Of a stretch of 36,956 nt of DNA, positions 1-36,956 are shown one piece after another (position 1 is the stretch's first letter; each line of letters starts with the position of its first letter). Location of the stretch: NCBI GenBank assembly GCA_020027965.1, contig JAHRHE010000013.1, positions 1 through 36,956 on the forward strand, in the 5' to 3' direction. A program made the position numbers and the translations under genes. The DNA is from Nitrospirota bacterium. Its GTDB lineage: Bacteria; Nitrospirota; Nitrospiria; Nitrospirales; Nitrospiraceae. Under the pieces are notes generated by a model, which was given only the letters and a program-made list of their open reading frames with translations, searched no databases and was not told the origin of the DNA.

Positions 1-37
1 GCTCCGGATTGACCTTGATTCCCTGCTTGCCTTCCAT
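1..37 (-). CDS. Possible start of a second minus-strand gene (12 codons visible)
   Basis: An ATG at 37 follows the strong ribosome-binding site AAGGAGGTGT (41-50) at ideal spacing and begins MEGKQGIKVNPE before the window ends. It overlaps copy 1 of the duplicated small gene in another frame. Only one of the two frames, or a short translationally coupled overlap, can be right. Too short to identify. Confidence 0.35.
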   Translation of the reverse strand, partial: MEGKQGIKVNPE

Positions 38-227
38 CGGACACCTCCTTCATTATTGTCGCCTCTTGAAGTGTCCGTACAACTAGGGTTAGCTCACTCT
101 GACCCCAATTTCTCTGCCAATTTCTCTGGCGAAAGTCCTTCAGCGCGTCCTCCAACACTTTCTTCATCGGCGGCTCGCTCATCGGAGCTAATCGGAACTT
201 CCCCTTCCCCTCGCTCCCGTTCGCCAT
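1..227 (-). CDS. Small protein of unknown function, copy 1, runs off the window edge
   Basis: An ATG at 227 is preceded by a good ribosome-binding site (GGAGGTGG) and opens a frame that stays open to the window edge, 75 codons. The start reads MANGSEGKGKF and continues with LAPMSEPPMKKVLEDALK. The same stretch, in the same phase, begins a second minus-strand gene at 1695. Two of the three codon differences inside the shared block are synonymous, which argues that this frame is translated. A perfect 12-bp tandem duplication (105-116 and 117-128) repeats the residues QRNW. A second start, ATG at 37 with an AAGGAGG site just upstream, lies in another frame, so the downstream part of this frame could instead be overlapped by a different gene. 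I do not recognise the family. Confidence 0.45.
   Translation of the reverse strand, partial: MANGSEGKGKFRLAPMSEPPMKKVLEDALKDFRQRNWQRNWGQSELTLVVRTLQEATIMKEVSDGRQAGNQGQSG
138..211. repeat. 74-bp direct repeat, copy 1
   Basis: Positions 138-211 match 1606-1679 at about 70 of 74 bases, in the same orientation. The two copies flank the zinc-finger/HTH gene at 399-1466. On the minus strand both encode GKGKF, one variable residue, then LAPMSEPPMKKVLEDALK. Confidence 0.85.
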
Positions 228-398
228 GGGCCACCTCCGCAAAGGTTATAGTCCCCTTCTGAGACATCTGTAAATCCCGGGCTAGGTCAGTATGACACCG
301 ATGCTGGATACGAATTCAGGACGCTTAGCAGCGCTCGGACTGCCGCCCGCCGTCCAGAGTCTTGGAAATGAATTCCCCGCATTGTAAACTCACTTACC

Positions 399-1466
399 AT
401 GGCGGCACCACGCAGGCGAATTCTCACCCGGAAGCAGTTAGCCCATTATAGACGCCACTGCCAGGAGGCCATCGGGGATGACTTCATCATCTGCCTGGAA
501 TGCGGCTCGACTTTCCGGTCGTTAGTCGCTCATCTTTGGTCCATGCACGGCATGTCAACGGACGACTACCGCGAGAAATGGGGTTACAAGCGATTAACCG
601 CGCTGATGGACCTGGAGACACGCCTTAAAGCCACTCAGGGCTTCAGGGCGCGATGGGCAACAGGATGGCGGTTTCCGGTCCGCAGAAAGGTCGAGGATGA
701 GACCATCCGGCGGCTCTTCGCCAAGGATCTGACAGTCCCGGCCATCGCCGCAAAAACAGGGCTCTCCCAACTGACTATCTATGCACGCCTCTTCAAGCTA
801 CGGTTAAGTCGGCGACGAGTACCCAATGAGGAGCTGCTCAGACTCGCTCGTCGTGGGCTGTGGGTCAGTCAGATTGCAGCGCGCACTGGGCTCGTGACCG
901 GAACGATTTACTCACGGCTAGCGCGGCTGCGCAAGGGGGGTGCCCGCATCCCCCCACCTCGGGGTCCACGACCGCGGGGAGACGTTCGAGCCGTCGAGGC
1001 AGAGCGATTTCTCGCGCTGGTCAGGAAAGGCTTAACGCCAGACGCCATGGCGGCTCGACTCGGGATTCGCCCCGCGAGCGTCAAGCATCGGCTGTGGGTG
1101 CTGCGCAAGCGCGGGTTGGTCCTCCCATCCACTCTGAGACTAGGCTCCCAGTCGATCGTGAGCGATGCTCGACTGCTGGCGCCGTGCAGGAAGGGGATCG
1201 GACCCGCGGAGATCGCCACCCGTATCGGCCTGCCCTACTCGACGGTCGTTGGGCGCGTGCACAGCCTTCGGCAGCGAGGCCTCCTCCCCAGCCCTCCCCC
1301 CCGACCCGGCCTCTCAAGAGAACGCGTGAGCGATAGTGAGCTACTCAAACTCGTCCGCGCAGGATTCGGGACGAGGCTGATCGCCGACCGGACGGGCCTC
1401 GGCATGACGACGGTCAAGAGCAGGCTGAACGCCCTGCCACAGCGAGCGGAGAGTGATCACCGCTAA
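399..1466 (+). CDS. MucR/Ros-type zinc-finger protein with five tandem HTH repeats
   Basis: A 355-residue predicted DNA-binding protein. Residues 32-50 hold a MucR/Ros-like zinc finger: C32-x2-C35, then H45 and H50, in the context CLECGSTFRSLVAHL, followed by the typical GMSTDDYREKWG. In rhizobial MucR and Agrobacterium Ros this finger binds DNA. The rest consists of five HTH-like units at about 98-136, 141-180, 198-240, 254-296 and 310-349. Each has the core IAxRTGL or a variant at residues 116, 159, 217, 272 and 328, followed by a serine/threonine-rich recognition-helix region and R-L-x-x-L-R. The repeats are diverged, not recent copies. Ros/MucR proteins are normally about 140-190 residues, so this one is far longer. 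It starts at an ATG without a clear ribosome-binding site. It probably binds an extended DNA site; the target is unknown. Confidence 0.75.
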   Translation: MAAPRRRILTRKQLAHYRRHCQEAIGDDFIICLECGSTFRSLVAHLWSMHGMSTDDYREKWGYKRLTALMDLETRLKATQGFRARWATGWRFPVRRKVEDETIRRLFAKDLTVPAIAAKTGLSQLTIYARLFKLRLSRRRVPNEELLRLARRGLWVSQIAARTGLVTGTIYSRLARLRKGGARIPPPRGPRPRGDVRAVEAERFLALVRKGLTPDAMAARLGIRPASVKHRLWVLRKRGLVLPSTLRLGSQSIVSDARLLAPCRKGIGPAEIATRIGLPYSTVVGRVHSLRQRGLLPSPPPRPGLSRERVSDSELLKLVRAGFGTRLIADRTGLGMTTVKSRLNALPQRAESDHR

Positions 1467-1569
1467 CCCCCCTGCCCCAGTTGGCTGTACATGCTCGCGA
1501 TGAACCCCGAGTTCGGGCCCGAAGTCGAGTCCACCCCACTTCCGGACGCAGTTCGGTCCCCAGGGAGTG

Positions 1570-1695
1570 TCAAGTCAAGCAATGACCCCGGCTTTGCCGG
1601 CTTTGCTTCAGCGCGTCCTCCAAGACCTTCTTCATCGGCGGCTCGCTCATCGGAGCTAACAGGAACTTCCCCTTCCCCTGGTTCTCCCTCCCCAT
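1570..1695 (-). CDS. Small 41-residue protein of unknown function, copy 2
   Basis: An ATG at 1695, preceded by GAGGTGG, starts a 41-codon frame that ends at TGA 1570-1572. The residues GKGKFLLAPMSEPPMKKVLE and the following DALK match copy 1 at 1-227 in exact register (M16 aligns with M16). The tail then diverges (QSRQSRGHCLT) and stops early, so this may be a truncated copy of a longer gene. It converges on the HTH protein gene. Family unknown. Confidence 0.45.
   Translation of the reverse strand: MGRENQGKGKFLLAPMSEPPMKKVLEDALKQSRQSRGHCLT
1606..1679. repeat. 74-bp direct repeat, copy 2
   Basis: Second copy of the segment at 138-211, same orientation, about 70 of 74 bases identical. It contains the N-terminal coding part of the 41-residue gene. 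Confidence 0.85.
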
Positions 1696-1712
1696 CGCTC
1701 CACCTCATTAAG

Positions 1713-2144
1713 TCATTGGATAAGACCCGGCCATGAGGGACCAGCTACCTCCGCAAGTTTCCTCCCGAGCCGCTCACTGATTCGGAAGGGCACGGCAGGA
1801 GAATAGCGAAACCGAAGGTCCATCGAGCGGAAGCCGAGCAGACGCTTTGTACTGATGGCGATATCATTCCACGGGATCAACAACGGTGGGTGCCCAATCC
1901 TAAACGGCCAGATGACTCCTAGGTAAAGCCCCTTCCGGTTGGCCCCCACGATCAGGCAATTGTTGTAACCCATCAGCCAGCGCATTTGCGCGCTCTGAAA
2001 CCACCAGCGCTTGCCATCAAAGAGATCTGAGTACTGATACCGCTCGGCAAGCGACGCCCACCCACTGATGCGCGATATGAGGAGTAAGGTACCGATTGAA
2101 CCACAAGCGATGGCCAGAACAATGAGTCCCAGATTTGAGTCCAT
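1713..2144 (-). CDS. Membrane-anchored protein of unknown function, possible PH-like domain
   Basis: A 143-residue protein with one N-terminal membrane segment (about residues 6-24, LGLIVLAIACGSIGTLLLI) and a soluble remainder. The pattern around residues 70-95, GLYLGVIWPFRIGHPPLLIP followed by WNDI, resembles the strand pattern of bacterial PH-like membrane proteins in which a W-x-D/E-I step follows a hydrophobic strand. That is a weak resemblance only. It lies at the distal end of the accessory minus-strand block and starts at an ATG. No function can be assigned. Confidence 0.6.
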   Translation of the reverse strand: MDSNLGLIVLAIACGSIGTLLLISRISGWASLAERYQYSDLFDGKRWWFQSAQMRWLMGYNNCLIVGANRKGLYLGVIWPFRIGHPPLLIPWNDIAISTKRLLGFRSMDLRFRYSPAVPFRISERLGRKLAEVAGPSWPGLIQ

Positions 2145-2278
2145 CGACTAAGCTCTCGAAGCAAGCGCCGTGGGAAAAGCCTACTCCCAACATTTGCTAG
2201 TACAAGGGCTTGCTCGTACTGTCGACCTTTATCACGTGAAAGCGAAACCAGGAAACGATCAGGAGTGTTTCTTCGCGG

Positions 2279-2755
2279 TCAGCGGGACCTTTTACTCTCT
2301 TCCTTCAAATGAGCCTTCCAGGGGTTCACAAGCACCTCATACTTCTCCTCGGATAACCCGCCTTTAGGAGAGGTCTTTGTAATAACCTGTCTCTTTAACT
2401 CGATACTCGTGAAGCTGTCCTGGCCTTCCCTCTGGGCGAGCTGCTTCCACCGAACGAACTCCCAGCCGTAGGCCTTCGGCAGTCTGTACGCCTGCTGATC
2501 AGGATATTCACCGAAGGTGGAGGCAGTAATGAAGAGCGTCGCCTGCGGACAAGTCTCAGGTGGCCCATCACACTCCCCGTGCTCACGCAGGCGAAGGACC
2601 CGTATCCAATACGGGGGCTTCTTGTGTTCTGCCAAGATTTCTAGGTTGTTCAGAAGATCCACCAACTGGGTGTCACTGATCTCTTTCAGCACCTCGCCCA
2701 GGACCGACCCCGCTGGCAGGAATACGAGCAAGGCAACTGCGAGAAGGCATCGCAC
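2279..2755 (-). CDS. Secreted protein of unknown function
   Basis: A 158-residue protein with a clear Sec signal peptide (CLLAVALLVFLPAGSVLGEV, cleavage near residue 20). The mature part is hydrophilic and holds two cysteines (CDGPPETC) that could form a disulfide. The GTG start at 2755 is supported by the ribosome-binding site AGAGGT five bases upstream. I do not recognise the family. It is co-directional with the neighbouring accessory genes but separated by about 100 bp on each side, so it need not be in an operon. Confidence 0.65.
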   Translation of the reverse strand: MRCLLAVALLVFLPAGSVLGEVLKEISDTQLVDLLNNLEILAEHKKPPYWIRVLRLREHGECDGPPETCPQATLFITASTFGEYPDQQAYRLPKAYGWEFVRWKQLAQREGQDSFTSIELKRQVITKTSPKGGLSEEKYEVLVNPWKAHLKEESKRSR

Positions 2756-2856
2756 AGGCTACCTCTGCGCTGATACACGAATATGTGCAGATTCCGTCGA
2801 CCGAGCCTGTAGTGAGACAACCAGAATCTCCGGCACTTTCCGGGCGCCCGAAAGCC

Positions 2857-3756
2857 TCACGTTTCCTCCATAGCTCTCCGCACGGCATCGGGAGATCGGA
2901 GTCGCTTTGCAGAGGCAACGATTCTAGACACCGATCGTTCGACTACTCGCCGTCGCGCCTTGATCCGCCGCACAATTGTCGCCAACTCCTCGTCCAACAA
3001 AGACAAGAATCTCGAGAAGTGGCGCTCGGTCACTATGTCGATCTGATACATACGAGACTTGGATCCTCGGATCACCGTTCGGCGAAACTGGAGGTGCTTA
3101 GCTGGTTTCAGAACCACGGATGTGCCTCGCGGGCGAGCCTCTAGGAGATCTCCCTGAACAACCAGGACTGGATAGTAGAACTCGAGATTAACGGACTCCT
3201 CGGGGCCAAACTTCCAGCTCTTGAAGTGTTGATCCTGCCGATAATCAACCGCGTCGCAAAGTTTCTGGAACGAGTCGAAGTGAGACCCCTCGTGGAGTGC
3301 CATCCATTGTTGGGTCTTTTTTCTTGTGAAGGAACAGAACTGCGTCGCAACGCGCGATGCACAGTAGTGGTGGAACTTGTCGAGATTAAGAGCCTCCTGA
3401 ATTGGGGTCCACCGCTCACCAGAAGCCACAAGCTAAGCGGGGAGGCCTGCGACACGCAGGTCCTCGTGGAAAAGAAACCCAACGATGGGTTTCTTGGTAA
3501 TCAAGGTTAGGGGCTCGGGATTGTTAACGCACTCGATAAGAAGCACGTTGAAGATGAAGTCTCGATCACGACTGAAACTGCGGGCTGTGATCGCGAAGAG
3601 ATCCATTTCGCGAGATTTCCCCGTCGCGGGATCCAGGTAGGCGTCGTTGGCATCAACGTAATAGCCGGCGGACAGGAGCTTCTGCTCGAGGCGACACTCG
3701 ACGAGGTATCCGGACTGGACGAGGGCCTGTTTCGCTTCTTGTAGCGTAATAGCCAT
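2857..3756 (-). pseudogene. PD-(D/E)xK nuclease-like protein interrupted by an in-frame TAG
   Basis: Two open stretches, 3433-3756 (107 codons) and 2857-3429 (190 codons), lie in the same frame and are separated only by a TAG at 3433-3435 and one CTT codon. Together they would give a protein of about 299 residues. The first part looks like a restriction-endonuclease-like fold: an N-terminal helix, then SREMDLFAI (E50, D52), then a strand LLIECVNN (E75-C-V77). In the PD-(D/E)xK fold the last position is normally lysine, so V77 is a missing catalytic residue. The second part is mostly basic and helical near its end. The gene is probably a decayed nuclease-like gene. A readthrough product, two separate proteins (GTG at 3429 could restart), or a sequencing error are the alternatives. 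Confidence 0.65.
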
Positions 3757-3904
3757 AGAGCAATGAGAAAGCCATCGGGGTCAGAGTACAATTTTAGAGG
3801 AGCGGTTCAGCACTTTTCGGCGTTCGCGGTTACTCCTCTGAGCCGCCGCCCCACTCTGCTACCAACCTCATTCTGAGCAATGAAATACTACTCCCTGCAC
3901 GTTG

Positions 3905-4405
3905 TTATATAGCTGCCTCATCAAACGCCTGCTTTACCCGAGGCGCCAAAGCTAGGCATTCTCTCAATATAGCAAGGGAACTCCTAAGGAGGCTCTCCGT
4001 CCTTTCGGTATCCTCGTGAACTTCTATATTGTGCTTGCCCCCATGAACCAAGTTGTTTCTAACGCACCTCACCATTCTCAAGAGAAACTCAACCTCTGAC
4101 TCGTTCGCAGGCCGCACTGGAGTCTCCCAGGCAACCGCACCATCGATGATGACTTGCTTCCACGGCGGGGACTCCAGGATATATTCGCATGCCCGCCGGA
4201 GGGAGTCAGTCCTGTCCAGCTTGAAGACATCGCGGAGGGACGCCGCAAAGCTATCCCAATCGGGTTCTGCGGCGGCAGGACGGCTCGGATCCGTCTGGGG
4301 GTGTCGCACGAAGAGGCCACTGGCCTTGAGTGCATACTCGAACCGCGAAAAAGTCAGGAAGAACTCGAGCAACAAGCTGCGATCGACCCTCGTCTCCACG
4401 GGCAT
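3905..4405 (-). CDS. HEPN-like domain protein, integron-cassette gene
   Basis: A 166-residue, largely helical protein. Residues 116-121, RNNLVH, give the R-x4-H motif of HEPN domains, placed in the usual R(N/D)xxxHG context (H121-G122) near the C-terminal helices. The N-terminal helix FSRFEYALKASG is also typical of this superfamily. HEPN proteins are often metal-independent RNases in toxin-antitoxin or defence systems, but many have other roles, and no partner nucleotidyltransferase (MNT) is visible next to it. The ATG at 4405 has AGGAGA upstream. It directly follows the attC-like site at 4426-4518, which makes it the next gene in the cassette array. I found no convincing attC after its own stop. 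Confidence 0.7.
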   Translation of the reverse strand: MPVETRVDRSLLLEFFLTFSRFEYALKASGLFVRHPQTDPSRPAAAEPDWDSFAASLRDVFKLDRTDSLRRACEYILESPPWKQVIIDGAVAWETPVRPANESEVEFLLRMVRCVRNNLVHGGKHNIEVHEDTERTESLLRSSLAILRECLALAPRVKQAFDEAAI

Positions 4406-4425
4406 CCCGTCGCGTCTCCTGTGGC

Positions 4426-4518
4426 CACAAACGCCTCGGGGCTGAGCGGCCGGCGAAGGACAGCCTCATAGGGCAACGCAGCCGAATTCCGCCGGGCCGC
4501 TCCATCCGCTCGTTAGAC
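4426..4518 (-). other. attC-like recombination site (cassette junction)
   Basis: Read on the minus strand it begins with GTCTAAC (4512-4518), five bases after the stop of the 4524-5081 gene. It contains the imperfect stem GAGCGGCCCGGCG / CGCCGGCCGCTC and ends with GTTTGTG (4426-4432). The starting GTCTAAC is the exact complement of the GTTAGAC at the 5' end of the same gene's cassette (5111-5117), as expected for one mobile cassette. Confidence 0.7.
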
Positions 4519-4523
4519 GACAT

Positions 4524-5081
4524 TCACATGCGCCGGAACGTGCCGATCTTCAGAATGACTGGATCGGCCTGAGTATGTCTCCCCAGTACGACATTGAGGT
4601 CCTCCATCGCCTCAACAAACTTCTGGAAACAGCTAAGCATCTTCCCCGCAGGCGGTAGGTTCTTGAGCAGCTGATCGTAGCTGACATGGATGCAAGCATT
4701 CCGCAATTCGCAAAGCTCGGCGATCGCCTGGTGGGGTCCTGCTGAGGCGCTGAGGGTTGTACTCTTGCCAGCGAGGGCGGGAAGCAAGAACCATTTGTGC
4801 TTCGTTGGCATTCGGCGCGCGGCATCCGCCACGTCCCTGCTGATGCGCCGCTCTTCGAGCAGTTCCTCTATGAGATGGTTGATACGCGCTTCGATCGCTA
4901 AGTTGCAGAGGACAAGAGTTCCGAGAATGTGGATCTGCTCATTCCCAAGTGTGCCACCCTGAGGGGTCCAGTCGTCCTGAGTCTTGCACTTCTCAGATAT
5001 CTCGAACACCCTCGTCGCCTGCTCTCTCGCAAGGAAAAAGAAGCTATTCCACACACGAACTCTCTCCTGCGCATCCGCCAC
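4524..5081 (-). CDS. HEPN-like helical protein, integron-cassette gene
   Basis: A 185-residue helical protein when started at GTG 5081. A longer reading from 5201 is open but would lie inside the upstream attC site, so the shorter start just after the site is preferred (GAAGGGAAACC precedes the GTG). Residues 127-132, RNACIH, again form R-x4-H, followed by a C-terminal helix, so this is a second HEPN-like protein next to the one at 3905-4405. The two share little sequence beyond that motif. The cassette runs from GTTAGAC at 5111 to GTCTAAC at 4518. An RNase or toxin role is possible but unproven. Confidence 0.65.
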   Translation of the reverse strand: MADAQERVRVWNSFFFLAREQATRVFEISEKCKTQDDWTPQGGTLGNEQIHILGTLVLCNLAIEARINHLIEELLEERRISRDVADAARRMPTKHKWFLLPALAGKSTTLSASAGPHQAIAELCELRNACIHVSYDQLLKNLPPAGKMLSCFQKFVEAMEDLNVVLGRHTQADPVILKIGTFRRM

Positions 5082-5110
5082 TTCGGTTTCCCTTCCCCCA
5101 CTTCCTTGTC

Positions 5111-5260
5111 GTCTAACTATTGAGTATGCTGGGCGGCATATCCCGACCCCGGAGGGTGCAAACGACTGGCCGATTCTCTTCTGATTCCGAGGCCCTGTCA
5201 ACGACCTCCACAGCTCACGGTTGGCGTCAAAGATCGATCAGCATAATCCCAGTCTTATGC
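5111..5260 (-). other. attC-like recombination site, long form
   Basis: On the minus strand it runs from GCATAAG (5254-5260), shortly after the stop of the 183-residue gene, to GTTAGAC (5111-5117), just before the next gene. The arms TATGCTG (5239-5245) and CAGCATA (5125-5131) pair perfectly. GCATAAG is the complement, with one mismatch, of the GTTATGC that opens the same cassette. Its length of about 150 bp is like the long VCR-type sites. Confidence 0.65.
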
Positions 5261-5272
5261 GTCACCACAATG

Positions 5273-5824
5273 TCACTCGCTCGGCAGTTCGGCTGAAAGA
5301 CTGCCACAGGTTATACCGAGAGCCTTTGCAGCAAGCTCCCACGATTTGTGGCGTCCCCTGGTTTGCTTTGCGGGGCCTTCCACATAGCGGCTCCGCGCTC
5401 GATCGAGAGTGTACGTTTGCACCTCGTACCGGTGTGGTGCGTAGTGCGATTCGCCAGGATGGCCCTCCCAAAGATGTCGGATTACCTGCACTTGCGCTCC
5501 AGGTTCGATTCCCGCACACACAGCGTCCTGTGTTGAAGTCTCAATCGGCTTGCTCAGCAAGGTTTTGAGACCGTTTGTCTCAACGCTCAAGGGAATCCAC
5601 CAGAAGTGAATATCCGAGCCGCCGGGTTCGATCTGTACTAGCCAAGGCGCACTTGAGTTTCCCCTCAGGACGTGGAGTGAAAACGGACCACCGTAGGCTG
5701 GTAGAGTAATCTCCAGAGGGCGAGCGTTTGGACTTCGGCACGACACCATGACGAAATCGCCGTCTCCGCCCGGTACTTGCGCGCACGTGACGGCTATCAA
5801 TACGGCGGCTGCTCCGCTGGGCAT
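5273..5824 (-). CDS. Cassette-borne protein of unknown function
   Basis: A 183-residue protein that starts at ATG 5824, 17 bases after the core GTTATGC of the upstream attC site, with GGTGGGG as a likely ribosome-binding site. The N-terminus (MPSGAAAVLIAVTCAQVPGG) is weakly hydrophobic and could be a short signal peptide. The rest is predicted mostly beta, with paired cysteines. Cassette genes often encode unknown proteins of this size. No family recognised. Confidence 0.6.
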   Translation of the reverse strand: MPSGAAAVLIAVTCAQVPGGDGDFVMVSCRSPNARPLEITLPAYGGPFSLHVLRGNSSAPWLVQIEPGGSDIHFWWIPLSVETNGLKTLLSKPIETSTQDAVCAGIEPGAQVQVIRHLWEGHPGESHYAPHRYEVQTYTLDRARSRYVEGPAKQTRGRHKSWELAAKALGITCGSLSAELPSE

Positions 5825-5840
5825 TTCCCCACCAAGCGAC

Positions 5841-5906
5841 GCATAACAATCATGTTAAGGGGCGCAGCGGCTTATTACCGCGTCCCTCTCGAGCGGCTTG
5901 TTATGC
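5841..5906 (-). other. attC site (59-base element), the clearest one
   Basis: This 66-bp element on the minus strand has the ends GCATAACAA and TTGTTATGC, a perfect 9-bp inverted pair. Next to the first end is AAGCCGCTC, and the inner imperfect stem is GGGACGCGG against CCGCTGCGCCCC. This is the layout of integron attC sites: R'' core ending AAC, L'', an inner stem, L', and R' core beginning GTT. It separates two cassette-like genes with 7 and 16 bases to spare. Confidence 0.85.
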
Positions 5907-5913
5907 TTTGAGG

Positions 5914-6411
5914 TTATTTCGATAATTTCTCACTCTCTTTTTCAATCTCTTCCGGCCAGAACGGGACCACATCAACAATCTTCCACTTGTTGTTGATACT
6001 ACGCAATAAGTAAGCTCCCTTTTCCCATAACGATATAATGCACTTGGAGTTTTTCTCTCTTAACTTTTCATTGACCTTCAAGATAACATAAGCCTCGATG
6101 TCACCCGGTTTGGACTCAGAAATATACTGGCCTCTATTAAGAACCACCCGAAATTTCGTAACATCAAATCCCTCTATTTCCGGAGATGGGCAATCGATTT
6201 TCTGGATAGGGTTAAATTCTGGAAGGGAAGCATTTGGGGCAAGTACTTCATCGAGCAGGTTATCATCGCCTATTTTGAAAGCTTTCACAAAGAGGGCAAG
6301 TGTTTTGTCAGGAGTTGAGAAGTCAAGCGTATCCGAGGCAGGAGCATTCAAAGGCACACAGAAATTGAAAATGAGGACAAACAGAGGGGTAAGGCTTCCA
6401 AACTTTCCCAT
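5914..6411 (-). CDS. Secreted AT-rich cassette protein of unknown function
   Basis: A 165-residue protein from ATG 6411. An upstream frame is open to 6525, but that part coincides with the attC-like stem region, and the shorter start begins with a signal peptide (FGSLTPLFVLIFNFC, then NAPASD). The mature part (STPDKTLALFVKAFKIGDDN) resembles small NTF2-like/DUF4878-type secreted proteins, which often begin with SPEKAVEAFLKAL-like helices and fold as a cone. That is a weak analogy. Base composition is clearly more AT-rich than the neighbours, in keeping with an acquired cassette. Ends seven bases before the attC at 5841-5906. Confidence 0.65.
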   Translation of the reverse strand: MGKFGSLTPLFVLIFNFCVPLNAPASDTLDFSTPDKTLALFVKAFKIGDDNLLDEVLAPNASLPEFNPIQKIDCPSPEIEGFDVTKFRVVLNRGQYISESKPGDIEAYVILKVNEKLREKNSKCIISLWEKGAYLLRSINNKWKIVDVVPFWPEEIEKESEKLSK

Positions 6412-6413
6412 CT

Positions 6414-6550
6414 TTCTAACGGTGTTACGCGGTAAATGTCCGATTTCTTTGAGCATATCGTTTAGCTTCAAGGGGTCGGGAGTCATCGTTCGCGACATGC
6501 GCCCGTTCAGTGCCCGAGTCGTCAATAAAAGACTCCCGACACCGTTCTTC
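6414..6550 (-). other. Probable attC-like site, long form
   Basis: On the minus strand GAAGAAC (6544-6550) and GTTAGAA (6414-6420) enclose nested stems: AACGGTGT/ACACCGTT (8 bp) and GTCGGGAGTC/GACTCCCGAC (10 bp; 6475-6484 and 6531-6540). It lies between the stop of the 340-residue gene and the start of the secreted protein, with the next ATG two bases after GTTAGAA. The cores deviate from consensus more than at the other sites. Confidence 0.5.
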
Positions 6551-6562
6551 GACCGACATTTG

Positions 6563-7585
6563 TCATGGGCCTTCGTATCTTGTACTGATCAAACCGAAGG
6601 AATCTCCCTCTGTCCCACCTCGCCAATAGGCGATCCCTTGTTGGCCACCTTCATAGTTCCATAGATCTGCCCAGATCTCATCTAGCCCGTCACCATTAAT
6701 GTCTCCAACCGATATGGGCTTAACCTGTGGATACACTCCCTCACCGCGAACCACTGTAATCAGTGATAAGCGGTCATCGAGGATCACGGTCCGCCAACTG
6801 CGGAGTCTCTCTTCGCCCTCACTGTACGCCGCCGAATCAGGGTACCGATGATAGAAGACCACATACTGAATTTCATCGGGCTTGGTAAAGTGGCCTTGCA
6901 AAACCACGAACTTCTCAGCCAGTTTCTTCTTCGGGTCTAGACCCTTCCGCATTATTTTGCGTATCCGCCCAAGCGTTGCAGCAGCCGGCGATGCGTTCGT
7001 ATTATTGCAGGAGTGCCGGTAGGCTCGAAGGTCTGCTCTAGCGACTAGTAAAGTGGTATCAGGAATCTTACCTTCCGACATGGGCTTGAGAATGGCGAGA
7101 AGCAGGTGGCTTCCGTCTGCTTCACTGTGGTGAATCTCGTACCCTGTTACCCTAGCTCCAACCAATCCACGTGGAGACCGAACCTTGACGACAGTACCGA
7201 CCTGTAGGCTAGCCGAATCTGCCACGTATTGGGAATCGACTACGTGGTAAACCTGATCTCCCAAGTATGGAGTTGGGCCCTTGCCTGAGAAATCAGGGCC
7301 TCCCACCACCCTCTTGAAAAACGCTTCCCAAACTGCCCAACGCTCATCTGTGGTCTGAGCCTTCGCAAACAAGGACGGCTTCAAAGAAATCTCCAAATAG
7401 ATCGTGCCACCAACTGCCCCACCAATAAGGAGATCCTCAAAGAATTGGTCGGCGGAACTTGTCGGACCCGCATGAATTGCGGGCGGGTGTCCCACGAAAG
7501 TGACAAGAACTACGCCGACCCAAAATGCCAGGAGGGTAATTCGTGCTACCGCCAATGCACCATGCTGTTTGTCAATTATGATCAC
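6563..7585 (-). CDS. Exported protein with a C-terminal FG-GAP/EF-hand-like calcium motif
   Basis: A 340-residue protein with an uncleaved or cleaved N-terminal membrane segment (about residues 13-33, ending near AIHAGPTSS). A middle region of unknown fold follows. Near the C-terminus is VGDINGDGLDEIW (residues 293-305), the D-x-N-x-D-G-x-D calcium-binding pattern found in FG-GAP/VCBS repeats. Only one repeat is seen, so it is not a full beta-propeller. The C-terminal 100 residues may bind calcium outside the cytoplasm. It starts at GTG 7585, and the stop is followed by an attC-like site, which may make it the first cassette of the array. No specific function. Confidence 0.6.
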   Translation of the reverse strand: MIIIDKQHGALAVARITLLAFWVGVVLVTFVGHPPAIHAGPTSSADQFFEDLLIGGAVGGTIYLEISLKPSLFAKAQTTDERWAVWEAFFKRVVGGPDFSGKGPTPYLGDQVYHVVDSQYVADSASLQVGTVVKVRSPRGLVGARVTGYEIHHSEADGSHLLLAILKPMSEGKIPDTTLLVARADLRAYRHSCNNTNASPAAATLGRIRKIMRKGLDPKKKLAEKFVVLQGHFTKPDEIQYVVFYHRYPDSAAYSEGEERLRSWRTVILDDRLSLITVVRGEGVYPQVKPISVGDINGDGLDEIWADLWNYEGGQQGIAYWRGGTEGDSFGLISTRYEGP

Positions 7586-8088
7586 TTTGTTCTTATCTCA
7601 GCGGCCCACCAGCGGGTCTCCGGTAAGGTGAGATGGCCGCGCTGCCTACTATCGGTGACAAAAACGCTTGCCAGACGACAACCATTAGTTCCATTGGGGA
7701 AGCGGCGTGAGTGACATTGCGGGCTCGCCGTGCTGATGTGCGCCCCCCGCTCACACCTGCCCTGCCCCTCAAGGGGAGATGGTTGAATCCTTCAAAGGCG
7801 AGAGGGCCATCGGCGCCGTCTCGCCTACCCCACCCCCCTTCTGGTGTTAGAAGCGCAATCTGCAAGCGTCGGGGTGGTCGCGGGAGCGGCATTGCGGGCG
7901 AGCCATGCTGGTGTGCGTGCCGGCAGAACGTGCGAGGCCCGGCCGCACGCGCCTGCAGAAACCAGGCGAGTGCGGATCGGAGAACCCCCACTCTGTGGGG
8001 GATGGGGGGCGCCGCAGCCGTTCTGCCGGTAGCTACAGCAGCTAGGCGAGCACGCACCAAAGCGACGCGAGTACCCCGACGCACCTCC
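7586..8088. other. Non-coding gap with imperfect direct repeats
   Basis: This 503-bp stretch separates the accessory block from rtcB. Frames open on both strands but have the Arg/Pro/Ala-rich content of chance GC-rich translation, and I support none of them. It holds an imperfect direct repeat (7715-7742 and 7890-7917, 24 of 28 bases) centred on GCGGGC...GCTG.TGTGCG, and a hairpin-prone CCCCTCAAGGGGAGATGG segment at about 7767. It looks like repeat-rich spacer or a decayed element. Confidence 0.5.
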
Positions 8089-9540
8089 TCATCCTTTAAT
8101 GTTTCCGATCGGTCTTAGCTCTGCCACCTTCTTCGTAATCCCCGCCCGATCCACCGCCTCCACGACATCCGAAATGTTCTTATACGCGAAGCCGGCCTCC
8201 TCGGCCAACCCGGACATGGACACCGCTTTGACGATGATCCCGCGCTTCTGCATGTCCTTCTGAAGCTGCTCCCCGCGCACCGACCGCTTGGCCTGAGCGC
8301 GCGACATCGTCCGGCCCGATCCATGCATCGTCGAGCCGAACGTTTCCTCCATCGCTTGATGCGTCCCGACCAGGAGATAGGACCCGGTCTCCATCGAGCC
8401 ACCACAGATGACCGGCTGGCCGATCTTCCGGAAGCGCTCCGGCAACTCTGGCTGCCCGGGCCCGAACGCCCGCGTCGCGCCTTTTCGATGCACCACCAAC
8501 TCCCCTTCTTTGTACCGTTCTACCTTGGCGATGTTGTGCGCCACGTCGTAGACGATCTCCATGCCCAGCTCTTCGGCTGACGTGCCCAACACTGTGCTGA
8601 AGGCTTCACGGATCTGATGCGTGATGACCTGCCGGTTGGCAAAAGCCGAATTGGCCGCGCAGTTCATCGCGGCAAAGTAATCCTGACCCTCCGGAGACCG
8701 GAACGGGGCGCAGGCGAGTTGCTGATCCTTCACCGTGATCCCGTACCGCCGCATGGCCTTCTCGAACACCTGCAAATAATCACTTGCCACCTGGTGGCCG
8801 AACCCCCGCGACCCGCAGTGGACCATCACGACGATCTGATCATGGCCGGTAATCCCCAGCGCAGCCGCAGTCTCGCGGTCAAAGATCCGGTCGTTGGAGG
8901 CCACCTGTACTTCGAGGTAGTGATTACCCGACCCCAGCGTCCCAAGCTGATTGATACCCCGCGTCACCGCATGGTCGCTGATCTTCGAAGGATCCGCGCC
9001 CGGAAGACAGCCACGCTCCTCGATCCGCTCCAAGTCTTCATGCCAGCCATACCCGCGCTCGATGCACCAGCGCGCACCCTTCCGCATGACCTCTTCGAAC
9101 TCCTGCCGGTTCAATCGGACAAAACCTCTAGAGCCCACGCCTGCCGGCACGCGACGGAACAACTCAGTCATGAGCTGATCCAGCTTAGGCTGCACATCTT
9201 CGCGTACAAGATTCGTACGTATTAACCTCATCCCACAATTTATGTCAAACCCGATCCCGCCGGGAGAGATGACGCCACTCTCAAGGTCCATAGCGGCCAC
9301 GCCCCCGATCGGGAAGCCGTAGCCCCAGTGACCATCCGGCATGCAAAGTGCGTAGCGCCGGATGCCGGGCAAGCAGGCCACGTTCGTCACCTGTTCGAAG
9401 ACCCCGCTATCCATGCTGGTCAGGATCTGTTCGGTCGCGTAGATACGGGCCGGAACCAGCATGCCGTCTTTCGCCGAAGGCGGAATCTCCCAGATCTCGT
9501 CTGTGACCCGGTTGACCGGCATCTGTGTCTGAAGTTTCAT
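8089..9540 (-). CDS. rtcB: RtcB-type RNA ligase
   Basis: A 483-residue protein of the RtcB family, GTP- and Mn-dependent ligases that join 2',3'-cyclic phosphate (3'-phosphate) ends to 5'-OH ends in RNA repair or tRNA splicing. Family motifs seen in order: CMPDGHWGYGFPIGGVAA, SPGGIGFDINCGMRL with the metal-binding Asp and Cys, GSGNHYLEVQ, VHCGSRGFGHQ, and the guanylylation region MHGSGRTMSRAQAKR, where the histidine at about residue 406 is the likely GMP-accepting residue. The ATG at 9540 with AGGGAG upstream is preferred to a GTG three codons earlier. It is followed by its usual activator, archease, encoded directly upstream in the same transcription unit. Confidence 0.95.
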   Translation of the reverse strand: MKLQTQMPVNRVTDEIWEIPPSAKDGMLVPARIYATEQILTSMDSGVFEQVTNVACLPGIRRYALCMPDGHWGYGFPIGGVAAMDLESGVISPGGIGFDINCGMRLIRTNLVREDVQPKLDQLMTELFRRVPAGVGSRGFVRLNRQEFEEVMRKGARWCIERGYGWHEDLERIEERGCLPGADPSKISDHAVTRGINQLGTLGSGNHYLEVQVASNDRIFDRETAAALGITGHDQIVVMVHCGSRGFGHQVASDYLQVFEKAMRRYGITVKDQQLACAPFRSPEGQDYFAAMNCAANSAFANRQVITHQIREAFSTVLGTSAEELGMEIVYDVAHNIAKVERYKEGELVVHRKGATRAFGPGQPELPERFRKIGQPVICGGSMETGSYLLVGTHQAMEETFGSTMHGSGRTMSRAQAKRSVRGEQLQKDMQKRGIIVKAVSMSGLAEEAGFAYKNISDVVEAVDRAGITKKVAELRPIGNIKG

Positions 9541-9620
9541 CGGCCACACTCCCTGGGCAAGCTCTTCAGCCAGGACTGGCCCTCAGCTATTGGCGATCAG
9601 CTATTAGCTATTCGCTAGAT
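9541..9620. repeat. Heptad-repeat array at the end of the archease gene
   Basis: On the minus strand, starting at the TAG stop of the archease gene (9615-9617), the sequence runs through 7-bp units of the type AATAGCT (TAGCGAATAGCTAATAGCTG). It continues toward rtcB. The units contain stop triplets in several frames. Confidence 0.65.
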
Positions 9621-10055
9621 ATCAAGAACGACCCGGGCGATCCAGCGGCCGTCCTCCTGTCGAACCTCGTACAGATGTTTGGTCACCGCCTTCACATCGT
9701 TGCGCAGTTCATGGCGGCCCGGGTCAATGGGCTCCCCCGTCAGGGTCCCGCGCAGTTTCCATCCTCCATTGGGCCGGTCTTCGGTCACGACCGCGGTCGC
9801 ATCCCGAAACACGACGCCCTCGGCATCCTTGAGAAAGACCATGTCGGAGAGCCAGTCGAAGAGCAAGGCAGCAAGCTCCGGATTGGTCCGCTCGATGACG
9901 CGCTCCCATCGTGCCGAGACCGTGGTCGGATTGGCCATGGTTTCGATCACCGCCTGGCCGGCCGCGAGAAAGAGCTCGGTGGGAGAATCGCCGGAGGCCT
10001 CGAACGCAGAGTCGGCCAGGGCCACCTGCTCGAGGAATCTGAATGACCTAGTCAT
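9615..10055 (-). CDS. Archease
   Basis: A 146-residue archease, the small protein that activates RtcB by promoting guanylylation and multiple turnover. The N-terminal motif FLEQVALADSAFEASG corresponds to the family's metal-binding Asp region, and the C-terminal half contains DVKAVTKHLYEV, the conserved K-A-x-T-x-H segment. The length is normal for the family. The ATG at 10055 overlaps the stop of the iron-sulfur protein gene by the sequence ATGA, so translation is probably coupled. It is transcribed just upstream of rtcB, which fits a repair pair. The stop codon is the first triplet of a heptad-repeat array. Confidence 0.9.
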   Translation of the reverse strand: MTRSFRFLEQVALADSAFEASGDSPTELFLAAGQAVIETMANPTTVSARWERVIERTNPELAALLFDWLSDMVFLKDAEGVVFRDATAVVTEDRPNGGWKLRGTLTGEPIDPGRHELRNDVKAVTKHLYEVRQEDGRWIARVVLDI

Positions 10056-11050
10056 GGTACCTTGGCGAGGCGTCGACGGCCGGCCTGCGGCGAGCCTAGT
10101 CGAGCCGCGGCAAAGATGGAACGGACCTGCACGATTCCGGGGAGGGGGCGACCAAAGGGATTCGGGACCTTACCCTTTAACAGCATCCGAATTCCCAGGG
10201 GGATCACCCCCAGCATCCGCTTCAGATTGAACCGGACGATCTTGAGCGGCATGAGGGCTTCATTGAGGCGCCCGTGGTGCTCGATGATGTCGGCGAACCC
10301 GGTGATGTGGCGGGCGCCCCCGCTGGCCGTGAGCCCGGACGCGATGGCCGCCCTTCTCAGGCGGATGATCGCCTCCATTGGTTTCACGTCTTTGGGACAG
10401 ACCTGGACGCAAAAGTTGCATCGGACGCAGTCCCAGATCCCATCGTCCTTTTCGAGCTCCGACAATCTCGCATGCTTGGCGGCCGGGGACTCCCTCGGGT
10501 CGGAGAGAAACCGGTCTGCCTTTGCGAGGGCCGCTGGACCCAGAAATCCCTTGGAGACCTCATGGGTGGTGCAGGCTGCCACGCAGGCCCCGCACATGAT
10601 ACAGGCGTCCACGTTATGGAACTGGTAGCTGCCTGGCCGGAGCGCCATCTCGCCTGACCGCGGGTCGGTGGCGACGTCCGATGTCTCGGAGATCCACGGC
10701 GTCACCCCCCTGACCTTCCCCCAGAACGAGGACATGTCCACTACAAGGTCCTTGATGACGGGTAGATTCCGTAAGGGGGCGATGTTGATCCGCCCATGCC
10801 GTTCGAGTTCCTTCCGAACTGATGTGCGACAGGCTAGCTTCTCCGACCCATTGATCTCCATCGCGCAGGAGCCACAGATGGCCGAGCGACAGGAGTACCG
10901 GCAGGCCAGGGTGCCGTCCTGCTCGTTCTTGATGCGGATCAGGACATCCAGCACGGTCGTGCCACGGCCGACCTCGAGGCGGTAGTCCTCCTCATGCGGA
11001 TGCACGTCAGTTTCGGGGTTGTATCGCTGGATAGAGAAGGTCAGGCGCAT
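10052..11050 (-). CDS. Succinate dehydrogenase/fumarate reductase-type iron-sulfur subunit
   Basis: A 332-residue SdhB/FrdB-like protein, about 90 residues longer than the E. coli SdhB. The N-terminal ferredoxin fold binds a 2Fe-2S cluster (C54-x4-C59-x2-C62...C74). The C-terminal half has CIMCGACVAAC (4Fe-4S) and CVRCNFCVQVCPKDVKP. In the usual SdhB/FrdB the third cluster is 3Fe-4S, with a non-Cys residue at the second position; here that position is Cys, so it may be 4Fe-4S. It would carry electrons between a flavoprotein and the quinone site. No SdhA or membrane anchor is nearby, so it is an orphan in this window and could serve another flavoprotein. Starts at ATG 11050, not at an earlier upstream codon inside repeat DNA. 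Confidence 0.85.
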   Translation of the reverse strand: MRLTFSIQRYNPETDVHPHEEDYRLEVGRGTTVLDVLIRIKNEQDGTLACRYSCRSAICGSCAMEINGSEKLACRTSVRKELERHGRINIAPLRNLPVIKDLVVDMSSFWGKVRGVTPWISETSDVATDPRSGEMALRPGSYQFHNVDACIMCGACVAACTTHEVSKGFLGPAALAKADRFLSDPRESPAAKHARLSELEKDDGIWDCVRCNFCVQVCPKDVKPMEAIIRLRRAAIASGLTASGGARHITGFADIIEHHGRLNEALMPLKIVRFNLKRMLGVIPLGIRMLLKGKVPNPFGRPLPGIVQVRSIFAAARLGSPQAGRRRLAKVP

Positions 11051-11055
11051 GATTC

Positions 11056-11165
11056 GGTGACAGGTGACAAGTGACGGGTGACGCGAGCTTGACGATGAAC
11101 CGCCGTGAGAATCAGGGTATTTTCTCTCCACCAACGCGCCACGCGTCGCGCGTCACGCGTCACGG
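11056..11165. repeat. Inverted heptad-repeat array (GTGACnn family)
   Basis: Left arm 11056-11084 is built of 7-bp units GGTGACA, GGTGACA, AGTGACG, GGTGACG. Right arm 11135-11165 has the inverted units CGTCACG, CGTCACG and relatives. The array fills the spacer between the M24 peptidase gene and the iron-sulfur gene and ends five bases from the peptidase stop. A second copy of the family is at 21091-21184. Confidence 0.8.
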
Positions 11166-11169
11166 TCTT

Positions 11170-12300
11170 TTAGTCCAGTTCGAAGGTCTTCGGAAAGTTC
11201 GTGAGATTCCGACATCCGTCACGGGTGACGAGTACCATGTCCTCGATCCGGACTGCGCCGAGGCCCGGGTAATAGAGCCCCGGCTCGACGGTGACGATTT
11301 CACCTTCCTGCAGTATCGACCCGGTCCGGCTGATGCGGGGTGGTTCATGGATATCCAGTCCGACTCCGTGGCCCGTCCCGTGGAAGTACCCCTGCATACG
11401 CCCGTTCACGAGGCCGGTCCGGTAGCCCATGGATTCGAACCGATCGCAGATCCCCTGATGAGTTTTGCTCCCGTCGGCCCCGTCACGGATCTTCTGTATG
11501 GCTTCCTCCTGCGCATCCTTCACAGCCTGGTAGAGCCGTGAGAGCTCGGCGGACGGCTTCCCGCGAACGACGGTTCTGGACATGTCGGCGAAATATCTCG
11601 TCTGGCCCGACCGAGGAAACACATCAAAGATGATGCTGCGGTTCGCCGGCAGGGGCCCAGTCCCCTCGTGGTGAGGGTCGCAGGCCTGGTCACCACCAGC
11701 CACGATCGTATGCTGGGCAATGCAGTCCAGTTCCATCAGCTTGACATTAATGAGCTTCTTGATGCGCTCGGAGGTCAGCGCCTCCCCCTCCAGCCAGAGC
11801 ACGCCCTTCCGTGGAGACGCCGCGCGGAGGGCCGTATGGGCCGCAGTCACCGCGGCCTCGGTCGCCCGCTGGGTCGCTTCGATCCAGCGAACCTCGTCCG
11901 CGGTCTTGATGGCACGTCGTTCAAAGAAGGGTTCCCGCTTCGTCTCGAGCTGGTACCCCAGTTCCTGTAGTCGCGCAGCATGTCCATATGGAAAATTCCC
12001 GGGTACCAGGAGACTCCTCACCCCGTGCTCTTGCAGCACGGCATGGACGACGTCGGCACTGCCGGGCTCTGCCGCGCCCTGGGCGCGCAGACGCCGGTCG
12101 ATCTCAGCATACGACAGTACGCGGTCGACCGAGGCCTGACTTCGCGCCCGGTCCAGCTCCAGATCGCTCATCACCAGAAGCCGCTCCCCTTTTACTTCAA
12201 GAAAGATGAAGGGGTCCGGGGCTACGAACCGCGTGGCATAGTAGAGGTTCGAGTCAGACTCGCTCGCGGCGATCATCAGGATAGCCCGGTCGACGGTCAT
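11170..12300 (-). CDS. M24 family aminopeptidase (Xaa-Pro aminopeptidase-like)
   Basis: A 376-residue protein with a creatinase-like N-terminal domain and a pita-bread catalytic domain of the M24B family, which usually cleaves N-terminal residues before proline. The five metal ligands can be placed: D in IIFDVFPR, D in YFADMSRTV, H in FHGTGHGVGLDIHEPP, E in VTVEPGLYYP and E in VRIEDMVLV. The start at ATG 12300, with CGGAGACAGC just upstream, is preferred to the codon at 12351. Substrate specificity cannot be read from sequence. It is co-transcribed with the iron-sulfur gene only if the repeat spacer does not terminate. Confidence 0.85.
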   Translation of the reverse strand: MTVDRAILMIAASESDSNLYYATRFVAPDPFIFLEVKGERLLVMSDLELDRARSQASVDRVLSYAEIDRRLRAQGAAEPGSADVVHAVLQEHGVRSLLVPGNFPYGHAARLQELGYQLETKREPFFERRAIKTADEVRWIEATQRATEAAVTAAHTALRAASPRKGVLWLEGEALTSERIKKLINVKLMELDCIAQHTIVAGGDQACDPHHEGTGPLPANRSIIFDVFPRSGQTRYFADMSRTVVRGKPSAELSRLYQAVKDAQEEAIQKIRDGADGSKTHQGICDRFESMGYRTGLVNGRMQGYFHGTGHGVGLDIHEPPRISRTGSILQEGEIVTVEPGLYYPGLGAVRIEDMVLVTRDGCRNLTNFPKTFELD

Positions 12301-12403
12301 GCTGTCTCCGGTCGCTTGCAGAATGAGCATTGCCCCTTGTGCGTGCGTCACTCTTCAACAAGGTAGTAACACTGAGTGATGCTATCACGGGGGGTAGGAA
12401 CGG

Positions 12404-15400
12404 TCAAGGCGAGGCTGTTGCAGCATGGTCGGCCGCCGGCGCGTTCTCAGTCGCCGAAGACTCTCCCTTGCTGGGTGCAATGAGCTCTTTCGGCAGCATC
12501 ACCACGTTTTTGAGAAGATCGAACGCGAACTGGGCCATCCCTGTCAAACCTGTCTTGAGGGATTCCATGGGCAGGTAGGTCACCTTCGGATCATTACGCG
12601 AGCCCTTGACCTCAAAGATCGCCGTATCAATGCCCCTGCGTTCACCGGCGAAGAGCTTCCCGAACAGGGGAATGCTCTTCAGGAGCTGGGCGTATGACCC
12701 GAGCGGGCTTACCACCCAGACGGTGTCCAACTGGTCCGAGGTCAGGTCATAGGTGCCTGCGGCAGTCATCTTGACGACAGGACTATCGATCACAAGGCTT
12801 CCTTCCGTCATCAACCCGTTCCTGAAGAGGAAAGTGACGGCTAAGTTATCAAAGGGAAGACCCTCTCGCGCCAGATCCACTTTTCCTTGGAGGAGAGCCG
12901 GGAGGTTCAGGACCGACAGGATCTTGGGCACGGTCGTTCCTCGCTCGATTCGTCCTTTCCCGATCCGGCCGTCGACCTTGCCGCTCAGGGTTTGGAGGAC
13001 GCCACGAGGGTTCCTGCCGTTCCACCTCAGCATGCCGTTCATGGACAGCGACCCGCGGATGAGATGGGCCTCGTCTTCGAGGATCTGCGAGATCTTTTCC
13101 GCCGGCATATCGGTGACATCGAAGCTGACCTCCATGTCAGCAGGCTTTTCCCTCGGTAGTCGGGCTACCAGACGGCCCGCGATCGTCCCTTCATCTACCA
13201 GCGCGCGAATCCGGTCCGCGTCGAGGACGCCGTTTCTCATGCTGATCCGAGCCGAGACATCCGAAATCTCGACCCTCTTGTAGAACCCGCTGTCAATATT
13301 GAGCGTAGCGACCAGCCGCGTGGCGGTCGCCAGGCGCTCCAGTCCCTCCCTGAGCGGGGTCCGTTCGCCCTTCGGTACCAGAAGATCGAGATCCATCTGG
13401 AACGACTCGATCTTCAGATTGACCAGCGGGGTGGTCTTCCACTTCCGGATCGTTCCCGTGACATTCACGTCGCTCTCTTGCATTCGAAACGCTAGCCGCT
13501 TGATCTCGGCACCAGTCCGGACCAGCTTGAGACGAAGATACAGGTTGGTGACCGGAGCAACGAGGCCACCCCCCTTCAAGACACCATCGGTCAGGGCCAC
13601 CCACCCGTTGACCTGCCAGTCATCGCTGGGCTTTCCCTTTCCCTTCACGTCCAGCGACACCTCGAGGATGCCTGCTTCGATGCCTTCGGGCAGAACGCCG
13701 CGCGGCAAAGTTTCCAAGGCCACCGGACCTGACACGAGTGTGGCGTCCACGCTAAACTCACTGCGCAATCGCACGGTGCCCTTCCCGATCATGCGAAGTG
13801 GCGGGATCGCTAGCTCCACGCGAGTCACGGTGAGAACGGATTGCCTGGACAACTCCCCTTCGAGCTCCAGTGACGCAGGCGTGCCGACCGGCTTCCGAAC
13901 ATTGCCCGGAAAGACCAGACCAGTTTCCTTCAAGGCGAGGGCGACTTTCATTCGCGGCGTCTCGATCGGACCGGACAAGGTGACAGTCGCGCCGATTTTC
14001 CCCTGCGGACCGAGCGAGGAGAAGATGTTGGCGGGAAGCATCTGGACCACCAGGCCAACGTCACCCTGGGTCTGGACCTTAAAGCTCTGGAACTCTTCTT
14101 TCTCTCCCGCAGAAATGGTTCCCTGGAGATCGAACTGGCTTGATCCCACCCGCCCGGTGACCTTGTCGAACTCCAGCCCCTTGGGCGACATCCGCAGGCG
14201 ACCGCTCACTCCCTCGACTCGCTCAGGCACTGCCGGGCTCCGAAAGCTGAGATCCTGGGCCGCAATTTCCCCGCCGACGAATCGCAGCGATTCGGCTTCG
14301 GCAAGCGAGCCCGCGAGTCGGAAGCTCACCGTGCCCGTTCCTTTGACATCCTGAAGCGCGGCCAAGGCAGCAGCGGCGCGCGCACTCTGGACGGACCCGG
14401 CTAAAAAGGAAACGAGATCACTCGCCGGCATGCCACCCCCGACACCGATTTCCAACCATGGCCCGGCCTCCAGAAACGAGAGGCTCACTTTCCCTTCGCT
14501 GATTCGCATGGATCCGTATTGTCCGGTGAACTTCGGCACTCTGACTCGATCCGGCTCAACCACGACGATGCCGGCCAGATCCTGAGCCAAAGTTCTAGCC
14601 CGTCCAACGACCGCATGGCCTTCCGCCAGGCGGAACTCGCCCGTCATCGAGATATGGGGGGCAGGGGAAACCGTCCCGGTGACCGTGGCCTTCAGCACTT
14701 CAATGATTCCCCCCATCTCATGCTCTGCCATGATCGTCTGAATTTGAGGGTGCAGCCAGTGCATCGGGAACCGGTCCTGCAGTTCCTCCACGCTCACGGG
14801 GGTCGATGCGAAGGTCACTGAGAAAGTCGGTTGCGCCGCCATCAGGCCCGAAAGACTGGCCTGCCCTGTGAGGGCAAGTCGGCCCATATCGACGCTCATG
14901 TCAGAGAACAGGACGTCATACCCGACTACTCCCGGCACCATTTTGATCGTCCCGCGCAAGTTGCTCGAGCCCGATATTCTCTCGGGGACTGGCCTTGGGC
15001 CGAAGAAATCTGCGACCTGTCGCAGGTCCAGATTCAGGGCTTCGGCCCTCCCATCGAGCTGGACAGCCAGCATCGTGGCTCCCGCCTCGCCCGGTGCCAA
15101 CCTCACCGGAGCCCCGGCCTGGGTTACGCGGCCGGCAAGGGACAGGGTTGAAGCTCCACGGCCACCTGGGAGCATCGCCTCTATGCGCACATCAGCGAGG
15201 GATCCGTCCACTCCGGTCAGAATCTTGATGTCCATGCGGTCTAGCCGGGCAGATCGCACCCCGCCGGAGCGGAATTCATCCACGATCGTGACTTCTCCCT
15301 GCACCAGTGTCGTCTCCTGGACCAGGAGCGCCAGATTGATTGGATTGCCGGCACTCTGCGGCCCGTCCGTCACGGAAGCCGGGGACGCAAGCACATTCCA

Positions 15401-15766
15401 TTGGCCGGTCTGGTCACGGCGCACCTCGACCACCGGCCGATCAATGAACAGTCGCTTGATAACCAGGCGCAAGTTCAACAGGGGGGTGGAGCGAAGAACG
15501 AGATCAAGACGCTTGGCTTTAAAAAAAATACGCGATGCATCGATGTCTCGGATCAACACGTCCGAGAGTTCGAGCCGAATCCTGGGAAAGAACTCCAGCC
15601 GAGCCTGGCCGACCTCGATCTTTCTGCCGACCTGGCGTTCAACCTGCTGGAGCAGCACACCCTTGACGTACTCGGGATCGTAGAGGAAGTAGCAGCCGGC
15701 AAGAACGGCGCCGAGCAGCAGAGAAACGAGAAGGATGCGAGACAGGATCCTGGAGCGCTTGGTCAC
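12404..15766 (-). CDS. AsmA-like protein, large periplasm-facing protein
   Basis: A 1120-residue AsmA/TAM-like protein. An N-terminal membrane anchor (ILLVSLLLGAVLAGCYFL, about residues 11-28) is followed by YDPEYVKGVLLQQVERQVGR and KIEVG, typical of the AsmA N-terminus. The long beta-rich middle has many G-x-V/L-R-L strands. A C-terminal AsmA-like domain ends in LLKSIPLFGKLFAGERRGID. Members form bridge-like grooves that are thought to move lipids between inner and outer membranes, which implies a diderm cell. A GTG start with GGAGGATGA upstream is well supported. It is transcribed with the peptidase gene about 100 bp downstream, and diverges from the MFS gene. Confidence 0.85.
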   Translation of the reverse strand: MTKRSRILSRILLVSLLLGAVLAGCYFLYDPEYVKGVLLQQVERQVGRKIEVGQARLEFFPRIRLELSDVLIRDIDASRIFFKAKRLDLVLRSTPLLNLRLVIKRLFIDRPVVEVRRDQTGQWNVLASPASVTDGPQSAGNPINLALLVQETTLVQGEVTIVDEFRSGGVRSARLDRMDIKILTGVDGSLADVRIEAMLPGGRGASTLSLAGRVTQAGAPVRLAPGEAGATMLAVQLDGRAEALNLDLRQVADFFGPRPVPERISGSSNLRGTIKMVPGVVGYDVLFSDMSVDMGRLALTGQASLSGLMAAQPTFSVTFASTPVSVEELQDRFPMHWLHPQIQTIMAEHEMGGIIEVLKATVTGTVSPAPHISMTGEFRLAEGHAVVGRARTLAQDLAGIVVVEPDRVRVPKFTGQYGSMRISEGKVSLSFLEAGPWLEIGVGGGMPASDLVSFLAGSVQSARAAAALAALQDVKGTGTVSFRLAGSLAEAESLRFVGGEIAAQDLSFRSPAVPERVEGVSGRLRMSPKGLEFDKVTGRVGSSQFDLQGTISAGEKEEFQSFKVQTQGDVGLVVQMLPANIFSSLGPQGKIGATVTLSGPIETPRMKVALALKETGLVFPGNVRKPVGTPASLELEGELSRQSVLTVTRVELAIPPLRMIGKGTVRLRSEFSVDATLVSGPVALETLPRGVLPEGIEAGILEVSLDVKGKGKPSDDWQVNGWVALTDGVLKGGGLVAPVTNLYLRLKLVRTGAEIKRLAFRMQESDVNVTGTIRKWKTTPLVNLKIESFQMDLDLLVPKGERTPLREGLERLATATRLVATLNIDSGFYKRVEISDVSARISMRNGVLDADRIRALVDEGTIAGRLVARLPREKPADMEVSFDVTDMPAEKISQILEDEAHLIRGSLSMNGMLRWNGRNPRGVLQTLSGKVDGRIGKGRIERGTTVPKILSVLNLPALLQGKVDLAREGLPFDNLAVTFLFRNGLMTEGSLVIDSPVVKMTAAGTYDLTSDQLDTVWVVSPLGSYAQLLKSIPLFGKLFAGERRGIDTAIFEVKGSRNDPKVTYLPMESLKTGLTGMAQFAFDLLKNVVMLPKELIAPSKGESSATENAPAADHAATASP

Positions 15767-15947
15767 TCATCCTCCGTTGGTGAAACTTTGCTCATGAACG
15801 CATCTTAACCGAATACCGACGGGGAAATCTAGAAACCCAACTCTGACTCACCATGGCTACGGGTATCGCAGGCCGTCAGCACTGGTGGCCACGTGTTCCT
15901 GAACTGGTTATAATGCGTCCTCCTTGAAGGACAGCGGGAGACTCACC

Positions 15948-17297
15948 GTGACAGGGATCACCCAGCACCTGCCCTCTGGCCTGAGTTCCGGGAGGCCCAC
16001 ACCTACAGATCCGCCCCCACCTTCCCGCATCCGTTGGGCGATCCTCTCGCTTTTGCTGACGATCAGTGTGGTGACCTACATCGACCGGGTGAATATCTCG
16101 GTGACCGCCCGTCAGATGATGCCCGCACTTGGCCTGACCGACCTGCAGATGGGGAAGGTGTTTTCCGCATTCGTCGTCGGCTATGCCCTCTGCCAGATTC
16201 CGGGCGGCTGGCTTGGCGATCGCTGGGGGGCCCGTCTGGTGCTGACGGTGGCACTGCTGTGGTGGTCCTGCTTCACTGCGCTGACCGCAGTCGCACCTGT
16301 CCTTCCCATTGCCGGTCTGGTGGGCATTCTCGGCTCGCTGATCCTCGTCAGATTCTTGATCGGGGTGGGTGAAGCTGCCGCACTGCCGAACTTCAATCGG
16401 GCGGTGGCCAATTGGCTGGGAACGAACGAGCGCGGGCTGGGCATCGGGATCGCGATCGGCGGGCTCGGCATTGGCTCCGCCATCACGCCTCCTCTGACCG
16501 CCTGGATCATGGTCAATTTCGGTTGGCAGGTTGCCTTCTATGCCTCGGGTTTGCTGGGCATCCTGATCGCCGGACTTTGGTATAGCTATGCCACGGACCG
16601 GCCGCGTGAGCATCCTCATGTGAACGCCGCCGAACTCGCCTTGATTGAAGGAGCAGCCCGTCCAGTGCCCCCAGTGACGTCGGGATCGGTGCCTTGGCTG
16701 GCGATCGCCCGCACCCCTACTATTTGGTGGCTCGTCCTCAGCTATAGCTGCCTTGGCTACGTGGCGTATCTGTACCTGTCCTGGTTTTATCTGTATGTGG
16801 TGAATGTGCGTGGGTTTGAGGTGTTACGTGGTGCGTGGCTCAGCTCGACTCCCTTTCTCGCGATTGTCTTCTTCTGCCCGGTGGGCGGGTGGGTGACTGA
16901 CCGGCTGGTGGGGAGGTTCGGGGTCAACCGAGGGCGTGCCTGGGTCGGGATGAGCGGGATGTTGCTGGCCGCCGTCTCAATCGGGCTGGGGGCTTGGGTG
17001 GACGGGGCCGCGACGGCCATTGCATTGCTGTCACTGGGTGCCGGCTGGCTTTATTTTACGGTCGGGGCCTATTGGTCCTCGACCGTGGACCTCTCGAAGC
17101 CCCACGCCGGAACCCTCTCCGGGCTCCTCAATACCGGCGCCAATGTGGGGGGAAGCCTGTCGCCCATGCTGACCCCGTGGCTTGCCGAGCGCATGGGCTG
17201 GGCCGCCGCCCTCGACGTCGCCGCGGTGGTCGCATTGGTTGGCGCGCTGATGTGGGTGCAAATCAAACCGGGTGACGGACTTCACTCCGAAAGGTGA
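15948..17297 (+). CDS. MFS transporter
   Basis: A 449-residue major facilitator with about 12 membrane segments. An N-terminal proline-rich tail is followed by ISVVTYIDRVNISVTA, resembling the anion:cation symporter family start (T-x-x-DRxxxS). The GDRWGAR loop between helices 2 and 3 is the MFS signature. Substrate unknown; relatives carry organic anions such as hexuronates or phthalate. The GTG at 15948 has GGGAG upstream, while a TTG at 15924 has none, so the former is used. A TATAAT at 15909-15914 is a possible -10 box, but no good -35 is visible. The gene diverges from the AsmA gene. Confidence 0.85.
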   Translation: MTGITQHLPSGLSSGRPTPTDPPPPSRIRWAILSLLLTISVVTYIDRVNISVTARQMMPALGLTDLQMGKVFSAFVVGYALCQIPGGWLGDRWGARLVLTVALLWWSCFTALTAVAPVLPIAGLVGILGSLILVRFLIGVGEAAALPNFNRAVANWLGTNERGLGIGIAIGGLGIGSAITPPLTAWIMVNFGWQVAFYASGLLGILIAGLWYSYATDRPREHPHVNAAELALIEGAARPVPPVTSGSVPWLAIARTPTIWWLVLSYSCLGYVAYLYLSWFYLYVVNVRGFEVLRGAWLSSTPFLAIVFFCPVGGWVTDRLVGRFGVNRGRAWVGMSGMLLAAVSIGLGAWVDGAATAIALLSLGAGWLYFTVGAYWSSTVDLSKPHAGTLSGLLNTGANVGGSLSPMLTPWLAERMGWAAALDVAAVVALVGALMWVQIKPGDGLHSER

Positions 17298-17398
17298 ATG
17301 AGGAATGAAGAACGCCGAAAGAATCAGTGATGCCTGTCTTGTTCAGGTCCCAATCGGGGGCTCTTGCGCTCGGACGCGCTGGCTGCTAGATTTGTGAC

Positions 17399-17926
17399 AT
17401 GTCCGCAACCATGAAATTCCAGAAGAAAAACCCGCGCGCGATCATTTCTACCAGGTTCGGCGAAATGGAGATCAAGTTCTACCCGGATAATGCGCCGAGG
17501 CACGTCGAGAATTTTCTCGCGCTGGCGAAGATGGGGTTTTATGACGGGCTTTCTTTCCACCGCGCACAGCCGGGATTCATGATCCAGGGCGGCGATCCGC
17601 TCAGCAAGAACCCGGATCGCAGCCTCCACGGAACGGGAGGGCCTGGGTACTGGCTGACGCCTGAGCCCAATGACCGCCCGCACAAGCGCGGCGCCCTGTC
17701 CATGGCGAAGCTGCCCCGTGAGAGCAACAGCACGCGTGATTTCAATGACAATGGCTCCCAATTCTTTATCTGCGTGGCGGACGCCGCCGGCCTGGACCGG
17801 ATGTACACCGTCTATGGCGAAGTGATACGCGGCATGGAGGTGGCAGATAAGATCGTCGCCCTGCCGCGCGATGACCGCGACAACCCGCTGGAACCAGTGA
17901 CGATGAAGATTACGGTGAAGGAGTAA
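17399..17926 (+). CDS. Cyclophilin-type peptidyl-prolyl cis-trans isomerase
   Basis: A 175-residue single-domain cyclophilin, which speeds proline isomerisation during protein folding. Active-site features are present: FHRAQPGFMIQGGDP with the catalytic Arg, NGSQFFI, and the loop near the C-terminus. It lacks a signal peptide and is therefore probably cytoplasmic. The insert PLSKNPDRSLHGTGGPGYWL replaces the shorter loop of most bacterial forms. Start ATG 17399; a second ATG at 17411 is possible, and neither has a clear ribosome-binding site. It follows the MFS gene by about 100 bp. Confidence 0.9.
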   Translation: MSATMKFQKKNPRAIISTRFGEMEIKFYPDNAPRHVENFLALAKMGFYDGLSFHRAQPGFMIQGGDPLSKNPDRSLHGTGGPGYWLTPEPNDRPHKRGALSMAKLPRESNSTRDFNDNGSQFFICVADAAGLDRMYTVYGEVIRGMEVADKIVALPRDDRDNPLEPVTMKITVKE

Positions 17927-18017
17927 CGCAGGGTGCGTGGCGAGTGGCACGAGGCTCGATGGGTGGATTGCTGACTATGGACTCTGGCCTCGAACCCCGA
18001 GCCACACTCATGATTTG

Positions 18018-18141
18018 CAGGCTGCTCAAAAAGGTCATCCAACGAGGCCGCAGGGAGCGAGGACCCCGAGGCGTACTTGATTAGTACGTTGAGGGGTACG
18101 AGCGACCGAGAACAAAGTTGGGGGCCTTTTTCAGCAGCCTG
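18018..18141. mobile_element. MITE-like element with terminal inverted repeats
   Basis: This 124-bp element starts CAGGCTGCTCAAAAAGG and ends CCTTTTTCAGCAGCCTG, inverted repeats that match at 16 of 17 bases. The centre has a hairpin around CGTACTTGATTAGTACG. It has no coding capacity and would need a transposase in trans. No target-site duplication is evident. Its right end abuts the stop codon of the MEMO-family gene, and it lies between two convergent genes, where the stem could also terminate transcription. Confidence 0.8.
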
Positions 18142-19404
18142 TTAGTAGAACGCCATGCTCGCAAACGTGACCGTGCTATTAAACTGGTCGGTAATCCCTC
18201 GATCGTAGCGAAGCACTTGCCCTTTCTCCGCTCGAATCAGCTTCAACAGCGTATAGATGGGCGAGAAGCCGCAGATCCGGCGACGGTCCTCCTCCTTCTG
18301 AATGTACTGGGCGAATGCGTCAGGATCCAGGTTCTCCACATGCTTGAGCATCTCCAAATCCGACTGCATGCACCGGTGAAACGAAAAGTCGGTCGGAGGC
18401 TGGGGATCCCCATAACGCATCCCGAGATGCGCCAGGTCGGCGCTCGCCACGATACAGACCTCCCTCCCTGACTCCTCGATCACCTCCTTGAGCGTCCCGA
18501 TAAAGGTTTCGACCATCTGAGCCATTGCGCGCTGCCCCGGTTCGTTCAGACAGGACGGCCCGAATGAACACAGGACGGGAACCATCGTGATGGGATTCGT
18601 GCTGCCGACCGTATGCTGCAGGAAGGGAAGCTGAAACTCGATACTGTGCTCGTTCTTGTGGCTGCTGGCTTCCGAGACAAATTGGCCGCCACCCTTCAGA
18701 CGCAACCGTTCCACCAGCTCACGATCAACGGGGACAGTCCCCAGAGGTGTTTCGAAATCCTTATCCGTGACGGCAAAAAGATTCTTGAGCCCGGCATGGC
18801 AGGTCCCGAGGACCACAAACAGGCTAGGAGACTGGGCTTCTCTCAGCTCCTTGTAGGCCCAGGCATAGACAGGACCGCCCGCTCTGAGTTCATAATGGGG
18901 CGCGACCAAACCTGCAAGTCGCTTTCCCTTGTTCTCCGACGGCATGGTCCCAGGACCCTCACGGGAAGTAAAAAATGATTCAAGTTGAAGTTTAAGTTTC
19001 TCTCCGTCCCCTTCGTAACTCTTGCCTGCAAACACGGCCTTCCGCACCGGAGCTTCAAGGTACGCCGCCACCGCCGATTGCTTGGCCGCCTCCACGCGTT
19101 CTCCTTCAAGAAACAGTTTCTGGTCGAGGTCAGCCACCAATTTGTGCAGACGTGCGGGCATGAAAAATTCCCCGAACCGTTTGAGGTATTCGGCGCCGAT
19201 CTGGTCGAGTGAATGCTGGCCGTCAAAGTACTGCAGCAGATAGAAGTAGGACATCGGGACAAGAAGTTTCTCTGGGGCAAGACCGGTGGGATCCCACAGC
19301 ACGATATACTGCTCGTCCCGTTCCTTGAATGGCGAGAACTGGAGATTGCGCAAGCGCGGGCATTGCGTCACGTGGTTCCTCGACTCTGTCATGGCGTCAT
19401 CCAT
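18142..19404 (-). CDS. MEMO-family protein (AmmeMemoRadiSam B-like) with an extra N-terminal domain
   Basis: A 420-residue protein. The C-terminal 270 residues belong to the MEMO1 family, which has a fold like class III extradiol dioxygenases. Recognisable blocks are APHYELR (in place of PHAGY), GTCHAGL, EHSIEFQLPFLQ and SADLAHLG, which together hold the likely metal-binding histidines. The N-terminal 150 residues (SYFYLLQYFDGQHSLDQIGA) resemble a PqqD-like winged-helix and are not in the core family. In other genomes MEMO is encoded with AMMECR1 and a radical SAM partner; none is here. ATG 19404 is chosen (AGGTGTGAAGTTG upstream); codons at 19413 and 19392 are alternatives. Confidence 0.85.
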   Translation of the reverse strand: MDDAMTESRNHVTQCPRLRNLQFSPFKERDEQYIVLWDPTGLAPEKLLVPMSYFYLLQYFDGQHSLDQIGAEYLKRFGEFFMPARLHKLVADLDQKLFLEGERVEAAKQSAVAAYLEAPVRKAVFAGKSYEGDGEKLKLQLESFFTSREGPGTMPSENKGKRLAGLVAPHYELRAGGPVYAWAYKELREAQSPSLFVVLGTCHAGLKNLFAVTDKDFETPLGTVPVDRELVERLRLKGGGQFVSEASSHKNEHSIEFQLPFLQHTVGSTNPITMVPVLCSFGPSCLNEPGQRAMAQMVETFIGTLKEVIEESGREVCIVASADLAHLGMRYGDPQPPTDFSFHRCMQSDLEMLKHVENLDPDAFAQYIQKEEDRRRICGFSPIYTLLKLIRAEKGQVLRYDRGITDQFNSTVTFASMAFY

Positions 19405-19467
19405 CAACTTCACACCTGCCGCATTCTACCCGCGCGACGATCCGGACCGCAACCCAAGGCCCATCGA

Positions 19468-20220
19468 TCACGAACCATCCGGCGATCGTTCAGTCTGACG
19501 GGTCGTCCACAGGATCAGCAAACCGATTGTGGTCAGCAGGAGCCAGAGTGAGGGACGTCCGTACTGTGGATCGGCGAACACAATCAGGTCTCGCAGGCGC
19601 CCGATCAACAGGGACATACGCGCCATGACCGTGTAACCGAAGGCGGCGCCAAAGGCGATCATGAGGAACAGAATGCCGGTGCGTGCCACCGCCCGACCGG
19701 GGCCGGTATGCTCGACCGAAAAGAAGAAATAAAACAGGACTGAGACGACCCCGATGAGGAGCACCACGGCGTTCAGGTTACTGGCTGGATCCATCAGATC
19801 AACAGTAAAGGTGACGCCTCCACCTTCGACGGCGTAGAACAACGGGCGGACCGTGTCCTCGACCTGTTTGAGAATAAAGGACGAGATGATCCGTGGAATC
19901 GCCAGCCCGGAGCCGACCCCCACGATGAACGCGAAAGCGATGCGAGACAGCCAGGCAACTTTGGGGAAGTACCGCGCAAGCATCAGGATCCCGATCCCGA
20001 TGGGGATCAACAGCGACCACTCGCCTTGCTCCGCAATCGGCATATAGATCAGCCGCACCAGAACTGTGTCGTAGGTTTTCACGACCGTGTACCCAACCGA
20101 GACACCGACATACAGGTGCTCCGCCAGCTTGAACAACGGGTTGTCTTTGTACAGGAAGGTGAGAATGAACAGGGTCAGCCCCGTTGCTACCCATGCGCCG
20201 AGGAGAGTCTCAAACGGCAT
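19468..20220 (-). CDS. Integral membrane protein of an uncharacterised cluster (A)
   Basis: A 250-residue protein with six to seven hydrophobic segments, for example FETLLGAWVATGLTLFILTF, IPIGIGILMLARYF, IAFAFIVGVGSGLAIP and AVVLLIGVVSVLFYFFF. It has a short soluble region near residues 120-140. The ATG at 20220 has AAGGTGG upstream. It is the most distal gene of the six-gene membrane cluster that begins at 26587. No family function is known to me. Confidence 0.7.
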   Translation of the reverse strand: MPFETLLGAWVATGLTLFILTFLYKDNPLFKLAEHLYVGVSVGYTVVKTYDTVLVRLIYMPIAEQGEWSLLIPIGIGILMLARYFPKVAWLSRIAFAFIVGVGSGLAIPRIISSFILKQVEDTVRPLFYAVEGGGVTFTVDLMDPASNLNAVVLLIGVVSVLFYFFFSVEHTGPGRAVARTGILFLMIAFGAAFGYTVMARMSLLIGRLRDLIVFADPQYGRPSLWLLLTTIGLLILWTTRQTERSPDGS

Positions 20221-20235
20221 ACGCGACCACCTTCG

Positions 20236-21078
20236 TCACCGCTGGTCAGCCTGTTTGCGTGAACGCTGGATGAACAGAAAGAAGGTATTGCAGAGGATCA
20301 CCAGAACAATGATCGCGAAATGCGTCGCGGATTGGGCGTCCATGCCGGCCAAGGCCTGGCCCTTGAGTCCCGTGAGCACTTCATACTCCGCTGCGCCGCG
20401 GAGGCCTCCGATCAGGCCGTTGATCTGCCCGCTGCGGAGCAAGGGGTATAGGCCCGGCGCGATCACCCCTGTGCACCCTCCGCCCAACTCAAATTTGTAC
20501 TTGTCTTTTCCAAACACGTACCAGGTTTCAATTCCGGTGGTCCCCGCCGCTAGACTCACCACATAGCTGACGTCCCGCAAGTTGCGCACGCCCTTCAGGA
20601 CTGCCAGGTCTTTGGTGGGTTCGTGGCGGAAATATTCGCTTGGAAAGGCCTTGTACAGATCTTGCCCCATATTAATGACGACTGAACTACCACCCGGACT
20701 CCAACCTAGGAACACATAGTCCCTGCCGCTCACTTTTCCCATCCCATCGGCCACCTGGCTGATTACCTCAGCGGCCATACCGGTGCCGGGAAGCCACAGC
20801 GTCATGGCGATCACCCTGAGGTTTTTTCGAAAGGCGTGGTGGAGAAGGGCGATGGCCTGCGGGTAGAGCTCGGGCTTAGAAGCCGGATCGAAATCCATCG
20901 AGAGGAGGAAGACGGAGCCTGCGGGGAGGGATTCGATCTTATCATAGACACTACGCACTTCCGGCGACACCTTGATGGCCAGACCGACGGGATACAGGAG
21001 TGGCAAGAGAGTACATAGCCCGATCAGCAGAAAAATGATCCGGCGATCAATCCGCAGCATGCGCTCGGCAAACGTCAC
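20236..21078 (-). CDS. Membrane-anchored protein of an uncharacterised cluster (B)
   Basis: A 280-residue protein with an N-terminal membrane helix (IIFLLIGLCTLLPLLYPVGL, about residues 14-33), a 220-residue extracytoplasmic domain and a C-terminal membrane helix (IIVLVILCNTFFLFIQ) followed by RSRKQADQR. The soluble domain has alternating strands and helices (GSVFLLSMDFDPAS, LRVIAMTLWLPG, DYVFLGWSPGGSSVV). This suggests an alpha/beta Rossmann-like fold that could bind a ligand. GTG 21078 is preceded by GGAGGAAG. It lies 15 bp from gene A, probably in the same operon. Confidence 0.7.
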   Translation of the reverse strand: MTFAERMLRIDRRIIFLLIGLCTLLPLLYPVGLAIKVSPEVRSVYDKIESLPAGSVFLLSMDFDPASKPELYPQAIALLHHAFRKNLRVIAMTLWLPGTGMAAEVISQVADGMGKVSGRDYVFLGWSPGGSSVVINMGQDLYKAFPSEYFRHEPTKDLAVLKGVRNLRDVSYVVSLAAGTTGIETWYVFGKDKYKFELGGGCTGVIAPGLYPLLRSGQINGLIGGLRGAAEYEVLTGLKGQALAGMDAQSATHFAIIVLVILCNTFFLFIQRSRKQADQR

Positions 21079-21090
21079 GGCCTTCCTCCC

Positions 21091-21184
21091 GTGACCGGTG
21101 ACAGGTGACGCGTGACGCGTTGATACGCATAGCCCAAGATAGGCATCTTGTCCCTTCCGTTAGTTGTCACCTGTCACCCGTCAC
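21091..21184. repeat. Inverted heptad-repeat array (GTGACnn family), second copy
   Basis: Left arm 21091-21120 has units GTGACCG, GTGACAG, GTGACGC; right arm 21164-21184 has the inverse GTCACCT, GTCACCC. The right arm overlaps the TGA stop of the gene at 21181-21855, so the array runs into the coding end. Same family as 11056-11165. Confidence 0.8.
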
Positions 21185-21855
21185 TCTCTTCCCCCGCCCA
21201 GATAGGCGCGTTCGATTCCGAAAATGATCTTGATAGACAGCGCGATCGCCCCCAAGCTGATCCCGATCAGGATGGCCCGCCGGACCGACGCGTTGAGCAC
21301 GTTCATAATCCATTGCGTGGCATCTCCACTGATCGGCACCAGGTACTCGCCAAGCGGGACTCGTCCCAGCATGACGATCACCGCCGCAACCAGCAGGACA
21401 GCCGCCTCACGGCTCCGTGCGCGGAACGAGCGGTAGGCCGCCGATGCGATGAAGAACGCCAGGATTGCGAACATTGTCCCTTGGAGTGGCACCATCATAA
21501 ACGTGTAGATCCAGCCGAACATGGTCCTCACCCCGTCAATGGTCTCCTTGCCCAGAATCCACTGTTGGAAGGAGAAACTGTAGCCTAGCCCTACCAGGAT
21601 GGTCCCCACCATGCTCGCGTACAGCACACCGCTGTACCCCCACCCAGGCTCCTTCCGCCGGATCTTCCCTGCATGGAGGTGAAAGAGACTGGTGATCCCC
21701 AATACCAACGCAAACCCGCCGATAATCTGGAGCCATTTGGTGACGGTCGTCAGCAAGAGCTCCGAAACGGGATGCGGCACATAGTATTGACAGGCGAAGA
21801 CCACACCCATCGCAAAGGTGATCAGGAGGGGGAGTTGCCGTCTGAGGAAATTCAT
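21181..21855 (-). CDS. Integral membrane protein of an uncharacterised cluster (C)
   Basis: A 224-residue protein with six to seven predicted membrane helices, for example LPLLITFAMGVVFACQYYV, LQIIGGFALVLGITSLFHL, GVLYASMVGTILVGLGYSF and AAVLLVAAVIVMLGRVPLG. Its ATG overlaps the stop of the DUF6754-like gene as ATGA, so the two are translationally coupled. The stop codon lies inside a heptad-repeat arm. No recognised function. Confidence 0.7.
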   Translation of the reverse strand: MNFLRRQLPLLITFAMGVVFACQYYVPHPVSELLLTTVTKWLQIIGGFALVLGITSLFHLHAGKIRRKEPGWGYSGVLYASMVGTILVGLGYSFSFQQWILGKETIDGVRTMFGWIYTFMMVPLQGTMFAILAFFIASAAYRSFRARSREAAVLLVAAVIVMLGRVPLGEYLVPISGDATQWIMNVLNASVRRAILIGISLGAIALSIKIIFGIERAYLGGGRE

Positions 21856-23096
21856 TTCAGATCCCTGAACAGGTCCAGCACGATCGCGGGCATGTCGGTC
21901 GAAAACAACACGCCGATGGTCGCCAGCACGGTTCCCAGCGCCAGGACACCAAGGATGAACGCTTTGCCGAGATCCTGCCCTCGCAAAGTGCCGACCTGAA
22001 TGGGCTCTCGGGAGAGATACGCGCTGGCAGCATAGAGTTCCTCGCCGATGAGCGTGTAGTCGCAGGTCGTCACGAAGAAGGGCAACTGATGGTCGGAGTC
22101 CGTCCCCGCGATCTGGATGGCCCCGGTACTGGCTCCGGTTTCGGTCAGCAGGAGGGATTCGGCGAAATACGAGCCCATGAAGAAGTTAGCGGCCGGCTTC
22201 CGCCTCAGCATGATTCCGTCCACTGCCGCGGTATAGCTGAACTGGTCGGTCGTGATGAAGAAGTTGGAGTCTTCCTTGAAGACGTCCGGCTTCCCTGCCT
22301 CCAGGTATGACTGCTTCGTAATTTCCTGGCACACGGCCATGACGATCGGATCCCGGTGCGGCACCAGCAAGTCAGTCTCGTAGGCAGCAACCCGTTTCGC
22401 TACGCGTCCAAGGATGACGGCGGCCGCAATAGTGGACGGCTCGCTCATGTCTCCAGCGCCTGTCAAGTAGAGGATCGGCTTGCCAAGCTCGGTGGCCCGG
22501 CCGATCGCTTCGTCCACTGCGTCGAGTCCGGGGATCCGTCGCAGGAAGATCTCTCGCCGTTTGGCTGTCCTGATCGAAGCAAACACCAACGAGCCGAACA
22601 ACATGACCAGCACGAGGTTGTTCATCTGATTCCAGTTGACCCAGTTCGGGGCCGGAACCGCCTCGACAGCGCCGCTTTCGACGTGCTCACCGGTTCTCCT
22701 TGCCGCAACAGCGACCTCGTACATGACACCGTTTTTCACCTCGACTTCCTTCGACGATTTGACTTCATACAGATGAAAGGTCTGGGGAGCCGGGCGCGTC
22801 CACCACGGGAGCCTGCTATTGCGCACATAGTGCGTGTCGGATGGGAACGCACCCATGACCTTCATCGCTGATGACGGATCAGATTTCTCACGGAGAAGGA
22901 CCTGGTACTCGACAGTCGGTCCGTCATACCCAGCAGGCGCCCAGACGACGCTCAATCCCCCTCCTGCGTCGCTCGGCGTGTCGAAGACCCGCACTTCCCT
23001 GGGAGCCGAGAGCTCATCCGCGTAGGCGGGCGGACACCAAACGGCGCTCACCACCAGGATCAGGCCAAGCCAATCAACAAATTTCCTGCCACTCAT
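21852..23096 (-). CDS. DUF6754-like membrane protein with Fn3-like extracytoplasmic domain
   Basis: A 414-residue protein with a signal peptide or N-terminal anchor (GLILVVSAVWCPPAYADE). A fibronectin-III-like region of about 120 residues (PREVRVFDTPSD, GLSVVWAPAGYDG, YQVLLREKSD) comes next. A membrane helix (NNLVLVMLFGSLVFASIRT), a cytosolic domain (DAVDEAIGRATELGKPILYL, then TGAGDMSEPSTIAAAVILGR) and a last membrane helix (FILGVLALGTVLATIGVLF) follow. The cytosolic block matches what I recall as DUF6754. ATG 23096 with GGGGAG upstream is preferred; a GTG at 23114 overlaps the previous stop. It is next to genes C and the KOW protein. Confidence 0.7.
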   Translation of the reverse strand: MSGRKFVDWLGLILVVSAVWCPPAYADELSAPREVRVFDTPSDAGGGLSVVWAPAGYDGPTVEYQVLLREKSDPSSAMKVMGAFPSDTHYVRNSRLPWWTRPAPQTFHLYEVKSSKEVEVKNGVMYEVAVAARRTGEHVESGAVEAVPAPNWVNWNQMNNLVLVMLFGSLVFASIRTAKRREIFLRRIPGLDAVDEAIGRATELGKPILYLTGAGDMSEPSTIAAAVILGRVAKRVAAYETDLLVPHRDPIVMAVCQEITKQSYLEAGKPDVFKEDSNFFITTDQFSYTAAVDGIMLRRKPAANFFMGSYFAESLLLTETGASTGAIQIAGTDSDHQLPFFVTTCDYTLIGEELYAASAYLSREPIQVGTLRGQDLGKAFILGVLALGTVLATIGVLFSTDMPAIVLDLFRDLK

Positions 23097-23110
23097 CACT
23101 CCCCACTTCC

Positions 23111-24280
23111 TCACGTTCCTTCGATGATCTCAACGTTGGCTCTGGGAATCACGACGGTGGTATTGTCAGACAAGGTCACTTCCAGCACGCGAACGTGACT
23201 TTCGGTTTCGATTTGCTTCAAGTCCGGCGGAAGTCCCGCTACCGATCCGATCCGACCGAAAAGGGGGTCCCGGATGATGCGGACTTGGTCGCCCAGTCGG
23301 ATCCCAGCGCGTTCGCCTGCAACTGGCCCCTCACCCCTCCCCTCTCCCCGCAGGTGAGAGGGGCTTTCCTTCGGGATGATGATCTCGGGGCGTAGGACAC
23401 CGGCGCGAATCTGCGTGGCTCCGGATACAGATACCTTCTGACCGGCGTGATGCGCCAGCAGCTGAAAGGTTTTCGCAGCCATTGGAATGCTGCCGAATCC
23501 TTCGGTCAATACGAGCGTCAGAGGCACACGCCGCTTGCCGTCAATCAGCACCCGCTCGGTCCCGGTGATGGCGACGCCCAGGTCATAGCCCAATAACTCG
23601 CGAAGATCCTCGTCGTGAATGCCCCCCACGACCAAGCCGGCAATCCCGAGCTCGGCGGACCGCTTCATGCAGGCCGCATCTAAAAAGGCGCCCCCGACGA
23701 CGATCTTGCCTTTCATGTCGGGAGACAATCGGCCGGCGGTCAATGACTCGTCCGGTGATTTTACACCCAGGACCAACTCGCCCCAGGTTTCTCCCCCGAT
23801 CCCGAAGATCCCTTGGACCAGGCTGCATTCGGTCTCCACCGTGAGCCCTTGCGCAGGATGTACCTCAACGACCGCGCCATCTACGTAAGCCAGCAGTTCC
23901 AGCGATCGAGGAGGCTCACGAAGCAGCGCCTGCCCGGTCAGCGTGGAGACCGATTCCAATTTCCCATTGATCGGCGAGCGCACCTCGGTCTTCAACCACC
24001 TGATAAGCGGCTTGTTCTCGGCGATCACGTCATCCTGCCGGACTTCTTGTCCTTCTTTCTTGACCAGATACTCTCGGACCTCGTCCGGAGCGATCCCCAA
24101 CAAATTGGCGACGTTCACCACGTGCACTGTTCCAGCCAATTCGGCCCTGGCCACAACTGTTTGGGACTGAACCCGGTCACCGACACGAACAATCACCTGG
24201 CCGGGTATAGGCAATAACCGCCTCTTGCGGACGATGGTCCGCTCGGTCACCATCAGGCCGGGTGTGTACGCGTGACCCAT
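23111..24280 (-). CDS. Barrel-sandwich-hybrid and KOW-domain protein of the uncharacterised cluster
   Basis: A 389-residue soluble protein with no membrane segment. N-terminal segments VIVRVGDRVQSQTVVARAEL and VRSPINGKLESVSTL, then VDGAVVEVHPAQGLTVETE, have the strand-turn pattern of biotinyl/lipoyl-like barrel-sandwich hybrids (as in RnfC). I see no clear lysine attachment site. The C-terminal part from about residue 326 (GDQVRIIRDPLFGRIGSVAG) is a KOW motif like those in NusG and ribosomal proteins. Just before it, residues 306-324 (SPSHLRGEGRGEG region) are encoded by an inserted palindromic repeat. The gene overlaps neither neighbour upstream; its stop overlaps the start region of the DUF6754-like gene. 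Function unknown. Confidence 0.75.
   Translation of the reverse strand: MGHAYTPGLMVTERTIVRKRRLLPIPGQVIVRVGDRVQSQTVVARAELAGTVHVVNVANLLGIAPDEVREYLVKKEGQEVRQDDVIAENKPLIRWLKTEVRSPINGKLESVSTLTGQALLREPPRSLELLAYVDGAVVEVHPAQGLTVETECSLVQGIFGIGGETWGELVLGVKSPDESLTAGRLSPDMKGKIVVGGAFLDAACMKRSAELGIAGLVVGGIHDEDLRELLGYDLGVAITGTERVLIDGKRRVPLTLVLTEGFGSIPMAAKTFQLLAHHAGQKVSVSGATQIRAGVLRPEIIIPKESPSHLRGEGRGEGPVAGERAGIRLGDQVRIIRDPLFGRIGSVAGLPPDLKQIETESHVRVLEVTLSDNTTVVIPRANVEIIEGT
23327..23364. repeat. Palindromic repeat inside a coding region
   Basis: GCCCCTCACC ... GGTGAGAGGGGC form an inverted repeat enclosing CCCTCCCCTCTCCCCGCA. This type of CCCTC/GAGGG repeat is normally intergenic. Here it is in frame and adds GRGEG-type residues between the two domains of the KOW protein. 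Confidence 0.7.
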
Positions 24281-24289
24281 AGCAAAGAA

Positions 24290-24390
24290 CTTATGGCATA
24301 TGGCTAATGGCTAATGGCAAATAAAGAATGAGACATGGCCGAGCACGATCAGGCTCCGGCCATATGCTATGGGCCATAAGCTATTAGCTC
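24290..24390. repeat. Inverted heptad-repeat array (ATGGCTA family)
   Basis: Left arm 24290-24320 has 7-bp units GGCATAT, GGCTAAT, GGCTAAT, GGCAA; right arm 24358-24390 has related inverse units GGCCATATGCTATGGGCCAT and CTATTAGCTC. The right arm contains the TAA stop of the MutL-like gene (24384-24386). It fills the spacer before the KOW gene. Confidence 0.8.
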
Positions 24391-26240
24391 TTTCCTGGAT
24401 AGAGGTTCACCGCCTGGTGCCAGCGGGTCAAGGCTGCCAGCCGATCCTCCGGTTTACCCGGAAGCTGCAAGGGCCTTCCGCGGCCATCCAGCAGAAGTCC
24501 CACGACGCCGCCCCGCACGTCCCGCGTGACCGGCACCCCCTTGCCTTCGCCAAGACTCACCTGCCTGGCCGGGCGGAGTTCGATCTTGGCCCGTTCCTCT
24601 AGGGTAAGAGGGATCAGCCGCAGCTCCCCGAACGCGAGCGTCCCTTTCTCTGGAGACCGACCCCCGGAAAACGCAATCTCGAAATCGGTGCAGCGCTCCC
24701 CGTCCTTGCCTTGACCGATCGGAGCTACGCAGGTGCCCAGGTAGATGAGGCAATCGTGAACGAACACATCGGTGGCGGCCTGCTCGTTTACTGACGACAG
24801 CACGCCCAGATGGGGCATCATAAAAATGCTGTCGACGGACAATTCGGTGACCCCCATCGGCTCGTAGGCGTCGACCATCATGATCATGGATTGGACCCGG
24901 CGGGGAGCATGGGACAGGATGCCTCCGCTGCCGACGATCAGGTCCAGTGTCAGCATGTCGATGAGCGTCTCCCCGGAGGCGCGTTGCTCGAAGATATCCG
25001 AGATGGTTCGCTCCTGCTGCACGCCCTTCAACCCGGTTGCCAGCGACTTGTGATGCATCAGCGCCAGGCGCAAGGCCTCACGCGCGATCGCCTGCTCGAT
25101 CTGCAGTTCGTCCAGCGTCTGGGGGATCGTGGTCGGGCGGATCATTTTGTTCTTGATGCGGTTGCGAAGGGTCTCCTCCTCGATCGTGAACGGCACCCAG
25201 CGCATAATGTTGTCCAGGCCGGCCTCGGCCAGGACGTTGGACACGCTGTACGACATCCCCAGGTTCGCGCTGACCGTGCGGTTGAAGACGCCGCCGAACA
25301 CCGAAAATACGTCGGTGGTGGCCCCCCCGATGTCCACACCGATCAGGTTCAGGTGTTCCCGGCGGGCCAGCGTCTCCATGATGAGGCCCACCGCCGCCGG
25401 CGTGGGCATAATCGGCACGCCGGTCCACTCGATCAGCTTTTTGTAGCCCGGCGCCTGGGCCATCACGTGTTCGAGGAACAAGTCATGGATCTTCTGGCGG
25501 GCCGGCGCCAGATTTTCTCGCTCCAGGACCGGGCGAAGGTTCTCAGTGATGACCAGCGCCGTTTTTTCTCCCAGGATTCCCTTCACACGGTCCCGCGCGT
25601 CCTTGTTTCCCGCATAGATCAACGGAAGCCTATAGCTCATGCCCAGACGCGGGCGCGGGTCAGCCGCTGCAATGTACTCGGCCATCTCCACGACGTGGGT
25701 GACTGTCCCTCCGTCCGTTCCACCGGACAGGAGGATCATGTCGGGCCGGAGCGACCGGATCCGCTCGATCTTCTCGTGAGGGAGCCGGCCGTCGTTGGAG
25801 GCCAGCACGTCCATCACGATCGCACCTGCCCCTAGCGCGGCCCGCTGGGCGCTCTCGGCGGTCATGCTCTTCACCGCACCGGCCACCATCATCTGAAGCC
25901 CCCCACCGGCGCTGCTCGTGGAGATGTAGATGTCAACCCCGACTGGTGGCTTCCCGGCGCCTCCCGATCGGCTTGGCATGATCATGGTTTCGCCCTCAAG
26001 AATCTTGCGTCCGGATAGTTCTTCCACCTCCGCGATGGCGTTCAGCACGCCGCGTGTGACGTCCTCGAAGGGAGCCTCCACCGTGGTCGGGGCTTCACCC
26101 CGGTAGGTTTGCCGGTACCCATCTCCCTTTTTTTCAATCAAGATGGCCTTGGTGGTGGTGCTCCCGCAATCGGTCGCAATGATGACAGAGAGGGGCGGAC
26201 CAGCAACGGGCTTGTCAGGGACGGGAGCGGAGCCGGTCAT
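24384..26240 (-). CDS. MutL-like (glutamate mutase L family) ASKHA ATPase
   Basis: A 618-residue protein of the family named for GlmL/MutL, encoded between the subunits of glutamate mutase in clostridia. It has the actin-like ATPase fold: phosphate-1 motif DCGSTTTKAIL (D24, K31), phosphate-2 motif IGVDIGGATTDVFSVFGG, and an adenosine-type motif LLSGGTDGGTVTH in between. No adenosylcobalamin-dependent mutase is present in the window, so the usual partner is absent and a chaperone or activating role for the neighbouring membrane proteins is more likely. ATG 26240 overlaps the upstream small gene by ATGA. AGGAG lies 10 bases upstream. Confidence 0.85.
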   Translation of the reverse strand: MTGSAPVPDKPVAGPPLSVIIATDCGSTTTKAILIEKKGDGYRQTYRGEAPTTVEAPFEDVTRGVLNAIAEVEELSGRKILEGETMIMPSRSGGAGKPPVGVDIYISTSSAGGGLQMMVAGAVKSMTAESAQRAALGAGAIVMDVLASNDGRLPHEKIERIRSLRPDMILLSGGTDGGTVTHVVEMAEYIAAADPRPRLGMSYRLPLIYAGNKDARDRVKGILGEKTALVITENLRPVLERENLAPARQKIHDLFLEHVMAQAPGYKKLIEWTGVPIMPTPAAVGLIMETLARREHLNLIGVDIGGATTDVFSVFGGVFNRTVSANLGMSYSVSNVLAEAGLDNIMRWVPFTIEEETLRNRIKNKMIRPTTIPQTLDELQIEQAIAREALRLALMHHKSLATGLKGVQQERTISDIFEQRASGETLIDMLTLDLIVGSGGILSHAPRRVQSMIMMVDAYEPMGVTELSVDSIFMMPHLGVLSSVNEQAATDVFVHDCLIYLGTCVAPIGQGKDGERCTDFEIAFSGGRSPEKGTLAFGELRLIPLTLEERAKIELRPARQVSLGEGKGVPVTRDVRGGVVGLLLDGRGRPLQLPGKPEDRLAALTRWHQAVNLYPGKS

Positions 26241-26587
26241 CGCGCAGGCGCTCCTGACGAAGCCGATTTGGTCTCAATGAGGGTAATGAGCCGGGGGATG
26301 GCATCACGACGTTCGAGCAGGCATGCGACCCGCTCGATGTCACGGGCGTCGCACGCAAGGTCCAGGAGGGGGGTCAGGAAATGAAGCGCCTGGCTGCCGA
26401 GGAAGTTCAGTGGGCCCGTGGACTCCAGAAACAGGACGGCCGGGCTGGCCATCCGCCTCGCGACTACCGCGGTGGCGATCCGGTCGAGCAAAGCCAGGTC
26501 CTCGAAGCTCAACTCCCCAGCGGCCGGGCCGATCGCGAACGCCTGTCGAAGATGCTCCTTCACCCATCGAAGTTGTTCGGACAGCAC
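26237..26587 (-). CDS. Small helical protein at the head of the uncharacterised cluster
   Basis: A 116-residue alpha-helical protein from GTG 26587 (AAGGGAG eight bases upstream). A TTG at 26650 would instead overlap the stop of lipA. Segments LDRIATAVVARRMASPAVLF and FLTPLLDLACDARDIERVAC are amphipathic. It has no membrane segment or motif I recognise. Its stop overlaps the MutL-like gene's ATG, so the two should be made in fixed ratio, and it may be a subunit of that ATPase. Confidence 0.65.
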   Translation of the reverse strand: MLSEQLRWVKEHLRQAFAIGPAAGELSFEDLALLDRIATAVVARRMASPAVLFLESTGPLNFLGSQALHFLTPLLDLACDARDIERVACLLERRDAIPRLITLIETKSASSGAPAR

Positions 26588-26646
26588 CGTTCGATCTCCC
26601 TTGAACGGATACGATCGGCCTACTCTAAACGAGCGGAAAACCGACG

Positions 26647-27564
26647 TCAATGGGACCCGTGGCGGGGGGCCGCCTGCTGCTCGGCGTGATATGAGCTTCG
26701 AACCAATGGCCCGGACTCAACATGCTTGAAGCCTAAGGCCAGCCCCTCAGCCTTGACCTCGGAGAACTCCCTAGGATGGTAGAAGCGGACAACCGGCAGG
26801 TGTTCCTTCGTCGGCTGAAGGTACTGGCCGACCGTCAGGATGTCGCAGCCGGCCGACCGGAGGTCGCGCATGACTTCCCGGACCTCGTCAATCGTCTCAC
26901 CCATGCCCACGATCAGACCCGATTTCGTCATGGCCCCCAGACGTCTTGCACGGCCCAACAGCTCAATCGAGCGTCCGTACTTGCCTTGGGGTCTGATCGA
27001 GGGGAACAGACGCGGGACGGTCTCGATATTGTGATTCAGGATGTCGGGTTGTTCGGCCACAACAGTCGCGAGGGCCTCTTCGTTTCCTTCGAAGTCCGGG
27101 ACGAGCACCTCCACGGCGCACGCCGGACTCAACCGCCGGATCTGCCGGATCGTTTCGGCAAAGACCCAGGCGCCCCCGTCCACCAACTCGTCCCGGTTCA
27201 CGGAGGTAATCACCGCATGCCGGAGGCCGAGGGCCTCAACCGCACGGGCGACGCGGAATGGCTCCTCACGGTCAAGCTCCAGCGGTCGGCCAGTCGTCAC
27301 CGCGCAATAATGGCAACGGCGCGTACAGATGTCTCCCAGGATGAGGAACGTGGCGGTGCGGTTGTTCCAGCATTCCCAGACGTTGGGACAGCGGGCCTCT
27401 TCGCAAATGGTATGAAGGCTCAGGGTATCCATGATCCGCCGGATGTCCTGGTAGTCTGGGCCCTGCCTGATCGTGACCTTGAACCAGGGTGGGAGGCGGC
27501 GGCTCGAATTGCGAATCTCGTTCGTCGGGATGAATGTCATGACATTGTCTATTCTATCTAGCAT
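26647..27564 (-). CDS. lipA: Lipoyl synthase
   Basis: A 305-residue radical SAM enzyme that inserts two sulfurs at C6 and C8 of protein-bound octanoate to form the lipoyl group. The auxiliary cluster cysteines are C54, C59 and C65 (CEEARCPNVWEC). The SAM cluster motif is C80-x3-C84-x2-C87 (CTRRCHYC). The family-typical C-terminal RSSYHAE is present. ATG 27564 overlaps the stop of the E2 gene (TGATG), so it is probably coupled to it, which makes sense because E2 is a substrate. A second ATG at 27540 is possible. No LipB is in the window. Confidence 0.95.
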   Translation of the reverse strand: MLDRIDNVMTFIPTNEIRNSSRRLPPWFKVTIRQGPDYQDIRRIMDTLSLHTICEEARCPNVWECWNNRTATFLILGDICTRRCHYCAVTTGRPLELDREEPFRVARAVEALGLRHAVITSVNRDELVDGGAWVFAETIRQIRRLSPACAVEVLVPDFEGNEEALATVVAEQPDILNHNIETVPRLFPSIRPQGKYGRSIELLGRARRLGAMTKSGLIVGMGETIDEVREVMRDLRSAGCDILTVGQYLQPTKEHLPVVRFYHPREFSEVKAEGLALGFKHVESGPLVRSSYHAEQQAAPRHGSH

Positions 27565-28763
27565 CACGGCTGAACCAATTCTTGAGGATGTTCAAGGATC
27601 CGCCTGAATTCTTTCAAGAATTGTGCTCCTTGTACGCCATCAAGCGCCCGGTGATCGCATGAGAGCGTGACTTTCATACGTCGGCCTGGTTTCACGCCAC
27701 CGGCATCGGCAACCGCCACATCGCGCACGGCACCCACGGCGATGGCCGCGGCCTCGGGCGGCATGATGACGGCGATAAAGTTTTCCACCTCAAACATGCC
27801 CAGGTTGGAGACCGAAAAGGTGGCGCCCGTATATTCCTGTGGCTGGAGGCGCTTGTTCCTCGCTCGCTCGATCAGCGCGCGCGATTCGGCTGCAATCTCA
27901 TCAAGCGTCTTGGATTTGCAATCACGCAGAACAGGAGCGATCAGGCCGTCATCCAGCCCCACGGCAATCCCGATATCGATGCTACCATGCTGACGAAGCA
28001 CGTCACCGGCATAGGAAACATTGATCTCCGGGTGGCGGGTCAGGGCCAGCGCGGCCGCTTTCACGATGAGATCGGTCAGGCTCGGATGGGGACGGGATCG
28101 TTGCTTGAGCCGGCTGCGAAGCTTTTCCGCTTCCTCCATGGCGATCTCGGTCGTCAGGTAAAAATGCGGGACCGGAGCCTTGCTCTGGGTCGTCGTCCGC
28201 GCGATGGCCTTCCGCATCTGGTTCAAGGGGCGATCGGTTGAGCCGGGACGGAGGGGCGCCTTGGCCCGTCGGGCGTCCAAGACATCCTGCTCGACGATGC
28301 GCCCGTCCGGCCCAGAACCCTTGATCGTGGACAGATCAATGCCGTGCTCGGCGGCCAGCGCTTTGGCCCGTGGCGACGCCTTGACGGGACGATCCTCAAG
28401 GATGCGCCCCATCGGAGGACCGGCTGGACCCGGCCTTGGGGGCACGGCAGGGGACGAAGTGGGCATTCCCGCGGCGGATCGGACGGCTGTCGCCGTGTTT
28501 GCGAGGACCCCCGTGATATCCTCGTCCGGCTCCGCGATCACAGCGATGAGAGCCCCCGCCTTCACCGTTTCGCCTTCATTCACCAAGATTCGCCGCAGGG
28601 TCCCGGAGGAAAACGCCTCCAGGTCCATGACGGCCTTGTCGGTCTCGATTTCAGCCAGGATGTCCCCGGCGCCGACAGGGTCACCTTCGCGCTTCTTCCA
28701 CTTGAGGACGACCCCCTCCTCCATCGTATCCGTCAACTTCGGCATGACTACCCGGCTGGCCAT
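27564..28763 (-). CDS. Dihydrolipoyl acetyltransferase (PDH E2)
   Basis: A 399-residue E2 core of the pyruvate (or branched-chain/acetoin) dehydrogenase complex. One lipoyl domain lies at residues 1-80, with the lipoylation site ETDKAVMD (K43). A peripheral-subunit-binding domain lies at about 129-165 (SPRAKALAAEHGID, GPDGRIVEQDV). The catalytic domain carries H371-x3-D375-G (SCDHRALDG). Residues 90-125 are a Pro/Ala-rich linker. Start ATG with GGGAGAG upstream. It is followed by lipA, and preceded by two small genes rather than by E1 directly. E3 is not in the window. Confidence 0.92.
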   Translation of the reverse strand: MASRVVMPKLTDTMEEGVVLKWKKREGDPVGAGDILAEIETDKAVMDLEAFSSGTLRRILVNEGETVKAGALIAVIAEPDEDITGVLANTATAVRSAAGMPTSSPAVPPRPGPAGPPMGRILEDRPVKASPRAKALAAEHGIDLSTIKGSGPDGRIVEQDVLDARRAKAPLRPGSTDRPLNQMRKAIARTTTQSKAPVPHFYLTTEIAMEEAEKLRSRLKQRSRPHPSLTDLIVKAAALALTRHPEINVSYAGDVLRQHGSIDIGIAVGLDDGLIAPVLRDCKSKTLDEIAAESRALIERARNKRLQPQEYTGATFSVSNLGMFEVENFIAVIMPPEAAAIAVGAVRDVAVADAGGVKPGRRMKVTLSCDHRALDGVQGAQFLKEFRRILEHPQELVQP

Positions 28764-28875
28764 CAGCGCTCTCCCAGACGGTCTCTAGAGGACCGAATGT
28801 CCCACTCAGTCTTTTCAAGGCGGTGAGCTGAGCAGTCCGCTCACCGGAGGAGAACCCAGTGACAAGTATACGCCA

Positions 28876-29238
28876 TCAGGCTCTGAACCGCGCACCTTCC
28901 CCAACAAGCCGGCGCAACCATCGAAAGAATCCCCGTGCAGATACGAACGTCCCTCCCGGGTCCGGATACTCGACCCATGGTTCCCGGCTGCCAAAATAGG
29001 TTCCGCCCCGAAAACTGAGCTGGCTGCGGAGCTGCGCAAAGCCGCGCTGCTGCAGCAGGCGGATCAGCTCATTGATTGCTTCGGCCTGCGTCACGAAGTA
29101 GCCGCTGACGACCATCGTGCGCTCGTACCTGAACACCGCCCGGTACGAGCCTTCTGAGAGCATCAGCTCGACGAGCCGATTGAATCCCCGGTTGCGATCA
29201 TCAAGACCCGCTACCAGGTGTTTCTCTGCAGGCTCCAT
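28876..29238 (-). CDS. Small protein of unknown function in the PDH operon (1)
   Basis: A 120-residue soluble alpha/beta protein (GYFVTQAEAINELIRLLQQR, SEGSYRAVFRYERTMVVSGY), ending in the basic tail of WLRRLV. ATG 29238 (AAGGGCAAGG upstream) is preferred to a GTG at 29268. It lies between the E1 beta gene and the E2 gene. I recognise no family. The position suggests an accessory role in PDH or lipoylation, by association only. Confidence 0.6.
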   Translation of the reverse strand: MEPAEKHLVAGLDDRNRGFNRLVELMLSEGSYRAVFRYERTMVVSGYFVTQAEAINELIRLLQQRGFAQLRSQLSFRGGTYFGSREPWVEYPDPGGTFVSARGFFRWLRRLVGEGARFRA

Positions 29239-29283
29239 CCTTGCCCTTGCCACACACTCGAGTCGCACGCGAATGCGGCCGAG

Positions 29284-29652
29284 TCACGATGCCCGAAACA
29301 CGGCCAGGAGATCGCTCAGGGCCATCGTCTTGTGCTGGAGCACAGCTCGTTCCGCCTTGATCTCCTCCAGAGCCGCCTGCTTTGCGGCGCCGCCCTTGAG
29401 ACACGCGGTCCCGAGTGACAGCGTGCGATCACATTCTTTCTCCACCTTGCCTTTCACCACCCGGTTCACCGACAGGATTTCCAACATTTTGGCGCGTGTC
29501 TCCGAGAGATGGGCCTGGAGATCCTGCTCCGGGAATGACTGCCGCGCGGCCTCGTTCAGGCAACGATCGAGATACTGAGAGAGGAACACGTACAGGCGAA
29601 CCAGGGTCTCGGTAATCTCGACATAGCTTGGTGCTGTAGCTTGAGCGGACAT
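29284..29652 (-). CDS. Small helical protein of unknown function in the PDH operon (2)
   Basis: A 122-residue, mostly helical protein with the segments ITETLVRLYVFLSQYLDRCL and AALEEIKAERAVLQHKTMAL, the latter possibly coiled coil. Two cysteines occur near residues 80-90. ATG 29652 has an excellent ribosome-binding site (AAGGAAGGAGGG). It follows the E1 beta gene by 22 bp. No family assigned. Confidence 0.65.
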   Translation of the reverse strand: MSAQATAPSYVEITETLVRLYVFLSQYLDRCLNEAARQSFPEQDLQAHLSETRAKMLEILSVNRVVKGKVEKECDRTLSLGTACLKGGAAKQAALEEIKAERAVLQHKTMALSDLLAVFRAS

Positions 29653-29674
29653 TCGTGTCCCTCCTTCCTTGCGT

Positions 29675-30652
29675 TCAGGCTCTATGAAGCACTTGTTTCA
29701 CCGCAGCACGCACGCGGGCCCGATCGGGGATCGCCGCATCCTCCAACGGTCTGGCGTAAGGCATCGGAACATCTTCGCCCGTGACGCGCACGATCTGGGC
29801 ATCCAAATAGTCAAATGCGTCGGTGTATACGCTGTCGGCGATCTGCGCGCCAAGCCCGGCGAACCGCCAGCCTTCCTCCACGATCACCAGGCGGCCCGTC
29901 TTCCTGACGGATGCCACGATGGTCTGGAGATCCAGAGGTTTCAAGGTCCGCGGGTCTACGACTTCCGCCTGGATGCCCTCTGAGGCCAGCTCCTCCGCCA
30001 CTTCGAGTGCGAGCAGCAGCATTTTAGAATAGGCCACGATCGTGACGGCATCTCCCTGACGCTTGATCTCCGCCTGGCCGATCGGGACCGTGTACTCGCC
30101 CTCCTGCACCTCTCCCTTGGTCGCATAGAGCAGTTGCGCCTCGATGAAAATGATCGGGTTCGGGTCCCGGATCGCGCTCTTGAGCAACCCCTTGGCATCA
30201 CGGGGAGTCGCCGGCGCGATGACCTTCAATCCCGGCACATGGCAGAACCACGCCTCCAGGCTCTGGGAGTGCTGCGCTCCCAGTTGGTGCGCGGCACTCC
30301 CTGGACCCCGGATGACCATCGGAGCCGACAACTGCCCGCCGGACATGTACCTGATCTTCGCTGCGTTGTTCACGATCTGGTCCAGGGCCAAGATCCCGAA
30401 ATTGAAGGTCATCAGTTCGACAATCGGGCGCAATCCGGCCATAGCGGCTCCCACGGCTAGCCCTGTAAAGCCGGCTTCCGTGATCGGCGTGTCCAGAACC
30501 CGCCCCCGGCCGAACTCTTCTACGAAGCCTTTACTCACCTTGAAGGCCCCCTGGTAGTGGCCGACGTCCTCGCCGATGAGAAACACGCGCTCGTCGCGCC
30601 GCATCTCCTCACGCATGGCCTGGTTCAATGCTTCGCGGTATGAGATCAGCAT
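29675..30652 (-). CDS. Pyruvate dehydrogenase E1 component, beta subunit
   Basis: A 325-residue transketolase-like beta subunit of a thiamine-diphosphate-dependent 2-oxo-acid dehydrogenase. Features include FLIGEDVGHYQGAF near the N-terminus (the ThDP-binding Glu region), GVRGPGSAAHQLGAQHSQSL-like residues PGSAAHQLGAQHSQS for the phosphate side, and the C-terminal transketolase_C domain with AEVVDPRTLKPLD and VIVEEGWRFAGLG. It starts six bases after the E1 alpha stop, so it is in an operon. Substrate may be pyruvate, or acetoin or a branched-chain acid; the order with E2 and lipA fits pyruvate. Confidence 0.92.
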   Translation of the reverse strand: MLISYREALNQAMREEMRRDERVFLIGEDVGHYQGAFKVSKGFVEEFGRGRVLDTPITEAGFTGLAVGAAMAGLRPIVELMTFNFGILALDQIVNNAAKIRYMSGGQLSAPMVIRGPGSAAHQLGAQHSQSLEAWFCHVPGLKVIAPATPRDAKGLLKSAIRDPNPIIFIEAQLLYATKGEVQEGEYTVPIGQAEIKRQGDAVTIVAYSKMLLLALEVAEELASEGIQAEVVDPRTLKPLDLQTIVASVRKTGRLVIVEEGWRFAGLGAQIADSVYTDAFDYLDAQIVRVTGEDVPMPYARPLEDAAIPDRARVRAAVKQVLHRA

Positions 30653-30658
30653 GGCGGG

Positions 30659-31624
30659 CTACTCGATATAGACGTCTTCGTCAAGGGCCGCACGAGCCGG
30701 GAACGGGCTCTCATCGGCAAACTTCACCGCGGCAGCCACAGTCTCTCCCGCCTCTTGCTCCAGCCGCTTGAAGTCGGCTTCTGTCGCCAATCCCTGCTGC
30801 ATCATGGTCTGCCGGAGCAGCACCAACGGATCTTTCTTTCGTTCTGCATCGACTTCTTCTTTGGTCCTGTAGTGTCCGTGAGCCGGATCCGACATGGAGT
30901 GTCCCATGAACCGGTAGGTCACCGCCTCGACGAAATAGGGTTGCGCGTCGGTCCGAACCTTGCTCACGACTGTCTGCATGAGGGTGCGAACTGCCAGCAC
31001 GTCCATCCCATCCACGGTCTCGGCCTGGATTCCGTGCGCGCGGGCCTTGTCTGTCAGGTCGGAATACAGGGCGATCCCACGCGTGATCGGCGTACCCATC
31101 GCGTAGCGGTTGTTTTCACAGACGAAGATCACCGGCAACTTCCACAGGGCTGCAAGATTGAACGCCTCATGGGCCTGCCCGCTGGGCACCGCCCCTTCCC
31201 CGAAGAAGCAGAGGACCACCTGATCGCGTTTCTGGTACGTGACGGCAAAGGCCAATCCGGTGGCCAGCGGGAGGTGTCCGCCCACGATGGCGTACCCGCC
31301 CATGAAATTTCGTTTGGCGTCCACCAGATGCATGGAGCCTCCCTTGCCCTTGCACAGACCTGTGGCTTTGCCGAACAGCTCGGCCATGACGTGACGCGGG
31401 TCCGAGCCTTTGGCCAGGCAGTGCCCGTGGTCTCGGTAGGCGCTGATGACATAATCGTCGGCTCTGATGGCCGCGATGGCCCCCACCGCGATGGCTTCTT
31501 CGCCGATGTAGAGATGGAGAAAGCCGGCGATCTTGGCCAGGGCGTACATCTCCGCCGATCGTTCCTCAAACCGGCGGATCAGCAGCATCTGGCGGTACAG
31601 GGGTAGGAGGTCATCGCGGTCCAT
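30659..31624 (-). CDS. Pyruvate dehydrogenase E1 component, alpha subunit
   Basis: A 321-residue alpha subunit that binds thiamine diphosphate and decarboxylates the 2-oxo acid. The ThDP motif spans GEG at 142-144 (FFGEGAVPSGQ) to NN at 171-172 (VCENN). The substrate-site loop is HGHCLAKGSDP, and the phosphorylation-loop region typical of E1 alpha is SDPAHGHYRTKEE (R-T-K-E-E). Its 321 residues are the usual size for the bacterial alpha2-beta2 form, unlike the single-chain AceE. ATG 31624 is used, since a TTG lies directly before it. Confidence 0.93.
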   Translation of the reverse strand: MDRDDLLPLYRQMLLIRRFEERSAEMYALAKIAGFLHLYIGEEAIAVGAIAAIRADDYVISAYRDHGHCLAKGSDPRHVMAELFGKATGLCKGKGGSMHLVDAKRNFMGGYAIVGGHLPLATGLAFAVTYQKRDQVVLCFFGEGAVPSGQAHEAFNLAALWKLPVIFVCENNRYAMGTPITRGIALYSDLTDKARAHGIQAETVDGMDVLAVRTLMQTVVSKVRTDAQPYFVEAVTYRFMGHSMSDPAHGHYRTKEEVDAERKKDPLVLLRQTMMQQGLATEADFKRLEQEAGETVAAAVKFADESPFPARAALDEDVYIE

Positions 31625-31676
31625 CAAGGCCCATTATGCAAGATGCAGCCGGATGACTCAAGACACAGGCGGGAAC

Positions 31677-31982
31677 TCACATCAGAACCTTGACCTCAGA
31701 GCCCTCGACCTTCACCTGGTACGTCTTGACGCAGGCGGATGGGTTCGTGATCGAAGTCCCTGTCTTGACATTATATTGCCAGCCATGCCACGGGCAGGTC
31801 ACCACGTCTTCCTCTAGCTCGCCTTCCCCCAGAGGTCCGCCGCGATGCACGCAGGTATTGTCGATTGCGTAAAAGGTTCCGTTCACGTTGAACAGCGCGA
31901 CGGACTGGCCGTTCACCTCTGCCACCATCCCCGTTCCAGGCGCCACATCGGCCGTGCCAGCGACCTTGACGAATTCAGCCAT
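31677..31982 (-). CDS. Rieske-type 2Fe-2S ferredoxin
   Basis: A 101-residue soluble Rieske protein like the small electron carriers of ring-hydroxylating oxygenases or NirD. Cluster ligands are C44-x-H46 (CVHRGG) and C63-x2-H66 (CPWHGW), with a 16-residue spacer. The ATG at 31982 has the strong site GAGGAGGGAGA, so an upstream reading to 32042 is not used. No terminal oxygenase is nearby, so its partner is unknown. It lies between the Mrp gene and E1 alpha. Confidence 0.9.
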   Translation of the reverse strand: MAEFVKVAGTADVAPGTGMVAEVNGQSVALFNVNGTFYAIDNTCVHRGGPLGEGELEEDVVTCPWHGWQYNVKTGTSITNPSACVKTYQVKVEGSEVKVLM

Positions 31983-32050
31983 TCTCCCTCCTCGTCGTGG
32001 CGCGGTTGAGCTGTCGGCGCTGATTACGCATTGTCGTTGCACCCAACGCC

Positions 32051-32947
32051 TTACCCGCCCCCGAGCGGTCGCTTGATCTTCTTTAGCAGGCTCTCAACCG
32101 ACACCGAGGGCTTCCCGCCGCCGCCTTCGTTCATGGTATGAACGCGCGCTCCTAAGGCAGCCGCGATACCCCTGAACGCCGCAGCCTGAGGAGACGACGG
32201 ATCAGCAACGACAATGGGCATCCCAGTGTCGCCACCCTGCCTGATGGCCGGATCAATCGGAATCCTCCCCAGGAAGGGAATCCCGAATTTTTCTGCCGCT
32301 CGTTCACCGCCTCCATAAGAGAAGATCTCGCTTCGCTCACCGCAATGTCCGCAGACGTAATAACTCATGTTTTCAATGATGCCCAGGAGCGGCACGTTCA
32401 CCTTTTGAAACATCATGAGCCCCTTCCGGACATCGTGCAGCGCCACTTCCTGGGGCGTCGTGACGGTGACCGCTCCGCAGAGCGGCACGAGTTGTGAGAT
32501 GGTAAGCTGGGCGTCCCCCGTTCCGGGAGGAAGATCAATGAAAAGATAATCGAGCTCCCCCCAGAGCACATCCCGGAAGAATTGCTGAATAGCGGTATGA
32601 ATCATGGGGCCTCGCCAGACGACCGCGGTCTCCTCTGGAACAAAGAACCCTATCGAGATCACTTTAACCCCGTGTCCTTCAGCCGGCTTAATCTTGCCGT
32701 CCTGTTGCTCAGGCGGTTTGTGGACTCCCATCATTATGGGAACATTGGGCCCGTACACGTCGGCATCCATCAGCCCCACCCCTGCCCCAGACTGGGCCAA
32801 CGCGACAGCCAGGTTGACCGCGACAGTCGTTTTCCCCACACCGCCTTTGCCGCTGCTGATCGCGATGACGTGCTTCACACCCGGGATGAGAGCTTCTGTG
32901 CCCTTTCCACCTCCGGCCGTCTCACCGCCGACGTTCACCTCTCCCAT
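32051..32947 (-). CDS. Mrp/NBP35-type iron-sulfur cluster carrier ATPase
   Basis: A 298-residue P-loop ATPase of the MinD/Mrp group that holds and delivers Fe-S clusters. The deviant Walker A is GKGGVGKTT (residues 33-41), the switch region is DADVYGPN, and CGHCGERS supplies the CxxC that bridges a 4Fe-4S cluster in the dimer. The start at ATG 32947 has AAGGAGACC upstream and skips a spurious 22-residue extension. It could serve lipA (which needs two clusters) and the Rieske protein nearby; that is inference from position. The N-terminal domain of unknown function seen in some Mrp proteins is absent. Confidence 0.9.
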   Translation of the reverse strand: MGEVNVGGETAGGGKGTEALIPGVKHVIAISSGKGGVGKTTVAVNLAVALAQSGAGVGLMDADVYGPNVPIMMGVHKPPEQQDGKIKPAEGHGVKVISIGFFVPEETAVVWRGPMIHTAIQQFFRDVLWGELDYLFIDLPPGTGDAQLTISQLVPLCGAVTVTTPQEVALHDVRKGLMMFQKVNVPLLGIIENMSYYVCGHCGERSEIFSYGGGERAAEKFGIPFLGRIPIDPAIRQGGDTGMPIVVADPSSPQAAAFRGIAAALGARVHTMNEGGGGKPSVSVESLLKKIKRPLGGG

Positions 32948-33055
32948 CCTGGTCTCCTTTGTCTGAACACACTCCCTATCCTGATCGCGGGTTTGCGTCC
33001 GGTCCCCACGCACTCCGGCACGGCAGGGTAATTCGGTCGGAGGTTGGAGCGCTAC

Positions 33056-33259
33056 TCAGCCCATTTGTGTGGCGAATTTCTTCCGTGCTCGTCCTATCAG
33101 AGGGGAGGGACGAGTCTCACGATTCATCGCGATGAGCGGGTCCAGGATCTCACCGCAAATGAGGCAGCGCCAGCCTTTGAAGTGCAAGGATCCGGTGTCG
33201 TCCTTCAGGTCCTCGAAGACATCCTTCACCATGACTCCCTTGCAGCGGGGGCACTCCAT
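33056..33259 (-). CDS. Small zinc-ribbon protein (1)
   Basis: A 67-residue protein with two CxxC pairs, MECPRCKG and RCLICGEI, about 30 residues apart, which should bind one zinc. The ATG at 33259 has the strong site AAGGAGATAT, so the longer frame to 33292 is not used. It is followed by the Mrp gene and preceded by a similar zinc-ribbon gene. Role unknown, possibly nucleic-acid or protein binding. Confidence 0.75.
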   Translation of the reverse strand: MECPRCKGVMVKDVFEDLKDDTGSLHFKGWRCLICGEILDPLIAMNRETRPSPLIGRARKKFATQMG

Positions 33260-33304
33260 AACATATCTCCTTCGGGTGATCCTGTGAAGCAAGGGTGCGC
33301 ACGC

Positions 33305-33499
33305 TCAGGTCACCCGTTGAGGGGTCTCGCGCCACTGGTTCAACTTCAACTGATCCCCGAGGCGATCGATAATGAGGGGATCCTGGCAGGCCGGACAGAG
33401 GATCACATCGCCTTGCTTAGCTGCCGGCTCCAGAATCACCGACCACTGGCAGCCCGGGCAGACGAGCTTCTGTAACCGTTTAGGCCTCGAGATACGCAT
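33305..33499 (-). CDS. Small zinc-ribbon protein (2)
   Basis: A 64-residue protein from ATG 33499 with the pairs CPGCQW and CPACQD. A longer frame starts at GTG 33634 and adds 45 residues that include a further Cys, and cannot be excluded. It precedes the other zinc-ribbon gene in the same direction, 45 bp away. A weak sigma-54-like sequence lies upstream at 33653-33668. Function unknown. Confidence 0.6.
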   Translation of the reverse strand: MRISRPKRLQKLVCPGCQWSVILEPAAKQGDVILCPACQDPLIIDRLGDQLKLNQWRETPQRVT

Positions 33500-33652
33500 C
33501 AGCCAGCGTCCCTGCCTGGGAGGAGTCTGAATGGAGCAACCTCCATACCTGAAATCAAGATGGTGGTATTTAACAACGAAATCACTTGGTTTCATCTTGT
33601 GTTTCATGATGGACCAGTCGGTCAGACGTTCCACATTAGATCATTCTTGACA

Positions 33653-33668
33653 CACAAGTGCAATACCA
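33653..33668 (-). promoter_or_regulatory. Weak sigma-54-like promoter candidate
   Basis: The minus strand reads TGGTATTGCACTTGTG against the consensus TGGCACG-N4-TTGCA. The GG at -24 and TTG at -12 are present, but the critical C of TTGC is T. It lies upstream of the zinc-ribbon/Mrp run and directly downstream of the gene for a sigma-54 activator. Confidence 0.3.
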
Positions 33669-33729
33669 TACTTTAAGCTGTTGATACTCTTGAATACTTT
33701 TAACGTTACTGATACGAAACAGGTGAGTT

Positions 33730-35121
33730 CTATGGCGAAACATTATGGGAGGATCGAATGTGGAGGCGTTTCAGCTTTCGCCAGAGCGTTGAGCGACTGA
33801 TGCCAAGTTGCTCTGAGGCGGCTCCGTAACGCCAACCGGTACGGTCTAGCACCCGCAGAATCGCATCTAGCTCGACATGCCGCAGAGAGGAGCCACCGAC
33901 CACCTTCTCCGGCCTCTGGCTTGGACGCGCTTGGATGTCCTTCGGCAAATGCTCGAGTTGAATCACGTCGCTTTCACAGCAGACGAAGGCATGCTCGATG
34001 ATGTTCTCCAGCTCCCGAATGTTCCCCGGATAGGAATAACTCTTCAGCACATCCAGCGCCTCGGATGAGACCTGCCGTATCTTCCTCCCAAGCTCATGGT
34101 TGAACTTGTCCACAAAGTGAGTAATCAGGAGAGGAATATCCTCGCGTCGCTCTCGCAGAGGAGGCAGCTCGATAGGGAACACACGAATCCGATAATACAG
34201 GTCCTCACGGAAGGTTCCATTTTTGACGGCGGCGGCCAGGTCTCGATTGCTCGCCGCCACGATGCGGACATCGACTTTGATGGTCTTGATGCCGCCGACT
34301 CGCTCGAATTCTTCCTTTTCCAGTACCCGAAGCAGCTTCACCTGGGTTGTCAAACTGACTTCGCCGATTTCATCAAGAAAGATGGTGCCAGCATTGGCCA
34401 ACTCAAACCGGCCCAATTTGTCGTAGAAGGCGCCGGTGAAGGCTCCCCTCACGTGGCCGAACAGCTCACTTTCCAAAATCCCTTCGGAGAGGGCAGCGCA
34501 GTTCACCACGACGAACCGCTTGTCCTTGCGTAGACTGTTGGCATGGATCGCGTAGGCGATAAGTTCCTTCCCGGTCCCACTCTCCCCCGTCACGAGCACT
34601 GATGTCTTCGAGCCGGCCACGGCAGGAAGCAACGAAAAAATCTCTCGCATGCGCCGACTCCGTCCGACGATATTCTCGAACTTACTTTGCTCACCAAGCC
34701 GCTGCTTCAATTCTTTGACTTCAGCGGCCTTGGCAGTCAGCTCTTTCGGAATAGACATATCCCGGATGACCTCGATGAGACCGATGAGGCGGCCGTCATC
34801 ATCTCGCAGAAAATCCGTATTGATGCTGGTGGGGATCAGGCGGCCGTCTCGACACCTGATAAACGCCTCGTAGTTGGACACCCGTTCCCCCCTGAGCGCC
34901 CGTTCGAGTACGCACTGATCCGTTGAGCAGATATTGCTCTGTACGAGGACATCGCACGCCATCACTTGTCCGCCCGTCTCCTGACCGAAGCCCAGCATCT
35001 CACGCATGGCACGGTTGATGAACGTGATGCGCTTGTTGAGGTCGATCGTGATCACCCCGTCGCTGATGCAATCCAGGATGACCTCAGCCTCGCTGTGTCG
35101 AGCCATCTGAAGCCGTTCCAT
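33730..35121 (-). CDS. Sigma-54-dependent transcriptional activator with PAS sensor
   Basis: A 463-residue regulator of the NtrC type without a receiver domain. It begins with a PAS domain (about residues 10-120; ILDCISDGVITID). This contains Cys-rich NICSTDQCVLE, a pattern seen in some redox or metal-linked PAS sensors. The AAA+ domain follows, with Walker A GESGTGKE (179-186), the sigma-54 contact GAFTGA (226-231) and Walker B FLDEIG (248-253). A Fis-type HTH ends the protein (GAASEQLGISRSTLWRKLKR). ATG 35121 (GGAGG upstream) is used; a GTG at 35172 would add CIGCH, a CxxCH pair, to the N-terminus. Target genes unknown. Confidence 0.9.
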   Translation of the reverse strand: MERLQMARHSEAEVILDCISDGVITIDLNKRITFINRAMREMLGFGQETGGQVMACDVLVQSNICSTDQCVLERALRGERVSNYEAFIRCRDGRLIPTSINTDFLRDDDGRLIGLIEVIRDMSIPKELTAKAAEVKELKQRLGEQSKFENIVGRSRRMREIFSLLPAVAGSKTSVLVTGESGTGKELIAYAIHANSLRKDKRFVVVNCAALSEGILESELFGHVRGAFTGAFYDKLGRFELANAGTIFLDEIGEVSLTTQVKLLRVLEKEEFERVGGIKTIKVDVRIVAASNRDLAAAVKNGTFREDLYYRIRVFPIELPPLRERREDIPLLITHFVDKFNHELGRKIRQVSSEALDVLKSYSYPGNIRELENIIEHAFVCCESDVIQLEHLPKDIQARPSQRPEKVVGGSSLRHVELDAILRVLDRTGWRYGAASEQLGISRSTLWRKLKRLHIRSSHNVSP

Positions 35122-35322
35122 GCCCGCCGCCTCCGCAGAATGACAGCCGATGCAGACTTCATGATACGCCACTCACTGTCGAGGAGACAAGTGCCGCTGC
35201 AGGGGGGACCCGGTCGAGAGGATGCTGGTGGCTAGGCGCGATGGGCGCTTTGCGAGCTGGAGAGGAAGAGTCGCCCGGCTGATGAGCCGGACGGCATACC
35301 AGGGATCAATGAACGACCCGGT

Positions 35323-36153
35323 TCAAGGCTGTGCGCGTTGCAGACTGTAGGCGAGCCCCACTTTCGAGAGGGTAAAGACCAACCACTTGGACGGATCGAA
35401 GTTGTACCATTTTGGTCCGTTGCGATAGTCGCGCAGATGTGTATGGTGGTAATTGTGATAGCCCTCCCCGAAGGTGACCAGAGACACCCACCAACTATCG
35501 CGGCTGCTGTCTTCGCTTCCGTGTGGTTGCCTGCCCCACAGGTGGCAGATTGAATTAATGCAAAACGTTGAGTTCAGCACCAGGAAGACTCGGCACACAC
35601 CAGCCAGCAGAAAGCAGCCGAGCCCTCCGATCCAGCCTCCATGGATCAGGCCGAGGGAGAACGGTAAGGCCAGCCCTGAAACCACGATCGGGATATAGTA
35701 GCGGTGCTGCCACATAATCAGAGGATCTTTCCGGAGCTTCGCCTCGTATTTCTCTTCACGATACGGTGACTTCACCATAATCCAACCACAGTGGCTGTGC
35801 CAAAAGCCTTTGAGCGCGTTGTAGGGATCATCTTCTTGATCGCAACGAGCATGATGGCGGATATGGTCGGCACACCAGCGCAGGGCGGAGTTTTCGAGCG
35901 CCCATCCCCCGGCCACCAGCAGGCAAGCGCGCACCCAGGCCGGACAGTCAAAACTCCGGTGTGAGATCAAGCGGTGGTACCCCACGGTAATCCCCAGTCC
36001 GCTCACCGCGTACAGCACCGCCAGCACGATCCAGTCGAAGGCGGTGAACCCGTGGAGGTACCCGAACACCGGCACGGCGACGATTGTCGCCAACGTGACC
36101 GTGGCAAAGAGGATGATCACAGGGTAATCAAGCTGCCGAGGCTGCTTCTCCAC
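35323..36153 (-). CDS. Acyl-CoA/acyl-lipid delta-9-type desaturase
   Basis: A 276-residue membrane di-iron desaturase that introduces a double bond into a fatty acyl chain. All three histidine boxes are present: HRLISH, HIRHH and HNYHH, with membrane pairs between them (VIILFATVTLATIVAVPVFG at the N-terminus). GTG 36153 is used because AGGAGGGAGACGA directly precedes it; the frame is open to 36198 but without a ribosome-binding site. A good sigma-70 promoter lies upstream at 36214-36242, which gives a leader of about 55 bases. It diverges from the proline dehydrogenase-type gene. Likely role: membrane fluidity. Confidence 0.9.
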   Translation of the reverse strand: MEKQPRQLDYPVIILFATVTLATIVAVPVFGYLHGFTAFDWIVLAVLYAVSGLGITVGYHRLISHRSFDCPAWVRACLLVAGGWALENSALRWCADHIRHHARCDQEDDPYNALKGFWHSHCGWIMVKSPYREEKYEAKLRKDPLIMWQHRYYIPIVVSGLALPFSLGLIHGGWIGGLGCFLLAGVCRVFLVLNSTFCINSICHLWGRQPHGSEDSSRDSWWVSLVTFGEGYHNYHHTHLRDYRNGPKWYNFDPSKWLVFTLSKVGLAYSLQRAQP

Positions 36154-36213
36154 TCGTCTCCCTCCTGGTTGGGGTGTTGTCGGCGAAGGCTGATGCACTC
36201 TTCTAAGGATCTT

Positions 36214-36242
36214 ATACTACAGAACAAGCATTAAAATTTCAA
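36214..36242 (-). promoter_or_regulatory. Sigma-70-type promoter for the desaturase gene
   Basis: The minus strand has TTGAAA (36237-36242), a spacer of exactly 17 bases, then TAGTAT (36214-36219). It is the only good match in the divergent spacer and points toward the desaturase start at 36153. Confidence 0.6.
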
Positions 36243-36310
36243 GCAAAACTTGCCGCGGTGTATACTGAAGAGCAGACGGTAGTCGGGCGCTTTTCACTCG
36301 CGAGGTGGGC

Positions 36311-36956
36311 ATGAAGGTCGGTGATCTGACACTTGAGCCGGAGATCCGCCGCATCGGGGAGGCACTGGCCACACGGTCCGCCGGCCATGCCCCCACGGTG
36401 TTTGACTCGCGCTGGTGGTCCGCCAATCTCCTGCGGTGGAGCATGAAGGATGACGACTTCAAGGTCCGGCTGTTTCGCTTCATTGACGTCCTGCCGTGCC
36501 TGCAACGCGATGAACAAGTGGCGAAACTGGTCGATGAGTACTTCGGCGGGATGGAGAAGCTGGCCGGTCCCATGCACTGGGGACTGCGAGCCATGTCGGC
36601 CACCCGTCTCGGAGCACGATTGAGCGTGCACTCCCTTCGCCATCAGGTCGAGCAAATGGCACGCACCTTCATTGCCGGCGCCTCGATCGACAGCGCCATG
36701 ACGGTGCTGACCCAGCTCTGGAAGAGCGGGCGCGCGTGTTCGGTGGATCTTCTGGGTGAGGCCACCGTCAGCGAGCGAGAAGCCGATCAGTATCGGGATC
36801 GATGCCTTCAGGCCCTGAAGAGCCTGGGGGAGGCCGCAGCCCTGTGGCCTCCCGCTCCGGTTCTCGAGCAGGATCACTTGGGGAAGGTTCCTCGCGTTCA
36901 GCTGTCCGTGAAGCTCTCCGCACTCTATTCGCAACTGGATGCCATTGACCCTGAGG
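36311..36956 (+). CDS. Proline dehydrogenase-type protein, N-terminal part (continues beyond the window)
   Basis: An open frame from ATG 36311 (GAGGTGG upstream) to the window edge, 215 codons. The translation MKVGDLTLEPEIRRIGEAL continues with SVDLLGEATVSEREADQY and VQLSVKLSALYSQLDAIDPE, both typical of the proline dehydrogenase barrel of PutA/RocA-type bifunctional proteins. These oxidise proline to glutamate via pyrroline-5-carboxylate. The frame lies on the strand opposite the desaturase and is divergent from it. A TATACT at 36261-36266 could be its -10 box. The aldehyde dehydrogenase half, if present, is outside the window. Confidence 0.85.
   Translation, partial: MKVGDLTLEPEIRRIGEALATRSAGHAPTVFDSRWWSANLLRWSMKDDDFKVRLFRFIDVLPCLQRDEQVAKLVDEYFGGMEKLAGPMHWGLRAMSATRLGARLSVHSLRHQVEQMARTFIAGASIDSAMTVLTQLWKSGRACSVDLLGEATVSEREADQYRDRCLQALKSLGEAAALWPPAPVLEQDHLGKVPRVQLSVKLSALYSQLDAIDPE

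Follow-up and report, generated by a model that had tools for sequence, protein, structure and literature searches.

The window, that is, the whole stretch of 36,956 nucleotides analyzed here, starts where its contig starts. Near this end lies an intact, ATG-initiated open reading frame (ORF), positioned in the vicinity of rtcB as follows.

138-237, read on the minus strand: direct repeat copy 1, a 5' fragment of a conserved small gene of about 83 aa
399-1466, plus strand: the whole ORF, without internal stop, product of 355 aa, pI 11.7, net charge +45
1606-1706: direct repeat copy 2, a 5' fragment of the same small gene, 87% identical to copy 1
8089-9549, minus strand: rtcB (Pfam; synteny), a conserved anchor beside the putative insertion hotspot

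The gene at 399-1466 encodes a zinc finger followed by an array of helix-turn-helix (HTH) units, and is bracketed by two 101-bp copies of the 5' part of the broken small gene. In four relatives (L228-L231), the small gene is intact (about 83-89 aa) and lies to the same side of rtcB, at distances of about 46 bp, 1.3, 1.7 and 2.1 kb from it. The corresponding gap here is 6.4 kb and contains ORFs without Pfam matches, the small gene being broken into two 5' fragments. By sequence comparison, the stretch beside rtcB (within 1-8088 of the window) is an apparent variable insertion site, or insertion hotspot. The broken copies end in perfect short tandem duplications at or near the break (105-128, 12 bp twice; 1588-1606, 9 bp twice). 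The motif GGGGTCA, suspected to mark an element end where the small genes are broken, was not conspicuous there and was dropped.

Architecture and predicted fold of the protein

The features of the 355-aa protein, all encoded on the plus strand, are as follows.

456-605: Ros/MucR-type zinc finger, aa 20-69 (Pfam; PDB 2jsp; model; Foldseek)
690-815: HTH unit 1, aa 98-139 (repeat alignment; model helices 94-108, 113-120, 124-133)
819-944: HTH unit 2, aa 141-182 (repeat alignment; model helices 143-151, 156-163, 167-179)
945-992: linker RIPPPRGPRPRGDVRA, Pro/Arg-rich, candidate minor-groove type by inferred DNA contact
993-1118: HTH unit 3, aa 199-240 (repeat alignment; model helices 196-209, 214-221, 225-237)
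1158-1283: HTH unit 4, aa 254-295 (repeat alignment; model helices 256-264, 269-276, 280-292)
1284-1325: linker LPSPPPRPGLSRER, Pro/Arg-rich by composition
1326-1451: HTH unit 5, aa 310-351 (repeat alignment; model helices 312-320, 325-332, 336-353)

Residues 20-69 match the Pfam family ROS_MUCR with 52.1 bits (cut-off 25.4; E 8e-14), and phmmer matches them to Ros of A. tumefaciens (PDB 2jsp; E 8.5e-10). The predicted zinc ligands C32, C35, H45 and H50 show the spacing C-X2-C-X9-H-X4-H characteristic of the Ros/MucR class, as do the Ros ligands C79/C82/H92/H97 (PMC9779718). The Ros-type bbbaa fold is present in the model of the finger at a pLDDT of 92-95, and Foldseek superimposes the modeled finger onto Ros 2jsp at 1.7 A over 52 columns with a probability of 1.00. 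Only about 20 residues lie ahead of the finger, and in the upstream direction the frame closes at 9 codons from the ATG. In Ros/MucR proteins, the finger domain is preceded by an N-terminal oligomerization domain of about 55 residues, which is absent from the 355-aa protein.

The array behind the finger consists of five diverged repeats of 42 aa, each pair of which has 11-19 residues in common. Pair scores between units (BLOSUM62) average 57, whereas shuffled units give -34 (sd 4). In a self-comparison, the top diagonal scores 86, and none of 300 shuffles exceeds 45. The first-pass annotation had proposed a zinc finger and five HTH units with a common IAxRTGL core in one protein. The core was read correctly, and Pfam, the repeat statistics and AlphaFold2 agree on this architecture, with the repeats found by repeat detection far above shuffled controls. 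Columns V1, A20, G24, R33 and L37 of the unit are invariant. Between units, DNA identity is just 37-53%, indicating that the repeats are old and their duplication not recent. Adjacent units score highest on average (71, 63, 74 and 72; non-adjacent units 30-64), and only 2 of the 60 possible unit orders fit the similarities as well. Because neighboring units are the most alike, the sequences suggest that the repeats arose through stepwise tandem duplication.

At the exposed positions of the third, or recognition, helix, the five units carry on average 4.6 different residues, compared to 2.5 at other positions; since the surface columns were picked after viewing the alignment, a concentration of variation on the exposed side of the DNA-reading helix is suggestive only. 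The recognition-helix comparison proposed at the outset, made here within the protein, reveals diverged surfaces.

In an AlphaFold2 prediction without alignment, each unit forms three helices (mean pLDDT 60.5, pTM 0.28). With 28 phage fingers aligned, the mean pLDDT is 81.8 and the pTM 0.34; the units mostly reach 85-93 in this model, whose array part is informed by no homologue because the aligned rows span the finger only. As the pTM is low despite locally confident units, the models predict five separate three-helix HTH units without a fixed mutual arrangement. A single merged domain, named beforehand as the outcome that would count against separate HTHs, was not seen in these predictions.

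Foldseek searches with the alignment-free model returned generic HTH matches only from the PDB and, among viral structures at E < 0.001, phage proteins with low TM-scores that include a D5 protein and annotated endonucleases. Tc3 transposase and the paired domain, both known as bipartite HTH proteins with minor-groove linkers, are among the weak Foldseek matches. A resemblance of linkers RIPPPRGPRPRGDVRA and LPSPPPRPGLSRER to the minor-groove linkers of these proteins is a lead only, given that the Foldseek E-values are not significant.

Distribution and phage counterparts

We found no other ROS_MUCR match in 236 genomes of the order or in a sample of 396 genomes from the phylum, no full-length orthologue in the same genome or in 61 relatives, and no homologue of the array in 147 genomes of the same family or, searching with the array alone, in two other phyla (345 and 378 genomes). 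Phages, plasmids and viral contigs, at the sensitivities used, and contigs of a species-genome collection, among the matches listed, yielded only finger-only or generic HTH matches. The protein is a singleton so far, without a full-length homologue in the genomes and collections searched. Several candidate relatives were rejected. L191, a DnaG-like ORF, and L192 are chance matches; in Sinorhizobium matches over aa 22-125, the alignment passes the stop of a short MucR gene; and the similarity of Gordonia phage Finkle gp29 to the 355-aa protein is confined to the finger and a generic HTH.

A relaxed finger pattern identified 58 loci in viral contigs (IMG/VR). In phages, the Ros-type finger, scoring above the Pfam cut-off, fronts varied DNA-binding modules in variable number.

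L133, L166, L179: finger and HNH-associated repeats (HNH_repeat; Pfam)
L138: finger, helicase-associated (HA) domains and HTH (Pfam)
L167, L169: finger and single HTH (Pfam)
L014: finger and single HTH, weakly supported (Pfam)
L144: finger and D5-like HTH stretches (PHROG)
L129: finger and roughly three HTH-like segments (by eye; profile support weak)
SPO1L5: finger and nuclease-like C terminus (domain by reading)

According to the first-pass annotation, the normal setting of a Ros/MucR finger is a short regulator with a single domain. This is true of alphaproteobacterial MucR, but not of these multi-module phage proteins with the same finger. It had also anticipated homologues with varying numbers of units, and here the searches produced architectural relatives with one to three HTHs but no orthologue. 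The finger halves of two IMG/VR phage proteins, L144 and L235, are 82% identical, and L235 ends where the array of L144 starts. Beyond this end point, L144 carries about 230 aa of HTH units and a homing-type C terminus. In a tree of about 61 finger columns from a biased sample, the finger of the 355-aa protein falls within a clade of 43 leaves, mostly phage-type fingers, apart from alphaproteobacterial MucRs (support 0.85). From this placement and the finger-module architectures of phages, a phage-style finger-plus-array protein appears to be a better description than MucR. We propose a phage class defined by a Ros-type finger followed by at least two small DNA-binding modules, an arrangement that the 355-aa protein has.

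Other combinations of the finger were also observed. L027 and L049 (Syntrophobacteraceae) each encode two tandem Ros-type fingers in one protein, and the genome behind L049 has 13 finger matches. In the viral contigs of L130, L165, L170 and L025, a Ros-type finger is fused, by reading, to an AAA/MoxR-like ATPase.

Proposed function and comparison with known systems

The net charge of +45, the five HTH units and the Ros-type finger argue for DNA binding by the predicted protein. We consider it somewhat more probable than all other readings that it is a modular DNA-binding protein of phage or mobile-element type, without an enzymatic domain, which would bind a long composite site sequence-specifically. 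It would combine the finger with five three-helix HTH units, independent of one another and joined by flexible linkers that are often rich in Pro and Arg, and may bind a single long composite site asymmetrically, with successive major grooves occupied by the individual recognition helices and the finger contributing an end contact on DNA. For the element carrying it, such a protein could be a site-specific repressor or activator, or serve as an anchoring factor. The multi-unit reading of a predicted long site is plausible.

We rank this reading above three others. The protein could instead be a low-specificity coating or architectural protein which, through many weak HTH contacts, would silence inserted DNA, similar to T5 D5 and functionally to MucR and H-NS. 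This has perhaps a one-in-four standing. The pI of 11.7 is in keeping with it, as are the tandem HTH-like segments of T5 D5, a fingerless protein annotated as a DNA-binding protein that takes part in shutoff and on which replication and late transcription depend, and the H-NS-like silencing role of Ros/MucR proteins (PMC9779718). By contrast, recognition-helix surfaces differ strongly among the units, as would not be expected if equivalent units made up a coating protein, and the N-terminal region through which MucR oligomerizes is missing.

We regard it as unlikely that the protein is a remnant, the targeting half, of a homing-endonuclease-like protein or a nuclease, with a cutting domain lost or never present, and possibly a repressor now. 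Fingers joined to HNH-associated repeats (L133, L166, L179) or, by reading, to the nuclease-like C terminus of SPO1L5 would fit such an origin, as would the position of a single gene between 101-bp repeats in a hotspot. However, no nuclease domain (HNH, GIY-YIG, LAGLIDADG or Vsr-like) is among the Pfam matches listed for the ORF, the NCBIfam matches listed comprise only HTH parts of transposases and regulators, and the ORF stops directly after unit 5, leaving an interval (1467-1605) too short for a nuclease. Least probable, at slightly under one chance in ten, is a recently acquired gene that is non-functional or unexpressed: it is a singleton in an accessory region at the contig start, among ORFs without Pfam matches, and neither a promoter-like match nor a good Shine-Dalgarno sequence was found upstream, yet the frame of 355 aa is intact and the structural core has been kept although the old repeats diverged.

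The majority of bacterial HTH regulators achieve specificity by dimerizing on short palindromes. Five different HTHs and a finger on one chain could recognize a site that is long and asymmetric. Extending the long-composite-site reading, Ros-finger HTH arrays might constitute a prokaryotic modular DNA-reading system analogous to TALE and C2H2 arrays, each unit reading a small number of bases with the recognition helix it carries, tandem duplication adding units and their number setting the length of the site; we offer this generalization as a long shot.

The 355-aa protein resembles Ros/MucR (PF05443; Ros 2jsp) in finger sequence, zinc-ligand spacing and predicted fold, but differs in lacking both the N-terminal oligomerization domain and a YPMVAPNY-type tail, and in adding five C-terminal HTH units. 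H-NS-like bridging of AT-rich DNA is a further trait of the Ros/MucR class. With the phage finger proteins (L129, L133, L138, L144, L166, L167, L169, L179 and L014) it shares a Ros-type finger ahead of small modules, whereas their modules are one to three HTHs, HNH-associated repeats or HA domains and are not orthologous to the five units. T5 D5-like proteins (PHROG 323) likewise have tandem HTH-like units in a single protein, but no finger. No full-length match to PHROG 323 was obtained, the similarity being limited to HTH stretches (at best 103-198 of 319), and this family is not diagnostic, as it also matches unrelated HTH proteins in 11 of 14 control genomes.

TnsD, the target selector of Tn7, combines a zinc finger with several HTH domains arrayed at the C terminus (PMC10293859). 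It is similar in this respect but is built on a TniQ core, while aa 20-69 here are ROS_MUCR; TniQ was not among the best 25 of 37 Pfam families for the ORF, and none of the ten neighbors scanned is a Tn7 gene. To the extent of an incomplete literature search, we found no description of a Ros finger joined to HTH units in tandem or of a phage class with a finger and interchangeable modules. Within that search, the earlier statement that no such family is described stands for the Ros finger with an HTH array; tandem HTH arrays are known elsewhere. Ros fingers and tandem HTH arrays, as in T5 D5 and the C termini of TnsD (PMC10293859), are each known already, and their combination appears to be new within the literature searched. 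In the phage set, the same finger serves as a cap before interchangeable modules.
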